A DNA stretch of 64,000 bases. It comes from an uncultured Gammaproteobacteria bacterium (GTDB lineage Bacteria > Pseudomonadota > Gammaproteobacteria > Pseudomonadales > Pseudohongiellaceae). The position numbers and the translations under genes are program-made. Below, one piece after another: positions 1 to 64,000 of the stretch (its first letter is position 1; every line of letters starts with the position of its first letter). The stretch covers positions 62,001 through 126,000 of the forward strand of contig CAJXSF010000002.1 in assembly GCA_913061515.1 (NCBI GenBank), written 5' to 3'. The notes under the pieces were generated by a model. It made no database searches and had not been told where the DNA came from. It worked only from the letters and a program-made list of their open reading frames with translations.

Positions 1-1
1 G

Positions 2-370
2 CATTCAGCCGACCGGATTGAAGTACTGCGCAAAGACAAAATATCGGTAGCACTAGACGACTTTGGTACGGGGTATAGCAGCCTGTCCTATCTGCAAACA
101 CTGCAATTCGATTATTTGAAGATCGACAAAATATTTGTTGATGCAATCAACACCCAAGCAGCCACCAACCATGTAGTACTACACATCATCGAAATGGCTA
201 AAACGCTGGGTTTGGCTATACAGGCAGAAGGCGTTGAAACAGAGGAACAGGCGCGCTTTCTAGCAGAGCGCAATGTCGAGTACGCCCAAGGCTGGTTATT
301 TGGTAAACCCGTACAAGCTAGTGACTTCTCAGTCGTATTTGTGGGCGCTATTGCGAATTATAAAGAATAA
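2..370 (+). CDS. EAL-domain protein (c-di-GMP phosphodiesterase-like), C-terminal fragment; 5' end outside window
   Basis: Frame open from base 2; reads ...[32 protein letters not shown]...[14 protein letters not shown]...AQGWLFGKP, typical EAL-domain C-terminal motifs. Confidence 0.93.
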
Positions 371-405
371 GCTCAACCGAGCTCTCTCGAACTCGGCTCT
401 AAGAT

Positions 406-1125
406 TTATTTGGCGACAGCTTGGATGCGAACAGTCAGCGATACTTCAGATTTTCCCGCCTCAGCAACTGGGTTCGCTTTCTCGGCGACCGAGTCCATCG
501 CCATGGAGCGCGCCATCATCAACGGCTGCGCATAGCCCATCGCTTCATCGATCGAGATAGTGGCGATATCAACATCGCTTTTACCCATGGCTTGCGCGGC
601 GCGCTCGGCGTTGGCTTGTGCTCGCACTATAGCGCTCTCCATCAAACCGTCACGAATCTCATCCGCGCGCTGGGTACTCAAGCTATAGCTAAGATTATTC
701 ATAACAAAGCCTAGTTCCTGAATCTCACCAGCCAACTCCAACACAGTTTGCGCATCGGTGGACTCCAAAGTAATCGATTGTGCACCTCGCCATTGACGAT
801 CGGTCCTGCCTCCTTGCGGTGCGTTATTGAACTGATAGACGGAATAATAACCGGTGGCAACCTCAACGGAAGCTACATCATCAGTGCGCTCCAACGCCTG
901 CGCCATCGCTGCATTAATCTCTCTTTGCAGAATTTGCGCGTCTTTATTCTCGCTTTCGATTCGGAGCACGGCCGTCAATGTATCTTGCTCCACGCTGATC
1001 TTTTCAGTGACGGATAAACTGATCAAGGTTTGCCCTTCTGGTAAAAGCTCGATGTTTTGGGCACTCGCTCCTAGCGACGCTAACCCTAAACAACTTGCCA
1101 TCACTACTTGCGCTATCAGCTTCAT
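406..1125 (-). CDS. SIMPL (DUF541) domain periplasmic protein
   Basis: 239 aa, N-terminal signal peptide (MKLIAQVVMASCLGLASLGASAQ), SIMPL-like sequence. Confidence 0.8.
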   Translation of the reverse strand: MKLIAQVVMASCLGLASLGASAQNIELLPEGQTLISLSVTEKISVEQDTLTAVLRIESENKDAQILQREINAAMAQALERTDDVASVEVATGYYSVYQFNNAPQGGRTDRQWRGAQSITLESTDAQTVLELAGEIQELGFVMNNLSYSLSTQRADEIRDGLMESAIVRAQANAERAAQAMGKSDVDIATISIDEAMGYAQPLMMARSMAMDSVAEKANPVAEAGKSEVSLTVRIQAVAK

Positions 1126-1266
1126 TTACTGCTCCTTTGTTTCAGTTTATCGGTAACTTCTTTGACGCGACCATTATAGAGATAGTTTGCATTAACCAAG
1201 CCTGAATAGAACCCACCTCCATTGCTGCATTGCCAATCCACGCTATAGTGCTATAGATTAGCCAGT

Positions 1267-1962
1267 ATGAGTATACCTCCCTCAGATCGACCAAAGGATA
1301 TTCGGGTTTCGCTAGTTGGCGAAGATGCCTTGCTATTTGCCTTCACAGCCACTACTGCTGCAGATGTGCCAATCGATGTTCAACAGCGCGTATGGCAACT
1401 CTATGGGTGGTTAGACCTGCAGCGTGAGCCACTAGGTCTGATAGAGATTGTGCCGGGTATGGGTAACATCCTGATACGGGCAAGCCAGAAAACTCTTCTC
1501 AACACCCTTCAAGACCTCGTTCTAACTCACTGGCCGCAATTAAAAGACATAGATGTCCAAGGTCGCACGATTGAGATTCCCGTGAGCTATGGCGGCGCAG
1601 ACGGGCCTGACATCGACTACGTTGCCGAGCATTGCGGAATAAGCATTGTGGAGCTAATCGAAACCCATTGCAGTCGCACCTATCGCGTCTACTGTCTTGG
1701 CTTTCAGCCGGGGTTTGCGTATCTGGGCGACTTAGATCCACGTTTAATCTTGCCACGCGCAAAGACGCCGCGTCTTGCTATAGCCCCTGGGTCGGTCGCC
1801 ATCGCTGGCAGCCAGACAGCCATCTACCCCAGTGAATCGCCCGGGGGTTGGCATATCATAGGCCACACCGAAGTGCCTTTATTTACGCCCACTAAATCCC
1901 CCATCACTTTGCTGCAGATCGGCGACTCGGTTCGTTTTGTGCCGGTTGGGGAACCACGATGA
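1267..1962 (+). CDS. pxpB: 5-oxoprolinase subunit B (KipI family)
   Basis: GFQPGFAYLGDLDPRL, PRAKTPRLAIAPGSVAIAGSQTAIYPSESPGGWHIIG motifs; overlaps pxpC. Confidence 0.93.
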   Translation: MSIPPSDRPKDIRVSLVGEDALLFAFTATTAADVPIDVQQRVWQLYGWLDLQREPLGLIEIVPGMGNILIRASQKTLLNTLQDLVLTHWPQLKDIDVQGRTIEIPVSYGGADGPDIDYVAEHCGISIVELIETHCSRTYRVYCLGFQPGFAYLGDLDPRLILPRAKTPRLAIAPGSVAIAGSQTAIYPSESPGGWHIIGHTEVPLFTPTKSPITLLQIGDSVRFVPVGEPR

Positions 1963-2924
1963 TAGAAGTACTTCGATCGGGCCCATTAACAACAGTGCAG
2001 GATCTCGGCCGCTTCGGTCTGCGCCACTTAGGAATCAGCCAAGCCGGGGTGCTCGACCCAATCGCCTTTAGACAAGGCAATCTTATGCTTGGCAATCCCG
2101 AAAACGCGGCCGTATTGGAGGTAAGCGTTGGGCCCCTATTTTTGCGCTTCACCGCTCCATGCCGCATAGTCCTGACGGGGGTAGACTTTGCGGGCTCCAT
2201 ATCCAATCCCAATGCACCCACAACGCAGCAAGTTCTACCAGGTCACCCTACTGCTATTGCCACAGGAAGCACATTGTCATTACTGCGCCCCGCGATAGCC
2301 GGTGCGAAAGGCTACCTTGCCGTTTCCGGAGGCATCGATGTTCCACTGTTATTAGGATCGCGCAGCACCGATTTAAACAACCGCTTTGGTGGGTTGAATG
2401 GTCGCGCGCTACAGGCCGGCGATTATCTCCCACTCTCTCGCCAAGCCCCTCCACAGCCAGGGCTGAATACCTTAGTTCGCTCCTTCGCCCCTAGCCATGT
2501 TCTGCGCGCATTACCGGGCCCAGATTACGATCTGTTCGACGATGACGCCCACCAGCAATTTTGGATGCAACCTTGGGGGATTAGCCATCAAAGCAATCGC
2601 ATGGGTATGCGCCTGAAGGGCAGGCGATTAGATCTTCTACAACCAGTGAATTTGCTCTCCGCGGGCGTGCTACCTGGAGATGTACAAGTGCCTAATGACG
2701 GGCTGCCAATCATCCTCGCCAATGACGCACAAACCATTGGTGGCTACCCTAGGATTGCGAGCGTCATCCAAGCCGACCTCTGGCAACTGGCACATATGTC
2801 ACCTAACACCTCTGTCTATTTTCAGCCCGTTAGCCACGCCATTGCGGTCGCGGCTAAGCTGCATCAAAGCCAATATTTCGAACGCCTAAGCGAGCAACTG
2901 CAGCAAGCGCGGCAAGCCGATTAG
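1959..2924 (+). CDS. pxpC: 5-oxoprolinase subunit C (KipA / biotin-dependent carboxyltransferase family)
   Basis: MIEVLRSGPLTTVQDLGRFGLRHLGISQAGVLD, QSNRMGMRLKG, ILANDAQTIGGYPRIASV motifs. Confidence 0.93.
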   Translation: MIEVLRSGPLTTVQDLGRFGLRHLGISQAGVLDPIAFRQGNLMLGNPENAAVLEVSVGPLFLRFTAPCRIVLTGVDFAGSISNPNAPTTQQVLPGHPTAIATGSTLSLLRPAIAGAKGYLAVSGGIDVPLLLGSRSTDLNNRFGGLNGRALQAGDYLPLSRQAPPQPGLNTLVRSFAPSHVLRALPGPDYDLFDDDAHQQFWMQPWGISHQSNRMGMRLKGRRLDLLQPVNLLSAGVLPGDVQVPNDGLPIILANDAQTIGGYPRIASVIQADLWQLAHMSPNTSVYFQPVSHAIAVAAKLHQSQYFERLSEQLQQARQAD

Positions 2925-5185
2925 CGTTGTGTGAAAGTCAAAAGTACTGTGTATTCACTCTCTCGGGTATTGCCGGTAACATTTGCGGTTCGGCTCGCCA
3001 CGGCGCTCAACACCAATGTCGAAGTAGACTCCGCAACCACTGAAACTGAAATAGAGTCGATAACCGGCAAAATATCAGACAGCGCACTACGAACAACGGC
3101 TTGCATCGCGCTCGTATCAGTACTATCTGGCCTTTCAACTGCATACTTTTTTATATCGACAGTGGGCCGCACAAGCGTGGAAGAATTAAAGATAATCTCA
3201 CCATTGCCCGTTACTCGTAGATCATAAATAGGGATAACCGGCTCTGGCGTCACCGGCGTGTTCTCCGCGACTATGAGCGTTGTAAGTTCTGCAACCTCAC
3301 CTACCCGCACATAGGCAGTCCCATAGGGGCCGCCTCGCACCGATACTGCTTGACCTTCCACTAATAAACCCATGCCCGTGGCCGGATAAAAACGGCTGAG
3401 AGTATTGCTGCCTAGTTGATTCGTGGATAAGACATTCTTAGGAAAAAATTGCGGAAAGTATTGTTCTGCTAGATCAAATAGGGCCGATGAATCCGCGACA
3501 TTGAGCACTTGATTGCTCGCGCCACAAGCCGTCTCTAAACTCGTTTGTGTCCCAGCGACAGTCGCATAGGACACGTCGGCAAAAGAGGACACTGATAGAC
3601 TAATAGTTCCTGCGGTCACGGCGCTCGTGTCCATCGTCAACTTTAACCCGAGGTCAGAACTTCCCCAAGTGGCCGTATTTGGTGAAGATTTTAGCGTTGT
3701 TGCAGAACCTAGTGAAAGCCCATCGAAACATAAGGCGCCAGCTGCATCCAAAACTACCGAGGCAGTAGCACCATTGCTAAAAGGCGACACATTCGTGGCA
3801 CCGGCAAAGGTGACTGAATAAGTTCCAGCACTCGAACTTGGTATATTCGGCGCTACCGGCACATTGGAGATTTGCGCAGTTAACGCAGCGATAGTCCCTA
3901 TTGCGACTGGGTTTTCGTTATTACCAAACTGGCCTCCGTTGACATAAACAACGCTGTCTTTGATACCTACAAATAATTGCGTATTAAAATAGTAACGATA
4001 AGTGAAGCCGTCTTGGGTTTGATTGAAAGTCTGTGGCCCACTAGGAAAGAGCTTAGGATACTCCGTCTCGATTAACGTGAAGAAAGCGTTATTGGTGCTC
4101 AACTGCGCATCAGCGCCCTGGGCACCACTACACTCTTTCGACAACGATGTTTGATCCCCCGTCAGCAACCCAAAAGGGTTACCCCCTGAGGATTGAAAGG
4201 CAAGCTCCCCCACGCCAAAATTGTCTGAATCAGCGGCGCGACTAAGATCAAGCACATAGCGAATATTAGACAAGGAGTCTGTCCATATGGCATTGGCTCC
4301 TGAGATGCTTGGGTAGGCTAACACTTTTTCTTCTACACACAACAAACCACCATCGCCTATAACCAAGTTCAACTGTGTGCCGTCAGCAATCGGCGATACA
4401 GCCAATGCTTCAGTCATTTCTAAGAGATAGGTGCCCGCAAAGAAAGACCATCGAGAATCGCTGGAGGGCACGCGTAAATTGCTTGGTGTACTCAATAGGT
4501 CATCGACGTAGCCGACAATCACATATTCAGAACCAAAATCACCTCCGCGCGCCAAGACAGTATTCCCTCTTACTGCCAAATACACGCCTGAGGATGGATA
4601 GTAGCGATAAAGATCAAAACCATCGCCTATTTGATTCACGCTCAAGGCGCTCTTAGGAAAATAACTCGGTGCAGTTTTCTCTGCTTCATTGATAACGACC
4701 AAAGCATCTCGGGTATCGAATGTAGAAGACCGGCAAGAACCCGTATCTAAGGCTACTCGCGTTCCCGTTAGGCGAGCATAGTCAGTCCCAGCAAGCGACT
4801 GCACTTCGATACCTGCAAAACTAGTTTGAGCAATGTCTATAGTGAAGCGCATTGCTAAGTCGGCGATGTCCCAACTTACTTTGCTAAAGAGTCCATACTG
4901 CAATTGCGGTTGACTCGATAGCACTTCGATATTGCCAGAACTAGGGTTCTTCAAACATATCTCCCCAATCGGGCTGAGATAAAAATGCAGGTCATCTGAG
5001 GTATCTTGTGTGTCAGTGTTCTGAAGTGGCGAAGAAGGTGTAGAATCAGTCACCTCCAAGGTGTAATACCCCTGCAATGCCTCTGGAATGCTAACAGTGG
5101 CAAGAGTCTGCGCTACCGTAGGCCCAGCCAATACACCCAATGCAGCGGCAGTCGCACTCACTAGCAATCTCGAAAAGACGTTCAC
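2921..5185 (-). CDS. Secreted three-repeat protein of unknown function
   Basis: 754 aa with signal peptide; three A+B repeat modules, six Cys arranged two per repeat; convergent with pxpC (4 bp overlap). Confidence 0.85.
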   Translation of the reverse strand: MNVFSRLLVSATAAALGVLAGPTVAQTLATVSIPEALQGYYTLEVTDSTPSSPLQNTDTQDTSDDLHFYLSPIGEICLKNPSSGNIEVLSSQPQLQYGLFSKVSWDIADLAMRFTIDIAQTSFAGIEVQSLAGTDYARLTGTRVALDTGSCRSSTFDTRDALVVINEAEKTAPSYFPKSALSVNQIGDGFDLYRYYPSSGVYLAVRGNTVLARGGDFGSEYVIVGYVDDLLSTPSNLRVPSSDSRWSFFAGTYLLEMTEALAVSPIADGTQLNLVIGDGGLLCVEEKVLAYPSISGANAIWTDSLSNIRYVLDLSRAADSDNFGVGELAFQSSGGNPFGLLTGDQTSLSKECSGAQGADAQLSTNNAFFTLIETEYPKLFPSGPQTFNQTQDGFTYRYYFNTQLFVGIKDSVVYVNGGQFGNNENPVAIGTIAALTAQISNVPVAPNIPSSSAGTYSVTFAGATNVSPFSNGATASVVLDAAGALCFDGLSLGSATTLKSSPNTATWGSSDLGLKLTMDTSAVTAGTISLSVSSFADVSYATVAGTQTSLETACGASNQVLNVADSSALFDLAEQYFPQFFPKNVLSTNQLGSNTLSRFYPATGMGLLVEGQAVSVRGGPYGTAYVRVGEVAELTTLIVAENTPVTPEPVIPIYDLRVTGNGEIIFNSSTLVRPTVDIKKYAVERPDSTDTSAMQAVVRSALSDILPVIDSISVSVVAESTSTLVLSAVASRTANVTGNTRESEYTVLLTFTQR
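3269..3829 (-). repeat. Protein-level repeat module 3 (aa ~453-639)
   Basis: SSAGTYSVTF...LCFDG...ETAC...YFPQFFPKNVLSTNQLGSNTLSRFYPATGMGLLVEGQAVSVRGGPYGTAYVRVGEV. Confidence 0.8.
3875..4444 (-). repeat. Protein-level repeat module 2 (aa ~248-437)
   Basis: FFAGTYLLEM...LLCVEE...SKEC...EYPKLFPSGPQTFNQTQDGFTYRYYFNTQLFVGIKDSVVYVNGGQFGN. Confidence 0.8.
4493..5074 (-). repeat. Protein-level repeat module 1 (aa ~38-231)
   Basis: QGYYTLEV...EICLKN...TGSC...SYFPKSALSVNQIGDGFDLYRYYPSSGVYLAVRGNTVLARGGDFGSEYVIVGYV. Confidence 0.8.
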
Positions 5186-5363
5186 AGGTTCATTTCCTCA
5201 CAACAATGGCGTGGTAAAGCGGATTTGGCGCTATTAGACAATGTATCCCCTGCGCTGGCTAGCCCCCATCCCTTTGTTATTGGTGAATAAAGTCCCAAAT
5301 TTACCCATACGATCACGTACAATTGCAGTTGCTATGTCTTAACGATTGTCTTTGGAGAGCCCT

Positions 5364-6113
5364 ATGCAAATTGATTTAAATGCAGACCTTGGCGAAGGAG
5401 GTGCATTTGATCGCGAATTATTAGCCTTGGTAAGTTCCGCCAATATCAGTTGCGGGGCACATGCTGGTGATCACTCCACTATAGCGCTAGCGATTAGCAT
5501 TGCGCGCGAACAAGGCGTACGAATCGGCGCCCACCCTTCTTACCCTGACCGAGAAAATTTTGGTCGCTTAGCAATGCAACTGCCAATTGCTAGCCTTCGC
5601 CAACACATATTGGCGCAATTGCGCTATGTGCGGGACCTCGCTAGCGAACACGAGATAACACTAAGTCATATAAAACCCCATGGCGCACTTTATAATCAAT
5701 TAGGGCAAGACGAACAACTTGCTCAAGCCTTTATTCAGATAGTGCAAGAATTTGACCCTACCCTTCCTATCGTAGGTTTGGCCGGCGGGGTGCTATTGAA
5801 GTTAGCGCAAGAAAAAGGCCTTCAAACAATCAGTGAAGTGTTTGCCGACCGGCGCTATCAAAGCAATGGGGAATTACTACCGCGAAGTGCAGCCAAGGCC
5901 GTCATAGAAGATACCGATGAGGCTGTGGCACAATCACTAGAGGTCATCAAAACCGGGGCAATTCGAAGCATAGAGGGGCATCGTATAGCGGTACGTGCAG
6001 ACACATTGTGCATACACGGCGACTCCAAGATTGCATTAACGTTTGCACAAACACTACGAAAACGCTTAGAGCAAGAAGGAGTCATGATCAGGGCTTTGTC
6101 TACAGCGCGCTAG
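5364..6113 (+). CDS. pxpA: 5-oxoprolinase subunit A (LamB/YcsF family)
   Basis: MQIDLNADLGEGGAFDRELL...SANISCGAHAGDHSTI...VKPHGALYN-like; ATG at 5364 preceded by GGAG (ORF track starts at a TTG at 5346). Confidence 0.93.
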   Translation: MQIDLNADLGEGGAFDRELLALVSSANISCGAHAGDHSTIALAISIAREQGVRIGAHPSYPDRENFGRLAMQLPIASLRQHILAQLRYVRDLASEHEITLSHIKPHGALYNQLGQDEQLAQAFIQIVQEFDPTLPIVGLAGGVLLKLAQEKGLQTISEVFADRRYQSNGELLPRSAAKAVIEDTDEAVAQSLEVIKTGAIRSIEGHRIAVRADTLCIHGDSKIALTFAQTLRKRLEQEGVMIRALSTAR

Positions 6114-7566
6114 CCATCTGCGCAAGCCATTGCATCAAGACACCAGGCACAATTCCAAGCAACAATAACAGTGCAAGTAGTAGGAACAGTAGGCAATGTG
6201 GCAGCAATTCTTTCAACCCTGCCACTGGCAACAATAAGTCCTCATCCAATGGCGTGAGCATGCCATAAACGATCCGTAAATAGTAAAACAGCCCCACCCC
6301 ACTACCAACAACCATCGTAAATAATAGGGCCCATTGAGCGCCTTGCACGCCTGCTGCAAAAATATAAAACTTGCCAAGAAATCCAATGGTTAAAGGAATT
6401 CCCGCTAGCGAAAACAACATCGCCGTCATTACGAGGGCTAACCATGGATTGCGCCAAAAAAGTCCTTGATAATGCCCGATATGATCGCGTTCTTGTTCAC
6501 TATCAGACACAAGCATCATGACTCCAAAGGCCCCAAGAGACATAAGCGCATAGGCCAATAGGTAAAAACTTACCGCCTCTACACCAAGGGAATCTGCAGA
6601 TCGATCGACTGTCATAAGCGCAATAACAAGGTATCCCATATGCGCAATTGAAGAGTAAGACAGCAGGCGCTTTAAGTTGCTCTGCAAAAGGGCTAACAGA
6701 TTGCCAAATAACATTGACGCCCCCGCTATCAAAGCAAGAACAAAGACAATCGCCTCATTAACCAACAGTGCACTATCGCTTATAAAGCGCATTAACAACG
6801 CTGCCATTGCGATTTTACCAACGGTGGCGAGAAATGCTGTGGCCGGAAGCGGGGCTCCTTCGTAAACATCTGGCGTCCACAAATGAAAGGGCACCAAAGA
6901 AAGTTTGAATGCGAAACCAGTGACAATCATCAAACAACACAGCACGAAATATACCGGCGGCACCGGCCCGATGCCATAGGTCAATGCTTGACCAAGGTCA
7001 GTAAATTGCAAGGTTCCAGTTTGCGCATAGAGTAAGGCGATTCCAAATAAGACAAACCCCGACGACAGCGCAGATAGTACAAGGTACTTAATGCTAGCCT
7101 CCATCGGGTATTGTGCCGCAGCACTTCGGTGTAACGGATATGCGACCATCCCGTACAAACAAACGCTGAGGGTTTCCATCCCTAAGAAGGTTGTAATGAA
7201 ATGGCTATTACTTACCATTACTAAGGCGCCTAAGACCGCGACAGAAAGTAAAATATAAAACTCGTCTTGATGGTCCTCCAAATTGACAAAATACGGATAG
7301 CTAAAACAAGCAATCATGATTGCGCTTAACAAGATCACAGCAGAAAAAAATACGGAAAAGCCATCAATTTTCATTAACGGCGTAAGCTCCTGCGTAGAGC
7401 TTGGCAATACGAAATAAAGGCTGACAAGCGCAAGACTAAGACCCAAAACGGTCACGATACAACTAACGCCATGCCTGCGTTTAATAGCAACCATTAACAT
7501 CGTTACCACAGCAGTGGCTGTGACTAAAATCAGCGGCAGAAGCATGAATAACATCGCACTGGTCAT
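6100..7566 (-). CDS. nuoN: NADH-quinone oxidoreductase subunit N
   Basis: 488 aa multi-TM antiporter-like subunit; last gene of nuo order. Confidence 0.95.
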   Translation of the reverse strand: MTSAMLFMLLPLILVTATAVVTMLMVAIKRRHGVSCIVTVLGLSLALVSLYFVLPSSTQELTPLMKIDGFSVFFSAVILLSAIMIACFSYPYFVNLEDHQDEFYILLSVAVLGALVMVSNSHFITTFLGMETLSVCLYGMVAYPLHRSAAAQYPMEASIKYLVLSALSSGFVLFGIALLYAQTGTLQFTDLGQALTYGIGPVPPVYFVLCCLMIVTGFAFKLSLVPFHLWTPDVYEGAPLPATAFLATVGKIAMAALLMRFISDSALLVNEAIVFVLALIAGASMLFGNLLALLQSNLKRLLSYSSIAHMGYLVIALMTVDRSADSLGVEAVSFYLLAYALMSLGAFGVMMLVSDSEQERDHIGHYQGLFWRNPWLALVMTAMLFSLAGIPLTIGFLGKFYIFAAGVQGAQWALLFTMVVGSGVGLFYYLRIVYGMLTPLDEDLLLPVAGLKELLPHCLLFLLLALLLLLGIVPGVLMQWLAQMASAL

Positions 7567-9059
7567 TACTCGCCTCCTCCACCTAGAGATTGTAGATAGA
7601 GCAAACTCACCTCAGACACATCTAGGAAACTCTGTGGGTACATTCCCATCCACACAAGTCCAGCAGCCATCAAGGCATAACACAGCAACTCGATGAGGGT
7701 AAGATCGCCGGCGCTGGCGTATTGACTAGGCACTCGCAACTGGCCGTGGAACATTTTCTGTATCACCCAAAGGGAATACACTGCCGCTAGCACAAGACCT
7801 AGTGCCGCAAAAATTGTCGCAACTCGGTTGCTTTGGAAAGCACCTAATAAAGAAAGAAACTCACCAATAAAATTACCTAAGCCGGGCATGCCTACTGCAG
7901 CGACTGTGAAAAACAATGCCATCGCAGAGAGCATAGGCAGTTTGACCCAGAGCCCATTAAGCAACTCCATGTCACGTGTGTGGAACCTTGCCTGCAGCCC
8001 GCCGGCCAACATAAACAATGCCGCTGAGCTTAGACCATGGGCGAGCATCGTCATTACCGCACCCTGCAAGCCATACAAATTCCATGCATAGATTCCAAGC
8101 AGCACGAACCCCATATGACTAACACTGGTATAAGCGATCAAGCGTTTGATATCTTGTTGAGCGAAAGCCACTTTTGCGCAATACAGAATACCGATCGCGG
8201 CAATTGTCATCGCAATGGAAGAAAAGTCAGCCGAAGCCTCGGGAAATAGAGGCAGTGTAAAGCGAATCAAACCATAAGCGCCAGTCTTCAGTAACACCCC
8301 CGCTAACAAAACACTGCCCGCGGTAGGCGCTTGGCTATGGGCATCTGGCAACCATGAGTGCAGGCCAAATATCGGTAGCTTAGTGGCAAAGCCCACAAAA
8401 AACCCAAGCATGATCCATGTTTGCAAAGCGCCCGGTATCACGACATTTTGCAGATCGAAATAGTCAAAACTGAAACGCGAAAATTGCACAAAATGAAGAT
8501 AGCTCATGGTTAGAATCGCCAGTAGCAATAGCAAACCCGACACTTGTGTATAAAGGAAAAATTTCATTGCGGCATAGGCGCGGTTTTCATGCCCCCAAAT
8601 CGCGATAATCAGGTACATGGGAATCAACATGACTTCCCAGAAAAAGAAGAATAAAAACAGATCAAGTGCTGTGAAAACTCCAACCACCCCGGCAATTGTC
8701 CACAGCAAATTGAAGTAGAAAAACCCTACCCGTTCTTGGATTTCATTCCATGCGGCCCCTAAGGCAATAAGGCCAAGAAAAAGTGTTAATAGAAGCAATA
8801 GCAATGACAGGCCATCGACCCCCACTAAAAGGGAAATGCCGAATCGCGGAATCCAGGCCCAACTTTCAAGAACCCACCACTGCCCTCCTGCTAACATCAC
8901 ACCGGGGCTGGAACTAAAACAGAATATGAGCAACACAGCAGCGCTCGCTAGCAAGCTAAGTAACGCAACAGCACGTGGCATTCGCGCGTCCAAGGCTTCG
9001 CTTGCCCAAGCGATTGCACCGCCAAAGAAAAGAATCGCAACCAGCGCAAGGACGATCAT
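7566..9059 (-). CDS. nuoM: NADH-quinone oxidoreductase subunit M
   Basis: 497 aa; LLPMYLIIAIWG-like, LPDAHSQAPTAGSVLLAGVLLKTGAYG. Confidence 0.96.
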   Translation of the reverse strand: MIVLALVAILFFGGAIAWASEALDARMPRAVALLSLLASAAVLLIFCFSSSPGVMLAGGQWWVLESWAWIPRFGISLLVGVDGLSLLLLLLTLFLGLIALGAAWNEIQERVGFFYFNLLWTIAGVVGVFTALDLFLFFFFWEVMLIPMYLIIAIWGHENRAYAAMKFFLYTQVSGLLLLLAILTMSYLHFVQFSRFSFDYFDLQNVVIPGALQTWIMLGFFVGFATKLPIFGLHSWLPDAHSQAPTAGSVLLAGVLLKTGAYGLIRFTLPLFPEASADFSSIAMTIAAIGILYCAKVAFAQQDIKRLIAYTSVSHMGFVLLGIYAWNLYGLQGAVMTMLAHGLSSAALFMLAGGLQARFHTRDMELLNGLWVKLPMLSAMALFFTVAAVGMPGLGNFIGEFLSLLGAFQSNRVATIFAALGLVLAAVYSLWVIQKMFHGQLRVPSQYASAGDLTLIELLCYALMAAGLVWMGMYPQSFLDVSEVSLLYLQSLGGGGE

Positions 9060-10954
9060 CTGAACACCCCCAAACCGATGACGATGACTAATCCAGCCAC
9101 TAGGCTAATCGCATACCAGCGCATATTGCCGGTTTGTGTGAGTACCAATGCACTGTTGGCAAAGCGTGCTACGAAGGCGGTGCCATTAAAAGCAATATCA
9201 ATGACGTCTTTGCGATTGATGTGCGCCAGCATAAGAAAAGCTTGCACTAGGAGTGTCTGGTAGAGCTTGTCCATGCCCCAACCGCTGAACCAGAAACGAT
9301 TGAGCCAGCCGCCAAGGGGCGACTGAACAAGTCTCTGGCGCAAATGCGCACCTGCTTTTTCATAGGGAACACTGCCATAAAGCAGCCAGCTAATCATGAC
9401 CCCCAGTATGGGTATTAGAATCATCAGAGTGTGCAAAAACTGACTTACATGGGCTTCTTCGTGCACCCCTGACTGGGCGAAAACGGCATCCACAGGCACA
9501 CTGATCAAGCCACCGAACAACGACAGACCCGCAAGTATCAGCAGAGGAAAAAACATCGCGGGACTCGTGTTCTCGACCACCGCTGCATGATCGTCATGAG
9601 GGGCTGCCTCATGCGCTGCATAGTGACTACTGCCGAAAAACACGACAAACACCAAACGGAAGCTATACAGCGCCGTCATAAACGCCCCGAGCACGCCTCC
9701 TACCCAAAGCAACATTCCATAAGTGGGATGGGCAAGTGCGGCCAATAAAATGGCATCCTTGCTGTAAAAACCAGAGGTAAACGGCAGCGCTGTCAACGCG
9801 GCACTGCCAACAATAAAACACCAGAACGACACAGGTAAACGTCGCCGCATTGCTCCCATCTTAAAAATATCGTGCTCGTGATGCAGGCTTAATATCACCG
9901 TGCCGGCGGCAAGAAATAGTAGCGCTTTAAAAAAGGCATGAGTCATCAGGTGAAACACAGCAGCAGACCAAGCCCCAACCCCTAAGGCTAAGAACATATA
10001 GCCAATCTGACTAATCGTGGAGTAAGCGAGAATACGTTTAATATCTCGCTGCATCATCGCAGTAAAACCCGCCATCAGTAGAGTAGCCAGCCCCACAAAC
10101 GCTACTAGCAATTGTACTGACGGCGCCAATTCGAACAGTACGTGTGTGCGGGCGATTAGATACACGCCTGCGGTGACCATTGTCGCCGCATGAATCAACG
10201 CACTAATTGGTGTTGGGCCCGCCATCGCGTCAGGCAACCACGTTTGCAATGGCAATTGCGCCGACTTTCCCACTGCGCCCCCCAATAACAAGGCACTTGC
10301 CGCAACGGCCATACCGGAACCTGTGCTCCACTGCGACGGGGCTAGCACTAGAATCTCTTGAATATTGAGACTCCCGAGTTGACTAAATAATAGGAACAAA
10401 CCGATCGCCATCGAGGTATCGCCGACACGAGTTACAACAAAGGCCTTACGGGCAGCATAGCCATTGGCCGGATTTTGATACCAGAACCCAATCAGCAAAT
10501 AGCTGCAAAGCCCTACCCCCTCCCAACCCAAATAAAGCAGAATCAGATTATCGGCCAGTACTAACACCAACATGGATGCCACAAACAGGTTCATATAAGA
10601 GAAAAAACGGGCAAAGTCAGGGTCGTCTGCCATAAAACCTGTCGAATACAGGTGAATTAGAAACCCAACCCCGCTAATGATTAGAATCATCACCAAAGTA
10701 AGCCCATCTAAGTAGAAGCTAAACCCTGTATCGAGCTCACCAACTTGCATCCATACCCAAAGTGTCTTACTGAAGGATTGCGCACCAGAGTTAAGGAATT
10801 CAATGCTAATCAAGACAGCCAACACAAATGCAAGGCCAACACTCCCCGCACCAATGAAGCTAGCAGCGGTTTTGCTCATGCGCCCACGACTGAGCACTAG
10901 CAAAACAAAGCCTGCGAGCGGAAATGCTGGTAAGAGTCCAATCCAATTCTGCAT
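9056..10954 (-). CDS. nuoL: NADH-quinone oxidoreductase subunit L
   Basis: 632 aa; LYLGWEGVGLCSYLLIGFW, LPDAMAGPTPISALIHAATMVTAGVYL. Confidence 0.97.
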   Translation of the reverse strand: MQNWIGLLPAFPLAGFVLLVLSRGRMSKTAASFIGAGSVGLAFVLAVLISIEFLNSGAQSFSKTLWVWMQVGELDTGFSFYLDGLTLVMILIISGVGFLIHLYSTGFMADDPDFARFFSYMNLFVASMLVLVLADNLILLYLGWEGVGLCSYLLIGFWYQNPANGYAARKAFVVTRVGDTSMAIGLFLLFSQLGSLNIQEILVLAPSQWSTGSGMAVAASALLLGGAVGKSAQLPLQTWLPDAMAGPTPISALIHAATMVTAGVYLIARTHVLFELAPSVQLLVAFVGLATLLMAGFTAMMQRDIKRILAYSTISQIGYMFLALGVGAWSAAVFHLMTHAFFKALLFLAAGTVILSLHHEHDIFKMGAMRRRLPVSFWCFIVGSAALTALPFTSGFYSKDAILLAALAHPTYGMLLWVGGVLGAFMTALYSFRLVFVVFFGSSHYAAHEAAPHDDHAAVVENTSPAMFFPLLILAGLSLFGGLISVPVDAVFAQSGVHEEAHVSQFLHTLMILIPILGVMISWLLYGSVPYEKAGAHLRQRLVQSPLGGWLNRFWFSGWGMDKLYQTLLVQAFLMLAHINRKDVIDIAFNGTAFVARFANSALVLTQTGNMRWYAISLVAGLVIVIGLGVFR

Positions 10955-10958
10955 CGGT

Positions 10959-11267
10959 TTAACCCTTCATCTCGTTAAGAACACTGATATCAACAGTATG
11001 GAATCGCCTGTACATTTGAATAATTAACCCGAGCCCAACGGCCACCTCTGCCGCTGCGAGGGTGAGGATCATCAAAAACATGACCTGGCCCTCGGCGTGC
11101 TGCCAGCGTGAAGAGGCAACCACGAACGCCAAGCCACAAGCATTGAGCATGATCTCTAAAGACATCAAAACAAACACAATATTCCGGCGCGTTAAAACTC
11201 CCACTAGACCGCAGACGAATAAAATCGCGGCGAGAATCAGGCCATGTTCGTAGGGAATAAAATCCAT
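10959..11267 (-). CDS. nuoK: NADH-quinone oxidoreductase subunit K
   Basis: 102 aa; [35 protein letters not shown]. Confidence 0.96.
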
Positions 11268-11286
11268 TGTGTCATCTCATCCAAGT

Positions 11287-11769
11287 TCACTTTTTTGCTA
11301 AATGATAGGCTGCCACTAGCCCTGCCAAGAGCAACATAGAAGCCAATTCAACAGCCAACAACCACGGACCGAACAACAGCACGCTGATCTCCAACACCCC
11401 GACCTCGATGGGGCGTAGATCAACATCTTGCGTTAACAGCACATTCGTCATTTGGACAAGCAGCAAAGCCACCAGCGTGACTGGGCCTATCCATAAGCGC
11501 GGTTGCATCCACTCTTTCTCCTCGTCTTGAGTTGTCTGGCCTAGATTGAGCATCATCATGACGAACAGGAATAACACCATGATGGCACCGGCATAGACGA
11601 TAGCCTCTAGCATTGCCGCAAACGGGGCACCAAGCGCGAAGAAAATAACCGCGACAGAAAGTAAAGAGATAATGAGATAGACCAATGCATGCACAACGTT
11701 GGTACTAATAATGACGGCAATGGTCGCGATCAGCGCGACAATGGCAGCGGTATAGAACAAAAAGATCAT
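11287..11769 (-). CDS. nuoJ: NADH-quinone oxidoreductase subunit J
   Basis: 160 aa TM protein; [21 protein letters not shown]. Confidence 0.95.
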
Positions 11770-12305
11770 GGCAATAAACTCCTGAGGTTGACTGGCGCAT
11801 CTTCGTTACGTGCTTCGCCTTTGTCTTTTCCCGCAATTTTTTTGCCGGCAATTCGATAAAAATTATAATCGTGGTACTTGCCTGTGCCATTGATCAATAG
11901 ATCTTCTTTCTCCCACACCATATCCTGCCGAACATACTCTGCCATCTCAAAATCCGGCGTTAATTGAATGGCATTAGTCGGGCAGGCTTCCTCACAAAAA
12001 CCACACATAATGCAGCGCGAGAAATTGATGCGGAAAAATTCAGGATACCAACGCCCTTCTTCGTCTTCAGCTTTTTGCAGAGCGATGCAGTCCACAGGGC
12101 AGGCAACTGCGCAGAGATTGCAAGCCACGCAGCGCTCTTCACCATCGGGGTCTCGGCTAAGAATAATACGGCCACGCCAGCGAGCGGCCATTTGCGGTTG
12201 CACGTCGGGGTACTCTACCGTGTCTGTTTTAGCAAAGGCGTGCATGAACACACGCCATAAGGTGACACATTGACTCCCTAGAGTGTCTTTGATCAGCCTT
12301 AACAT
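11766..12305 (-). CDS. nuoI: NADH-quinone oxidoreductase subunit I (2x[4Fe-4S] ferredoxin)
   Basis: [15 protein letters not shown]...[16 protein letters not shown]; start [10 protein letters not shown] at 12305 overlaps nuoH stop (ORF track start at 12383 is too long). Confidence 0.95.
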
Positions 12306-13267
12306 TAGATACCCTCCTGCCACAGGATATAAGCCCCTGTGAGCACTAGGTTTAGCAGTGACAATGGTAATAAGAACAACCAACCGTAATTCATGAGTTG
12401 GTCATAGCGTGGACGCGGTATAGCCGCACGTAATAGAATGAAGAGCGCGATAAAGAAAGCTGTTTTCAATACAAACCACACTATCGGCGGAAAAAAGCCA
12501 GGCCCCAACCAGCCACCGAAGAACAACACAACTAATAGCGAAGAAACTAATACAACACCGAGGTATTCTCCAACAAAGAACATGCCAAACTTCATTCCTG
12601 AATATTCGGTATGATACCCCGCCACAATCTCTTGTTCTGCCTCGGGAATATCAAAAGGCAGGCGATGGCTCTCAGCAATTCCTGCAATAAGAAATATCAC
12701 AAACCCTACAAACTGAGGAATAATGAACCAACCATCGCTCTGGGCTAACACTATCTCTCTTAAGTTGAATGAGCCTGCCAATGCCACAACCCCTAACAAA
12801 GAGATCCCCATAAACACTTCATAGCTCACCATTTGTGCGGCAGCTCGCAGGCTCCCTAATAGGGCATATTTATTGTTCGATGATAAACCGCCGAGCATGA
12901 CGCTATAGGCACCAAGCGAGGCCATGGCCAACACAAATAGCACACCAATATCAGAATCGATCACGCCAACCCCAGGGGCGAAAGGAATGACTGAAAAACT
13001 TAGTAGGATGACCACCATGATGATGGGCGGCGCGAGAATAAAACTAAACTTATCTGCAAACGGGGGCACCCAATCCTCTTTGGTAAATATCTTGATCATA
13101 TCGGCCACGACTTGCAGCAGCCCGAAAGGCCCAACACGGTTTGGACCTAAACGTTCTTGCCACAGCCCTAGCAAACGTCGCTCTACCCAGATCAGCATCG
13201 CAGCTACTATGATCACCGTGAACAGAATTGCGCCTATACTGAGTGCAGAGCCCACTTCAAACCGCAT
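12305..13267 (-). CDS. nuoH: NADH-quinone oxidoreductase subunit H
   Basis: [57 protein letters not shown]. Confidence 0.97.
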
Positions 13268-13269
13268 CT

Positions 13270-16062
13270 TTAGGCCTCCCCGCGCAGTGCATCTTTGATG
13301 AGCAACAGATCGAACATTGCCCGGCTACTGGCGATATGTGATTCATGTTCAGATACGGCTTGCAGTGCTACTTTGCCGTTGAGTAATGCATATTTATCAA
13401 CCTCATTCGCGCAATAGATTCCGATGCAGTTCTGGGCAATTTTGCTGCGAATAATGACAGGCAATTGCACGCGCACCGTTGCAGTCTCTAACTGCACTAA
13501 GCCGTGCTGTCGAATACCCAAGGCATTCGCTAAACTTTGGCCCATACAAACGTAAGGTCCTACGCAGCGCGCTTGGATAGCAGGTGCCTGTGCACTTATT
13601 TCATCGCTGCCAAATAGATGGGCAATCGCAAAACACGCCAGTTTCTGCTCACTGTCGATATCGAACCTCTCGTATGGCGACGCATTGCTTTGACGAGAAC
13701 ATAGCAAAACACCTTTGCTGCCTTGCTTGAGCTCACCATTGACCTCTTCTTGAAACTTGCTGATCGCCTGATTGGAGTTCCATGCAGGTGCCCATGGCGA
13801 CGCCATTAGACTGGCATCTTTTTGCAACATCACCCCCTCCATTGAGAAAGCAAGCGAGGAGGCTCTATCCTGTTCTTGTTGGGCCTCGTGCACATGCGCC
13901 TGCGCATACATTGCGGTGCGGCCGCTATAGCGATGTGACTGACGCGGACTTTTCATCGAAGCACTGATACCCGTCCGTGGTGGGCGCAAATCAGTCAGCG
14001 AATTAAAGCGACTATCGGAGCGTGCCAACTCCTGAATAATAAGCTCGCTCGACACAAGGCATTGCTGAACTGGGTCAGTGATGCTCAGGTACTCATAAGC
14101 GGGAAGAATGCCCTCACTTGGGCGAAAAACTTGATAGCTACTCTGTGCGCGCCCCTCATAGTTGACCCAAGTTCCATGCTGCTCAAACACGCTAGCGGTG
14201 GGTAGTAGAAGCTGTGCCTTGGCATTAAAAGAATTATGCTGCTGATCCAAGACAAGCAGAGGCGTTTGACCTGCCAGCGCCTCTTCTAGCGCGACCGCTG
14301 ACACGCGCAGACTTAGATCGTTCTCCATCACAATCGCTGCATCGACGTTCCCTTGAGCAAGACGCTGCAGCGCAGCCCCTAGACTTTTCCCGCCGCTTTC
14401 TAACAACAATGCCAACCCCATACTGTTGGCCTCCGGCATAGCGAAACACAGTCCAATAGGCCTTGGACTTTCTGCATTCTTACTATGATGTGCGCGCAGC
14501 GCCTTGCCAATATTAGTACAGGCTTTTACCAAGGCAGGCGACTCAGCGCTAATACCAGATACTAGGCAAGGCCTTTGCGCCCGGCATAATTGCTCAGCAA
14601 TATTGTTCGCTAGCGAACTATTGGCCTCACTATAGTCATCAAGATCATTAGCTTGCGGGTCAATGACGTGCGCAATTGCTTGTAGCAAGTGCAGTTGTTC
14701 TGTCAGCCTAAGCAAGTGCAGTTCGCTTGCCACATCGTCTAAGCGCGTCCCCTGAGGGCTGAGAATAATTAAGGGGCTACGAGTATTCTGAGCGAGTTCG
14801 CGCACAGCCGCATCTTGCCAAAGAGGGATTCGCGCCTCTTTTGCCAACTCAGTTGCAGCACTGCGGCTCGCTTGACGCACGGCCAACGCAAGCCGTGCTG
14901 AAGTGTTCGTAATATCTTCATCGACAAGCAAAATACAGTCGGACTGCTCTATGTCACGAATGCTTGGACAAACCAAGCCCGTCTCACGAAGACTCTTGGT
15001 CACTTCTTGCAAACAATTGAATTGCCCGTCACTAAATCCTGCATAGAAATTTTGCACTCCAACCCGATCGCGCAATGCTATATTGCTCTCCAGTGATGCT
15101 CTTGGTGAGCCGATCCCAATGACATCGCCGCCGATCATCGCATTGAGCTGGCGCTTAGCTTCAAGCGCAGACAATGTGTTGAATTGTGACTCTTGCCCGT
15201 GTCGAAAACGCGCCACTTCAATACGTTGATCACTGCTATTTGCGTCATAGCCAAAACGGCCTCGATCACAAATAAAATAGCCATTAATATCATGGTGATA
15301 ACGATTGACCACCCGGCGCACAGTACCGTAACGCTCACCTGGTGCCGTGTTGCACCCTACCCCGCAGCCAGCGCAGACCGAAGGGGCTGTTTGCAAATCC
15401 CATTTTCGAGTGTAGTGCGCACTGAATGTTTTATCGGTAAAAACACCTGTTGGGCAAACCTCGGCCAAATTGCCACTAAACTCATTTTCTAATGTCCCTT
15501 CCTCATGACGGCCAAAATACACGTGATGATGAGACCCTAAGGCCGCAAGGTCCTCACCCCCAGCATAGTCATTGTAGAAACGCACACAGCGATAACAGGC
15601 GATACAACGATTCATTTCATGGCCTATGAATGGCCCTAGGTTTTGATTGCGATGGGTAACCTTCTTGAAGTCGTACCGCCTGTAATTGTGGCCGGACATT
15701 TGCGTCATGTCTTGTAAGTGACACTCGCCCCCTTCTTCACAAACGGGACAATCATGGGGATGACTTATCATCAGACTTTCGATCACGTGGCTTCTAAAAT
15801 CTGTGGCCTGATGGTCTTTGATAGAAATGATGCTGCCATCACTAGCCGGTGTCATACAGGCCATCACAATAGTGCCGTTCTTATCTTCTGCATTGCGATA
15901 TTGTTTCACCGCGCATTGACGGCATGCTCCGACAGACCCCATACAAGGGTGCCAACAGAAGTACGGCAGATCGAGCCCTTGCGACAAACACTCCTGCAAG
16001 AGATTGTTATCGGGGTCAACTTCGTACTCTATTCCATCAACGCTTATTTTTGCCACGGACAA
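13270..16062 (-). CDS. nuoG: NADH-quinone oxidoreductase subunit G
   Basis: 930 aa; N-terminal 2Fe-2S/4Fe-4S binding motifs ([50 protein letters not shown]). Confidence 0.95.
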
Positions 16063-17324
16063 GCTCCCGTTCGAATATGGGCTTCGAAGTCCTCTCGAAA
16101 ATGCTTAAGCGCACTACCAAGCGGCGCCATTGCTCCTGGTGCTAAGGCGCAGAAAGTGCGCCCCGGCCCTAGATACTCAAGGTGTTCAGTGAGAATTTGC
16201 AGATCGGCGTCTTTGCCCTCCCCGCTCTCCAAGCGCCTAAAAATACTGTCGACCCATGGCAAGCCGTCACGACAAGGGGTGCACCATCCGCATGACTCAT
16301 GACTGAAAAAACGCATGAGATTACCGACCATACCGACGGGACAGGTCTGATCATCTAAGATGATCATCGTGCCTGTCGCTAGTCGACTTCCTGCCTTGCC
16401 GATCACGTCATAATCAAGAGTCAAATCAAGGTGTTCAGGCAATAGGAAATCAGTAGAGCCGCCACCAGGGAGAAAGGCGCGTAACTCGTAGCCACCGGAC
16501 ATTCCACCGGCTAAATCATCGACCAGCTCCCGTATTGGCGTGCCTAATGGCAGCTCCCAACACCCTGGTTTTTTTACTCGGCCACTGACGCCACATAACT
16601 TAGTGCCTGCATCGGCGCCTTTGCCTAAGTTTTTATACCACTGAACCCCATAACGAATAATGCCAGGCAGGTTACATAGCGTTTCAACATTGTTCACAAT
16701 CGTGGGTTTGCCCCACAGCCCGCTCACTTGTGGAAACGGAGGCTTGGCGCGAGGATTAGCGCGTTTTCCTTCTAAAGCATTGAGTAGTGCCGTCTCTTCT
16801 CCACAAATATATCGCCCAGCACTGGTATGTAAGATAATCTCTAGATCGAAACCCGAACCTTGAATATTCTTGCCAAGCAAGCCTTGTTCCTTCGCTTGCC
16901 CAATAGCCTTACGAAGAAGTGCTTCAGCGCGCAAATATTCACCACGCAAGAAGATGTAGGCCGTATTCGCTTGAATGGTATAAGCCGCAATAAGCATGCC
17001 TTCAATCAACAAATGCGGGTCACCTTCCATCAAGAGGCGGTCTTTGAAGGTACCCGGTTCCATTTCATCGGCGTTTACAACTAGATATTTTGTTTTCGGT
17101 GCATTGTCACCACTAGGGACGAAACTCCACTTAAGGCCTGTAGGAAAACCTGCCCCGCCGCGCCCCTTCAAGCCGGAATTTTTGACTGTCTCTAGCACAT
17201 CACTTGGAGACATCTCTTTGAACATGCGCAACACCCCATCATAGCCACCGGCATGGCGATACTGCCCTAGGTTAAAGGGCTCCCTGCTCATGTCTATGTT
17301 CTTGGTCAGTGGCCTGTCCGTCAT
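16044..17324 (-). CDS. nuoF: NADH-quinone oxidoreductase subunit F (FMN/4Fe-4S)
   Basis: GLKGRGGAGFPTGLKWSF, YICGEETALLNALEGKRANPR, ESCGWCTPCRDG. Confidence 0.97.
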   Translation of the reverse strand: MTDRPLTKNIDMSREPFNLGQYRHAGGYDGVLRMFKEMSPSDVLETVKNSGLKGRGGAGFPTGLKWSFVPSGDNAPKTKYLVVNADEMEPGTFKDRLLMEGDPHLLIEGMLIAAYTIQANTAYIFLRGEYLRAEALLRKAIGQAKEQGLLGKNIQGSGFDLEIILHTSAGRYICGEETALLNALEGKRANPRAKPPFPQVSGLWGKPTIVNNVETLCNLPGIIRYGVQWYKNLGKGADAGTKLCGVSGRVKKPGCWELPLGTPIRELVDDLAGGMSGGYELRAFLPGGGSTDFLLPEHLDLTLDYDVIGKAGSRLATGTMIILDDQTCPVGMVGNLMRFFSHESCGWCTPCRDGLPWVDSIFRRLESGEGKDADLQILTEHLEYLGPGRTFCALAPGAMAPLGSALKHFREDFEAHIRTGACPWQK

Positions 17325-17869
17325 TGCCGTATTCCTGAACCTGAGTTGTTCTCGATTGCTCTTTTCGCTAACAATTCATCAATTTTTTCTATACTTAGAT
17401 TTCGTTGTTGCTCTCCATCCATCAACATAACGGGGGCACGATCACAATCCCCAAGACAAGGAACCGGTATCAAGGTGTATTCGCCATCGGCTGTTGTTTC
17501 ACCATAATCTATACCAAGCTGTTCACTAATACGGGCCTTGATTTTCTCGCACCCCATGATGTAACAACTGACGCTATTACAGAACAACATCACCTTGCGC
17601 CCAACCGGCTGTCGGAAAATCAGATTAAAAAAAGTCGCCACACCGTCAAGTTCATGTGCGGACATTTCTAAATAGTTGGCCACAGCCAGGAGGCTTTCAT
17701 CGGACACCCAGCCCTGATGCTTTTGCACGATTTTGAGCGCCTCCAAACCGACTGCGCGCTTGTCCGGATATAAAGTGAGCTCGTGTTCGATCTCGCGCAA
17801 TTCTTCTTCCGTAAGCGCTCGCGCCTGTGCCTTTAACGCGCTGCTGGCAATGAGTTGAGTATCAGTCAT
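17321..17869 (-). CDS. nuoE: NADH-quinone oxidoreductase subunit E (2Fe-2S)
   Basis: VATFFNLIFRQPVGRKVMLFCNSVSCYIMG, PVPCLGDCDRAPVMLMDG; ATG at 17869 with GGAGG upstream. Confidence 0.95.
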   Translation of the reverse strand: MTDTQLIASSALKAQARALTEEELREIEHELTLYPDKRAVGLEALKIVQKHQGWVSDESLLAVANYLEMSAHELDGVATFFNLIFRQPVGRKVMLFCNSVSCYIMGCEKIKARISEQLGIDYGETTADGEYTLIPVPCLGDCDRAPVMLMDGEQQRNLSIEKIDELLAKRAIENNSGSGIRQ

Positions 17870-17905
17870 TGCACCCTCCAATTTTCTCTCGCAAGCTCCA
17901 TAGTT

Positions 17906-19684
17906 TCATCGGTCAACATCCGCCATAACAAAATCGATACTGGCAATGATGGCGATGAGATCGGCCACCATAAACCCGCGAGAGATTTCAGGAATCATTT
18001 GTAAATGTGCAAACGACGGTGTTCTTATGCGTGTACGGTATGAGCCGGTATTGCCATCGTTCACAAGGTAGTAGCTATTCAAACCTTTTGTCGCCTCGAC
18101 GGTCATCGTGACTTCGTTTGCAGCTATTACTGGCCCCCAACTCACACTCAAAAAGTGATTGATTAAGGTTTCGATATCGAGTTTGCTTTTCTCTTTGAGA
18201 GGCGGGGTGGTTGCGGCATGAGACGCCTTGTAAGGGCCTTCTGGCATGTTATCGACACATTGACGGATGATATGCAGGCTTTGTCTAATTTCCTCTACAC
18301 GCACTGCACAGCGGTCATAGGTGTCGCCGTTAGCTGCTATAGGCACCTCAAATTCAAAATTATCGTAACCGCTATAGGGGCGTGCCTTACGTAAATCATA
18401 CTCAAAACCAGTTGCGCGCAATCCAGCGCCAGTAACGCCCCAATCAAACGCATCCTTGGTCGTATAGGCACCAACGCCTTGCGTCCGGCGCTTGAGAATG
18501 CCGTTGTTCATCACCATGCTGTCGTAATCGCGCAGACGCGCTGGCATAAAATCGAGTAGCTCACGAATGGCCTTATCCCACCCCTTTGGCAGATCTTGAG
18601 CCACCCCACCAATTCGAAACCACCCCGGATGCATGCGCGCACCGCAAATCGACTCGATAATATTGAACACGCGTTCACGGTCGACGAACATATAAAACAC
18701 TGGGGACAACTGGCCGACATCTTGTGCAAAGGTCCCATAGAACAGTAAATGACTCGCAATACGAAACATTTCACAAAGCATGACACGGATCACTTGCACG
18801 CGCTCAGGCACCTTAATGCCAGCCATTTTCTCTACCGCCATGACATAGGGAAGATTGTTCATCACCCCACCTAAGTAGTCGATGCGGTCGGTGTAAGGGA
18901 TATAGGTATGCCATGTCTGACGTTCGGCCATTTTCTCGGCGCCGCGATGGTGGTAGCCAATATCGGGTACGGCGTCTACCAGCACCTCTCCATCTAGCTG
19001 TAGCGCTATACGAAAAACTCCATGCACACTAGGATGGTTAGGCCCAAGGTTTAGAAACATAAACTCAGAGTTCTTTGACTCTTTCGTCATCCCCCACTCT
19101 TCTGGTTTGAAACGCAGCGCCTCCTGTTCAACGACCTGCCGCTCCTGCGATAGGGAATAGGGTTCCATCTCAGTTGCACGCGCCGGATGGTCTTTACGCA
19201 GAGGGTGCCCCTGCCAGGTTGGGGGGAGCATGATCCGTGTGAGATTGGGGTGTCCACTGAACGCAATGCCAAACATGTCCCAACATTCGCGTTCATACCA
19301 ATTCGCATTGGGCCATATGTCAGTAATACTTGGGATGTTTAGATCATTGAGGTGTAAGGCTACCTTCAAGCGCATATCACAATGACTACTGAAGGACATC
19401 AAGTGATAAGTCACCGTGAAATCACTCGCAGGCTGCCCCTGGCGATTGACCCGAGCGCGTTCATCGATTGCCGTGATATCGAACAACATTTGAAAGTGCA
19501 CCGATGCGCTGCTACGCAAATAGTGCAGAACAGTTTTTAGCCCATCACGCTGCAGCCAAAGCACTGGAATGCCGTCACAGTAAGCTTGGATGCCTACTAT
19601 TTCTTCGTCAAAACGCAGATTCAACTCATCCACCAAATTAGCAGATATTGGATCGACGTCTAAAACTGTATCGGCGACTTCCAT
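17906..19684 (-). CDS. nuoCD: NADH-quinone oxidoreductase subunit C/D fusion
   Basis: 592 aa; NuoC-type N-terminus ([38 protein letters not shown]) fused to NuoD ([20 protein letters not shown]...[14 protein letters not shown]). Confidence 0.97.
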
Positions 19685-19769
19685 TGGAACGATTCACCTT
19701 TCCTAGTGGCAATTCAATTAAACGCCACTTGTCTTTTTATTATTAGAATTTCCCTGCTAACAGTTATCT

Positions 19770-20411
19770 TTACAACTCATCGGGCGAGCGTAATTGCGTC
19801 GCCGCGATTCGTTCATCGTGCCTTCTTTCGCGCTGCACTGGGTCCACTTCTTTGCGATACACTTTCTGGTCATTAATGACCCAGCTTAGTGGTCGCTGCT
19901 CACGCCCAATCGAGTCTTGCAGTAAATTTAGCCCTTGCAGCAGCGCCTCTGGCCTAGGCGGACAACCGGAGACATACACATCAACAGGCAGAAATTTGTC
20001 CACACCTTGCACTACGGAGTAAATGTCATACATCCCACCTGAATTAGCGCAAGAGCCCATAGAGATCACCCACTTGGGCTCTAGCAGTTGTTCGTACAGC
20101 AGCTCGACAACTGGCGCCATTTTGCGAAACACCGTCCCCGCAATAACAATCAGGTCCGCTTGTCTCGGAGTGCCCCTAATTACCTCCGAACCAAATCTTG
20201 CCAGGTCATGCCGGCTAGTAAATGCAGTGGCCATCTCGACATAGCAACACGAAAGACCGAAATTAAACGGCCACAGAGAATTTTTCCGCCCCCAGGATGC
20301 CATGTCCTCAAGACGCCCCATCATCACATTGCGGCGAATATACTCGTCAAACGAGCTTTCACCTCGCCCTGGTTGTTTGGCCTGGTCTGCGCGTTCGAGT
20401 TCCCAACTCAT
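19770..20411 (-). CDS. nuoB: NADH-quinone oxidoreductase subunit B
   Basis: [43 protein letters not shown]; start [10 protein letters not shown] at 20411 overlapping nuoA stop (ATGA). Confidence 0.96.
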
Positions 20412-20866
20412 CAGAGCCCTCCTTGTGGTTTTTTGATATTGGTCACACCACCAGGGCCGTGTACTCCACGAAGCTGACGTTTTTGCGTTTGCGTGCGCCA
20501 ATCCAAGGCGCCAATGCGCCATAAATAGAAAAGCGCGACGCTCAAAATGCTGATAAACACGAGTATTTCGATGAACCCTGCCCAACCGTTCTCACGCACA
20601 GCAACAGCCCACGCGAACAAGAAGACGACTTCTAAGTCGAAGATAATGAAGAGAATGGCAGTGATATAGAAATGCACTGAAATACGAAAATGCGCACTGC
20701 CAACAGAGACAATACCGGATTCATAAGGAGTGTTTTTTGAGGGACGTGAGGCACGCTGCCCCAAAAAATAGGAAATACCGAGCATGGCAATGACAACAAG
20801 CATTACCAATGCAAAATATATGAGAAAGGGACGCAGTGCGTCCAGCATTTGCGTAGCGCTATCCAA
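20411..20866 (-). CDS. nuoA: NADH-quinone oxidoreductase subunit A
   Basis: [43 protein letters not shown]. Confidence 0.95.
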
Positions 20867-21286
20867 TCCTATGCTCCCAAACTTTCTGGAAGTGCTGGAT
20901 CTATTGGCTTCGACGGTAAAAAACGAAAACAGCCTTACTCGAAGTCAAGCCATTCTAATACAAGTGTACTAACTTATTTCGCACCTAATGCAGAACTAAT
21001 CAACACTCCATTACTTTTCTATGTTTGTCGTTAGTTTCAGAAAAAACACCCTAATACGCACCGTAGTAATTGCTATCCTAGATGCAAGAAAAAGTACTAC
21101 CTACTCAAACCAAAGGCATGCGACTGCAGAAAAATAGAACAAAGGGAGGAGAGGCTGCTAGAGCGAAAATAACGGCCTATTCGTTCTTGTTCTTATTAAG
21201 ACTGTCGGCCCAGAGAGTGCTTTGAATCTACACGCATCCCAAATTGATGGCAAGCGCTTTTCAAAACCACCCGAATGTAGCGTTAT

Positions 21287-21763
21287 CTAACGCAACGCTC
21301 CATCGTGTTGTACTTTCCAATTTTCGTAATATTCGAGACTGACCATCTCGTTGAGGTCTTTATATTCTTCGGCCCGTTGCTGAAGGTTTGCACGCATCAC
21401 ATCGCCGACTGAGAGTATGCCGATATACTCACCATTCTCTTCAATGAGAAGATGCCGAATTCGACGTCCGAGAAATTTATCATAGAGCTGGAAGGCTTGA
21501 TCGTTCACATCAGCAGAGATGAGGGTCTTTGTCATGCTGCTACTGACGAGTTCAGTTTTTGGATTAAAGTCTTCGGCTAGCACGCGGTACATTAAATCGC
21601 GTTCTGTCCAAATTCCAACAATCTTACCCTCATCGACAATCACGATAGAACCGACTCGGTTCTGCGTCATGATCTTTACAGCTTGGTAGACAGTTGCTTC
21701 CAAGCTGACTGTCACCATATGCCCACCCTTCTCTTGCAGGATATCTCTAGCAGTTCTTATCAT
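21287..21763 (-). CDS. Tandem CBS-domain protein
   Basis: QNRVGSIVIVDEGKIVGIWTERDLMYRVLAE...HLLIEENGEYIGILSVGDVMRA; start MIRTARDILQEKGG. Confidence 0.9.
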   Translation of the reverse strand: MIRTARDILQEKGGHMVTVSLEATVYQAVKIMTQNRVGSIVIVDEGKIVGIWTERDLMYRVLAEDFNPKTELVSSSMTKTLISADVNDQAFQLYDKFLGRRIRHLLIEENGEYIGILSVGDVMRANLQQRAEEYKDLNEMVSLEYYENWKVQHDGALR

Positions 21764-21873
21764 TATTGTGCTCCTTCGAGTAGAAAACACCTGACTGAGA
21801 GTTCAAATTACCGCGAATACAGCTTCTTGGCAAGCGCCACTGGAGCTGCGCTAGGGCTGCACAATTCTGGCAA

Positions 21874-23343
21874 TTAGATTGAACTGACTACAACGCCTGA
21901 AGGGGTAAAACTGATTTTTTGGTTAATACAGCTAGGAACTTCGCCATCTGTGTGACTCACAAACACAATGTGTGTGCGACCTATTGCGGCGATTATGTCC
22001 GTTAGCTTTAATATCAAATCTCTATAAGCGTCATCCAAGCCTACGCACGCTTCATCTAGAATAAGAATGCTCGGTTGTTTTACCATCGCGCGCGCCAACA
22101 GGACCAAGCGCTGCTGACCGAATGAGAGGGAATGGTAGTAATCTTTACATAGGGACTCTATTCCGACCGCCCCTAACCATGCTTTGGCCGTTTGCTGTTG
22201 GCTCGCCCCGCTATCATCGTACAAGCCTATGGAGTCAAAGAAGCCGGACACTACAACATCGATGACCCGCCAACCTTTAATATAGCGATTGTGGATCTCA
22301 TTGGAGACCACACCAAAACGCCGTTTCACATCCCACACAGTCTCACCTGTGCCGCGCTTGCGCCCGAAGAGGTACACCTCTTGACCATAGGCCATGTGGT
22401 TCTCGCCATTAATTAGGCTTAGTAGTGTCGATTTACCGCATCCGTTGGGGCCTTCAATGAGTGTGTGCTGTCCCTTATTCATCGTCCATGAGAAACCATC
22501 TAACACCAACTTACCGTGATACCCCGCCTGGACCTCATGCAGGGCTATCAGTGGCACCTTTGGTGTCAGGGCATGAGATTCATCCACATCCGCCCCTACT
22601 GGAAGGAATTGCGGAACAGCATAGCGGCGCTCTTTGATCTGCGTAAATGCTTCGAGATTTTGTATTTGCGTTTTGGGCCCGTGCTGAATTAGCTGCAAGT
22701 CCTGCATCAACGCCAGATGACTAATGCCCGGTAGAATATCCCGTGCTCTCCTACACAATAGAACAGTGCAGGTATCTACTGACATCCATTGCTCTAGCGC
22801 CTGCCTAAGCAAACCTTGAGTCGCTTTATCAACACTCTCTAAAGGCTCGTCTAGTATCAATAGCTTCGGTCGTTGGAAAAGGGCTCGTGCCAGCATCGCT
22901 TTTCGACACTGTCCCGATGAAAGATAGCGAATCCCTTGCTCTGCAATTCGTTCCAAAGCGAGTAAGCGCATGATTTCATCATATCGTGCGTCTGCTTGAT
23001 TAGCTCCCAACACTAGCTGGCGGACACTTGTTCCTTGGTCTTGCGCAGCATCACTAAACTCACTGATATCGTGACGGGTATCTATAGCCCAAAGTTTTTG
23101 TTGCTCCTCAAAAGACACCTCAAGAATATCATGCTGAGGAGAAAAGCCTGTTTGATACTGCACAGCGGCCGCCCCCTGAATGAGACGAGCTTGCAGCAAA
23201 GAACTCAACAAAGACTTACCGGCCCCATTACCGCCGAAGACGCAATAATGTTGCCCCGTGCTAAGCGAAAACTCCGGTATATCCAGTATTTTTTGGCTTG
23301 CGATGCGGCAACGCGCATTGTTTACACGAATGAGTGGCAGCAC
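21874..23343 (-). CDS. Double-NBD ABC ATPase (ModF/PhrA-like)
   Basis: Walker A GGNGAGKS and EGPNGCGKS; LSSGQ/LSFGQ signatures; Walker B LLILDEP and ILILDEA; no adjacent permease. Confidence 0.85.
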   Translation of the reverse strand: MLPLIRVNNARCRIASQKILDIPEFSLSTGQHYCVFGGNGAGKSLLSSLLQARLIQGAAAVQYQTGFSPQHDILEVSFEEQQKLWAIDTRHDISEFSDAAQDQGTSVRQLVLGANQADARYDEIMRLLALERIAEQGIRYLSSGQCRKAMLARALFQRPKLLILDEPLESVDKATQGLLRQALEQWMSVDTCTVLLCRRARDILPGISHLALMQDLQLIQHGPKTQIQNLEAFTQIKERRYAVPQFLPVGADVDESHALTPKVPLIALHEVQAGYHGKLVLDGFSWTMNKGQHTLIEGPNGCGKSTLLSLINGENHMAYGQEVYLFGRKRGTGETVWDVKRRFGVVSNEIHNRYIKGWRVIDVVVSGFFDSIGLYDDSGASQQQTAKAWLGAVGIESLCKDYYHSLSFGQQRLVLLARAMVKQPSILILDEACVGLDDAYRDLILKLTDIIAAIGRTHIVFVSHTDGEVPSCINQKISFTPSGVVVSSI

Positions 23344-23344
23344 C

Positions 23345-24352
23345 TCAGGGCCTATTGCCTAGCTCTCGTTGCATGACCTCATACTGCACAGTCATCATAT
23401 GGCCAATTGAGCGCCGCCAATATTCCGAATTGTGTTTTCCATGGGACTGCATGAAATCAAATGGAACGTCATTCATTAACAATAAGCCCATGAACTCCCG
23501 CGCAACATTGACCAGACCATCTTCTGTTCCCGCATCGATGTAGAAGTGTGGAAGGCGGCTTTTCGTCACATTGAAAATTATCTGAAACGGGTCATACGCT
23601 AGGGCTTGTTCTTGCGTCTCGAACTCTATGCCGTTTGGCGTTCTTTCATCTTGTTTACTAAAACCGGGAACATCGATAATGGCCGAGATGAATTCATCCG
23701 CGCGATCGATGGCGCGCTGCTGTTCTGCCGAGCGCTGCCTTGGCGCAAGCACTTGCCCTGCCGCAATCGCCTCCGCTCTGTCGCGTGCAAAACTTAATGA
23801 TCCACTAGTGCTGCCTAAAGAAATAAACATCTCTGGATGACGAAGGCCGAGAGCGAATGCGCCAAAGCCCCCCATAGACAAGCCCGCAATGGCCCGTCCT
23901 TCACGACGCGCGATCGTGCGAAAATTAGCGTCAACATGACCAATGACATCTTCAATCAAATAATCTTCCCACTGGTCTTTTCCCGACTCACTGCTGGCAT
24001 AGTTCACAAACCATGTATTCCCCGCGTCTGGCAGCACTAAAATTAGGTTTTCCAATGACCTAGCATAGAATGCAGCGCCAAGATTACGCCCCCAAACGGT
24101 GTAATTTTGCATATAGCCGTGCAAGAGATATAGAACTGGGTATTCATGCTCCCCTTGCTCATACCCAGGTGGCAACACAATGTCATATTTCATTGTCTTA
24201 TCCACTGCGGGGCTATAAAACTCAACGGTTTGCAAACCCTCCGGTAAAGGGGGCAGCGAAGGAGTTGGACCTTGGGCGACAGTCTCACTGGCCACACTTG
24301 CCATGCACAAAGCAACGAAGCATAGGTAAGCTTTAGCGATAAAACGAATCAT
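23345..24352 (-). CDS. Exported esterase D-like alpha/beta hydrolase
   Basis: Signal peptide; YLLHGYMQNYTVWGRNLG; nucleophile elbow AGLSMGGFGAFALGLRHPE; C-terminal DAGTEDGL and HGKHNSEYWR. Confidence 0.85.
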   Translation of the reverse strand: MIRFIAKAYLCFVALCMASVASETVAQGPTPSLPPLPEGLQTVEFYSPAVDKTMKYDIVLPPGYEQGEHEYPVLYLLHGYMQNYTVWGRNLGAAFYARSLENLILVLPDAGNTWFVNYASSESGKDQWEDYLIEDVIGHVDANFRTIARREGRAIAGLSMGGFGAFALGLRHPEMFISLGSTSGSLSFARDRAEAIAAGQVLAPRQRSAEQQRAIDRADEFISAIIDVPGFSKQDERTPNGIEFETQEQALAYDPFQIIFNVTKSRLPHFYIDAGTEDGLVNVAREFMGLLLMNDVPFDFMQSHGKHNSEYWRRSIGHMMTVQYEVMQRELGNRP

Positions 24353-24620
24353 ATCTAACCCTTCTTAAAGAGAATTCAACGTCTAGGGGGGCATCATAAA
24401 TGCAAAACTCTAGGATTGAAATTCCTGCCAAACAACTTCCCCCATCGCAAACGCTTGCGTAACACTCGTTATAGGTTCAGGATACCTTGCGCTGCTTTGA
24501 GCCTCTCAGGGGACTCAATCCGCAATTGGCTAAACAATTATAAGGGCAAACCTTTCTCTTTTTGGTCACAAGCCCAAATAGGAATGGTGAAGCTACAACT
24601 CATCCAGAGGAGGTGATTGC

Positions 24621-25445
24621 GTGAAAGTTTCATTGAATAAGATATTTGCAAGTTTATTGGTGTCTGGTGCTGTGATGGCCTCAGCGCAAGCCGCTGAGTT
24701 TGTGCGATACGAACAAAACGGCAGCATTTCGTGGGGTGAGCTGGTCGGGTCCACTATCCACCAACTGACCGACGCGCCCTATTTGGGTGGCACACATACA
24801 GGCCAAAGCGTTGCTCAGTCAGCGGTAAAACTAAAAGCCCCTGTCGATCCTGAGCTTGTGGTAATGACGGCGCTGAACTTCCGTAGCCACCTCACGGGTG
24901 AACCCGCAGAGTACCCTGGTCTTTTTGTTGTACCTGCTAACTCTATCATCGGCCCAGACGAGCCTATGATTATCCCTGCCGATAGCAGTAACTTTCACTA
25001 TGAAGCCGAAGCGATTGTCGTCATCGGCAAGCACGCGGAAAACGTCTCGATAGAAGATGCTCGTGATTACATCTTTGGTGTAACGGCAGGCAACGATGGT
25101 AGCGCTCGTGATTGGCAAGGCGCTGACTTACAGTGGACGCGAGCCAAGGGCAGCAAAACTTTCAATGCGGTGGGGCCGAAGATCGTGACGGACCTAAACC
25201 CGAACGAACTGCAGATTGAAGGCCGACTCAATGGCGAACGTCGCCAAGGCGAAAATACATCGGATATGCTCTACAACTTTGACTACATGGTGAGTTATAT
25301 CTCTCGTTATTTTACTTTAGAACCTGGTGATTTAGTCTGGTCTGGCACTATGGGCCGCACACAGCAAATGGTTGGAGGCGACGTCTACGAGGTCGAAGTT
25401 GAGGGTGTTGGCATTCTGCGCAACCCTATCGAACAAGCAAAGTAA
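24621..25445 (+). CDS. Fumarylacetoacetate hydrolase-family protein with Sec signal peptide
   Basis: GTG start with AGGAGGTGAT Shine-Dalgarno at 24608-24617; signal MKVSLNKIFASLLVSGAVMASAQAA; HYEAEAIVVIGKHAENV...VTAGNDGSARDWQ...KGSKTFNAVGP. Confidence 0.88.
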   Translation: MKVSLNKIFASLLVSGAVMASAQAAEFVRYEQNGSISWGELVGSTIHQLTDAPYLGGTHTGQSVAQSAVKLKAPVDPELVVMTALNFRSHLTGEPAEYPGLFVVPANSIIGPDEPMIIPADSSNFHYEAEAIVVIGKHAENVSIEDARDYIFGVTAGNDGSARDWQGADLQWTRAKGSKTFNAVGPKIVTDLNPNELQIEGRLNGERRQGENTSDMLYNFDYMVSYISRYFTLEPGDLVWSGTMGRTQQMVGGDVYEVEVEGVGILRNPIEQAK

Positions 25446-25462
25446 GCTCTTCTTAGAATGAC

Positions 25463-25500
25463 AAAAGGGGAAAAAAGCTCCCAGCTTCCTTCCCCTTTTT
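25463..25500. terminator. Rho-independent-like hairpin between convergent genes
   Basis: aaaaggggaaaaaagctcccagcttccttcccctttTT: imperfect stem AAAAGGGGAA/TTCCCCTTTT flanked by A- and T-runs, serving both strands. Confidence 0.75.
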
Positions 25501-25535
25501 AGGATTCCGTCCCCCCCTATCTCCTTACTTTTCGC

Positions 25536-27293
25536 TCATTGCGCACTCGCACTTGCGAACACACTCTGATCTACATACTTCCAATAGACTTGTCCGAAGA
25601 ACATTTCATCCCAGCTTTGATCGCCCCAAGGCACCGTTCTTGCTGGGTCGGGGTTTGACTTGTTCTGAGTTGAATTATCATAAGCGCCTGTGGCCACTAC
25701 CTTGGTACCGGCGGGCACAAATACTGGCTCTTCTAGCTTGTACTCGATCTGCCAGTTGTAGTTATAGTTAGCGATATTGATCAGCTCTTGTATCGTGCCA
25801 TCAGGGTGATGGGCAGCGAAACTCATGCTTTTACCGCGGAAATGCATATGCGGAATGAAGCTAGTTAGATAGGCGTCTGCATCGATAGTAATCGCTTGCT
25901 GCTGCACAAAATCAGGGTCATATGCTGGGATGTCGGTCCATGTTTGCGGGAAAATACAGGCGCATTCACTCGAACGACGCTCCTGGGGAATCTCGTCATC
26001 TGGGTAGAACCAGATACCGATCTCACTCGCATCCACGGTCTCTTTACCCATCGTCGTGTAATGCAGCTGCAGAGCGAGCTTCGAGCCAGCTTTGAGCAAC
26101 CCTCCAGTGTTCGGGGGCTCTACGTGTGGCTCAGCACCCGGAATATAAGGGGTGATGTAGGCAAGATTAGGATCCACTTCACCTAAGAAACCGCGCGGAC
26201 GCGTTTCACCGGGCTGCATCACCGCATTGAGGGTGTGATGCAGGACTGTGCGATCCCCCGCCAAATACTGACTGGCTCGCACCCACCGATCGCGCTCTAA
26301 GCCTTCGAATGGCACTACCACGGTGATGTAGTCGAGTACACCAGTAGCCGGAATCGTTTGCGGCGGCACTTTTACGATTAAGTCTGGCTCGCCAAACTCC
26401 CATTTGGACTCAGGCCATGTCAGTTGCGCCAGCGGGTCAACAGTTCCATCGATAGGCGAACCTGCCTCTATCCAATGCACAAGTTTTTGCTGATCTTCTA
26501 CCGCCACATTGTAATCGTTAGAGAAGGCCCCCACATGAGGGTCCAACTGACCTGGCGGCATACGCTTGGTCATCAATACTTCGCGGATCATCGGCGACCA
26601 CCCTTGCAACATGGCATGGCTATCCATCGCAAAAGGCGCGATTCCACCATCTCGGTGACAGCTGGCACAATTCTCGGCAATGATTGGTGCAATGTCTTTG
26701 CTGTAGGAGATCCCCTGGGACATATGCTGGGCAGTATTCGGGTAGGTTACATCAGAGCCACTCATCGCAACTACCGGAGTGCTAATCGATTGCCCGGCGT
26801 CTATTTCACTAACGGCCTGCTCTAGGCCTGCAACAGTGCCTCGATAGATCACCTCGAAACTACGCGGATCAAACAAAAAGGCTTCACCGCTTTTGTCGAC
26901 TCCCATGGCCTCAGAGACAATTTGGCTATCGTCAATTAAGACCGGCAGGGTAACACCTAAACGCTGCGCTTCTTGCTGAACGGTATCGCGTGCTTGGCCA
27001 AGAGGATTGAGAAACATGAACTCAAAGCCTTGCGTATCATATTGCGCTTGCAGACGCTGAAAGTCAGTGACCGCCGCACGAGTTTGGGCGCTACCATTGA
27101 CCTGGACTAAGAAAGCAATGGCCTTGTGGTCATCGTACCAAGCCATGTGATGAAACTTGCCATTGTGGTCAAGTAGTGAGAAATCCCCTACACGTTCGGC
27201 CGCATAAAGTGCTCCCGTGGCGAGCGCACAAACGGTTGCAACAGCAGCTATAACAAGCCGTTGTCTTGTTCTATTTATTTTAGCTTTAAGCAT
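25536..27293 (-). CDS. Exported redoxin-fold / CXXCH / DBH-like (copper type II monooxygenase-like) fusion, copy 1
   Basis: Signal peptide; thioredoxin-like N-terminus; NCASCHRDGGIAPF; C-terminal VLHHTLNAV, LALQLHYTTMG, PHMHFRGKSM, WDEMFF; ATG at 27293 preceded by GGAGGTG. Confidence 0.82.
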   Translation of the reverse strand: MLKAKINRTRQRLVIAAVATVCALATGALYAAERVGDFSLLDHNGKFHHMAWYDDHKAIAFLVQVNGSAQTRAAVTDFQRLQAQYDTQGFEFMFLNPLGQARDTVQQEAQRLGVTLPVLIDDSQIVSEAMGVDKSGEAFLFDPRSFEVIYRGTVAGLEQAVSEIDAGQSISTPVVAMSGSDVTYPNTAQHMSQGISYSKDIAPIIAENCASCHRDGGIAPFAMDSHAMLQGWSPMIREVLMTKRMPPGQLDPHVGAFSNDYNVAVEDQQKLVHWIEAGSPIDGTVDPLAQLTWPESKWEFGEPDLIVKVPPQTIPATGVLDYITVVVPFEGLERDRWVRASQYLAGDRTVLHHTLNAVMQPGETRPRGFLGEVDPNLAYITPYIPGAEPHVEPPNTGGLLKAGSKLALQLHYTTMGKETVDASEIGIWFYPDDEIPQERRSSECACIFPQTWTDIPAYDPDFVQQQAITIDADAYLTSFIPHMHFRGKSMSFAAHHPDGTIQELINIANYNYNWQIEYKLEEPVFVPAGTKVVATGAYDNSTQNKSNPDPARTVPWGDQSWDEMFFGQVYWKYVDQSVFASASAQ

Positions 27294-27423
27294 GCCCACC
27301 TCCAATCAAACGACTATTCGGTCAATTATCCTAGCACCCGCAATTGGCAAAGCAAACGACATCGGGTCAGTGAAGGCATTTATTCATTCTCACTTTCTCG
27401 AATTCAGGAATCAGCAAGGCATT

Positions 27424-28095
27424 TCAAGAGTTATTTTGCGCAAAAGAGTCGGAAAGCAACATATCTAGGGCATGACGCAGATTTTTCTGAAACTCTACTT
27501 CACTAAAGAAGTCACACAAAAAACCTTGCAGAAGATGATAAAACAGGCCAAAGATACTGGTGACCGCGGTCCCAATATAGAGATTAGGCGATACTTTCCC
27601 TTGCTTAATACCGCGTTTTAACAATTGCGCTAATTTGTCATAAGCCGCATTGAAGATTATCTCGATATCATGGCGACGTTGCGGGTTTACTGGGAACGAC
27701 AGCTCCTTCAATACAGTCCTAGACAACACCCGATCTTCTTTGTGGTAGTCGATATGCACTTGGAAAAAGCACATCAACTGATCGGTAACAGCGGTCTCCG
27801 GATTAGTGTCATCGAAGGCCGCTTCTGTCATCTGTAATAAAGTCTCACGAAACACTAACACTAAAAGATCTTCTTTGCCTTTAGCGTATAGATAGAGCGT
27901 ACCTAAGCCGATCCCCGCCTCTTCTGCGATATCTTGGATCGTCGTATTTTGAAAGCCTTTGCTGATAAACAGCTGGCGAGAAACACTGATTATGCGCTGA
28001 AGCCGAAGACGCTTTTTACGCTCTCGCAGCCCCGGTTTCGCCAACATTGTCTCTTCCGTTGGGGATTGCGCCTCTGTAACGCCTTGTTGATCCAT
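27424..28095 (-). CDS. TetR/AcrR-family transcriptional regulator
   Basis: RIISVSRQLFISKGFQNTTIQDIAEEAGIGLGTLYLYAKGKEDLL helix-turn-helix. Confidence 0.95.
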   Translation of the reverse strand: MDQQGVTEAQSPTEETMLAKPGLRERKKRLRLQRIISVSRQLFISKGFQNTTIQDIAEEAGIGLGTLYLYAKGKEDLLVLVFRETLLQMTEAAFDDTNPETAVTDQLMCFFQVHIDYHKEDRVLSRTVLKELSFPVNPQRRHDIEIIFNAAYDKLAQLLKRGIKQGKVSPNLYIGTAVTSIFGLFYHLLQGFLCDFFSEVEFQKNLRHALDMLLSDSFAQNNS

Positions 28096-28161
28096 GGTTT
28101 CACTCTTTCTCTTTACTTCTAAATTTCATTTCCGTGAGTCGTAGATTGGGACTAGTTCGTT

Positions 28162-28182
28162 TAAACTCTAACACAGAGTTTA
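28162..28182. promoter_or_regulatory. Candidate TetR-family operator (perfect inverted repeat)
   Basis: TAAACTCT-AACAC-AGAGTTTA: 8-bp perfect arms, 5-nt spacer, in the divergent tetR/glutaredoxin intergenic region. Confidence 0.6.
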
Positions 28183-28251
28183 GACACAATTGTTTACACG
28201 TTGTAGGAAAATAGCGTTTTGCTATGCCACAATACAGCGTTTTATCCCTAA

Positions 28252-28653
28252 ATGGACGCTAACATGAGCGAAAACGAAACAGGCAGCCATCCCTCTCCTC
28301 TTAGCGGACGAGAAATCATTGATCAGCACATCGCAAACCCGGAGAGAGGCATCGTCCTGTTCTCCCTTAGCTGGTGTTCTTTTTGTCGTGCGGCAAAACA
28401 ACTGCTAACGCAATTGGACCTCACCTACAAAGTGATAGAGTTAGACCAAGGCGAATTTCTTGAACCAACAATGCAGCGGGAAGTGCGAACACGCTTACTT
28501 GAGCTAACAAAAGCCAACACATTGCCCCAGTTATTTGTCGCAGGGCAGGTCATTGGCGGCTACACCGACCTTGCAGCAGCTTATAAAAATGGGAGCTTAG
28601 CAGCCCTTCTCGAACGCCACGGTATCGCCTCGAAACTTACTCCCTCGTTATGA
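28252..28653 (+). CDS. Glutaredoxin
   Basis: GIVLFSLSWCSFCRAAKQLL...NTLPQLFVAGQVIGGYTDL. Confidence 0.92.
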   Translation: MDANMSENETGSHPSPLSGREIIDQHIANPERGIVLFSLSWCSFCRAAKQLLTQLDLTYKVIELDQGEFLEPTMQREVRTRLLELTKANTLPQLFVAGQVIGGYTDLAAAYKNGSLAALLERHGIASKLTPSL

Positions 28654-28669
28654 GGGCTGGAAAACCTCA

Positions 28670-29098
28670 ATGGATATTTTGATCCGCTATCTACATCTCT
28701 TTGCGGTACTCGTTTTGGCAGGCACCCTCATCATTGAGAACATCGCGATCGCCAAAACAGTGGGAAAAGAAGATATTCGGCAGTTACTGAAAGTCGATGC
28801 GGTGTATGGTTTAAGCGCTATTATCGTTTTGCTTTGCGGCCTTGCATTATGGCTGTGGGTTGGGAAACCGAGCGCGTTCTACAATAGCAATCCTATCTTT
28901 CATGCAAAACTAAGCCTTTTCGTGCTTGTGGGGCTGCTATCGATTTACCCAACAGTATTCTTCATGAAACAGCGCAAAACTGACAGTGACACGATTGCGG
29001 TGCCGGCAGGCGTAGTACGGGTGCTTCGAATTGAATTGGCATTATTGGCTGTCATCCCATTGCTCGCTTTTCTTATGGCACGGGGTATTGGTGCATAA
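28670..29098 (+). CDS. DUF2214-like small membrane protein
   Basis: MDILIRYLHLFAVLVLAGTLIIENIAI... four hydrophobic segments. Confidence 0.75.
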   Translation: MDILIRYLHLFAVLVLAGTLIIENIAIAKTVGKEDIRQLLKVDAVYGLSAIIVLLCGLALWLWVGKPSAFYNSNPIFHAKLSLFVLVGLLSIYPTVFFMKQRKTDSDTIAVPAGVVRVLRIELALLAVIPLLAFLMARGIGA

Positions 29099-29105
29099 GC
29101 GAAGT

Positions 29106-29789
29106 CTAAGAGCAAAGGCGTTCTTGTATCCAAGCCGAGATGTCTTGAATCTCCTCCAAACAAACCGAATGCTCCATAGGGTAATGTTTGTACTGCGTGG
29201 CATAGCCTAGCGCACGCAAGTCTTCTTCTGCTTTACGGCCCAAGGACTCATTGACAACTGGGTCGCGAGTGCCATGACACACCAATATTGGCAGCCCTTT
29301 GTTGATAGGGCTAGGCTCGACAGTCGCAACCGTTGGGAAGTAGCTAGATAAGGATAGAGCTCCGGCTAAGGGCTTGCTATAACTCAAGGCCGCTTGCAAT
29401 ATCACAGCGCCCCCCTGAGAGAAGCCCGCCAAGAGTATCCGATCGCTTGGCGTGCCGCGTTGGATTTCTCTTTCGATCAAGGCATGCACAGCTTCGGCCG
29501 AACGAGTTAACTGCACTGTATCTACTTTACGCCCTACATCCATTTCTAGGATATCGTACCAAGCGGGCATGACATAGCCACCATTGACCGTTACCGGTAT
29601 GGAGGGCGCATGAGGGAATATAAAGCGCAACTTCAAAGTGGAAGGTAGGCGCAACTCAGGCACGATACCCGCAAAGTCATGACCATCGGACCCTAGGCCA
29701 TGTAACCATATGATTGCTGCGTCTGGCTCCGCGCCTTCGGGGATAACACTCTCAACTGCAGGGAGATAATTCATGTGCGCCATTTCCAT
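29106..29789 (-). CDS. Phospholipase/carboxylesterase family alpha/beta hydrolase
   Basis: IIWLHGLGSDGHDF; LLAGFSQGGAVILQAAL; CHGTRDPVV; HYPMEHSVCLEEI. Confidence 0.92.
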   Translation of the reverse strand: MEMAHMNYLPAVESVIPEGAEPDAAIIWLHGLGSDGHDFAGIVPELRLPSTLKLRFIFPHAPSIPVTVNGGYVMPAWYDILEMDVGRKVDTVQLTRSAEAVHALIEREIQRGTPSDRILLAGFSQGGAVILQAALSYSKPLAGALSLSSYFPTVATVEPSPINKGLPILVCHGTRDPVVNESLGRKAEEDLRALGYATQYKHYPMEHSVCLEEIQDISAWIQERLCS

Positions 29790-29968
29790 CGTTGCAAAAT
29801 GGGCATTGTCTCAAATCCAGCCCATCATGCCAGTGAAAATCTTTCGGTTTAGGAGAATGAGACTGCTTCGGGCAATACAGTGGTAGAATAAGCACCGCAG
29901 ATAGAAGCGTTAATTATTACCATGCCAACTCTTTGAGAGGCTGGCACATTGGGAGTAGACAAGTAAAA

Positions 29969-30367
29969 ATGGAAGACGTAATCGACTTATTACGCGAAGC
30001 CAATGAACCGGTTCCCGTCCCGCTGGAGCTCCCGGACGAGGACCTCTTAATCGAAATAGAGGAAGCGCTTTATGTCGCCCTCCCCGATGACTTACGCCTT
30101 TATTTAGCCACCGTTAGCGATGTTGTCTATGGCCATTTGGAGCCGGTGACCGTGACAGATCCAAACTCTCATACCTATTTGCCCGAACTGGCAGCGGTCG
30201 CTTGGAGTATGGGTTTACCAAGACGACACTTGCCCATATGCGAAGCTAATGGCGGCTATTACTTTATCAAACACGATGGAAGCGTTGGTTTTTGGGACCA
30301 GTCCGATAGCGATGAAGAATGGGACACTATTTGGCACTGGATAACCGATGTTTGGCTAGTAGACTGA
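29969..30367 (+). CDS. SMI1/KNR4-family protein
   Basis: EEALYVALPDDLRLYLATVSDV...GGYYFIKHDGSVGFWDQSD...IWHWI; start chosen at MEDVIDLL. Confidence 0.75.
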   Translation: MEDVIDLLREANEPVPVPLELPDEDLLIEIEEALYVALPDDLRLYLATVSDVVYGHLEPVTVTDPNSHTYLPELAAVAWSMGLPRRHLPICEANGGYYFIKHDGSVGFWDQSDSDEEWDTIWHWITDVWLVD

Positions 30368-30378
30368 GGAAACACTCA

Positions 30379-30810
30379 ATGTCGCAAGAAATTTTTGTTA
30401 CCTGCCCGCACTGTCATCGCAAAAATCGCATGCCTGCGGAAAAACTTTCGGCGCAAGGACAATGTGGCGCATGTAAAAAGCCCTTGTTTGCGGGCAAACC
30501 CGTCACACTCAAGCAAGCAAATTTCAATTTACACTTAGGGAGCGACATCCCTATTGTGGTCGATTTCTGGGCGCCATGGTGTGGCCCTTGTCGGCAGTTC
30601 GCCCCTACTTTTGCGGCCTCTAGTGCAACACTTGAGCCGAGCGTTCGACTTGCAAAGGTAAACACTGAGGAAGAGACGGCAATAGCACAGCGGTATGGAA
30701 TTCGCAGCATTCCCACATTAATGATGTTCAAAAACGGCAAAGAAGTCGCAAGAGTGTCCGGTGCAATGCCAGCTGCCCAGTTTGAGCGTTGGGTACGCGA
30801 GCAATTGTAA
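30379..30810 (+). CDS. trxC: Thioredoxin 2 with N-terminal zinc ribbon
   Basis: CPHCHRKNRMPAEKL...CGACKKPLF; VVDFWAPWCGPCRQFAPTF. Confidence 0.93.
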   Translation: MSQEIFVTCPHCHRKNRMPAEKLSAQGQCGACKKPLFAGKPVTLKQANFNLHLGSDIPIVVDFWAPWCGPCRQFAPTFAASSATLEPSVRLAKVNTEEETAIAQRYGIRSIPTLMMFKNGKEVARVSGAMPAAQFERWVREQL

Positions 30811-30932
30811 AGTGGTGGGCGCGGCTAGCGTCTGCTTAGCTGAGCCATACCGATACTTTCTCAGTCGTAGTACACTGATACTTGTTCGCCTGCGATAATG
30901 CTGCGGGTATTTAATAACAAGAGGTTTAACTC

Positions 30933-31625
30933 ATGACATTGGCCAAAATACTGGCGCTATTTAGCGCTTGTGGATTCCTTGCTGCCTGTGGCTCTAACGA
31001 TTATCTTGCGCAACCGCGCGCCGAAATGTTCCCAGGGACGCAGCAACAAAGCCTGCAATCCGCTAGCCATTGGCAACTGCTTGCAGAAAATGAGTCCAAT
31101 GCCATCGCCCGTAGCTTAGGGGATGGTGGAGGTGTCATTACTCCCTCAATTTATTTAGGCAATGCCGCAAGCACAGCGGGTGACTTTCAGAGCGCTTATC
31201 ACAATATGCTACTGAGCCAGCTCATCGCTCAGAATATCGATGTCATGCTAAGCCGAGAAAATGCATTGTTTACGCTGGAGTATGATGTGCAAGTCGTTGA
31301 GCATGCTAGCCGTAACTTATTGCCGCCACGCCCAGGCACATTCTCTAGTTTTCTCTTAGCAGGGGCAGCCATTCATGATGCTCAATACTGGGGTGACAGT
31401 AGTCTGATTCTAGTCCCTATCGCAGTGGCTGGTGATCTTTGGAGCAAGTTCAATAGCGATACCGCCGCAAGCACCACAGAGGTCATCATTACAACCCGCG
31501 TGCTCGACAGCCAACAAATCGTGCACTCTAGCAATCACGTTTACTATTTTGACAGAGACGATATCGCGCAATACAAAGGCGAGGGCAGAGTATTCGATGT
31601 CGTGAACACAAGGGGTGGTCAATAA
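30933..31625 (+). CDS. Lipoprotein (FlgO-associated type)
   Basis: Lipobox FLAAC; 230 aa; overlaps next gene by 1 nt (TAATG). Confidence 0.65.
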   Translation: MTLAKILALFSACGFLAACGSNDYLAQPRAEMFPGTQQQSLQSASHWQLLAENESNAIARSLGDGGGVITPSIYLGNAASTAGDFQSAYHNMLLSQLIAQNIDVMLSRENALFTLEYDVQVVEHASRNLLPPRPGTFSSFLLAGAAIHDAQYWGDSSLILVPIAVAGDLWSKFNSDTAASTTEVIITTRVLDSQQIVHSSNHVYYFDRDDIAQYKGEGRVFDVVNTRGGQ

Positions 31626-32158
31626 TGCGCAAGACATTTCACTGGCTGGCTATTACGATCATCGCCGCAACACTGGCAGCCTGCATGAGCGACCCCTATG
31701 AAACGGGCATCGATCTCATTACAAGCACCAATCGAGCAGCAGCTAATAACCTAATCCGCATGGCAGGCCCAGAGATAAACCCAAGCAATAATATTATTGC
31801 GGCCAGTTTCGCTTCGATCGATGATTTAACGGAATCGTCAACTTTTGGTCGCGTAGCATCCCAACAACTTACCTCACAGTTTACAGCTGCCGGGTATTCG
31901 GTTGTCGAAATGCTGCTTCGCAATAGCGTTTATATTAGCGAGAGACAAGGAGAGTTTTTGCTGTCTAGGGCCATCAATGAAATCAGTGCTGAGCACAATG
32001 CCCATCTAGTGCTAGTTGGCACCTATGCCGTAGGTGAAAGCAATGTGTTTGTGACGGCGAAACTTATTCGCACCGCCGACAGTGTCATTATTGCTTCCCA
32101 TGATTATGTTCTGCCATATACACGCGATATGCGCACGCTATTACGGCAGTGGCAGTAA
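31625..32158 (+). CDS. FlgO-like lipoprotein
   Basis: Lipobox LAAC; ...AASFASIDDLTESSTFGRVASQQLTSQFTAAGYSVVEMLLR... FlgO-like pattern. Confidence 0.7.
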   Translation: MRKTFHWLAITIIAATLAACMSDPYETGIDLITSTNRAAANNLIRMAGPEINPSNNIIAASFASIDDLTESSTFGRVASQQLTSQFTAAGYSVVEMLLRNSVYISERQGEFLLSRAINEISAEHNAHLVLVGTYAVGESNVFVTAKLIRTADSVIIASHDYVLPYTRDMRTLLRQWQ

Positions 32159-32159
32159 A

Positions 32160-33956
32160 CTACTGCTGCACAGGTTTCAAAACACGAATGTAATGGCTAA
32201 ATATTTCGTCGTAGGTTGTAATCCCTACCTTAACGTCGGCCTCTGGGTCGACGTTCTGCGGATTCGAAGCAGAGTTGTCATACACAGTTTCCGAAATCAG
32301 TCGTGACCCCGCAGGCAGGAGCAATCTTTCACGCATTTTGTAGTTCATCTGCCAATTAAAATTGTAGTTCGCGACATTGATCAGCCGCTGCACAGTTCCG
32401 TCAGGAAATTGCGCAGAGATAGTCATACTCTTGCCCCGAGTGTGCGTTTGCGGCGCAAAACTCTCAACCCACACATCGTTCTCAAACACTGGCGTCTGTG
32501 CATGCTCAACCTGATTCACCACGCCCGCAGGAATTGAGAACTGCGAGTTCAGCGCAATCACATTGTGCACTTCATACTCTGGAGCGGTGTCGCGGAAATA
32601 CAGCCCTATTCGGGTAGCATCGATAGTGTCTCTACCGCCCGTGACATAGCGTATTTTGAACGATAGATCGCGGTCCTGGCGCAGCAAAAATGCAGAGTCA
32701 TCTGCGAACTTTTCTTCCGTGCTAGGAGGCACATAAAGACTAATGAACTCAGTGTTCTCGGGACTTACCAAACCGGCTTCATCTTTCTCGACAATATTAG
32801 GATCAACCGCAAACACTAACAAACTGTGCAATACGGATCGGTCGCCCACATTATACGCAACAGCCTGCACCCATTGATCTTGCGTCAGGTTCAAGTCCGC
32901 GCGCCGAATTTTAAAGTCGACCATACCAGTGGCTGGCACCTCTATCGCTGGCACATCAACAATCAGGTCTGGTTCGCCTAGCGCCCACTGCTCACTGAGC
33001 TCTTCCTGTTCTCTAAGTGGATCCCCTTCCCCGGCATTGCGTGCACCACTATCGATCCAATGAACCAGTGTAATCAATTCCTCATCGGTGATGTGGTGAA
33101 TATCCTCCCACGCCCCTTCCTGCTCATCGATTTGCCCTGGAGGCATTCGGTGAGTAATCAATACTTCACGAATCATGGGGCTCCAGCCTTGAATCATTCG
33201 GTGGCTGACCATCGCCCAAGGGGCCAAACCATCCTCGATGTGACATGTCGTGCAGCGACGTTTGAGGATCGGTGCAATTTCATCTTCATAGGAAATTTGT
33301 CGATCCCCAAAGCGTTCCTGATAAAGGTAGGCAATAGGGGCCCCCTCGACGGCTGGTAACTCTTCTTCGGGCAAATCGTCACCTTCAAGTAATGCGATCA
33401 GAGCTTGTTCAAGATAAGGAGTCTCGGGGGGCGTTGCAGGCACCGCAATGCCACTAGCCAAAGGGCCTCGATAAAGAACATCGTGAGACTCAGGGTCTAG
33501 AATGAAGGCTTCATCGGTAGTAGTAACTTGCAAAGATCGTGCGACCAATTGAGCGCTATCTTGCAATACGGGCAAATCGACACCGATTCTGGCCAATTCA
33601 TCGATTATTTGCTGGCGGCTCTGTCCAGGGATAGGGTTTAGCATTAAGACCTCCACACCCTGTTCACTGTAGCGGGTGTGGAGATCCTGTAGGAGGGGGA
33701 TGGCTTGTTGCGATGCAGGCTCGCCATTGGCTTGCACAAACAACACAACGAACTCAGATTCACCATAGCGACTTAACTGATGAAAGGTGCCGTGTTGATC
33801 CAACAATGCGAAATCGGTACTTCTCTGCGCCATTGCTGACACAGAGACTAATGTGGCAAAAAACAAGCCTAAATACTTTAGGCAATTGATCATATTTATT
33901 CGAATTCTCATAGACTGCACTTGCTCATTTACGACATTGATCTCGCATTTAAACAT
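32160..33956 (-). CDS. Exported redoxin-fold / CXXCH / DBH-like fusion, copy 2 (apparently lacking the copper ligands)
   Basis: Colinear paralogue of 25536-27293; RCTTCHIEDGLAPW; VLHSLLVF, LSFKIRYVTGG, PQTHTRGKSM, YDEIFS; true start may be an internal ATG at 33911 or 33893. Confidence 0.8.
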   Translation of the reverse strand: MFKCEINVVNEQVQSMRIRINMINCLKYLGLFFATLVSVSAMAQRSTDFALLDQHGTFHQLSRYGESEFVVLFVQANGEPASQQAIPLLQDLHTRYSEQGVEVLMLNPIPGQSRQQIIDELARIGVDLPVLQDSAQLVARSLQVTTTDEAFILDPESHDVLYRGPLASGIAVPATPPETPYLEQALIALLEGDDLPEEELPAVEGAPIAYLYQERFGDRQISYEDEIAPILKRRCTTCHIEDGLAPWAMVSHRMIQGWSPMIREVLITHRMPPGQIDEQEGAWEDIHHITDEELITLVHWIDSGARNAGEGDPLREQEELSEQWALGEPDLIVDVPAIEVPATGMVDFKIRRADLNLTQDQWVQAVAYNVGDRSVLHSLLVFAVDPNIVEKDEAGLVSPENTEFISLYVPPSTEEKFADDSAFLLRQDRDLSFKIRYVTGGRDTIDATRIGLYFRDTAPEYEVHNVIALNSQFSIPAGVVNQVEHAQTPVFENDVWVESFAPQTHTRGKSMTISAQFPDGTVQRLINVANYNFNWQMNYKMRERLLLPAGSRLISETVYDNSASNPQNVDPEADVKVGITTYDEIFSHYIRVLKPVQQ

Positions 33957-34040
33957 AGTGCTGCCTACTCGGCTCCCTCGATTCTCACTAATTGCTGACG
34001 AATTTTGAAAGCAGTATGCGAAATCTAAAAAACCTCGTAA

Positions 34041-36590
34041 TCACACGATAAAATTGACCAATTTGCCAGGGACAAAGATCACTTTTTTAATCGCCACCCC
34101 TTCTAGCTTGTCTGCGACGCCTTCGGCTTGTTTGGCAGCCTCTTCGATTTGTGCGCGCTCCAAACCTCTATCAACGCTAAGCTCTGCGCGGCGTTTGCCA
34201 TTGATATGGACGGTCATTGTCATCGTATCGGCGACCAACCAGTCCTCATCCGCTTTTGGCCAAGGGTAATAGGCTAAGGTCTCTGTATGGCCTAGGCGTT
34301 GCCAAAGCTCCTCCGCTACGTGCGGGGCAAAGGGGGCAAGGACCAGTACGAATTTTTCCGCGATCTCTTTAGGAATACGCTTCTGCTTCTTGGCAAGATT
34401 TACAAACTCCATCATCTTGGCAATAGAAGTGTTAAAGCGCATGTTTTCAATATCGCTGGTCACCTTATGCACAGTGATATTAATTTCGCGGCGCAAGTCA
34501 TCATTCGCACTGGCTTCAGGCTCGTCAGTGATCACGCTAGAGAGTTCATCGGTTTCGATATCAATGAGCAAAGACCAGGCGCGATCAAGAAAGCCAAACA
34601 CGCCTTTCACGCCATTAGTCTGCCAAGGCTTAACCGCCTCCAATGGCCCCATGAACATTTCATATAGACGCAAAGAGTCGGCACCGTATTCAGCGACAAC
34701 ATCATCCGGGTTGACGACATTCAGACGCGACTTAGACATCTTCTCTTCGCGCGCACTCAGCAAAGTATCACTGTCTTTCGCGTAAGGCTTGCCATCTCGG
34801 TATTCCACCTCAGTCGGCGCATAGAAACGACCGGCCTCATCGCGGTGACTAATCCCAAGAATCATGCCTTGGTTAAAGAGCTTCTTGAATGGTTCGCGTG
34901 TATGCACAAGACCGCAGTCAAATAGCACTTTATGCCAAAAGCGCGAGTACAATAGGTGCAAAACGGCGTGCTCCACACCACCGACATATAGATCGACTGG
35001 GCCCCAATATTTTTCCGCTTCGGGGTCAAAAGGCATTTGATCGTTATGCGGATCCATATAGCGCAGGTGGTACCAACATGAGCCAGCCCATTGCGGCATA
35101 GTATTGGTTTCACGCAGCAACTGCTCACCATTCAATTCGACACGCATCCAGTCTTGCGCTCGCGCTAGCGGCGGCTGCCCATCAGATGTTGGTTTGTATT
35201 CATCCAGTTCTGGCAGTGTAATCGGCAAGTCACCCTCTGGCACAGCAGTGATCGCACCGGTTTTGGGGTTATGCATGATTGGGAATGGTTCGCCCCAATA
35301 GCGCTGCCGAGAGAACAGCCAATCGCGTAATTTATAGGTCGTCTCCCCTTTACCTAAACCTTGCTCTTCTAGCCAGGAGATCATCTTCGCTTTTGCTTCG
35401 ACCGTGTTAAGCCCATCTAAGAATTGCGAATTAACTGCCGCGCCTTCTGCGACATGAGCAGCCTCTTCAATATTTCCGCCAGCAACCACTTCGATAATCG
35501 GCAAGCCGAACACTTTGGCAAATTCGTAGTCACGCTCATCGTGCGCAGGCACCGCCATAATGGCACCCGAGCCATAGTCCGCCTTCACATAGTCTGCAAT
35601 CCAAATAGGCACAGGCAAACCGCTGGCAGGGTTAATTGCATAGGCACCGGTGAAAACTCCAGTCTTCTCTTTCGCTGCCGCCGTTTCACGGTCTAGATCA
35701 CTGATATTTTTAACTTTTTCAACATAGGCTTGTACAGCTTCCGACTGCTCACCCGTGCTAATTTTTGCCACGAGAGGGTGCTCTGGTGCCAACACACAGA
35801 AGGTTGACCCAAATAATGTGTCAGGACGCGTGGTAAAGACTTCGAAACTAGCGTCATGATCCTTCACCGCAAAGCGCACCTGCGCCCCAACCGACTTACC
35901 AATCCATTGCCGCTGCATTTCGATAATGCCCGATGGCCAATCTAGCTCATCCAAATCACTTAATAGGCGCTCGGCATAAGCGGTGATTTTCAGCATCCAT
36001 TGGCGCATCATGCGACGCTCGACCAAATCCCCGGTCTCAACATAGCGCCCATCTTGTACTTCTTCGTTGGCCAACACAGTGCCCTGAGCAGGGCACCAGT
36101 TCACTGGCACCTCGGCTAAGTAGGCCAAATCTTTCTCGTACAGCTTCAAGAATATCCACTGTGTCCAACGGTAGTAATCCACCTTGCTGGTATCGATCTC
36201 GCGCTTCCAATCATAGGACAGACCTAGACGTTTGATTTGCCCGCGAAAATTGCTGATATTCTCTTGCGTGATTAATGCTGGATGACGCCCTTCACGAATA
36301 GCAGCGCGCTCGGCTGGAAGCCCAAAAGCATCCCAGCCCATTGGGTGCAATACATTAAACCCATTCATGCGCTTATAACGCGCAATGATATCGGTGGCGG
36401 TATACCCTTCTGGATGCCCTACGTGCAGCCCTGACCCAGAAGGGTAGGGAAACATGTCTAGTACATAATATTTAGGCTTGCTGAAATCATCATTGCCAAC
36501 ACTGAAGGTGCTGTTCTCGTCCCAGAACTGCTGCCATTTCGGTTCGATTTCCGAGGGGCTGTATTTCTTACTCATGCTATTTGCCGTCAT
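34041..36590 (-). CDS. leuS: Leucyl-tRNA synthetase
   Basis: [38 protein letters not shown]; 849 aa. Confidence 0.98.
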
Positions 36591-36680
36591 TCGCGAGGTT
36601 GCGATTTGAGGGGATTAATCCCTTGAAAGTGATAAAAATTTGGGAGAAAGAGGATAAACCACCTCCTCCCGCATTACAAT

Positions 36681-37112
36681 TTACCTATTAACCATAGAAA
36701 GGTAGTGTGCGCAGATTGTAGGCAGCTTTGCGACGCGGTCGAACTCTCGACGCTCGATCCCCGATGCTGAAACATTAGGACCGCTTAGAAACATCACCCG
36801 CGTTCGCAGTTCAATTTCTCCCTCACCCCAGTCTTGTCCAGAAGGTGAGACCTCTTCGCCATATAAGCTAAAAAAGCGCACCGGGTTCCAACTAACCTGC
36901 CCACCATCGGTAATGGCTCCGGTTGCTAAGAAGACATTGAGATCGGGCAGGATTCGACATTGGAAAATGTTGGCACTGGCATCCACATTAACATAGGTAA
37001 AATTACGTAAATATTTCCAATTGCCTACCAAACCATCTTCAATCTCTTGAGCCATTGAAGTTGAACTCAAGGCACCAAGCAGCATCCCTATTATTGCCAA
37101 TCTACTTTTCAT
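36681..37112 (-). CDS. Small exported protein of unknown function
   Basis: MKSRLAIIGMLLGALSSTSMAQ signal peptide; no family recognised. Confidence 0.6.
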   Translation of the reverse strand: MKSRLAIIGMLLGALSSTSMAQEIEDGLVGNWKYLRNFTYVNVDASANIFQCRILPDLNVFLATGAITDGGQVSWNPVRFFSLYGEEVSPSGQDWGEGEIELRTRVMFLSGPNVSASGIERREFDRVAKLPTICAHYLSMVNR

Positions 37113-37261
37113 GCATTTATCTCCGCTCACTTTTTTGCCGAACCTAGGGCTTTTTGTCGTTAGACTTGCCTGTCGACATCGGCTAATCTTTTGCTGGTTT
37201 GCTATTGGCCCGATCGTCTGGCAAATATCTTCATTTATGACAACGCCACAGGGCTCGTTCT

Positions 37262-39649
37262 ATGACGTCTATAAATTCCATTCATTCGCTGCACTCTAAA
37301 CTGTCAATTTCCAGATATCGTCACCTACCGCGATATTGTAGCGCATTATTACTGTCCACTTTTTTCTATATTCCCTGTTCGATTGCGCAAGATGTCTTCT
37401 CTGAGCCACTTTTTGGAGAGCAAAGCCTTAACGGTGGCTTCGCCCCCGACCCTGCTCGCATCGATATCGTTGCGGGAGGCTCGACTGATGCCGCCAGCAC
37501 TGAGTCAAGTTGTACAGGCTATATTGCGGTCGAGCAGCCCGACTATAGGATACATTACACGCCTGATACCTATGCGCTAGGAATCCTCGTAGCCAGCGAT
37601 GTCGATACAACACTTATCGTCAATACGCCCGATGGGAGCTGGGAGTGCAATGATGACTTCTCGGGGCTTGAGAACAACAATTCTGGAGTCTTATTCAACA
37701 CGCCACTGACAGGGCAGTATGATATTTGGGTGGGGACCTATAGTGCCGCAGATGCAGGTGCACAAGCACAACTGATCATTACCGAGCTGCCTCAGAGCGA
37801 ATGGCTCAGCCTCTCAAATGAATATCACGATAGCAATGACAGCGTTGCTGTGGCCAGTTCAATCCTTATAGAGGGCAGTGAACAACAGGGCAGCCTGGAC
37901 CCAATGGACAGCACACTCAGTAATTATGGGTATTCAGACACTTACACCTTTACTGGCCAAACAGGTCAAAACGCGATTATCGATTTAAGTTCTGATGAAT
38001 TTGATACTTATCTAGTATTGCGCACTCCCAGCGGTGAAGAGCTTAGCAATGATGACTTCGAAGGCAGCACGGCACGCTCCCTACTCTCTGTGCCATTAAC
38101 TGAGTCTGGGGAATTTGAAATCGTCGTGTCGAGCTTCATGAGTGGCGAGACAGGCCCGTACACGCTTTCTTTAGCGCTTGATGAAAATAATAGCATTGCG
38201 GCGGCAAGGGTCGAATCGGGCGAGTTGTCGTCGTCGGATGAGCAATTAGCAAGCGGTGAGTATATCGATCTCTATTCATTCGATGGACGCCCCGGTCAGC
38301 GCCTCCAGGCTGACTTGCGCTCAGAAGACTTTGATACTTATTTAATCCTCATCGCTCCCTCTGGAGAGCAATTTGAAAACGATGATATGGATTCGATCAA
38401 CCGTAGCTTTCTTGATATGACTTTATCTGAATCTGGCAGTTACCAATTGATAGTGACATCGTTTAGTGAAGGCTCTACCGGTGAGTACTCGCTACAAATT
38501 GATCATGGCGCAGCGAACGACAATCCAAGTCGAGAGTCTAATATCCGCAGTCTCGCCATCGGTCAATCCATAGAAGGACTGCTTAGCGAAGAAACGAGCT
38601 CACGAGTAGACAACAAATTAGAAGATACTTATTGGTTTGCTGGACAAGCCGATGAGACTGTACGCATAGATCTCAATTCAGATGACTTCGACACCTTTCT
38701 ACGATTAGTGACCCCTAGCGGTGAACTTATAGAAAACGATGACTTCGAAGGCAGCCTACATACTTCTTCTATTTCTTTAACATTGCGCGAGGCGGGTCGC
38801 TATCGAGTGGTAGTCACCAGTTACGACGCCGGAGACACAGGGCAATATGAAATAGACCTGCAATCACAAGCTATGCCAATCGTCTCTGCAAGCAACAGCG
38901 GTGGGCAAGTCTATGGAATATTTGCCGGTATTAGTGATTACCCAGGCAGTGCGCAAGATCTAAGTTACACAGATCAAGATGCCATAAGAGCGAGAGACGC
39001 GCTCATCAATGGCGCCGGAATGCAAGAAAACAACGGCATACTTTTGCTCAATAGCGACGCCACACTGGACAATTTTCGTGCAGCGATTGAACAAGTCGCT
39101 GCACGAGCTACAGAACAGGACACGGTCGTGCTGTTCTACTCGGGGCATGGCAACCGCGTCGAACGAGCAGGAGGCCCAAATAGCGCAGACCCTGATGGTT
39201 TAGATGAAACAATTGAGCTCTACGATGGCGCGATGCTCGATGATGAGCTAGCTTTTTTGTTCGACACTGTGCAGGCCGGTACCACATTGCTTGTACTGGA
39301 CTCTTGCTTTAGTGGCGGGTTTGCGAAAGATTTAGTGTCGCGCCCCGGCAGAATGGGGCTTTTCTCCTCTGAAGAAGACGTGACCTCACAAGTTGCTGCG
39401 AAATTTCGAGCTGGAGGCTACCTCTCTGTTTTCTTTGAAGAAGCACTTGGAGGGTATGCAGATTTTGATGACAATGGCGAGCTCACAGCCATAGAATTAA
39501 GCGAATACTTGCACGATCGATTTCGCAATGACGTAAAATCAAGTAGCGTGGATCAGTTTGTTCGTACCAGCGGCCCTCAATCTGGCTATCAACACCTTGT
39601 TGTTGATCGAGGAGGAGTTGGTCCCTACAGCATTTTGTTTAACCATTAA
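37262..39649 (+). CDS. Exported caspase-like (peptidase C14) protein with N-terminal PPC-like repeats
   Basis: Repeats with DFDTYLxLxxPSGExxxNDD; C-terminal VVLFYSGHGNRV (His) and LLVLDSCFSGGF (Cys); EF-hand-like DFDDNGELTAIE. Confidence 0.9.
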   Translation: MTSINSIHSLHSKLSISRYRHLPRYCSALLLSTFFYIPCSIAQDVFSEPLFGEQSLNGGFAPDPARIDIVAGGSTDAASTESSCTGYIAVEQPDYRIHYTPDTYALGILVASDVDTTLIVNTPDGSWECNDDFSGLENNNSGVLFNTPLTGQYDIWVGTYSAADAGAQAQLIITELPQSEWLSLSNEYHDSNDSVAVASSILIEGSEQQGSLDPMDSTLSNYGYSDTYTFTGQTGQNAIIDLSSDEFDTYLVLRTPSGEELSNDDFEGSTARSLLSVPLTESGEFEIVVSSFMSGETGPYTLSLALDENNSIAAARVESGELSSSDEQLASGEYIDLYSFDGRPGQRLQADLRSEDFDTYLILIAPSGEQFENDDMDSINRSFLDMTLSESGSYQLIVTSFSEGSTGEYSLQIDHGAANDNPSRESNIRSLAIGQSIEGLLSEETSSRVDNKLEDTYWFAGQADETVRIDLNSDDFDTFLRLVTPSGELIENDDFEGSLHTSSISLTLREAGRYRVVVTSYDAGDTGQYEIDLQSQAMPIVSASNSGGQVYGIFAGISDYPGSAQDLSYTDQDAIRARDALINGAGMQENNGILLLNSDATLDNFRAAIEQVAARATEQDTVVLFYSGHGNRVERAGGPNSADPDGLDETIELYDGAMLDDELAFLFDTVQAGTTLLVLDSCFSGGFAKDLVSRPGRMGLFSSEEDVTSQVAAKFRAGGYLSVFFEEALGGYADFDDNGELTAIELSEYLHDRFRNDVKSSSVDQFVRTSGPQSGYQHLVVDRGGVGPYSILFNH
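37931..38180 (+). repeat. PPC-like domain repeat 2 of the caspase-like protein
   Basis: YSDTYTFTGQTGQNAIIDLSSDEFDTYLVLRTPSGEELSNDDFEGS...GPYTLSL (a more divergent repeat 1 precedes at ~37480-37770). Confidence 0.75.
38258..38507 (+). repeat. PPC-like domain repeat 3
   Basis: EYIDLYSFDGRPGQRLQADLRSEDFDTYLILIAPSGEQFENDDMDS...GEYSLQI. Confidence 0.75.
38614..38870 (+). repeat. PPC-like domain repeat 4
   Basis: LEDTYWFAGQADETVRIDLNSDDFDTFLRLVTPSGELIENDDFEGS...GQYEIDL. Confidence 0.75.
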
Positions 39650-40986
39650 TGGGTAATATGAGCGCGTCTTATAATCATTTTGTCGAGTTTGTGGACTTGC
39701 TTCTCGATGCAATTATTGTTGTCAATCCGCAAGGTAAATTGCTGTTTACTAGTGCAGCGTGTGAGAGAATTTTTGGTTACACCCCACAAGAAATGTTAGG
39801 AATGGCTGTTATAGATCTAGTCCATCCTGAAGACAAAGATCGGACAGCAGCTATGGCTGATACCGTTAATCGCGGCGGTCAAAGCCACGCCTTCGAAAAC
39901 CGACTGGTTCACAAAGATGGTCATATCGTTCATATTCGCTGGTCTGCACGCTGGTCGGAAAAAGACAAAGTCCGTATCGCAGTAGCCCACGACATTAGCG
40001 AAAGAGTCCATGCGGAAACAGTACAGCAGGCGTTATACGCCATATCTCAAACGGTTCATAACGTGGAAGATCTGTCGAGTTTATTCCCTCGCATTCACAC
40101 GATCATAGGGGACTTATTGCCCGCAAAGAATTTTTTCGTAGCGATGTACGACTCACAAAAAGACGAATTACGTTTCCCTTATTTTGTCGATGCGTTTGAT
40201 GAACACCCTGAGCCACGCCCATTGGACAGCGGCACACTGAGCGCCGAGGTCATTCGCACAGGCAAGCCTCTGCTCATTACTCCCGAATCAGAACGCGAAT
40301 TGACTGAGCGATTCGCCCAAGTCATAGGGACCGCATCCCACGACTGGCTGGGAGTTCCACTGATTGACGGGAAAGTCAGTATTGGGGCCTTAGTTGTGCA
40401 GAGTTATTCTGGCGACATTCGCTATACTGAAGAAGACAAAGAGTTGTTGCAGTTCGTTTCGAGTCAGGTCGCCTCCGCTATCTCGCGCACTCAGATGCAT
40501 GAACGACTCATCCATGCAGCAGGGCATGACCCGCTAACAGGCCTGGCCAATCGCGGCTTGTTTGAAGACCGATTACTGCGAACCCTATCCCGAGTACGGC
40601 GCAACCCCGCGCGTTTTGCCTTACTCTACATAGATTTAGATAAATTTAAAGAAATCAATGATTTATACGGCCACTTTTTCGGAGATGTGGTGTTAAAAGA
40701 GGTGGCCGCGCGCTTAATAGCTTGTGTTAGAGACTCAGACACTGTGGCTAGAATCGGCGGTGATGAATTTGTGCTATTGCTCAATAGAATTATTAAACCT
40801 GCCGATGCACAAAATGTTGCAGGTAAAATTCGCGCAGCGCTCGATGCGCCTATCAAACATCAAGATAAAAACCTTTATATTACTCCGAGCATCGGAATCG
40901 CGATTTATCCCGATCATGGCGATAGCATTGAAACACTGCTGCATTATGCTGACGATGCGATGTATTCTAGCAAAAATAGCAGCTAA
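39649..40986 (+). CDS. PAS-GAF-GGDEF diguanylate cyclase
   Basis: PAS (AIIVVNPQGKLLFTSAACERIFGYTPQEMLG), GAF-like middle, GGDEF (DPLTGLANRGLFEDRL...RIGGDEFVLLL) with RDSD I-site five residues upstream. Confidence 0.93.
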   Translation: MGNMSASYNHFVEFVDLLLDAIIVVNPQGKLLFTSAACERIFGYTPQEMLGMAVIDLVHPEDKDRTAAMADTVNRGGQSHAFENRLVHKDGHIVHIRWSARWSEKDKVRIAVAHDISERVHAETVQQALYAISQTVHNVEDLSSLFPRIHTIIGDLLPAKNFFVAMYDSQKDELRFPYFVDAFDEHPEPRPLDSGTLSAEVIRTGKPLLITPESERELTERFAQVIGTASHDWLGVPLIDGKVSIGALVVQSYSGDIRYTEEDKELLQFVSSQVASAISRTQMHERLIHAAGHDPLTGLANRGLFEDRLLRTLSRVRRNPARFALLYIDLDKFKEINDLYGHFFGDVVLKEVAARLIACVRDSDTVARIGGDEFVLLLNRIIKPADAQNVAGKIRAALDAPIKHQDKNLYITPSIGIAIYPDHGDSIETLLHYADDAMYSSKNSS

Positions 40987-42477
40987 TTAAGAGCTTGTTC
41001 GCATAGTTAAGTAGTGCTCAAGCGCCTCGCGCTGCGCGGCAGAAAAACGCAGGCCAAGTTTAGTTCTTCGCCACAGGATATCCTCACTCGTGTGCGCCCA
41101 TTCTTGCTCTATTAGATAATCGACCTCGCGTTGATACAGTCCTGCACCAAACTCATTTCCCAGCCCGGCAAGCGAATCAACGCCAACGAGGATCTGCTCA
41201 ACCAACGTCCCGTAACTAGATACCCAACGCGATAGCAAGGCATCGGGCAACCATGAATACTGTAATTTGAGCGTCGTCAGCAATGACTCTTGGGTAGAAA
41301 AATCTCCGCCTGGCAATGCAGCGGCTTCACTCCAAGGCTTGCCCATATTGGGAAACACATCACGCAGTTTTTCCAACGCACTTTCAGCGAGCCGACGATA
41401 AGTCGTAATTTTCCCACCATAGATTGATAGCAATGGCGCACCACTGGTATCAAGCGCTAAGGTGTAATCTCTAGAGGCTTCCGAAGCACTCTCGTCTTCG
41501 CCTGAGAGCAGCGGACGAACTCCAGCGAAGACATGCACAACATCCTCTTTTCTAATTTGTGCTTTGAAGTAGGAATTGCTGATATCAAGCAAATAGTCTA
41601 TTTCCCAATCGGCAATCGCGGCCGTTGCAGGATCGCCATGCAAGTCTTCCTCGGTGGTGCCAATCAAGGTGAAATCATCTTCATAGGGAATAGCGAACAC
41701 AACTCGATTATCACTATTTTGCAATAGGAAGGCCTGGTCCCCCACATATAAACGTGGCACGACAATATGACAGCCTTTTACAAGCCTGATAGGCTCATGG
41801 GGCTTAGAGGGCAATACTGTGCTTGCGACAATGTCAACCCAGGGGCCAGCGGCATTTACGACTGCACGCGCTTGTACGCTCTGCGTTTCGCCACTTAAGC
41901 TATCTTGCAATGTAACATGCCACAAACCATCACGCTCTTGCGCCTTGATACATTTTTTTTGCACATAAATCTGTGCGCCATGTGCTCGCGCCTGCATCGC
42001 TACCAACACTACAAGGCGCGCATCATCAACCCAGGCATCGTAATATTGAAAACCGTGACTTAAAGAGTTCTTTAAGGGGCTGTCGGCGCTGAATTTCAAA
42101 CTTTTTGATGCGGGCAAGGTGACCCTTTTACTCAAAAAGTCATACAAATACAGACCAAGCCTAATCATCCAACGCGGACGAAGATGGGGCATATGAGGAA
42201 GCTGAAAGCGCATCGGCGTAATGATATGCGGAGCATTACGCAGCAACACTTCGCGCTCAGCGAGGGCTTTTCGTACTAAACTAAACTCGTAATTTTCTAG
42301 ATATCTCAAGCCTCCATGAATTAGCTTTGTACTTGCCGATGAAGTTGCAGATGCAAGATCGTTGGTCTCACAAAGGACAACATCTAGACCACGTCCGGCG
42401 GCATCGGCCGCAATGCCCACTCCATTAATCCCGCCACCGATAATTAGCAGATCATGTACTGTAGAATTTTGAGTCAT
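40987..42477 (-). CDS. glpD: Glycerol-3-phosphate dehydrogenase (FAD)
   Basis: DLLIIGGGINGVGIAADAAGRGLDVVLCE...TKLIHGGLRYLE...GGKITTYRRLAE; start MTQNSTVHD. Confidence 0.95.
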   Translation of the reverse strand: MTQNSTVHDLLIIGGGINGVGIAADAAGRGLDVVLCETNDLASATSSASTKLIHGGLRYLENYEFSLVRKALAEREVLLRNAPHIITPMRFQLPHMPHLRPRWMIRLGLYLYDFLSKRVTLPASKSLKFSADSPLKNSLSHGFQYYDAWVDDARLVVLVAMQARAHGAQIYVQKKCIKAQERDGLWHVTLQDSLSGETQSVQARAVVNAAGPWVDIVASTVLPSKPHEPIRLVKGCHIVVPRLYVGDQAFLLQNSDNRVVFAIPYEDDFTLIGTTEEDLHGDPATAAIADWEIDYLLDISNSYFKAQIRKEDVVHVFAGVRPLLSGEDESASEASRDYTLALDTSGAPLLSIYGGKITTYRRLAESALEKLRDVFPNMGKPWSEAAALPGGDFSTQESLLTTLKLQYSWLPDALLSRWVSSYGTLVEQILVGVDSLAGLGNEFGAGLYQREVDYLIEQEWAHTSEDILWRRTKLGLRFSAAQREALEHYLTMRTSS

Positions 42478-42598
42478 AGAGGTTACTATAGGGTCATTAA
42501 ATTGATCGAACATGCTAGCAGGATGCAAGCCATACAGAAACTATAGGCACTATACGAATAAAACAACGAGATCGTTCACAAGTTTTTGGAAAACTGCA

Positions 42599-44095
42599 AT
42601 GACTGACTATATTTTGGCATTTGACCAAGGCACTACGAGCAGCCGTGCAATCGTGTTCAACCAAAAGGGGGAGCGCCTTGGCATTGGGCAGGAAGAGTTT
42701 AACCAACACTTTCCCGAGGATGGTTGGGTTGAGCATGACCCAGAGGAGCTTTGGGACAGCTCTGTGCGCAGCGCAAAGCGCGCATTGGAGGACGCAAAGA
42801 TCACCGCTGATGCCGTTCGCGCAATTGGCATTACCAATCAACGCGAAACGACGCTGATATGGAATCGTATTACCGGCGTCCCACTCTATCGAGCCATTGT
42901 ATGGCAGGACCGTCGCACGAGCGACTACTGCAAAGCACTTAGTGACACACTGGAAAAAAGTGGGCGTAGCGAGCTGATCACCGAAAAGACTGGTTTATTG
43001 CTCGACCCTTACTTTTCCGCTAGTAAGATCCGCTGGATTCTCGACAAACATGACGGGGCTCAGGAGGCCGCAGAGCGCGGCGAACTGGCATTTGGAACGG
43101 TAGATACTTTCTTACTCTGGCGTCTTACCGGTGGTAAAAGTCACTACACCGATGCCACCAATGCCTCTCGCACTCTGCTCTTTAATATTCATGAACAATG
43201 CTGGGACGAAGAACTGCTATCGCTGTTCAACATCCCCGCCAGACTTTTGCCGGAAGTAAAGGACAGTGCTGCCGACTTTGGGATGATCGATGCCGATATC
43301 CTAGGGGCGCAGATACCGGTGCTTGGCATAGCAGGAGATCAACAAGCCGCCGCCTTCGGCCAATGTTGTTTCGAACCTGGCATGGCTAAAAGCACCTATG
43401 GCACGGGTTGTTTTCTACTGCTCAATACCGGGGATAAGGCACTCAGGTCAGAAAACCGCCTACTAACCACTGTCGCTTATCGCCTAAATGGCAAAGCAAC
43501 TTACGCATTAGAAGGCAGTATTTTCATGGCCGGAGCGACAATGCAGTGGCTACGTGATGGTTTAAAGTTGTTTAAGGACGCCTCTGAAACCGAGAGCATG
43601 GCAGAACAGACTGATAAGAATATGCATGTCTTGTTTGTGCCAGCATTTACAGGATTAGGGGCTCCCTATTGGGATGCCGACGCCCGTGGCGCCATTTTTG
43701 GGCTGACTCGAGACACCGGCATCAAAGAGTTAGTCACAGCAGCGTTATTATCAGTATGCTATCAAACCCGCGATTTGCAGAAAGCCATGGAAGCCGATGG
43801 CGAAAGACCGGACACGCTGCGGGTCGATGGTGGGATGTCACGCAACGATTTTGTACTACAGAACCTTGCAGACCTGCTTGGTTCGAGAGTCGACAGGCCA
43901 CAAGTGACAGAGACCACAGCACTGGGTGTCGCATGGCTGGCAGGTTTGCAATGCGGTCTCTATGACTCACTTACACACATTGCATCGCATTGGCAGCTGG
44001 AGCGATCCTTTTTGCCGCAAAAAGACAAACCCTGGAGAGACGCACGATACGCTCTTTGGCAAGATGCCGTACGGCGCACGCGCAGTAAACTATAA
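42599..44095 (+). CDS. glpK: Glycerol kinase
   Basis: [51 protein letters not shown]. Confidence 0.97.
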
Positions 44096-44125
44096 GCAAA
44101 CATTGGCCACTACTGTAGGAGCTTC

Positions 44126-44728
44126 ATGAGAATTCATTTGATCCGCCACGGACAAACCAATTGGAACAAAGAAAAACGAGTGCAGGGGCATAGTGAGTCC
44201 ACACTTACAGAACAAGGCCAGCAGCAAGCGCGAGACTTGGCGATCACCTTACAGCAATACCCCATTAGCAACGTGTTTTGCAGTAGCAGCATTCGCACGC
44301 GCCAAACTAGCGAGTTACTATTTGAGCAGCGCCCAGTGCAAACCCATTACCATGATGAACTACGTGAAATATTTCTAGGCCCATGGGAGGGAAAGCTACA
44401 GTCTGAAATTCGCAATCTGTTTCCTGAGCAGTTTGAAAACTTTTGGAATGCACCGCATCGATTTGCACAAGACGACGCCGAATCCTTCGAAGATGTACAA
44501 CAACGTGGCCTTACTATCTTGAAGCAGATATTATCCAACCCGTATGAAGAGGTGGCAATCGTCAGTCATGGTGTCATCATCAAGGCTATTCTATGTCATT
44601 TAGACAATCGCCCGATCGCGCAATTATGGGAACCACCAATCATGCACAATTGCGCACATAGCATCATTGTTAAGGACTCTCACGAAGTAGCACCGCGCAT
44701 TACGCAATTTGCTGGCATAGCGCAATAA
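44126..44728 (+). CDS. Histidine phosphatase family protein (phosphoglycerate mutase-like)
   Basis: IHLIRHGQTNWNKEKRVQGHSESTLTEQG...EVAIVSHGVIIKAIL. Confidence 0.92.
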   Translation: MRIHLIRHGQTNWNKEKRVQGHSESTLTEQGQQQARDLAITLQQYPISNVFCSSSIRTRQTSELLFEQRPVQTHYHDELREIFLGPWEGKLQSEIRNLFPEQFENFWNAPHRFAQDDAESFEDVQQRGLTILKQILSNPYEEVAIVSHGVIIKAILCHLDNRPIAQLWEPPIMHNCAHSIIVKDSHEVAPRITQFAGIAQ

Positions 44729-44786
44729 TGCAAAGCCGCAACAGGTCTAAAGTCTAATTACTGAAAAACCATAAAAGGAAAAAAAA

Positions 44787-45590
44787 ATGACCACCTCCAC
44801 AGATACTGGAACCGCCTCCAACCCTCTTGCACGTAAAATCGTCACTGTTATCGCGATACTCTCGCTAATAGGCGGCATCGCTCTTGGCGCCTATGCCTTA
44901 TTTGCGGCACTTGGAGTCTGGTTTGGCATGTGGGATTTCCGCACAGGATTCAATATGTTGCGCACCGTCAATGAAAGTGCCGATTGGACTGCATGGATTA
45001 GTTTAGCCGTGACCATTGGGGTCTTCGTCGCTGCGAGTAAGCTCGGCCTTGCCAACGCTAAAAAACTCACCGCTTTTGCGGCTGTAGGGACGATCACCGC
45101 GACACTAGCCTATATTGTGCCAGAGACTTATCGGCCAGCTGAAGGCACGCCTCCTATTCATGACATCACAACCGATACGAACAACCCGCCCGAGTTTATC
45201 GCCATTGCTCCACTGCGTGCAGACGCACCTAACAATATGATTTACGGCGACCAGCCAAACTGGGACAAAGCACGCATGGCTGCTGCACAAAATGAAGCCT
45301 ATCCCGATATCGTGCCTCAAGAGTTTAGCGAATCTAAAGAGGTGATATTCGAGCGCGCTTTAAACGCTGCGCAAGCATTGGGTTGGGAGATCGTCGATCA
45401 AAACGCGACAACCGGGCGCATTGAAGCGACAGACACAACGTTCTGGTTCCGATTTAAAGATGACGTTGTGATCGTTGTGAGCGAAACAGCACAAGGCTCT
45501 GTGCTGAATGCTCGCTCGCTATCTCGCGTTGGGACAAGTGATGTTGGCAAAAATGCAGCTCGTCTACGTGAGTTCTTCACGCGACTATAA
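44787..45590 (+). CDS. DUF1499-domain membrane protein
   Basis: N-terminal TM helices; C-terminal GWEIVDQNATTGRIEATDTTFWFRFKDDVVIVV. Confidence 0.82.
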   Translation: MTTSTDTGTASNPLARKIVTVIAILSLIGGIALGAYALFAALGVWFGMWDFRTGFNMLRTVNESADWTAWISLAVTIGVFVAASKLGLANAKKLTAFAAVGTITATLAYIVPETYRPAEGTPPIHDITTDTNNPPEFIAIAPLRADAPNNMIYGDQPNWDKARMAAAQNEAYPDIVPQEFSESKEVIFERALNAAQALGWEIVDQNATTGRIEATDTTFWFRFKDDVVIVVSETAQGSVLNARSLSRVGTSDVGKNAARLREFFTRL

Positions 45591-45600
45591 AGTCTAGCGC

Positions 45601-45876
45601 TTATTGCGAATTATTCCGCCTACTTGCGTTCAAACGTTTTATAAGCCAATGACGCAAAGGCGGAATATCCGTTGCCAGTAATGCCAAACCAAGGGGAATC
45701 ATCCAGAACCCTAAAACAGGCAAAAACCCCAAAATCCCTCCCAAAATTAATAGCACGCCCATTAAGCCACGTATTAATGGAGGCAGAAAGCGCTCGCCTT
45801 TTCGTAAGAAACGATAAGACATGACGACAAGCCGGCGCTTGTTTTGTGAGTTCTGACGATTGCTCTGTTTTGTCAT
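45601..45876 (-). CDS. Small PGPGW-type membrane protein
   Basis: LIRGLMGVLLILGGILGFLPVLGFWMIPLGLALLATDIPPLRHWL; start at MTKQSNRQ chosen. Confidence 0.6.
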   Translation of the reverse strand: MTKQSNRQNSQNKRRLVVMSYRFLRKGERFLPPLIRGLMGVLLILGGILGFLPVLGFWMIPLGLALLATDIPPLRHWLIKRLNASRRNNSQ

Positions 45877-45962
45877 GATTGCACCGCCTCTTAGTCGGTG
45901 CTTGGTCTTGCTACGGTGTGCTATGCTTGCCCTGATTTCGTCAAGTTGATGTAGGGTATTTC

Positions 45963-46442
45963 GTGCAACGAACACAAAGAATGTTTCTATTTAGCGCCAT
46001 CGCGCTAGTCGTGTTGTCCGTTTCTCAATTGGGCAGTTATTGGGTTAATACCACTATTCCGATAGGCAGCACAGTTGAATGGAGTCCCTTAGTACATCTT
46101 ACCCATATCCGTAATATGGGTGGTGTGTTCGGGATGTTTCAAGGGCGTGGTTGGGTATTTGCGCTTTTTAGCTTGGTCTTAGTCACAGGCTTAATAGTCT
46201 ATTTACTGCGCAGCCAACAAGTGCGTTTGTACGAATATATCTGCTTCGGCTTTATTGCCGGCGGTGGGGCGAGCAATATTCTCGACCGCCTCATCTATGG
46301 CAGCGTCATCGATTTTATCAATGTGCAAGGGATCCCTTACTGGCATTATATTTTTAACACCGCCGATGTCATGGTGCATGTCGGGCTCTGGCCAATGCTC
46401 TTTTGGAGCATCTTCTCCCCAGAGCAAAGTAGCAACGCCTAG
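45963..46442 (+). CDS. Divergent signal peptidase II (LspA-like)
   Basis: IRNMGGVFGMF, GGGASNILDRLIYGSVIDFI, YIFNTAD; GTG start. Confidence 0.82.
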   Translation: MQRTQRMFLFSAIALVVLSVSQLGSYWVNTTIPIGSTVEWSPLVHLTHIRNMGGVFGMFQGRGWVFALFSLVLVTGLIVYLLRSQQVRLYEYICFGFIAGGGASNILDRLIYGSVIDFINVQGIPYWHYIFNTADVMVHVGLWPMLFWSIFSPEQSSNA

Positions 46443-46445
46443 CGC

Positions 46446-47621
46446 CTAAGAATAAACCTTAAGCGCTGCATTGATTGCACGGCCTGTACTTATTGGCAGG
46501 TTTTGAGCAACTAGTGCTGACTCGAATGCCGACAAACAATGCAAAACGTTCTTCTGCGAACTGGCAAACCCCATCAAACCTACACGCCAAATCTTCCCTG
46601 CTAGCGCCCCTAGGCCCGCACCGATCTCTAAATCATACTGATTGAGTAGAGTGCGTCTAAGCAGCGCTTCATCGACGCCATCGGGAACGCGAACAGCATT
46701 AAGCTGTGGCAAACGCGATGCCTGATCGACAAGTATAGAGAGCCCCATGGCCTCTAAGCCGCTTACAAACGCTCTGTGATGTAAGTTATGTCTCTCCCAT
46801 GCACTAACTAGCCCCTCCTCCTGCAAACACAGCAAGGCTTCATGAAGCGCGTATAGTGGGTTAATAGGAGCCGTGTGGTGGTAACTTCGCTTCGTGCTCT
46901 GCCCCCAATACCCCATGACTAGATTCATATCAAGAAACCAACTCTGCACTTTAGTTTTGCGAGATTTGATTACCTCAACGGCCTTGGGGCTAAAGCTGAC
47001 GGGTGATAAACCTGGGATACAAGAAAGGCATTTTTGCGAACCGGAGTAAATCGCATCAATACCCCATGCATCAACCTCGAGCGGAATCCCCCCTAAGGAG
47101 GTGACTGCGTCTACAACCACGAGGCAATCGTACTGTTGCCCGAGCGCTGCAAGGGCTTTAGCATCGTTACCTACACCGGTAGACGTCTCTGCATGAACGA
47201 AAGCTAGCAGCTTGGCATCAGTATGTTGCTTCAATGCTGTTTCTACTTTCTCTAGATTAACCGCTTGTCCCCATTCATCATTTACCATGACGGCGGTGCA
47301 TCCAGCACGCTCGACATTTTCCTGCATTCGACCACCAAACGCGCCGTTACTGCAGATAATGGCTTTGTCACCACGCTCGAGCAGGTTCACAAATACTGCT
47401 TCCATCCCAGCCGACCCTGGTGCTGAAATTGGAAGCGTTAACTCGTTCTTGGTTTTGAATGCATATTGCAAAAGAGCTTTAATCTCGTCCATCAAACGAA
47501 TAAATTCTGGATCAAGATGTCCTATAGTAGGCCGCGACAAAGCTTCTAGAATACGAGGATTTACATCGGAAGGGCCTGGCCCCATCAATGTTCTAACCGG
47601 TGGATGAAAAGAATTGCTCAT
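46446..47621 (-). CDS. Alanine/serine-glyoxylate aminotransferase family
   Basis: LMGPGPSDVNPRILEALSRPTIGHLDPEF; VVVDAVTSLGGIPLEVDAWGIDAIYSGSQKCLSCIPGLSPVSF. Confidence 0.93.
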   Translation of the reverse strand: MSNSFHPPVRTLMGPGPSDVNPRILEALSRPTIGHLDPEFIRLMDEIKALLQYAFKTKNELTLPISAPGSAGMEAVFVNLLERGDKAIICSNGAFGGRMQENVERAGCTAVMVNDEWGQAVNLEKVETALKQHTDAKLLAFVHAETSTGVGNDAKALAALGQQYDCLVVVDAVTSLGGIPLEVDAWGIDAIYSGSQKCLSCIPGLSPVSFSPKAVEVIKSRKTKVQSWFLDMNLVMGYWGQSTKRSYHHTAPINPLYALHEALLCLQEEGLVSAWERHNLHHRAFVSGLEAMGLSILVDQASRLPQLNAVRVPDGVDEALLRRTLLNQYDLEIGAGLGALAGKIWRVGLMGFASSQKNVLHCLSAFESALVAQNLPISTGRAINAALKVYS

Positions 47622-47637
47622 GTCTAACTCCCAGAAA

Positions 47638-47672
47638 CAAAAAAGCCGAGTCAAACTCGGCTTTTTTTCGAT
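47638..47672 (-). terminator. Rho-independent terminator after rplQ
   Basis: AGCCGAG-TCAAA-CTCGGCT stem (47644-47662) flanked by A6 and T7 runs. Confidence 0.9.
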
Positions 47673-47687
47673 ATTTCAAACGCTGAG

Positions 47688-48071
47688 TTACTCTGCGTCT
47701 TCTAGTCCTGAATTTGGACGATCGACAAACTCTACATACGCCATTGGCGCATTGTCGCCTGGACGCATACCGCACTTAAGAATGCGAATATAGCCACCTG
47801 GACGCTCGTTGTAGCGTGGACCAAGATCCGTAAAAAGCTTACCAACAGCAGCCTTATCACGCAAACGGTTGAAGGCAAGACGACGATTAGCAACGCTATC
47901 GTTTTTTGCTAAGGTAACCATAGGCTCAGCAACCATACGCAGCTCTTTTGCCTTGATTAGGGTAGTCTTGATAATTTCGTGCTCAACCAAAGCAACTGTC
48001 AAACTGCGCAGCAATGCCTTGCGGTGTGAGCTATTTCGGCTGAGTTGACGTCCACTTTTACGATGACGCAT
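47688..48071 (-). CDS. rplQ: 50S ribosomal protein L17
   Basis: [24 protein letters not shown]. Confidence 0.98.
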
Positions 48072-48185
48072 ATCTTCTAATTCCTATACTTACCTAGCAC
48101 CTGATGGCACGTGGTCACTCTATGTTAATAATCTTCTGGGCTGACATTAAGTCGAACCACAAACCAGTCACTAAATCGGGCTTAC

Positions 48186-49181
48186 TTACGCACGCTCATC
48201 TGTGCGAAGGCTAGATGGTGGCCAGTTTTCTAAACGAAGTCCTAAAGACAAGCCGCGAGTTGCGAGTACGTCTTTGATTTCTGTTAGAGATTTCTTACCC
48301 AAGTTTGGAGTCTTGAGTAGCTCAACCTCTGTACGCTGAATCAGGTCGCCAATATAGTAGATATCTTCAGCTTTCAAACAGTTCGCAGAACGTACTGTTA
48401 GCTCTAGATCGTCTACTGGACGCAATAGGATTGGATCTATTTCGTCTTCTGGCTCTTCTGGCTCGCTAGCCACTTGGCTCTGCAAGTCAACGAACACCGC
48501 TAGTTGATGTTGAAGAATTGTCGCAGCGCGACGAATAGCTTCTTCAGGATCAATCGTACCGTTAGTTCGAAGATCAATAATCAATTTATCAAGGTCAGTA
48601 CGCTGCTCAACACGCGTGCTCTCAACTGAGTACGACACAGTCGTTACAGGAGTATAAGAAGCGTCTAGGAACAGTCTGCCAACCGCACGAGTTTCGTCGT
48701 CGTTTGCAGCACGTGTATCAGCCGGAGAATAACCGCGGCCTTTACGCACTGTCAGACGCATATTCAACTCACCAGAATCGTTCAAGCTTGCAATCACGTG
48801 CTCTGGGTTAACGATTTCAACATCGTGCCCAACAGTGATATCTGCGGCTGTTACAACGCCTTTGCCTTTTGCGTTTAGCGTCAGAACTGCTTCGTCTTGA
48901 CCGTTCAGTAAGATCGCAACTCCTTTTAGATTAAGAAGGATCTCGATTACGTCTTCCTGCACGCCTTCGATAGTGCTGTATTCATGCACAACGCCGTCGA
49001 TCTCAACTTCTTCGATCGCTGCGCCTGGCATGGAGGAAAGTAATATTCTTCTTAGCGCATTTCCTAAAGTATGACCGAAGCCTCTTTCAAGCGGCTCAAG
49101 AACCACTTTTGAATGGCACTTGTCATACTCTTCAACCTTAATCAGTTGCGGTGTCAAAAAATCCGACAATGAAATCTGCAT
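48186..49181 (-). CDS. rpoA: RNA polymerase alpha subunit
   Basis: [44 protein letters not shown]; alpha-CTD; start MQISLSDFL. Confidence 0.98.
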
Positions 49182-49210
49182 GGAATCACCCTTCACACTT
49201 AGCCAGTTTA

Positions 49211-49831
49211 CTACTTAGAGTAAAGCTCAACTATCAAGTTTTCGTTAATGTCAGGAGACAAGTCAGCACGATCAGGCTTACGACTGAAGGAGCCTTCCAA
49301 TTTCTCACTGTTTACGCTGATCCACTCTACAGGGCTACGCTGTGCCGCTAGCTCAAGAGCTGACTTAATGCGTAGTTGCTCTTTCGCTTTCGAGCGTACA
49401 GAGATGACATCACCGGGTGATACCTGGTAAGAAGGGACGTTAACAACGTCTCCGTTCACAAGAATAGACTTGTGAGTTACGAGCTGACGGGATTCTGCAC
49501 GTGTAGAGCCGAAGCCTATACGGTAAACCACGTTATCGAGACGAGACTCAAGCAATTGCAATAGGTTTTCACCAGTTGCGCCTTTAAGGCGAGCAGCTTC
49601 TTTGTAGTAGCCACTGAATTGCTTCTCCAGTACACCATACATTCTGCGCACTTTTTGCTTTTCGCGCAGCTGTACGCCGTAGTCGGACAAACGACCGCGT
49701 CGCAGACCATGCTGTCCTGGCGCGTTCTCAGTCTTACACTTGCTGTCTAAAGGACGAACGCCGCTCTTCAGGAACAGATCCGTCCCTTCGCGTCGTGCCA
49801 GTTTACATTTCGGGCCTAAATAACGGGCCAT
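49211..49831 (-). CDS. rpsD: 30S ribosomal protein S4
   Basis: [24 protein letters not shown]. Confidence 0.98.
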
Positions 49832-49914
49832 ATACTGTCTCCTATGTTCTTATCTATTGGAGATAAGCCACTAAATTTCATGAGTCCTAACAAAGTGATT
49901 CGAAACGGCAGTGC

Positions 49915-50313
49915 TTATACACGACGCTTCTTGGGTGGACGACAGCCGTTATGGGGCATAGGCGTTACGTCAGTAATATTGCTAACTTTTAGACCACAAC
50001 CGTTCAAGGCTCTGACTGCAGACTCGCGGCCTGGCCCTGGACCATTGACTTTAACGTCCAAATTCTTAAGGCCGTACAACTCGATAGCCGCCTTACCAGC
50101 ACGCTCTGCCGCAACTTGCGCCGCGAAAGGTGTACTTTTACGTGAACCACGGAAACCAGAGCCACCGGAAGTCGCCCAACTGAGCGCGTTGCCCTGACGA
50201 TCCGTAATCGTAATGATTGTGTTATTAAACGAAGCATGAATGAACGCAATGCCGTCCACGACCGCTTTACGGGCCTTCTTCTTCGTTGTTTTCGCTGCTG
50301 CTGGCTTTGCCAT
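49915..50313 (-). CDS. rpsK: 30S ribosomal protein S11
   Basis: [47 protein letters not shown]. Confidence 0.98.
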
Positions 50314-50414
50314 AAATTATTCCTGATTCAATTTGACTGCGTCTTAAGCATTACACTAAAACTGACCACCTAATAATTGGGGTCCAAAAGGCCTAGGCCT
50401 CATTTATTCAAACA

Positions 50415-50771
50415 TTACTTGCGAATAGGCTTGCGAGGACCTTTACGCGTACGCGCATTAGTCTTAGTACGTTGGCCACGCACAGGTAGCGAACGACGGT
50501 GACGAATCCCGCGGAAGCAACCCAAATCCATCAAGCGCTTAATTGCCATAGACAATTCACGACGAAGATCACCTTCTACTGTGAACTTGGCAACTTCAGC
50601 ACGAATGGTGTCTAGTTCTTCGTTGCTCAGAGCACTAGTCTTGGTATGCGGAGCAATACCAGAATTCGCGCATATCGCCTTCGCCCTAGTTGCACCGATT
50701 CCGAAGACGTAGCCAAGGGAAATCACAATATGCTTATTATCCGGTATGTTGACACCTGCAATACGTGCCAT
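50415..50771 (-). CDS. rpsM: 30S ribosomal protein S13
   Basis: [26 protein letters not shown]...[21 protein letters not shown]. Confidence 0.98.
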
Positions 50772-50839
50772 ATTTTTACTCCACTTTAAATATTACGTAC
50801 GGACCCAGAAAAAACCTGAGCCAAAATTACGGGGGGCAA

Positions 50840-50868
50840 AGGATATACTCTGACCTCTAAAAAATCAA
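50840..50868 (-). promoter_or_regulatory. Candidate sigma70 promoter for the alpha operon (rpsM-rplQ)
   Basis: Minus strand TTGATT-N17-TATCCT, between rpmJ and rpsM. Confidence 0.45.
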
Positions 50869-50876
50869 CCAAGTGC

Positions 50877-50993
50877 TTAACCTTGGCGTTGCTTATGTCG
50901 TGGCTCAGCCGAACAAATCACTCTGACGACGCCATTGCGCTTGATCACTTTGCACTTACGACAGACTTTCTTTACTGATGCTCTAACTTTCAC
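50877..50993 (-). CDS. rpmJ: 50S ribosomal protein L36 (GTG start; absent from the ORF track)
   Basis: Hand translation: [38 protein letters not shown], zinc-ribbon (C+) form, between secY and rpsM. Confidence 0.96.
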
Positions 50994-51061
50994 TTTCTCT
51001 CTCCCAACATTCGCAAGGTCTAGATTCTCCCAGGGACACTTCCCCCGTGGGCAGTTCTAAA

Positions 51062-52387
51062 TTACTGGCCGCCTCGGCCGAAACTACCCAGGTTTGACTT
51101 CTTCATCAGCGAGTCATACTGATGAGACATCAAATGAGATTGCACCTGAGACATAAAATCCATGCTTACCACTACAACGATCAAAAGCGCTGTTCCGCCT
51201 AGATTAAACGGCACGTTAGCCATCATCTGGAAGAAGTTAGGGAGTAGGCATACCAAAGTGATGTACACCGCTCCAAACATCGTCAATCGCGTCAACACGA
51301 GATCTATATACTTAGCAGTCTGCTCACCAGGACGAATCCCTGGAATAAAAGCACCAGAACGTTTGAGGTTCTCTGCTACATCTTTCGGGTTAAACACCAA
51401 GGCCGTGTAGAAGAAACAGAAAAACACGATCATGGCACTAAATATAATAATATATAACGGTTGACCTGGACCGATCATCAAGGCGAGGTCTTGTAACCAC
51501 TCAGCCCCGTCAGATTGACCAAACCACTGCCCTAAAGAGGCAGGGAACAGCAAAATACTACTGGCAAAGATCGCAGGAATTACACCAGCCATGTTTACCT
51601 TCAAAGGTAAGTGACTAGATTGCGCTGCATACATCTTGCGCCCTTGCTGACGTTTCGCGTAATTCACTGTAATGCGTCGTTGCCCACGCTCAATAAACAC
51701 GATGGCTGCGATCACGGCTACTGCGATAATCGCGACTACAAACAACAACAAACCACTGATTTGCCCCTCATACGCTTGCGTAAGAGAGTTGCCAATCGCG
51801 CCAGGCAAGCCCGCAACGATACCAGCGAAAATCAACATCGAAATACCGTTACCAACACCGCGTTCAGTGATCTGCTCACCGAGCCACATCATGAACATCG
51901 CACCAGTGACTAACGAGATCACCGCTGTCGTCGTGAACGCCACACCTGGGTTGTAAGCCATGGGCGCTAAAAGGCCCACTGTCATCCCTGTACCTTGTAC
52001 AGTCGCCAATACTAAAGCACCGTAGCGCGTGTATTGGGTAATCTTACGTCGACCAGATTCGCCTTCTTTCTTAAGCTGTTCCAACTGCGGGCTTACCGCT
52101 GAAAGCAACTGCATGATAATCGATGACGAAATATAAGGCATGATGCCTAGGGCTACGATACTCATACGCTCTAAGGCACCGCCCGAGAACATATTAAATA
52201 AGCCTAAGAACGTTCCTTCATTTTGCTGGAACAAATTCGTTAACTGATTAGGATCGATGCCTGGAACCGGAATATGCGTCCCTATGCGATAAACGATAAG
52301 TGCCACCAATAAAAACAACAGGCGAGCCTTGAGCTCGCCCAGACCGGCACCGATCTTCTCGGGATTAATATTTGGTTTAGTCGCCAT
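51062..52387 (-). CDS. secY: Preprotein translocase subunit SecY
   Basis: [40 protein letters not shown]; 441 aa. Confidence 0.98.
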
Positions 52388-52397
52388 CGCGGTCTAA

Positions 52398-52898
52398 TTA
52401 GTCCTTTTTAGCAGCTTGCTTAGGGAGTTTCTTGCCATTCTTACCAACATTGTGAACGACATCATCCTCAATCACTTTGCCACCAGCTGCCTCAATCGCG
52501 GCGCGAGCACCGCTGCTCACTCGTAGACCTTTAACAGTCAAAGGCTTAGTCACTTCACCTGAAAGCATGACTTTTACACGGCGAATAACGCTAGTGACGA
52601 GACCCGCTTCACGAAGTGCCGCTAGATCAATCACCTCGGCCGTCACTGATGCGAGCTCGCTAGTACGAACCTCAGCAGTCACACGACCAATACGTGAAGA
52701 GAAACCATACTTTGGCAAACGACGCTGCAAAGGCATTTGACCGCCTTCGAAACCTGGGCGAACAGTACCGCCACTACGTGATTTCTGACCTTTATGACCA
52801 GTACCACAAGTTTTACCTAAACCACTACCAATACCACGGCCTACACGACGACGCGGCTTAGTGCTGCCTGGCGCTGGGCTCAATGTATTCAAATGCAT
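52398..52898 (-). CDS. rplO: 50S ribosomal protein L15
   Basis: [44 protein letters not shown]. Confidence 0.97.
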
Positions 52899-52901
52899 GA
52901 C

Positions 52902-53090
52902 TTACTCCTCGCCTTCAACAGACAACATATAGCGTATCTTAGTGATCAGACCACGGTTAGCCGGGGTATCCAATACTTCAACGCTCTGATGCATACGACG
53001 TAGACCGAGCCCTTTCAGGCACTGACGATGTCTTTCCATCGTTCCAATCGGGCTGCGAACCAGAGTGATCTTTACTTGTTTTGTAGCCAT
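52902..53090 (-). CDS. rpmD: 50S ribosomal protein L30
   Basis: [38 protein letters not shown]. Confidence 0.97.
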
Positions 53091-53095
53091 ATCTG

Positions 53096-53605
53096 CTAAC
53101 CCAATATATCTTCGAGAGTTTTACCGCGCTTCGCAGCAACGCTTTCCGGCGCGCGCATATTTTTCAGTCCTTTAAACGTCGCGTTAACAACGTTTACTGG
53201 ATTTGTAGAGCCGTAGCACTTTGCCAGTACGTTTTGTACCCCAGCAAGTTCCATAATGGCGCGCATCGCACCACCGGCAATAACACCAGTACCTTCAGAG
53301 GCTGGTTGCATATAGATCTTAGAAGCGCCGTGGCGCGCCTTGATTGGATACTCGAGAGTATGGCCATCGAGAGACACTGAGATCATATTGCGACGCGCAG
53401 CTTCCATAGCCTTTTGAATAGCCAAAGGCACTTCACGAGCTTTACCACGACCAAACCCAACACGGCCATTGCCATCGCCTACAGCAGTCAATGCTGTGAA
53501 ACTGAAGATACGGCCGCCTTTTACTACTTTGGCAACACGGTTTACCTGGATCAACTTCTCCTGCAAACCTTCTTCATTCTTTCGAGTGTCTTCTTTAAAT
53601 GCCAT
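53096..53605 (-). CDS. rpsE: 30S ribosomal protein S5
   Basis: [45 protein letters not shown]. Confidence 0.98.
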
Positions 53606-53619
53606 ATCTCATTCAACCC

Positions 53620-53970
53620 TTAAAATTCCAGACCGCCTTCTCGTGCGGCTTCGGCCAGAGCCTTAACTCGGCCATGGTAGTTATATCCAGCGCGATCGAA
53701 AGCGACAGAGCTGATGCCAGCTGCTTTCGCACGTTCCGCGATCATGGCACCAATTTTAGTAGCCGCTGCAACATTACCTGTAGCTGTCCCGCGTAGGGAT
53801 TTGTCCAGGGTAGAAGCGCTAGCCAAAATCTCGGCACCACTTGGAGAAATAATTTGCGCATAAATGTGACGCGGAGTGCGGTATACGCACAAACGATTCA
53901 CTTTCAGCTGACTGATCTTTGCTCTAGTTCTTCGCGCGCGACGAAGGCGCGCTTGTTTCTTAACGTTCAT
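53620..53970 (-). CDS. rplR: 50S ribosomal protein L18
   Basis: [20 protein letters not shown]...[28 protein letters not shown]. Confidence 0.98.
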
Positions 53971-53981
53971 AGTCTCAAGCC

Positions 53982-54515
53982 TTATTTCTTCTTAGCTTCT
54001 TTCCTGTAAACATGCTCATCGAGATAACGAATGCCTTTGCCTTTGTAGGGCTCAGGTGGTCGGAACTCGCGTATTTTTGCTGCAACTTCGCCTACTAACT
54101 GCTTATCTGCACCAGAAAGCACGATCTCAGTAGGAGATGGAGTTTCTGCAGTAACACCTTTAGGCACTACAAAATCGATTGGGTGTGAATACCCAACCAA
54201 TATATTCAGTATATTGCCCTGTGCCTTGGCGCGATAACCAACGCCCTGGAGTTGCAACTTTTTCTGAAAACCTTCGCTGACACCTGTCACCATATTATTG
54301 ATGAGCGCGCGGAATGTTCCTGACAGCGCAACGGCTTGTCTAGAACCATTCTTGGCGGAAACGCGCAAGGTATCACCCTCTTTGCTCACTTCAACGGCTT
54401 CATGCAATGCCATCTCTAGATTGCCTTTGCTGCCTTTTACGGAGATCTGAGTTGCCGAAAAATTGGCCTCTACTCCTTTCGGCAATTGAACCGGGTTGTT
54501 TGCTACTCTGGACAT
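53982..54515 (-). CDS. rplF: 50S ribosomal protein L6
   Basis: [17 protein letters not shown]...[23 protein letters not shown]. Confidence 0.98.
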
Positions 54516-54548
54516 ATTCGTGCTCTATTAACTGAATGACAGACTATT

Positions 54549-54944
54549 TTAGAATACCGTACACAAAATCTCGCCACCCAAACCAGCAGCACGTGCCTGC
54601 TTGTCGGTCATTAGGCCTTTGTGTGTCGATACAATCGCAATTCCTAAACCACCGCGGTTAGTCGGTAGCTCATCCTTGCCTCGATAAATTCGAAGGCTTG
54701 GTTTGCTCTCGCGCTTAATCTCTTCGATTACAGCACGACCTTCAAAATACTTAAGGTCGATCGTTAGCGAAGGCTTTTTATCACCTTCAGTAACTGAAAA
54801 ACCATTGATATAACCTTCGTCTTTAAGCACTTGGCAAATAGCCACTTTGCTTTTTGAAGACGGTAGCTCTACAGACGGCAGTTTAGCCATTTGTGCATTT
54901 CTGACACGAGTCAGTAGATCTGCTATTGGGTCGGACATACTCAT
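54549..54944 (-). CDS. rpsH: 30S ribosomal protein S8
   Basis: [22 protein letters not shown]...[30 protein letters not shown]. Confidence 0.98.
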
Positions 54945-54959
54945 AATTTTTACTCCAGC

Positions 54960-55265
54960 TTACCAGCTTGCCTTTGTCAGTCCTGGCACGTCACCGCGCA
55001 TCGCCGCTTCACGCAGCTTGTGTCGGCACATACCAAACTTGCGGTATACACCATGAGGACGTCCAGTGATCTGGCAACGATTCTGTTGGCGAACAGGGCT
55101 GGCATCGCGCGGCATCTTTTGCAGCTTGACCTGTGCATCCCACTTTTCATCGTCAGACGCGTTCACGTCGTTCAATATCGCTTTAATGGCCGCACGCTTA
55201 GCCGCGAACTTCGCTACTGTATCTGCGCGTTTCTTTTCACGAGCTATCATTGATCGCTTCGCCAT
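54960..55265 (-). CDS. rpsN: 30S ribosomal protein S14
   Basis: [20 protein letters not shown]...[40 protein letters not shown]; start trimmed to 55265. Confidence 0.97.
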
Positions 55266-55266
55266 C

Positions 55267-55836
55267 TTAAGACTCCTTAGTCTCTGCTTTAGCAACAGTA
55301 CCTTTGAAAGGGAAGCGTAACGCTGTTAGAAGCGCGCGACCTTCATCGTCTGTCTGAGCAGTAGTCGTAATTGTGATATCCATCCCGCGGAGACTGTCGA
55401 TTTTGTCGTAGTCGATCTCTGGGAAAATAATCTGTTCAGTAACGCCCATCGCGTAGTTGCCACGACCGTCAAATGCCTTCGGGCTCAATCCTCGGAAGTC
55501 ACGGATACGCGGAATAGCGACACCGATAAGACGTTCTAGGAATTCGTACATGCGCTCACCGCGCAAAGTGACCTTGCAACCGATCGGCCAACCAGCACGA
55601 ATCTTAAAGCCGGCGATTGAACGACGCGCCTTAGTGATCACGACTTTTTGACCAGAGATCATTTCCAATTCGTTAGCGGCGTTCTCAAGAATCTTCTTAT
55701 CGTTAACCGCTTCACCTACGCCCATGTTCAAAACCACTTTCGTGATTTTTGGGACGCGCATTGGATTGTCATACCCGAACTCTTTAGTCAGGGCTGGTAT
55801 CACTTCTTTCTTGTAAAACTCTCTCAACTGAGCCAT
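55267..55836 (-). CDS. rplE: 50S ribosomal protein L5
   Basis: [25 protein letters not shown]...[30 protein letters not shown]. Confidence 0.98.
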
Positions 55837-55856
55837 TTGGGCAACCTGAATATACG

Positions 55857-56168
55857 TTAATCTATTGCTTTATTTGTGGACTTGAAAATCCGCGTCTTCT
55901 TTCCGTCTTCTACCTGAATTCCTACTCTGTCAGCTTTGTTGCTTTCAGGGTTGAAAATGGCGATGTTCGAAATATCAATCGCTGCTTCTTTCTCAACAAT
56001 ACCGCCTGCCTGGCCCGCGTTTGGGTTTGGCTTAGTGTGACGCTTAACAATATTGACGCCACCTATTACTACTTTGTCCTTTCCGACTAGACGAGAAACA
56101 GTACCGCGTTTTCCCTTGTCTTTTCCGGCGATAACAATCACTTCGTCATTGCATTTAATCTTACGCAT
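55857..56168 (-). CDS. rplX: 50S ribosomal protein L24
   Basis: [27 protein letters not shown]; start trimmed to internal ATG. Confidence 0.96.
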
Positions 56169-56191
56169 AATCCGCGGCCTCAAACTTTGTC

Positions 56192-56560
56192 TTATAGCAC
56201 TTCGGGTGCCAGTGAAATGATACGCATAAACTTCTCTGAACGCAGTTCACGCGTGACTGGTCCAAACACACGAGTGCCGATTGGAGCGGACTGATTGTTC
56301 AGAAGAATAGCAGCGTTATCATCGAACTTGATGAGTGAACCATCGCCTCGACGAACCCCTTTCTTAGTACGAACAACAAGCGCTGTTAATACCTGGCCTT
56401 TTTTGACCTTGCCTCGTGGAATCGCTTCCTTTACTGTCACTTTGATGACATCACCAATGCGAGCGTAACGACGGTGCGATCCGCCCAAAACCTTGATGCA
56501 CATTACTCGCTTTGCACCACTGTTATCTGCCACGTCAAGGTATGACTGTACTTGAATCAT
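56192..56560 (-). CDS. rplN: 50S ribosomal protein L14
   Basis: [33 protein letters not shown]. Confidence 0.98.
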
Positions 56561-56643
56561 CGATTCTCTCCGAACCCTTATCTGGTTATCGCATCAGCGA
56601 TTATGGACCCAAGGGCCCAACAAACTCTGTATTTAAATACTAA

Positions 56644-56922
56644 TTAAACTTCGATAGCTCTTTCGTCTACTGACACAAGAGCCCAAGTTTTAGTCTTGGA
56701 AATGGGACGCACTTCCTTGATCGTAACCGTATCGCCTTCTTTACACTCATTGCTCGCATCGTGTGCGTGCACTTTTGAAGAACGAGTAATGTACTTGCCG
56801 TACACTGGATGCTTCACGCGGCGCTCTATCAGCACAACGATAGACTTGTCCATCTTGTTACTGACGACTCTGCCGGACACTATGCGTCCACTCTTTTCTA
56901 CTGCAGTTTCACTAAGCGACAT
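56644..56922 (-). CDS. rpsQ: 30S ribosomal protein S17
   Basis: [39 protein letters not shown]. Confidence 0.97.
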
Positions 56923-56924
56923 AT

Positions 56925-57122
56925 TTATGACCCAACTTTCTGTTTTTCCGTAATAATGGTCTTAACCCGGGCGATATCTCTTTTGATGTTGCCTGTTAGA
57001 TGTGTCTGGGCTAGTTGTCCGGTACTCTTTTGCATCCTGATATTGAACTGATCACGATACAGCGTATTCAGTTGCTCATTCAGCTCTGCAACGCTTTTTT
57101 CACGCAATTCACTGGCTTTCAT
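56925..57122 (-). CDS. rpmC: 50S ribosomal protein L29
   Basis: [37 protein letters not shown]. Confidence 0.97.
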
Positions 57123-57535
57123 TACATCACCGTCCGTTTAACGAATGTGGTATCGAACGGCAGCTTTGCTGATGCTAGAGCAAATGCTTCTCTAGCTAGC
57201 GATTCGTCAACACCTTCAATTTCAAACATGATTCGACCTGGCTGGATCTGGGCTACCCAGTATTCCACGCTACCCTTACCTTTACCCTGACGCACTTCAA
57301 GAGGCTTCTGAGTAATTGGCTTGTCAGGAAACACACGAATCCAAATTTTACCGCCACGTTTTACGTGACGAGTCATTGCACGTCGAGCAGATTCGATCTG
57401 GCGCGCAGTCAGGCGGCCACGAGAGACAGCCTTAAGACCGAAATCACCAAAATCCACGTTGCTGCCGCGATGTGATAGTCCGCGATTGCGGCCCTTCATC
57501 ATCTTGCGAAATTTTGTACGCTTAGGTTGTAACAT
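57122..57535 (-). CDS. rplP: 50S ribosomal protein L16
   Basis: [36 protein letters not shown]. Confidence 0.98.
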
Positions 57536-57546
57536 CGAGCCTACCT

Positions 57547-58215
57547 CTACTTAGTCGCTTTCTGTGGCGCCGGAACAGCTTCGTGAAGATTCAATACTTC
57601 ACCTTTGAAAATCCACACTTTGACGCCAATCAAGCCATAAGTGGTGCTTGCTTCGGCAGTGGCGTAATCGATATCCGCACGCAGTGTGTGCAAAGGTACT
57701 CGACCCTCACGGTACCATTCGGAACGTGCAATCTCAGCACCACCCAAACGACCACCAACCTGCACTTTGATACCCTCTGCGCCTTGACGCATCGCGTTCT
57801 GCACTACCCGCTTCATGGCACGACGGAACATCACACGACGCTCTAGCTGTTGTGCCACACTGTCAGCCACTAACTGGGCATCAAGATCAGGTTTACGAAT
57901 TTCTTCGATGTTGATGTGCACAGGCACACCCATCTTCTTGCTAAGAATTGCGCGCAATGCTTCCACATCTTCGCCTTTCTTTCCGATAACGATACCAGGA
58001 CGCGCGGTATGAATCGTAATCCTTGCCGTTTGCGCTGGACGCTCGATATCGATGCGAGAAACTGAAGCTGCAGATAGACGCTTTCTTAAGAATGCGCGTA
58101 CTTGCAAATCTACTAATAGATTCTCAGCGTAACTTTTACCTTCAGCGAACCACGTTGAAGTATGTTTTTTGACGATACCAAGCCGAATTCCGGTTGGATG
58201 TACTTTCTGACCCAT
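57547..58215 (-). CDS. rpsC: 30S ribosomal protein S3
   Basis: [24 protein letters not shown]...[18 protein letters not shown]. Confidence 0.98.
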
Positions 58216-58224
58216 CCTAATCTC

Positions 58225-58557
58225 CTACTTATCGGCTACTTTGACGGTGATGTGGCACGAACGTTTGAAGATGCGATCCGCTCTTCCTTTCGCTCGTGGA
58301 CTAATCCGCTTCATTGTTAACCCTTCGTCGACGTAGATTGTTGAAACTTTCAACTCATCAACATCGGCACCTTCGTTGTGCTCAGCATTCGCAATTGCTG
58401 AATCGAGCACTTTCTTTATGATCTCTGCGCCTTTCTTAGGGCTGTAAGTCAGAATCAGAAGAGCTTCTTCAACGCCCTTGCCGCGAATCTGATCAGCTAC
58501 TAGTCTCGCCTTTTGTGCGGAGAGCCGAGCGCCTTTTAGTTTAGCTACCACTTCCAT
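58225..58557 (-). CDS. rplV: 50S ribosomal protein L22
   Basis: [29 protein letters not shown]...[22 protein letters not shown]. Confidence 0.98.
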
Positions 58558-58574
58558 CTCTTTATCCCCGTTAA

Positions 58575-58850
58575 TTAGCGCTTGGCTTTCTTATCAGCCA
58601 CGTGACCGCGATAGGTACGAGTCAGCGAAAATTCACCTAGCTTGTGGCCGACCATATCTTCGGAAACAAAAACAGGTACATGCTGATGACCGTTATGAAC
58701 CGCAATGGTCAAACCAATCATGTCTGGAGAAACCATTGAGCGACGCGACCAAGTCTTAATAGGACGCTTATCATTGTTCTCCAATGCTGTCTGCACTTTC
58801 TTCATCAAATGAAGGTCTATGAAGGGACCTTTTTTCAGTGAACGTGGCAC
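58575..58850 (-). CDS. rpsS: 30S ribosomal protein S19
   Basis: [19 protein letters not shown]...[24 protein letters not shown]. Confidence 0.98.
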
Positions 58851-58874
58851 TTTTATTTCCTCTAGTATGAGCCG

Positions 58875-59705
58875 TTATCGGCTAGCATTTCTGCGGCGTA
58901 CGATCATCTTGCTGGTACGCTTGTTAGTTCTAGTTTTGTAGCCCTTAGTTGGTTGACCCCATGGTGAAACTGGGTGACGACCACCTGATGAACGACCTTC
59001 ACCACCACCGTGTGGGTGATCGACCGGGTTCATTGCTACACCGCGAACGGTTGGTCTAATACCGCGCCAGCGCACTGCACCAGCTTTACCAAGTGAGCGC
59101 AAGCTGTGCTCGGAGTTAGAAACCTCTCCTAGCGTTGCACGACACTCAGCCAAAATCTTTCTCATCTCGCCAGAACGTAAACGCAATGTGGCGTAAGTTC
59201 CTTCACGAGCTACTAACTGAGCGGAGCAACCAGCACTACGCGCAATCTGTGCACCCTTACCAGGCTTCATCTCGATGCAATGCACCGTGCTACCTAGCGG
59301 GATGTTACGTAATGGCAAGCAGTTACCTGGCTTGATTGGCGCAGTTTCGCCAGAAACAAGCTCATCGCCTGCTGCAACTTTTGCCGGAGCGATGATGTAG
59401 CGACGCTCACCATCCGCATACAACATTAGTGCAATGTTAGCAGTACGGTTTGGATCGTATTCAAGACGCTCTACTTTCGCAGGAATACCATCTTTGTTAC
59501 GCAGAAAATCGATTACACGGTACTTCTGCTTGTGACCACCACCCATGTGACGAGTAGTAATACGACCTAAATTGTTACGACCACCTGACTTTGACTTGCT
59601 CGCCAGAAGGGGAGCATACGGCTCGCCTTTGTGCAGATCAGGGTTAACTACTTTAACAACGAATCTGCGACCTGGAGAGGTTGGTTTACACTTTACAACT
59701 GCCAT
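58875..59705 (-). CDS. rplB: 50S ribosomal protein L2
   Basis: [27 protein letters not shown]...[31 protein letters not shown]. Confidence 0.98.
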
Positions 59706-59721
59706 GACCCTTAACCCCTTC

Positions 59722-60021
59722 TTAGCTCAGTTCTGCAAAGTCGATTTCTTGACCCTGCTCGAGTTGAACGTAAGCTTTTTTCCAGTTTGATTTTTGACGG
59801 ATGCCGCCACGCGCAGTGCGCTTGGTCTTACCCTTCACGTTTAATACCTGCAGACCTGTCACGCTCACCTTGAAAATAGTCTCAATGGCTTCTTTGATCT
59901 CGGCTTTGCTCGCGTCATTCAATACTTTGAACGCTACTTGATTATGGGCTTCAGCCATAATTGTCGCTTTCTCAGAAATGTGCGGACCCAAAATTACGGA
60001 ATATAGTCTGGCTTGATTCAC
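59722..60021 (-). CDS. rplW: 50S ribosomal protein L23
   Basis: [30 protein letters not shown]. Confidence 0.97.
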
Positions 60022-60638
60022 GACAGCATCTCCTCAACTTTTTTCAGCGCAGGCACTGTCATTAACACTTTGTCGAAACCGATCAAACTGACAGGATCCA
60101 AACCAGCCGCATCTAGAACGTCAACTTTGTGCAGGTTGCGCGCTGCTAAAAACAGCTCTTCCGCAATGTCTTCTGCAACAATAAGAACGTTATCTAATGA
60201 GTACTCGCTGAGCTTGCTCACCAAGTCTTTAGTCTTGTGCGAGCTCACTACGAACTCATCAACAACCAATAGACGCTCTTGGCGAATCAATTCAGACAAA
60301 ATGCACGCCATCGCACCGCGATACATCTTTTTGTTCAATTTTTTGCTGTGGTCTTGAGGACGCGCAGCAAATGTCACGCCACCAGTACGCCAGATAGGGC
60401 TACGAATAGTACCCGCACGAGCGCGGCCCGTACCTTTTTGACGCCAAGGCTTACGACCACCACCGCTTACTTCAGAGCGAGTTTTCTGCTGAACAGAACC
60501 CTGACGCGCTCCTGCAAGGAAGGTCGTAACTGACTGATGCACCAACGTTTCGTTGAATTCGCGTGCGAACGCTGCATCTGAAATAGAAACTTTTTCTTTG
60601 CCCGCCTTGTTGCCGGGCTTTGCAATAACTAATTCCAT
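60018..60638 (-). CDS. rplD: 50S ribosomal protein L4
   Basis: [58 protein letters not shown]. Confidence 0.98.
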
Positions 60639-60641
60639 TGC

Positions 60642-61295
60642 TTACCCCTTAGACGTTTTAGTTTTAACAGTGGGACGAATGATGACGTTTGAGCCAGTAG
60701 CTCCAGGCAATGCGCCTTTAACGAGAATCAAGTTGTTCTCAACATCAATTTGAACGACTTCAAGGCTTTGAGTAGTAACGCGTGCGTCACCCATGTGCCC
60801 TGACATCTTTTTGCCTTTCCATACGCGACCCGGAGTCTGACACTGGCCGATAGAACCAGGTGCTCGGTGCGATAGCGAGTTACCGTGAGTGGCATCTTGC
60901 ATGCTGAAATTATGGCGTTTGATAGTGCCTTGGAAACCTTTACCTTTAGAGGTGCCAGTAACATCGACTTTTTGACCTGGAGTGAAGCGCTCTACAGTAA
61001 GCTCGTTACCTGCAGCCAATTCACCAAGCTCTTCTGCGTCAGCACGGAATTCCCATAGACCAGTACCCGCCTCGGTACCTGCCTTTGCGAAGTGACCCGC
61101 CATAGACTTAGAAACGCGTGATGCTTTGCGCGCGCCAGTGGTTACTTGCACAGCACTGTAACCATCAACTTCTGCGGTTTTGATCTGGGTTACCCTGTTA
61201 GGGCTAACCTCTACGACCGTTACCGGAATAGACAAACCTGCCTCAGTGAAAACGCGGGTCATACCGCTTTTTCGACCGACTAAACCAATCGACAT
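60642..61295 (-). CDS. rplC: 50S ribosomal protein L3
   Basis: [20 protein letters not shown]...[19 protein letters not shown]. Confidence 0.98.
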
Positions 61296-61472
61296 TTTAT
61301 AAACCTCATCGTGTACGGGGCTAAAACCCGCTATGGCTGCTTACGCATTACACCATGTTCGCTACAGGGCAATTCAACGTGCCCTTGAGCATGTTAAGAA
61401 TCGGGAGACCCGATCTGCTCGCTGCACTGCTGCAAACTAGGCTCAACTCTGACCTAATACCTTATGGTATTA
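61296..61472 (-). promoter_or_regulatory. Structured rpsJ-rplC intercistronic region (three predicted hairpins)
   Basis: Stems TAATACC/GGTATTA (61455-61472, overlaps rpsJ stop), ATCGGG/CCCGAT (61400-61414), AGGGCA/TGCCCT (61366-61385). Confidence 0.4.
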
Positions 61473-61781
61473 ACCCAGGCTGATCTGCACCTCTACACCA
61501 GCCGCTAGATCCAACTTCATTAAAGCATCTACTGTCTTTTCAGTGGGCTCTACAATATCCAACAAACGCTTGTGCGTACGGATTTCGTATTGATCACGAG
61601 CATCTTTGTTCACGTGTGGTGAAATCAAGATGGTATAACGCTCAGTATTCGTCGGCAGCGGAATAGGCCCTCGCACTTGCGCACCAGTTCGCTTCGCCGT
61701 ATCGACTATCTCTTGCGTAGACTGATCAATCAGCCGATGATCAAAGGCTTTTAGCCGAATTCTGATACGCTGATTTTGCAT
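61470..61781 (-). CDS. rpsJ: 30S ribosomal protein S10
   Basis: [41 protein letters not shown]. Confidence 0.98.
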
Positions 61782-61870
61782 CTACTCAAATCTCCAAAAA
61801 ACTTTTTAAATGAAACAGTTACTGATCGTTGTTATTTGTTCGGCTTCAATACCGAAAAAATGGAAGCGAG

Positions 61871-61899
61871 ATTCTAAGTTCACGCCACCCACATGTCAA
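61871..61899 (-). promoter_or_regulatory. Sigma70 promoter for the S10 operon
   Basis: Minus strand TTGACA-N17-TAGAAT, ~80 nt upstream of the rpsJ ATG and just downstream of the tuf terminator. Confidence 0.8.
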
Positions 61900-61949
61900 G
61901 CGAAACTACATGGATCTTTTCGCTCTTTACACTTGCTTTTCTTACAGGC

Positions 61950-61988
61950 AATGAAAAGGGCGGTGCCCAGAGGCACCACCCTTTCATT
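61950..61988 (-). terminator. Hairpin terminator after tuf
   Basis: aatgaaaagggcggtgcc-cagA-ggcaccaccctttcatt; long stem immediately 3' of the tuf stop codon. Confidence 0.8.
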
Positions 61989-61991
61989 TAA

Positions 61992-63182
61992 TTACTCAAA
62001 AATCTTCGCTACAACACCGGCACCAACAGTTCGGCCACCCTCACGGATTGCAAAACGTAGGCCGTCATCCATCGCGATTGGGTTGATCAGCGTTACTACC
62101 ATCTTGACGTTATCGCCAGGCATAACCATCTCAACGCCTTCTGGTAGCTCACAAGCACCAGTCACGTCTGTTGTACGGAAGTAGAACTGTGGACGATAGC
62201 CTTTAAAGAATGGCGTGTGACGACCACCTTCGTCTTTGCTAAGGATGTACACTTCTGCTTCAAACTTCGTGTGCGGAGTGATTGAACCAGGCTTAGCCAG
62301 TACTTGACCACGCTCTACGTCTTCGCGCTTAGTACCACGCAATAGAACACCAACGTTCTCGCCTGCACGACCTTCGTCTAGCAGCTTACGGAACATCTCA
62401 ACACCCGTACAAGTTGTCTTAGTCGTTGCCTTAAGACCAACAATCTCGATCTCGTCACCAACGTTTACAATTCCGCGCTCAACTCGGCCTGTTACCACAG
62501 TACCGCGACCTGAGATTGAGAATACGTCCTCGATTGGCAATAGGAACGCCTGATCGATATCACGTACTGGATCTGGAATATAAGAATCTAGAGTCTCAAC
62601 CAGTTTCGCAACTGAAGGCATACCAACGTCTGACGTATCACCTTCCAACGCTTTTAGCGCTGAACCGATGATGATCGGCGTGTCGTCGCCTGGGAAGTCA
62701 TACGCATCCAACAACTCACGCACTTCCATCTCTACCAATTCGAGAAGCTCTGCATCGTCTACCATGTCCGCTTTGTTCATGAACACGACGATGTAAGGAA
62801 CGCCAACCTGACGAGAAAGCAGGATGTGCTCACGCGTTTGTGGCATTGGGCCGTCCGCTGCGGATACAACTAGGATCGCGCCGTCCATCTGTGCCGCACC
62901 CGTGATCATGTTTTTCACGTAGTCGGCGTGACCTGGACAGTCAACGTGCGCGTAGTGGCGCTTGTCTGAATCATACTCAACGTGTGAAGTGTTGATCGTA
63001 ATACCGCGCTCTCTTTCTTCTGGAGCGTTGTCGATCTGCGCGAAGTCGCGCGCTTCACCACCAAAAACCTCTGCACATACACGTGTCAGCGCTGCTGTGA
63101 GCGTTGTCTTACCGTGGTCAACGTGGCCAATCGTCCCTACGTTAACGTGCGTCTTATTTCTTTCGAACTTACTCTTCGCCAC
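61992..63182 (-). CDS. tuf: Elongation factor Tu
   Basis: [24 protein letters not shown]...[39 protein letters not shown]; 396 aa. Confidence 0.99.
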
Positions 63183-63248
63183 AATATCACCTCATTAAAG
63201 CGTCAATTAAAAGGAGTTAAAACACGGGCGCCGAGGCGCCCGCTAGCA

Positions 63249-64000
63249 TTATTGCCCGTTGGCTATAATGCTCTCTTTTATGTTGTTAGGGACTTCTGCA
63301 TATTTCAAAAATTCCATGGTGTATGTTGCACGACCCTGCGTCGCTGAACGCAAGTCGGTTGCATAACCAAACATTTCTGACAGAGGTACCTCGGCATTAA
63401 TGACGCGACCACTTGGGCTGTCTTCCATGCCTTGCACAGTGCCACGTCGACGGTTCAAATCGCCCATCACGTCGCCCATGTTCTCTTCAGGTGTTACCAC
63501 CTCAACCTTCATGATCGGTTCGAGCAGAGCCGCATCCGCCATCAAGGCACCTTTCTTCATTGCTATAGAGCCAGCAATTTTGAACGCCATTTCGCTAGAG
63601 TCGACATCATGATATGAACCGTCGTATAGCGTGACCTTCATCGCCAACAATGGGTAGCCCGCGAGCACACCATTCTTCATCTGCTCTTGAACACCTTTGT
63701 CTACCGCGCCGATGAATTCTCTTGGTACCGCGCCGCCAACGATTTCGTTAACGAATTGATACTCTTCATCAGCAGGAAGCGGCTCAAGACGCAACCAAAC
63801 GTGACCGAACTGACCACGACCACCAGACTGCTTAACGTGCTTACCTTCCACTTCCACAGTTTTCTTGATCGTTTCACGATAGGCCACTTGTGGCTTACCG
63901 ATGTTCGCTTCCACGTTAAATTCACGACGCATACGGTCAACAAGAACGTCCAAGTGCAATTCACCCATACCAGCGATGATTGTTTGGCCAGACTCTTCGT
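63249..64000 (-). CDS. fusA: Elongation factor G, C-terminal part (5' end outside window)
   Basis: [44 protein letters not shown]...[48 protein letters not shown]; frame open to window end. Confidence 0.98.

What the first reader, a model, noticed from the sequence alone, without database searches (positions are those of the whole stretch)
25536..33956. Two exported redoxin/CXXCH/DBH-like paralogues; copy 2 has lost every apparent copper ligand
The proteins at 25536-27293 and 32160-33956 align end to end: signal peptide, thioredoxin-like fold, one CXXCH, DBH/PHM-like C-terminus. Copy 1 keeps residues matching the PHM/DBH copper sites: HH (VLHHTLNAV), a central His (LALQLHYTTMG), HxH (PHMHFRGKSM) and Met (WDEMFF). 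At the same columns copy 2 reads VLHSLLVF, LSFKIRYVTGG, PQTHTRGKSM and YDEIFS, so one His of each His pair, the central His and the Met are replaced. The surrounding scaffold is kept (RGKSM, NxANYNxNWQxxYK, PAGxxxxxxxxYDNS). CXXCH is retained in both. Copy 2 therefore looks like a redeployed, possibly regulatory or electron-transfer-only, paralogue rather than a decaying one.
Basis: partly seen in the sequence, partly recalled or inferred. Interest (0 to 1): 0.72.

Follow-up and report, generated by a model that had tools for sequence, protein, structure and literature searches.

The report
Copper-stripped relative of PHM/DBH enzymes
This bacterium exports a protein built like the copper enzymes that make peptide hormones and noradrenaline, but four of its six copper-holding residues have been replaced in ordered steps while its heme-binding motif and overall shape are kept by selection, so it is probably a working helper protein rather than a dying gene.

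Summary
Copy 1 (25536-27293) and copy 2 (32160-33956) are end-to-end homologues (37% identity): signal peptide, cysteine-less redoxin fold, CXXCH cytochrome domain and a PHM/DBH-type C-terminal half (AlphaFold models match solved PHM/DBH with probability 1.00). Copy 1's six residues correspond to the PHM copper ligands and are invariant (HHHHHM) in nearly all intact relatives. Copy 2 reads H-S-R-Q-H-I: four of six replaced, not all.

Copy 2 is not decaying. Its orthologue is in 14 of 14 genomes of the genus, with dN/dS 0.04-0.15. Its lineage is a single clade (100/100) that does not group with copy 1 (p-AU 0.0003). The sites went in order: Pseudohongiella-type relatives read HSRHHM (electron-transfer site CuH lost, catalytic site CuM kept); the window's genus then lost CuM.

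A second paralogue lineage in the same bacterial family lost the sites independently and in the opposite order (HHH[RK]NM, then HQQRNM). Both lineages kept CXXCH and put Arg/Lys at a vacated ligand position. A split version (PHM half plus redoxin-heme half as separate exported proteins) exists in six genomes.

Most likely copy 2 is a heme-bearing, copper-free partner of copper-competent paralogues. A single composite copper site is not excluded.

The parts
25536..27293 (-). Copy 1: exported redoxin-fold + CXXCH cytochrome + PHM/DBH-like protein (585 aa), all six copper ligands present
26655..26669 (-). Copy 1 CXXCH heme-c motif (C209-H213); likely distal Met in RMPPG (M245, 26559-26561)
   Evidence: distal Met by analogy
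26235..26240 (-). Copy 1 H352-H353 = PHM H107, H108 (CuH)
26061..26063 (-). Copy 1 H411 = PHM H172 (CuH)
25842..25850 (-). Copy 1 H482-x-H484 = PHM H242, H244 (CuM)
25602..25604 (-). Copy 1 M564 = PHM M314 (CuM)
32160..33956 (-). Copy 2: same architecture (598 aa); 4 of 6 copper ligands replaced; directly downstream of leuS
33240..33254 (-). Copy 2 CXXCH heme-c motif (C235-H239); RMPPG Met M271 at 33144-33146
33096..33098 (-). Copy 2 H287: clade-specific fixed His in the cytochrome domain (31/31)
32823..32828 (-). Copy 2 H377 (kept, = H107) and S378 (= H108 replaced)
32649..32651 (-). Copy 2 R436 (= H172 replaced by Arg; Lys in one relative)
32442..32450 (-). Copy 2 Q503 (= H242 replaced) and H505 (= H244 kept)
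32202..32204 (-). Copy 2 I585 (= M314 replaced; Ile, Thr or Val in orthologues)
32193..32195 (-). Copy 2 H588: new His fixed in the whole HS clade (Gly in 95% of copper-competent members)

Best explanation
Copy 2 is a conserved exported heme-c protein on a PHM/DBH-type scaffold whose dicopper centre was dismantled in two ordered steps: first CuH (H108 to Ser, H172 to Arg/Lys), then CuM (H242 to Gln, M314 to Ile/Thr/Val). It should not hydroxylate by the PHM two-copper mechanism. I infer that it works as a non-hydroxylating partner: its heme domain carries or relays electrons, and its rigid PHM-like half docks it to copper-competent paralogues or their substrate. Shown here: fold match, ligand mapping, ordered loss, clade, purifying selection, universal CXXCH. 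Inferred: heme occupancy, absence of copper, partner role.
For: Ligand mapping. Folds: copy 1 and copy 2 models (pLDDT 90 and 89) match PHM/DBH in the PDB with probability 1.00. Ordered loss: HHHHHM in 107 of the 149 non-identical aligned matches, most of the rest being fragments or the lost-ligand lineages; HS[RK]HHM in 16 genomes of two sister genera; HSRQH[ITV] in 14/14 genus genomes. HS clade 100/100. dN/dS 0.04-0.15 in copy 2 and 0.06-0.15 in stage-1 proteins. CXXCH in every full-length member. Cytochrome domain not clearly faster than copy 1's (1.13) while PHM domains are (1.8). Separability in trans: six genus genomes encode the PHM half and the redoxin-heme half as two adjacent proteins, each with an apparent signal peptide. 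Copy 1 is found in 13/14 genus genomes. Parallel second lineage keeps CXXCH and puts Arg/Lys at a vacated copper ligand. In rat PHM, mutating any CuH ligand to Ala inactivates the enzyme (PMC6123673).
Against: No biochemical evidence for heme, copper content or a partner. Not in an operon with any copper-competent paralogue: copy 1 is 5 kb away here and farther in some relatives. The cytochrome and PHM confidence intervals overlap. H377 and H505 stay invariant and H588 was gained, which would fit a re-formed metal site.
Confidence: 0.55

Rival explanations
1. Copy 2 still binds one copper in a composite site made from the kept ligands of both domains (H377 and H505), perhaps with the new H588 or Q503, giving a mononuclear copper or copper-heme protein.
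For: Rat PHM H108A with citrate forms a single composite copper site from H107, H242 and H244 (PMC6123673). Stage-1 proteins keep exactly those three plus M314; copy 2 keeps H107 and H244 and adds H588, all invariant in the clade.
Against: Arg/Lys sits at the old H172 position, which disfavours a nearby cation. M314 drifts between Ile, Thr and Val. No coordinates were available to test whether H588 can reach the site.
Confidence: 0.22
2. Copy 2 is a periplasmic binding or sensing protein (for the substrate or product of the copper enzymes) in which the PHM fold is used only for ligand recognition.
For: Scaffold residues are kept (21 of the 40 near-invariant PHM-domain columns are unchanged in the whole HS clade). 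The cysteine-less redoxin fold also looks like a scaffold.
Against: No adjacent sensor kinase or transporter with conserved linkage. It does not explain why CXXCH is always kept.
Confidence: 0.15
3. Copy 2 is a decaying paralogue drifting after loss of catalysis.
For: PHM domains evolve about 1.8 times faster than in copy 1.
Against: dN/dS 0.04-0.15, intact in 14/14 genomes, fixed replacement residues, two nested stages each conserved.
Confidence: 0.03

Closest known systems
Peptidylglycine alpha-hydroxylating monooxygenase (PHM; PDB 1PHM, 1OPM) and dopamine beta-hydroxylase (4ZEL)
   Same: Two-domain fold in the C-terminal half; copy 1 has the same six copper ligands in the same order; the HxHxxGK and DEM motifs are shared.
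   Different: Bacterial proteins add a cysteine-less redoxin fold and a CXXCH cytochrome domain; copy 2 lacks four of six ligands.
Laboratory PHM mutants H107A, H108A, H172A (6ALV, 6AO6, 6AMP) and M314I (1YI9)
   Same: Copy 2's lineage changes three of the same positions (H108, H172, M314; the last to Ile in the window).
   Different: Natural, conserved and combined changes; Ser and Arg rather than Ala; H107 is kept.
Bacterial cytochrome-PHM proteins without redoxin domain (L192; own-genome C17, C18, C8 and C2 short paralogues)
   Same: CXXCH plus PHM-like half with intact ligands (HHHHHM).
   Different: No redoxin domain; only 22-26% identical to copy 1 in the own-genome cases.
ResA/AhpC-TSA redoxins (3U5R, 2YWI, 1ST9)
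   Same: N-terminal domain has this fold.
   Different: No conserved cysteine in the domain anywhere in the family.
MOXD2, a mammalian DBH relative repeatedly lost (PMC4125168, title and abstract)
   Same: A DBH-family paralogue that loses function.
   Different: MOXD2 shows loss-of-function mutations; copy 2 is intact and under selection.

Membership tests
PHM/DBH copper type II ascorbate-dependent monooxygenases | PHM two-domain fold | tested here: met
   Foldseek probability 1.00 for both copies; copy 2 E 3e-15 to 3MLL, TM-score 0.67 on the target
PHM/DBH copper type II ascorbate-dependent monooxygenases | CuH ligands H107, H108, H172 | tested here: not met
   Copy 2 reads H-S-R; copy 1 reads H-H-H
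PHM/DBH copper type II ascorbate-dependent monooxygenases | CuM ligands H242, H244, M314 | tested here: not met
   Copy 2 reads Q-H-I; copy 1 reads H-H-M
PHM/DBH copper type II ascorbate-dependent monooxygenases | Pfam PF03712 above gathering score | tested here: inconclusive
   Copy 1 19.8 and copy 2 18.4 bits against a cut-off of 23; the own-genome PHM-only protein scores 34
PHM/DBH copper type II ascorbate-dependent monooxygenases | Copper-dependent hydroxylation with ascorbate or another reductant | not testable with these tools
   needs purified protein
Monoheme c-type cytochrome | CXXCH and a plausible distal Met | tested here: met
   CXXCH and RMPPG Met invariant in A2 and A3; heme itself not tested
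AhpC/TSA redoxin | Redox-active cysteine(s) in the redoxin domain | tested here: not met
   No conserved Cys outside CXXCH, apart from the CACxF of copy-1-type members, which lies in the PHM half

The most novel reading that the evidence does not exclude
The stage-1 proteins of Pseudohongiella-type genomes (HSRHHM) are natural monooxygenases that have lost the electron-transfer copper CuH but keep the catalytic copper CuM, with the attached heme c supplying the electron that CuH supplies in PHM. Copy 2 is the next step, where catalysis is gone and only the heme relay remains.
Probability: 0.22. Interest if true: 0.82.

Novelty: new variant of a known kind. Interest (0 to 1): 0.62.

Why it matters
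In PHM and DBH two coppers about 11 angstroms apart must cooperate, and how the second electron crosses is debated. One bacterial family offers natural, selected proteins with ligands for both sites, for CuM only, for CuH only and for neither, on one scaffold with a CXXCH heme domain, in two independent series of opposite order. That allows natural single-site variants to be assayed instead of damaged laboratory mutants. It also shows that a PHM-fold domain can be kept by selection without most of its copper ligands, so annotating such genes as monooxygenases would be wrong. My literature searches (open-access papers only) found no description of this bacterial family or of such ligand loss.

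Tried and rejected
Decay/pseudogene: rejected by dN/dS, intact ORFs and 14/14 presence. Recent duplication of copy 1: rejected by AU test, p 0.00026. Operon or fixed pair with copy 1: the two are linked on one contig in seven genus genomes but 5-23 kb apart, with unrelated genes between, and stage-1 genes have other neighbours. Thiol redox function of the redoxin domain: no conserved cysteines. Sequence-only PDB searches reach the redoxin fold but not PHM, so the mapping needed a bridge protein and fold search. Promoter and terminator scan: nothing above shuffles. NCBIfam gave no name. A search for precedent of ligand loss in another copper enzyme gave nothing useful.

Full report
Observation. 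Copy 1 (25536-27293) and copy 2 (32160-33956), both on the minus strand, are homologous over their full length (37% identity, E 1e-131). Copy 1 carries H352, H353, H411, H482, H484 and M564; copy 2 carries H377, S378, R436, Q503, H505 and I585 in the same columns. Four of six are replaced, so 'lost every ligand' is too strong.

Are these the copper ligands? Direct sequence searches of the PDB do not reach PHM. I used a bridge: a bacterial protein (L192) that scores above the Pfam cut-offs for PF01082 and PF03712 aligns with rat PHM 1OPM (E 2.8e-7) at VHH, QVHY, HTHHLGK and DEM, the CuH and CuM ligand motifs. The family profile aligns to L192 with 99.9% probability (copy 2's profile 99.7%), placing the six columns on those motifs. 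AlphaFold models of both copies are confident (pLDDT 90 and 89) and their top matches are PHM and DBH structures, probability 1.00. The six residues are invariant in 40 diverse relatives including short paralogues only 22-26% identical to copy 1.

How widespread is the change? The genome holds at least seven loci with the redoxin-heme-PHM architecture (one of them split into two genes) and four shorter ones without the redoxin domain. Among 149 non-identical aligned matches, 107 read HHHHHM; the rest are fragments or the lineages described here. Copy 2's orthologue is present in all 14 genomes of the window's genus and always reads HSRQH followed by I, T or V. Sixteen genomes of two sister genera have an orthologue reading HSRHHM (15 genomes) or HSKHHM (one): CuH ligands lost, CuM kept. 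In 392 genomes spread over 143 genera of the order, the lineage appears only in two genera of this family.

Tree. With the ligand columns removed, all HS sequences form one clade (bootstrap 100, SH-aLRT 100). Placing them with copy 1 is rejected (p-AU 0.00026). The larger quick tree puts the C68:10886 paralogue, which is fully copper-competent, next to the clade. All other outgroup relatives and PHM itself keep the ligands, so loss is the derived state: CuH first, CuM second. The monophyly of stage 2 is only moderately supported (78/55) because of one divergent paralogue (L154); without it the group has 99/98.

Selection. dN/dS of copy 2 between genus members is 0.04-0.15 (copy 1: 0.02-0.09); stage-1 proteins 0.06-0.15. 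Many dS values are near saturation, so the close pairs weigh most. Across 13 genomes that hold both copies, copy 2 evolves 1.84 and 1.77 times faster than copy 1 in the two PHM domains but 1.13 times (0.78-1.64) in the cytochrome domain. This suggests, without proving, that the heme domain is the best preserved function. Only twelve residues are fixed in the HS clade yet rare in copper-competent members; four of them (R234, L244, W283, H287) are in the cytochrome domain, and H588 is a new His three residues after the old M314 position.

A second, independent case. The own-genome paralogue at C18:24933-26603 reads HHHKNI. Its lineage has HHH[RK]NM across several genera of the family, HHQRNM in two genus members and HQQRNM in four others: CuM lost first, CuH second, the opposite order. 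These proteins are also under purifying selection (dN/dS 0.02-0.09) and keep CXXCH. In both lineages one vacated ligand position became Arg or Lys, which could replace the copper's positive charge (inference).

Mechanism. In PHM, mutating any CuH ligand to Ala gives inactive enzyme (PMC6123673), so copy 2 should not hydroxylate by the two-copper route. What every full-length member keeps is the CXXCH domain. A natural fission in six genus genomes splits the protein into a PHM half and a redoxin-heme half, adjacent and each with an apparent signal peptide, which suggests that the two halves can work in trans. I therefore favour copy 2 as a heme relay or docking partner for copper-competent paralogues (confidence 0.55). 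The main rival is a single composite copper site: rat PHM H108A with citrate forms one from H107, H242 and H244; stage-1 proteins keep these three, and copy 2 keeps two and gains H588.

Limits.

Noticed in passing
G000:C18:24933-26603 (L010:7823-9625 +; L004): Second paralogue lineage with independent copper-ligand loss in the opposite order (HHHRNM/HHHKNM, HHQRNM, HQQRNM); in the window's genus an intact short HHHHHM paralogue lies next to it.
   Followed up: yes
L012:10487-12497 - (G000:C17); L193-L198: The redoxin-heme-PHM protein is split into two adjacent exported proteins, PHM half first, in six of 14 genus genomes.
   Followed up: partly
family-wide: Large expansion of redoxin/heme/PHM-like proteins: first-look candidates range from none to 41 per genome in this bacterial family, mostly 10 or more in the genera that carry copy 1.
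   Followed up: partly
window 32193-32195 and 33096-33098: New His residues (H588, H287) fixed in the copy 2 clade; possible alternative metal or heme-related site.
   Followed up: partly
window 24621-25445 +: Fumarylacetoacetase-like protein (by eye) with an apparent signal peptide, next to copy 1 in the genus genomes whose region was examined.
   Followed up: no
window 37262-39649 +: 795-aa ORF that looks like an exported caspase-like (C14) peptidase with repeated PPC-like domains; judged by eye only.
   Followed up: no
window 30933-32158 +: Two lipoprotein-like ORFs (one FlgO family) convergent with copy 2, conserved beside it in several but not all genus genomes.
   Followed up: no
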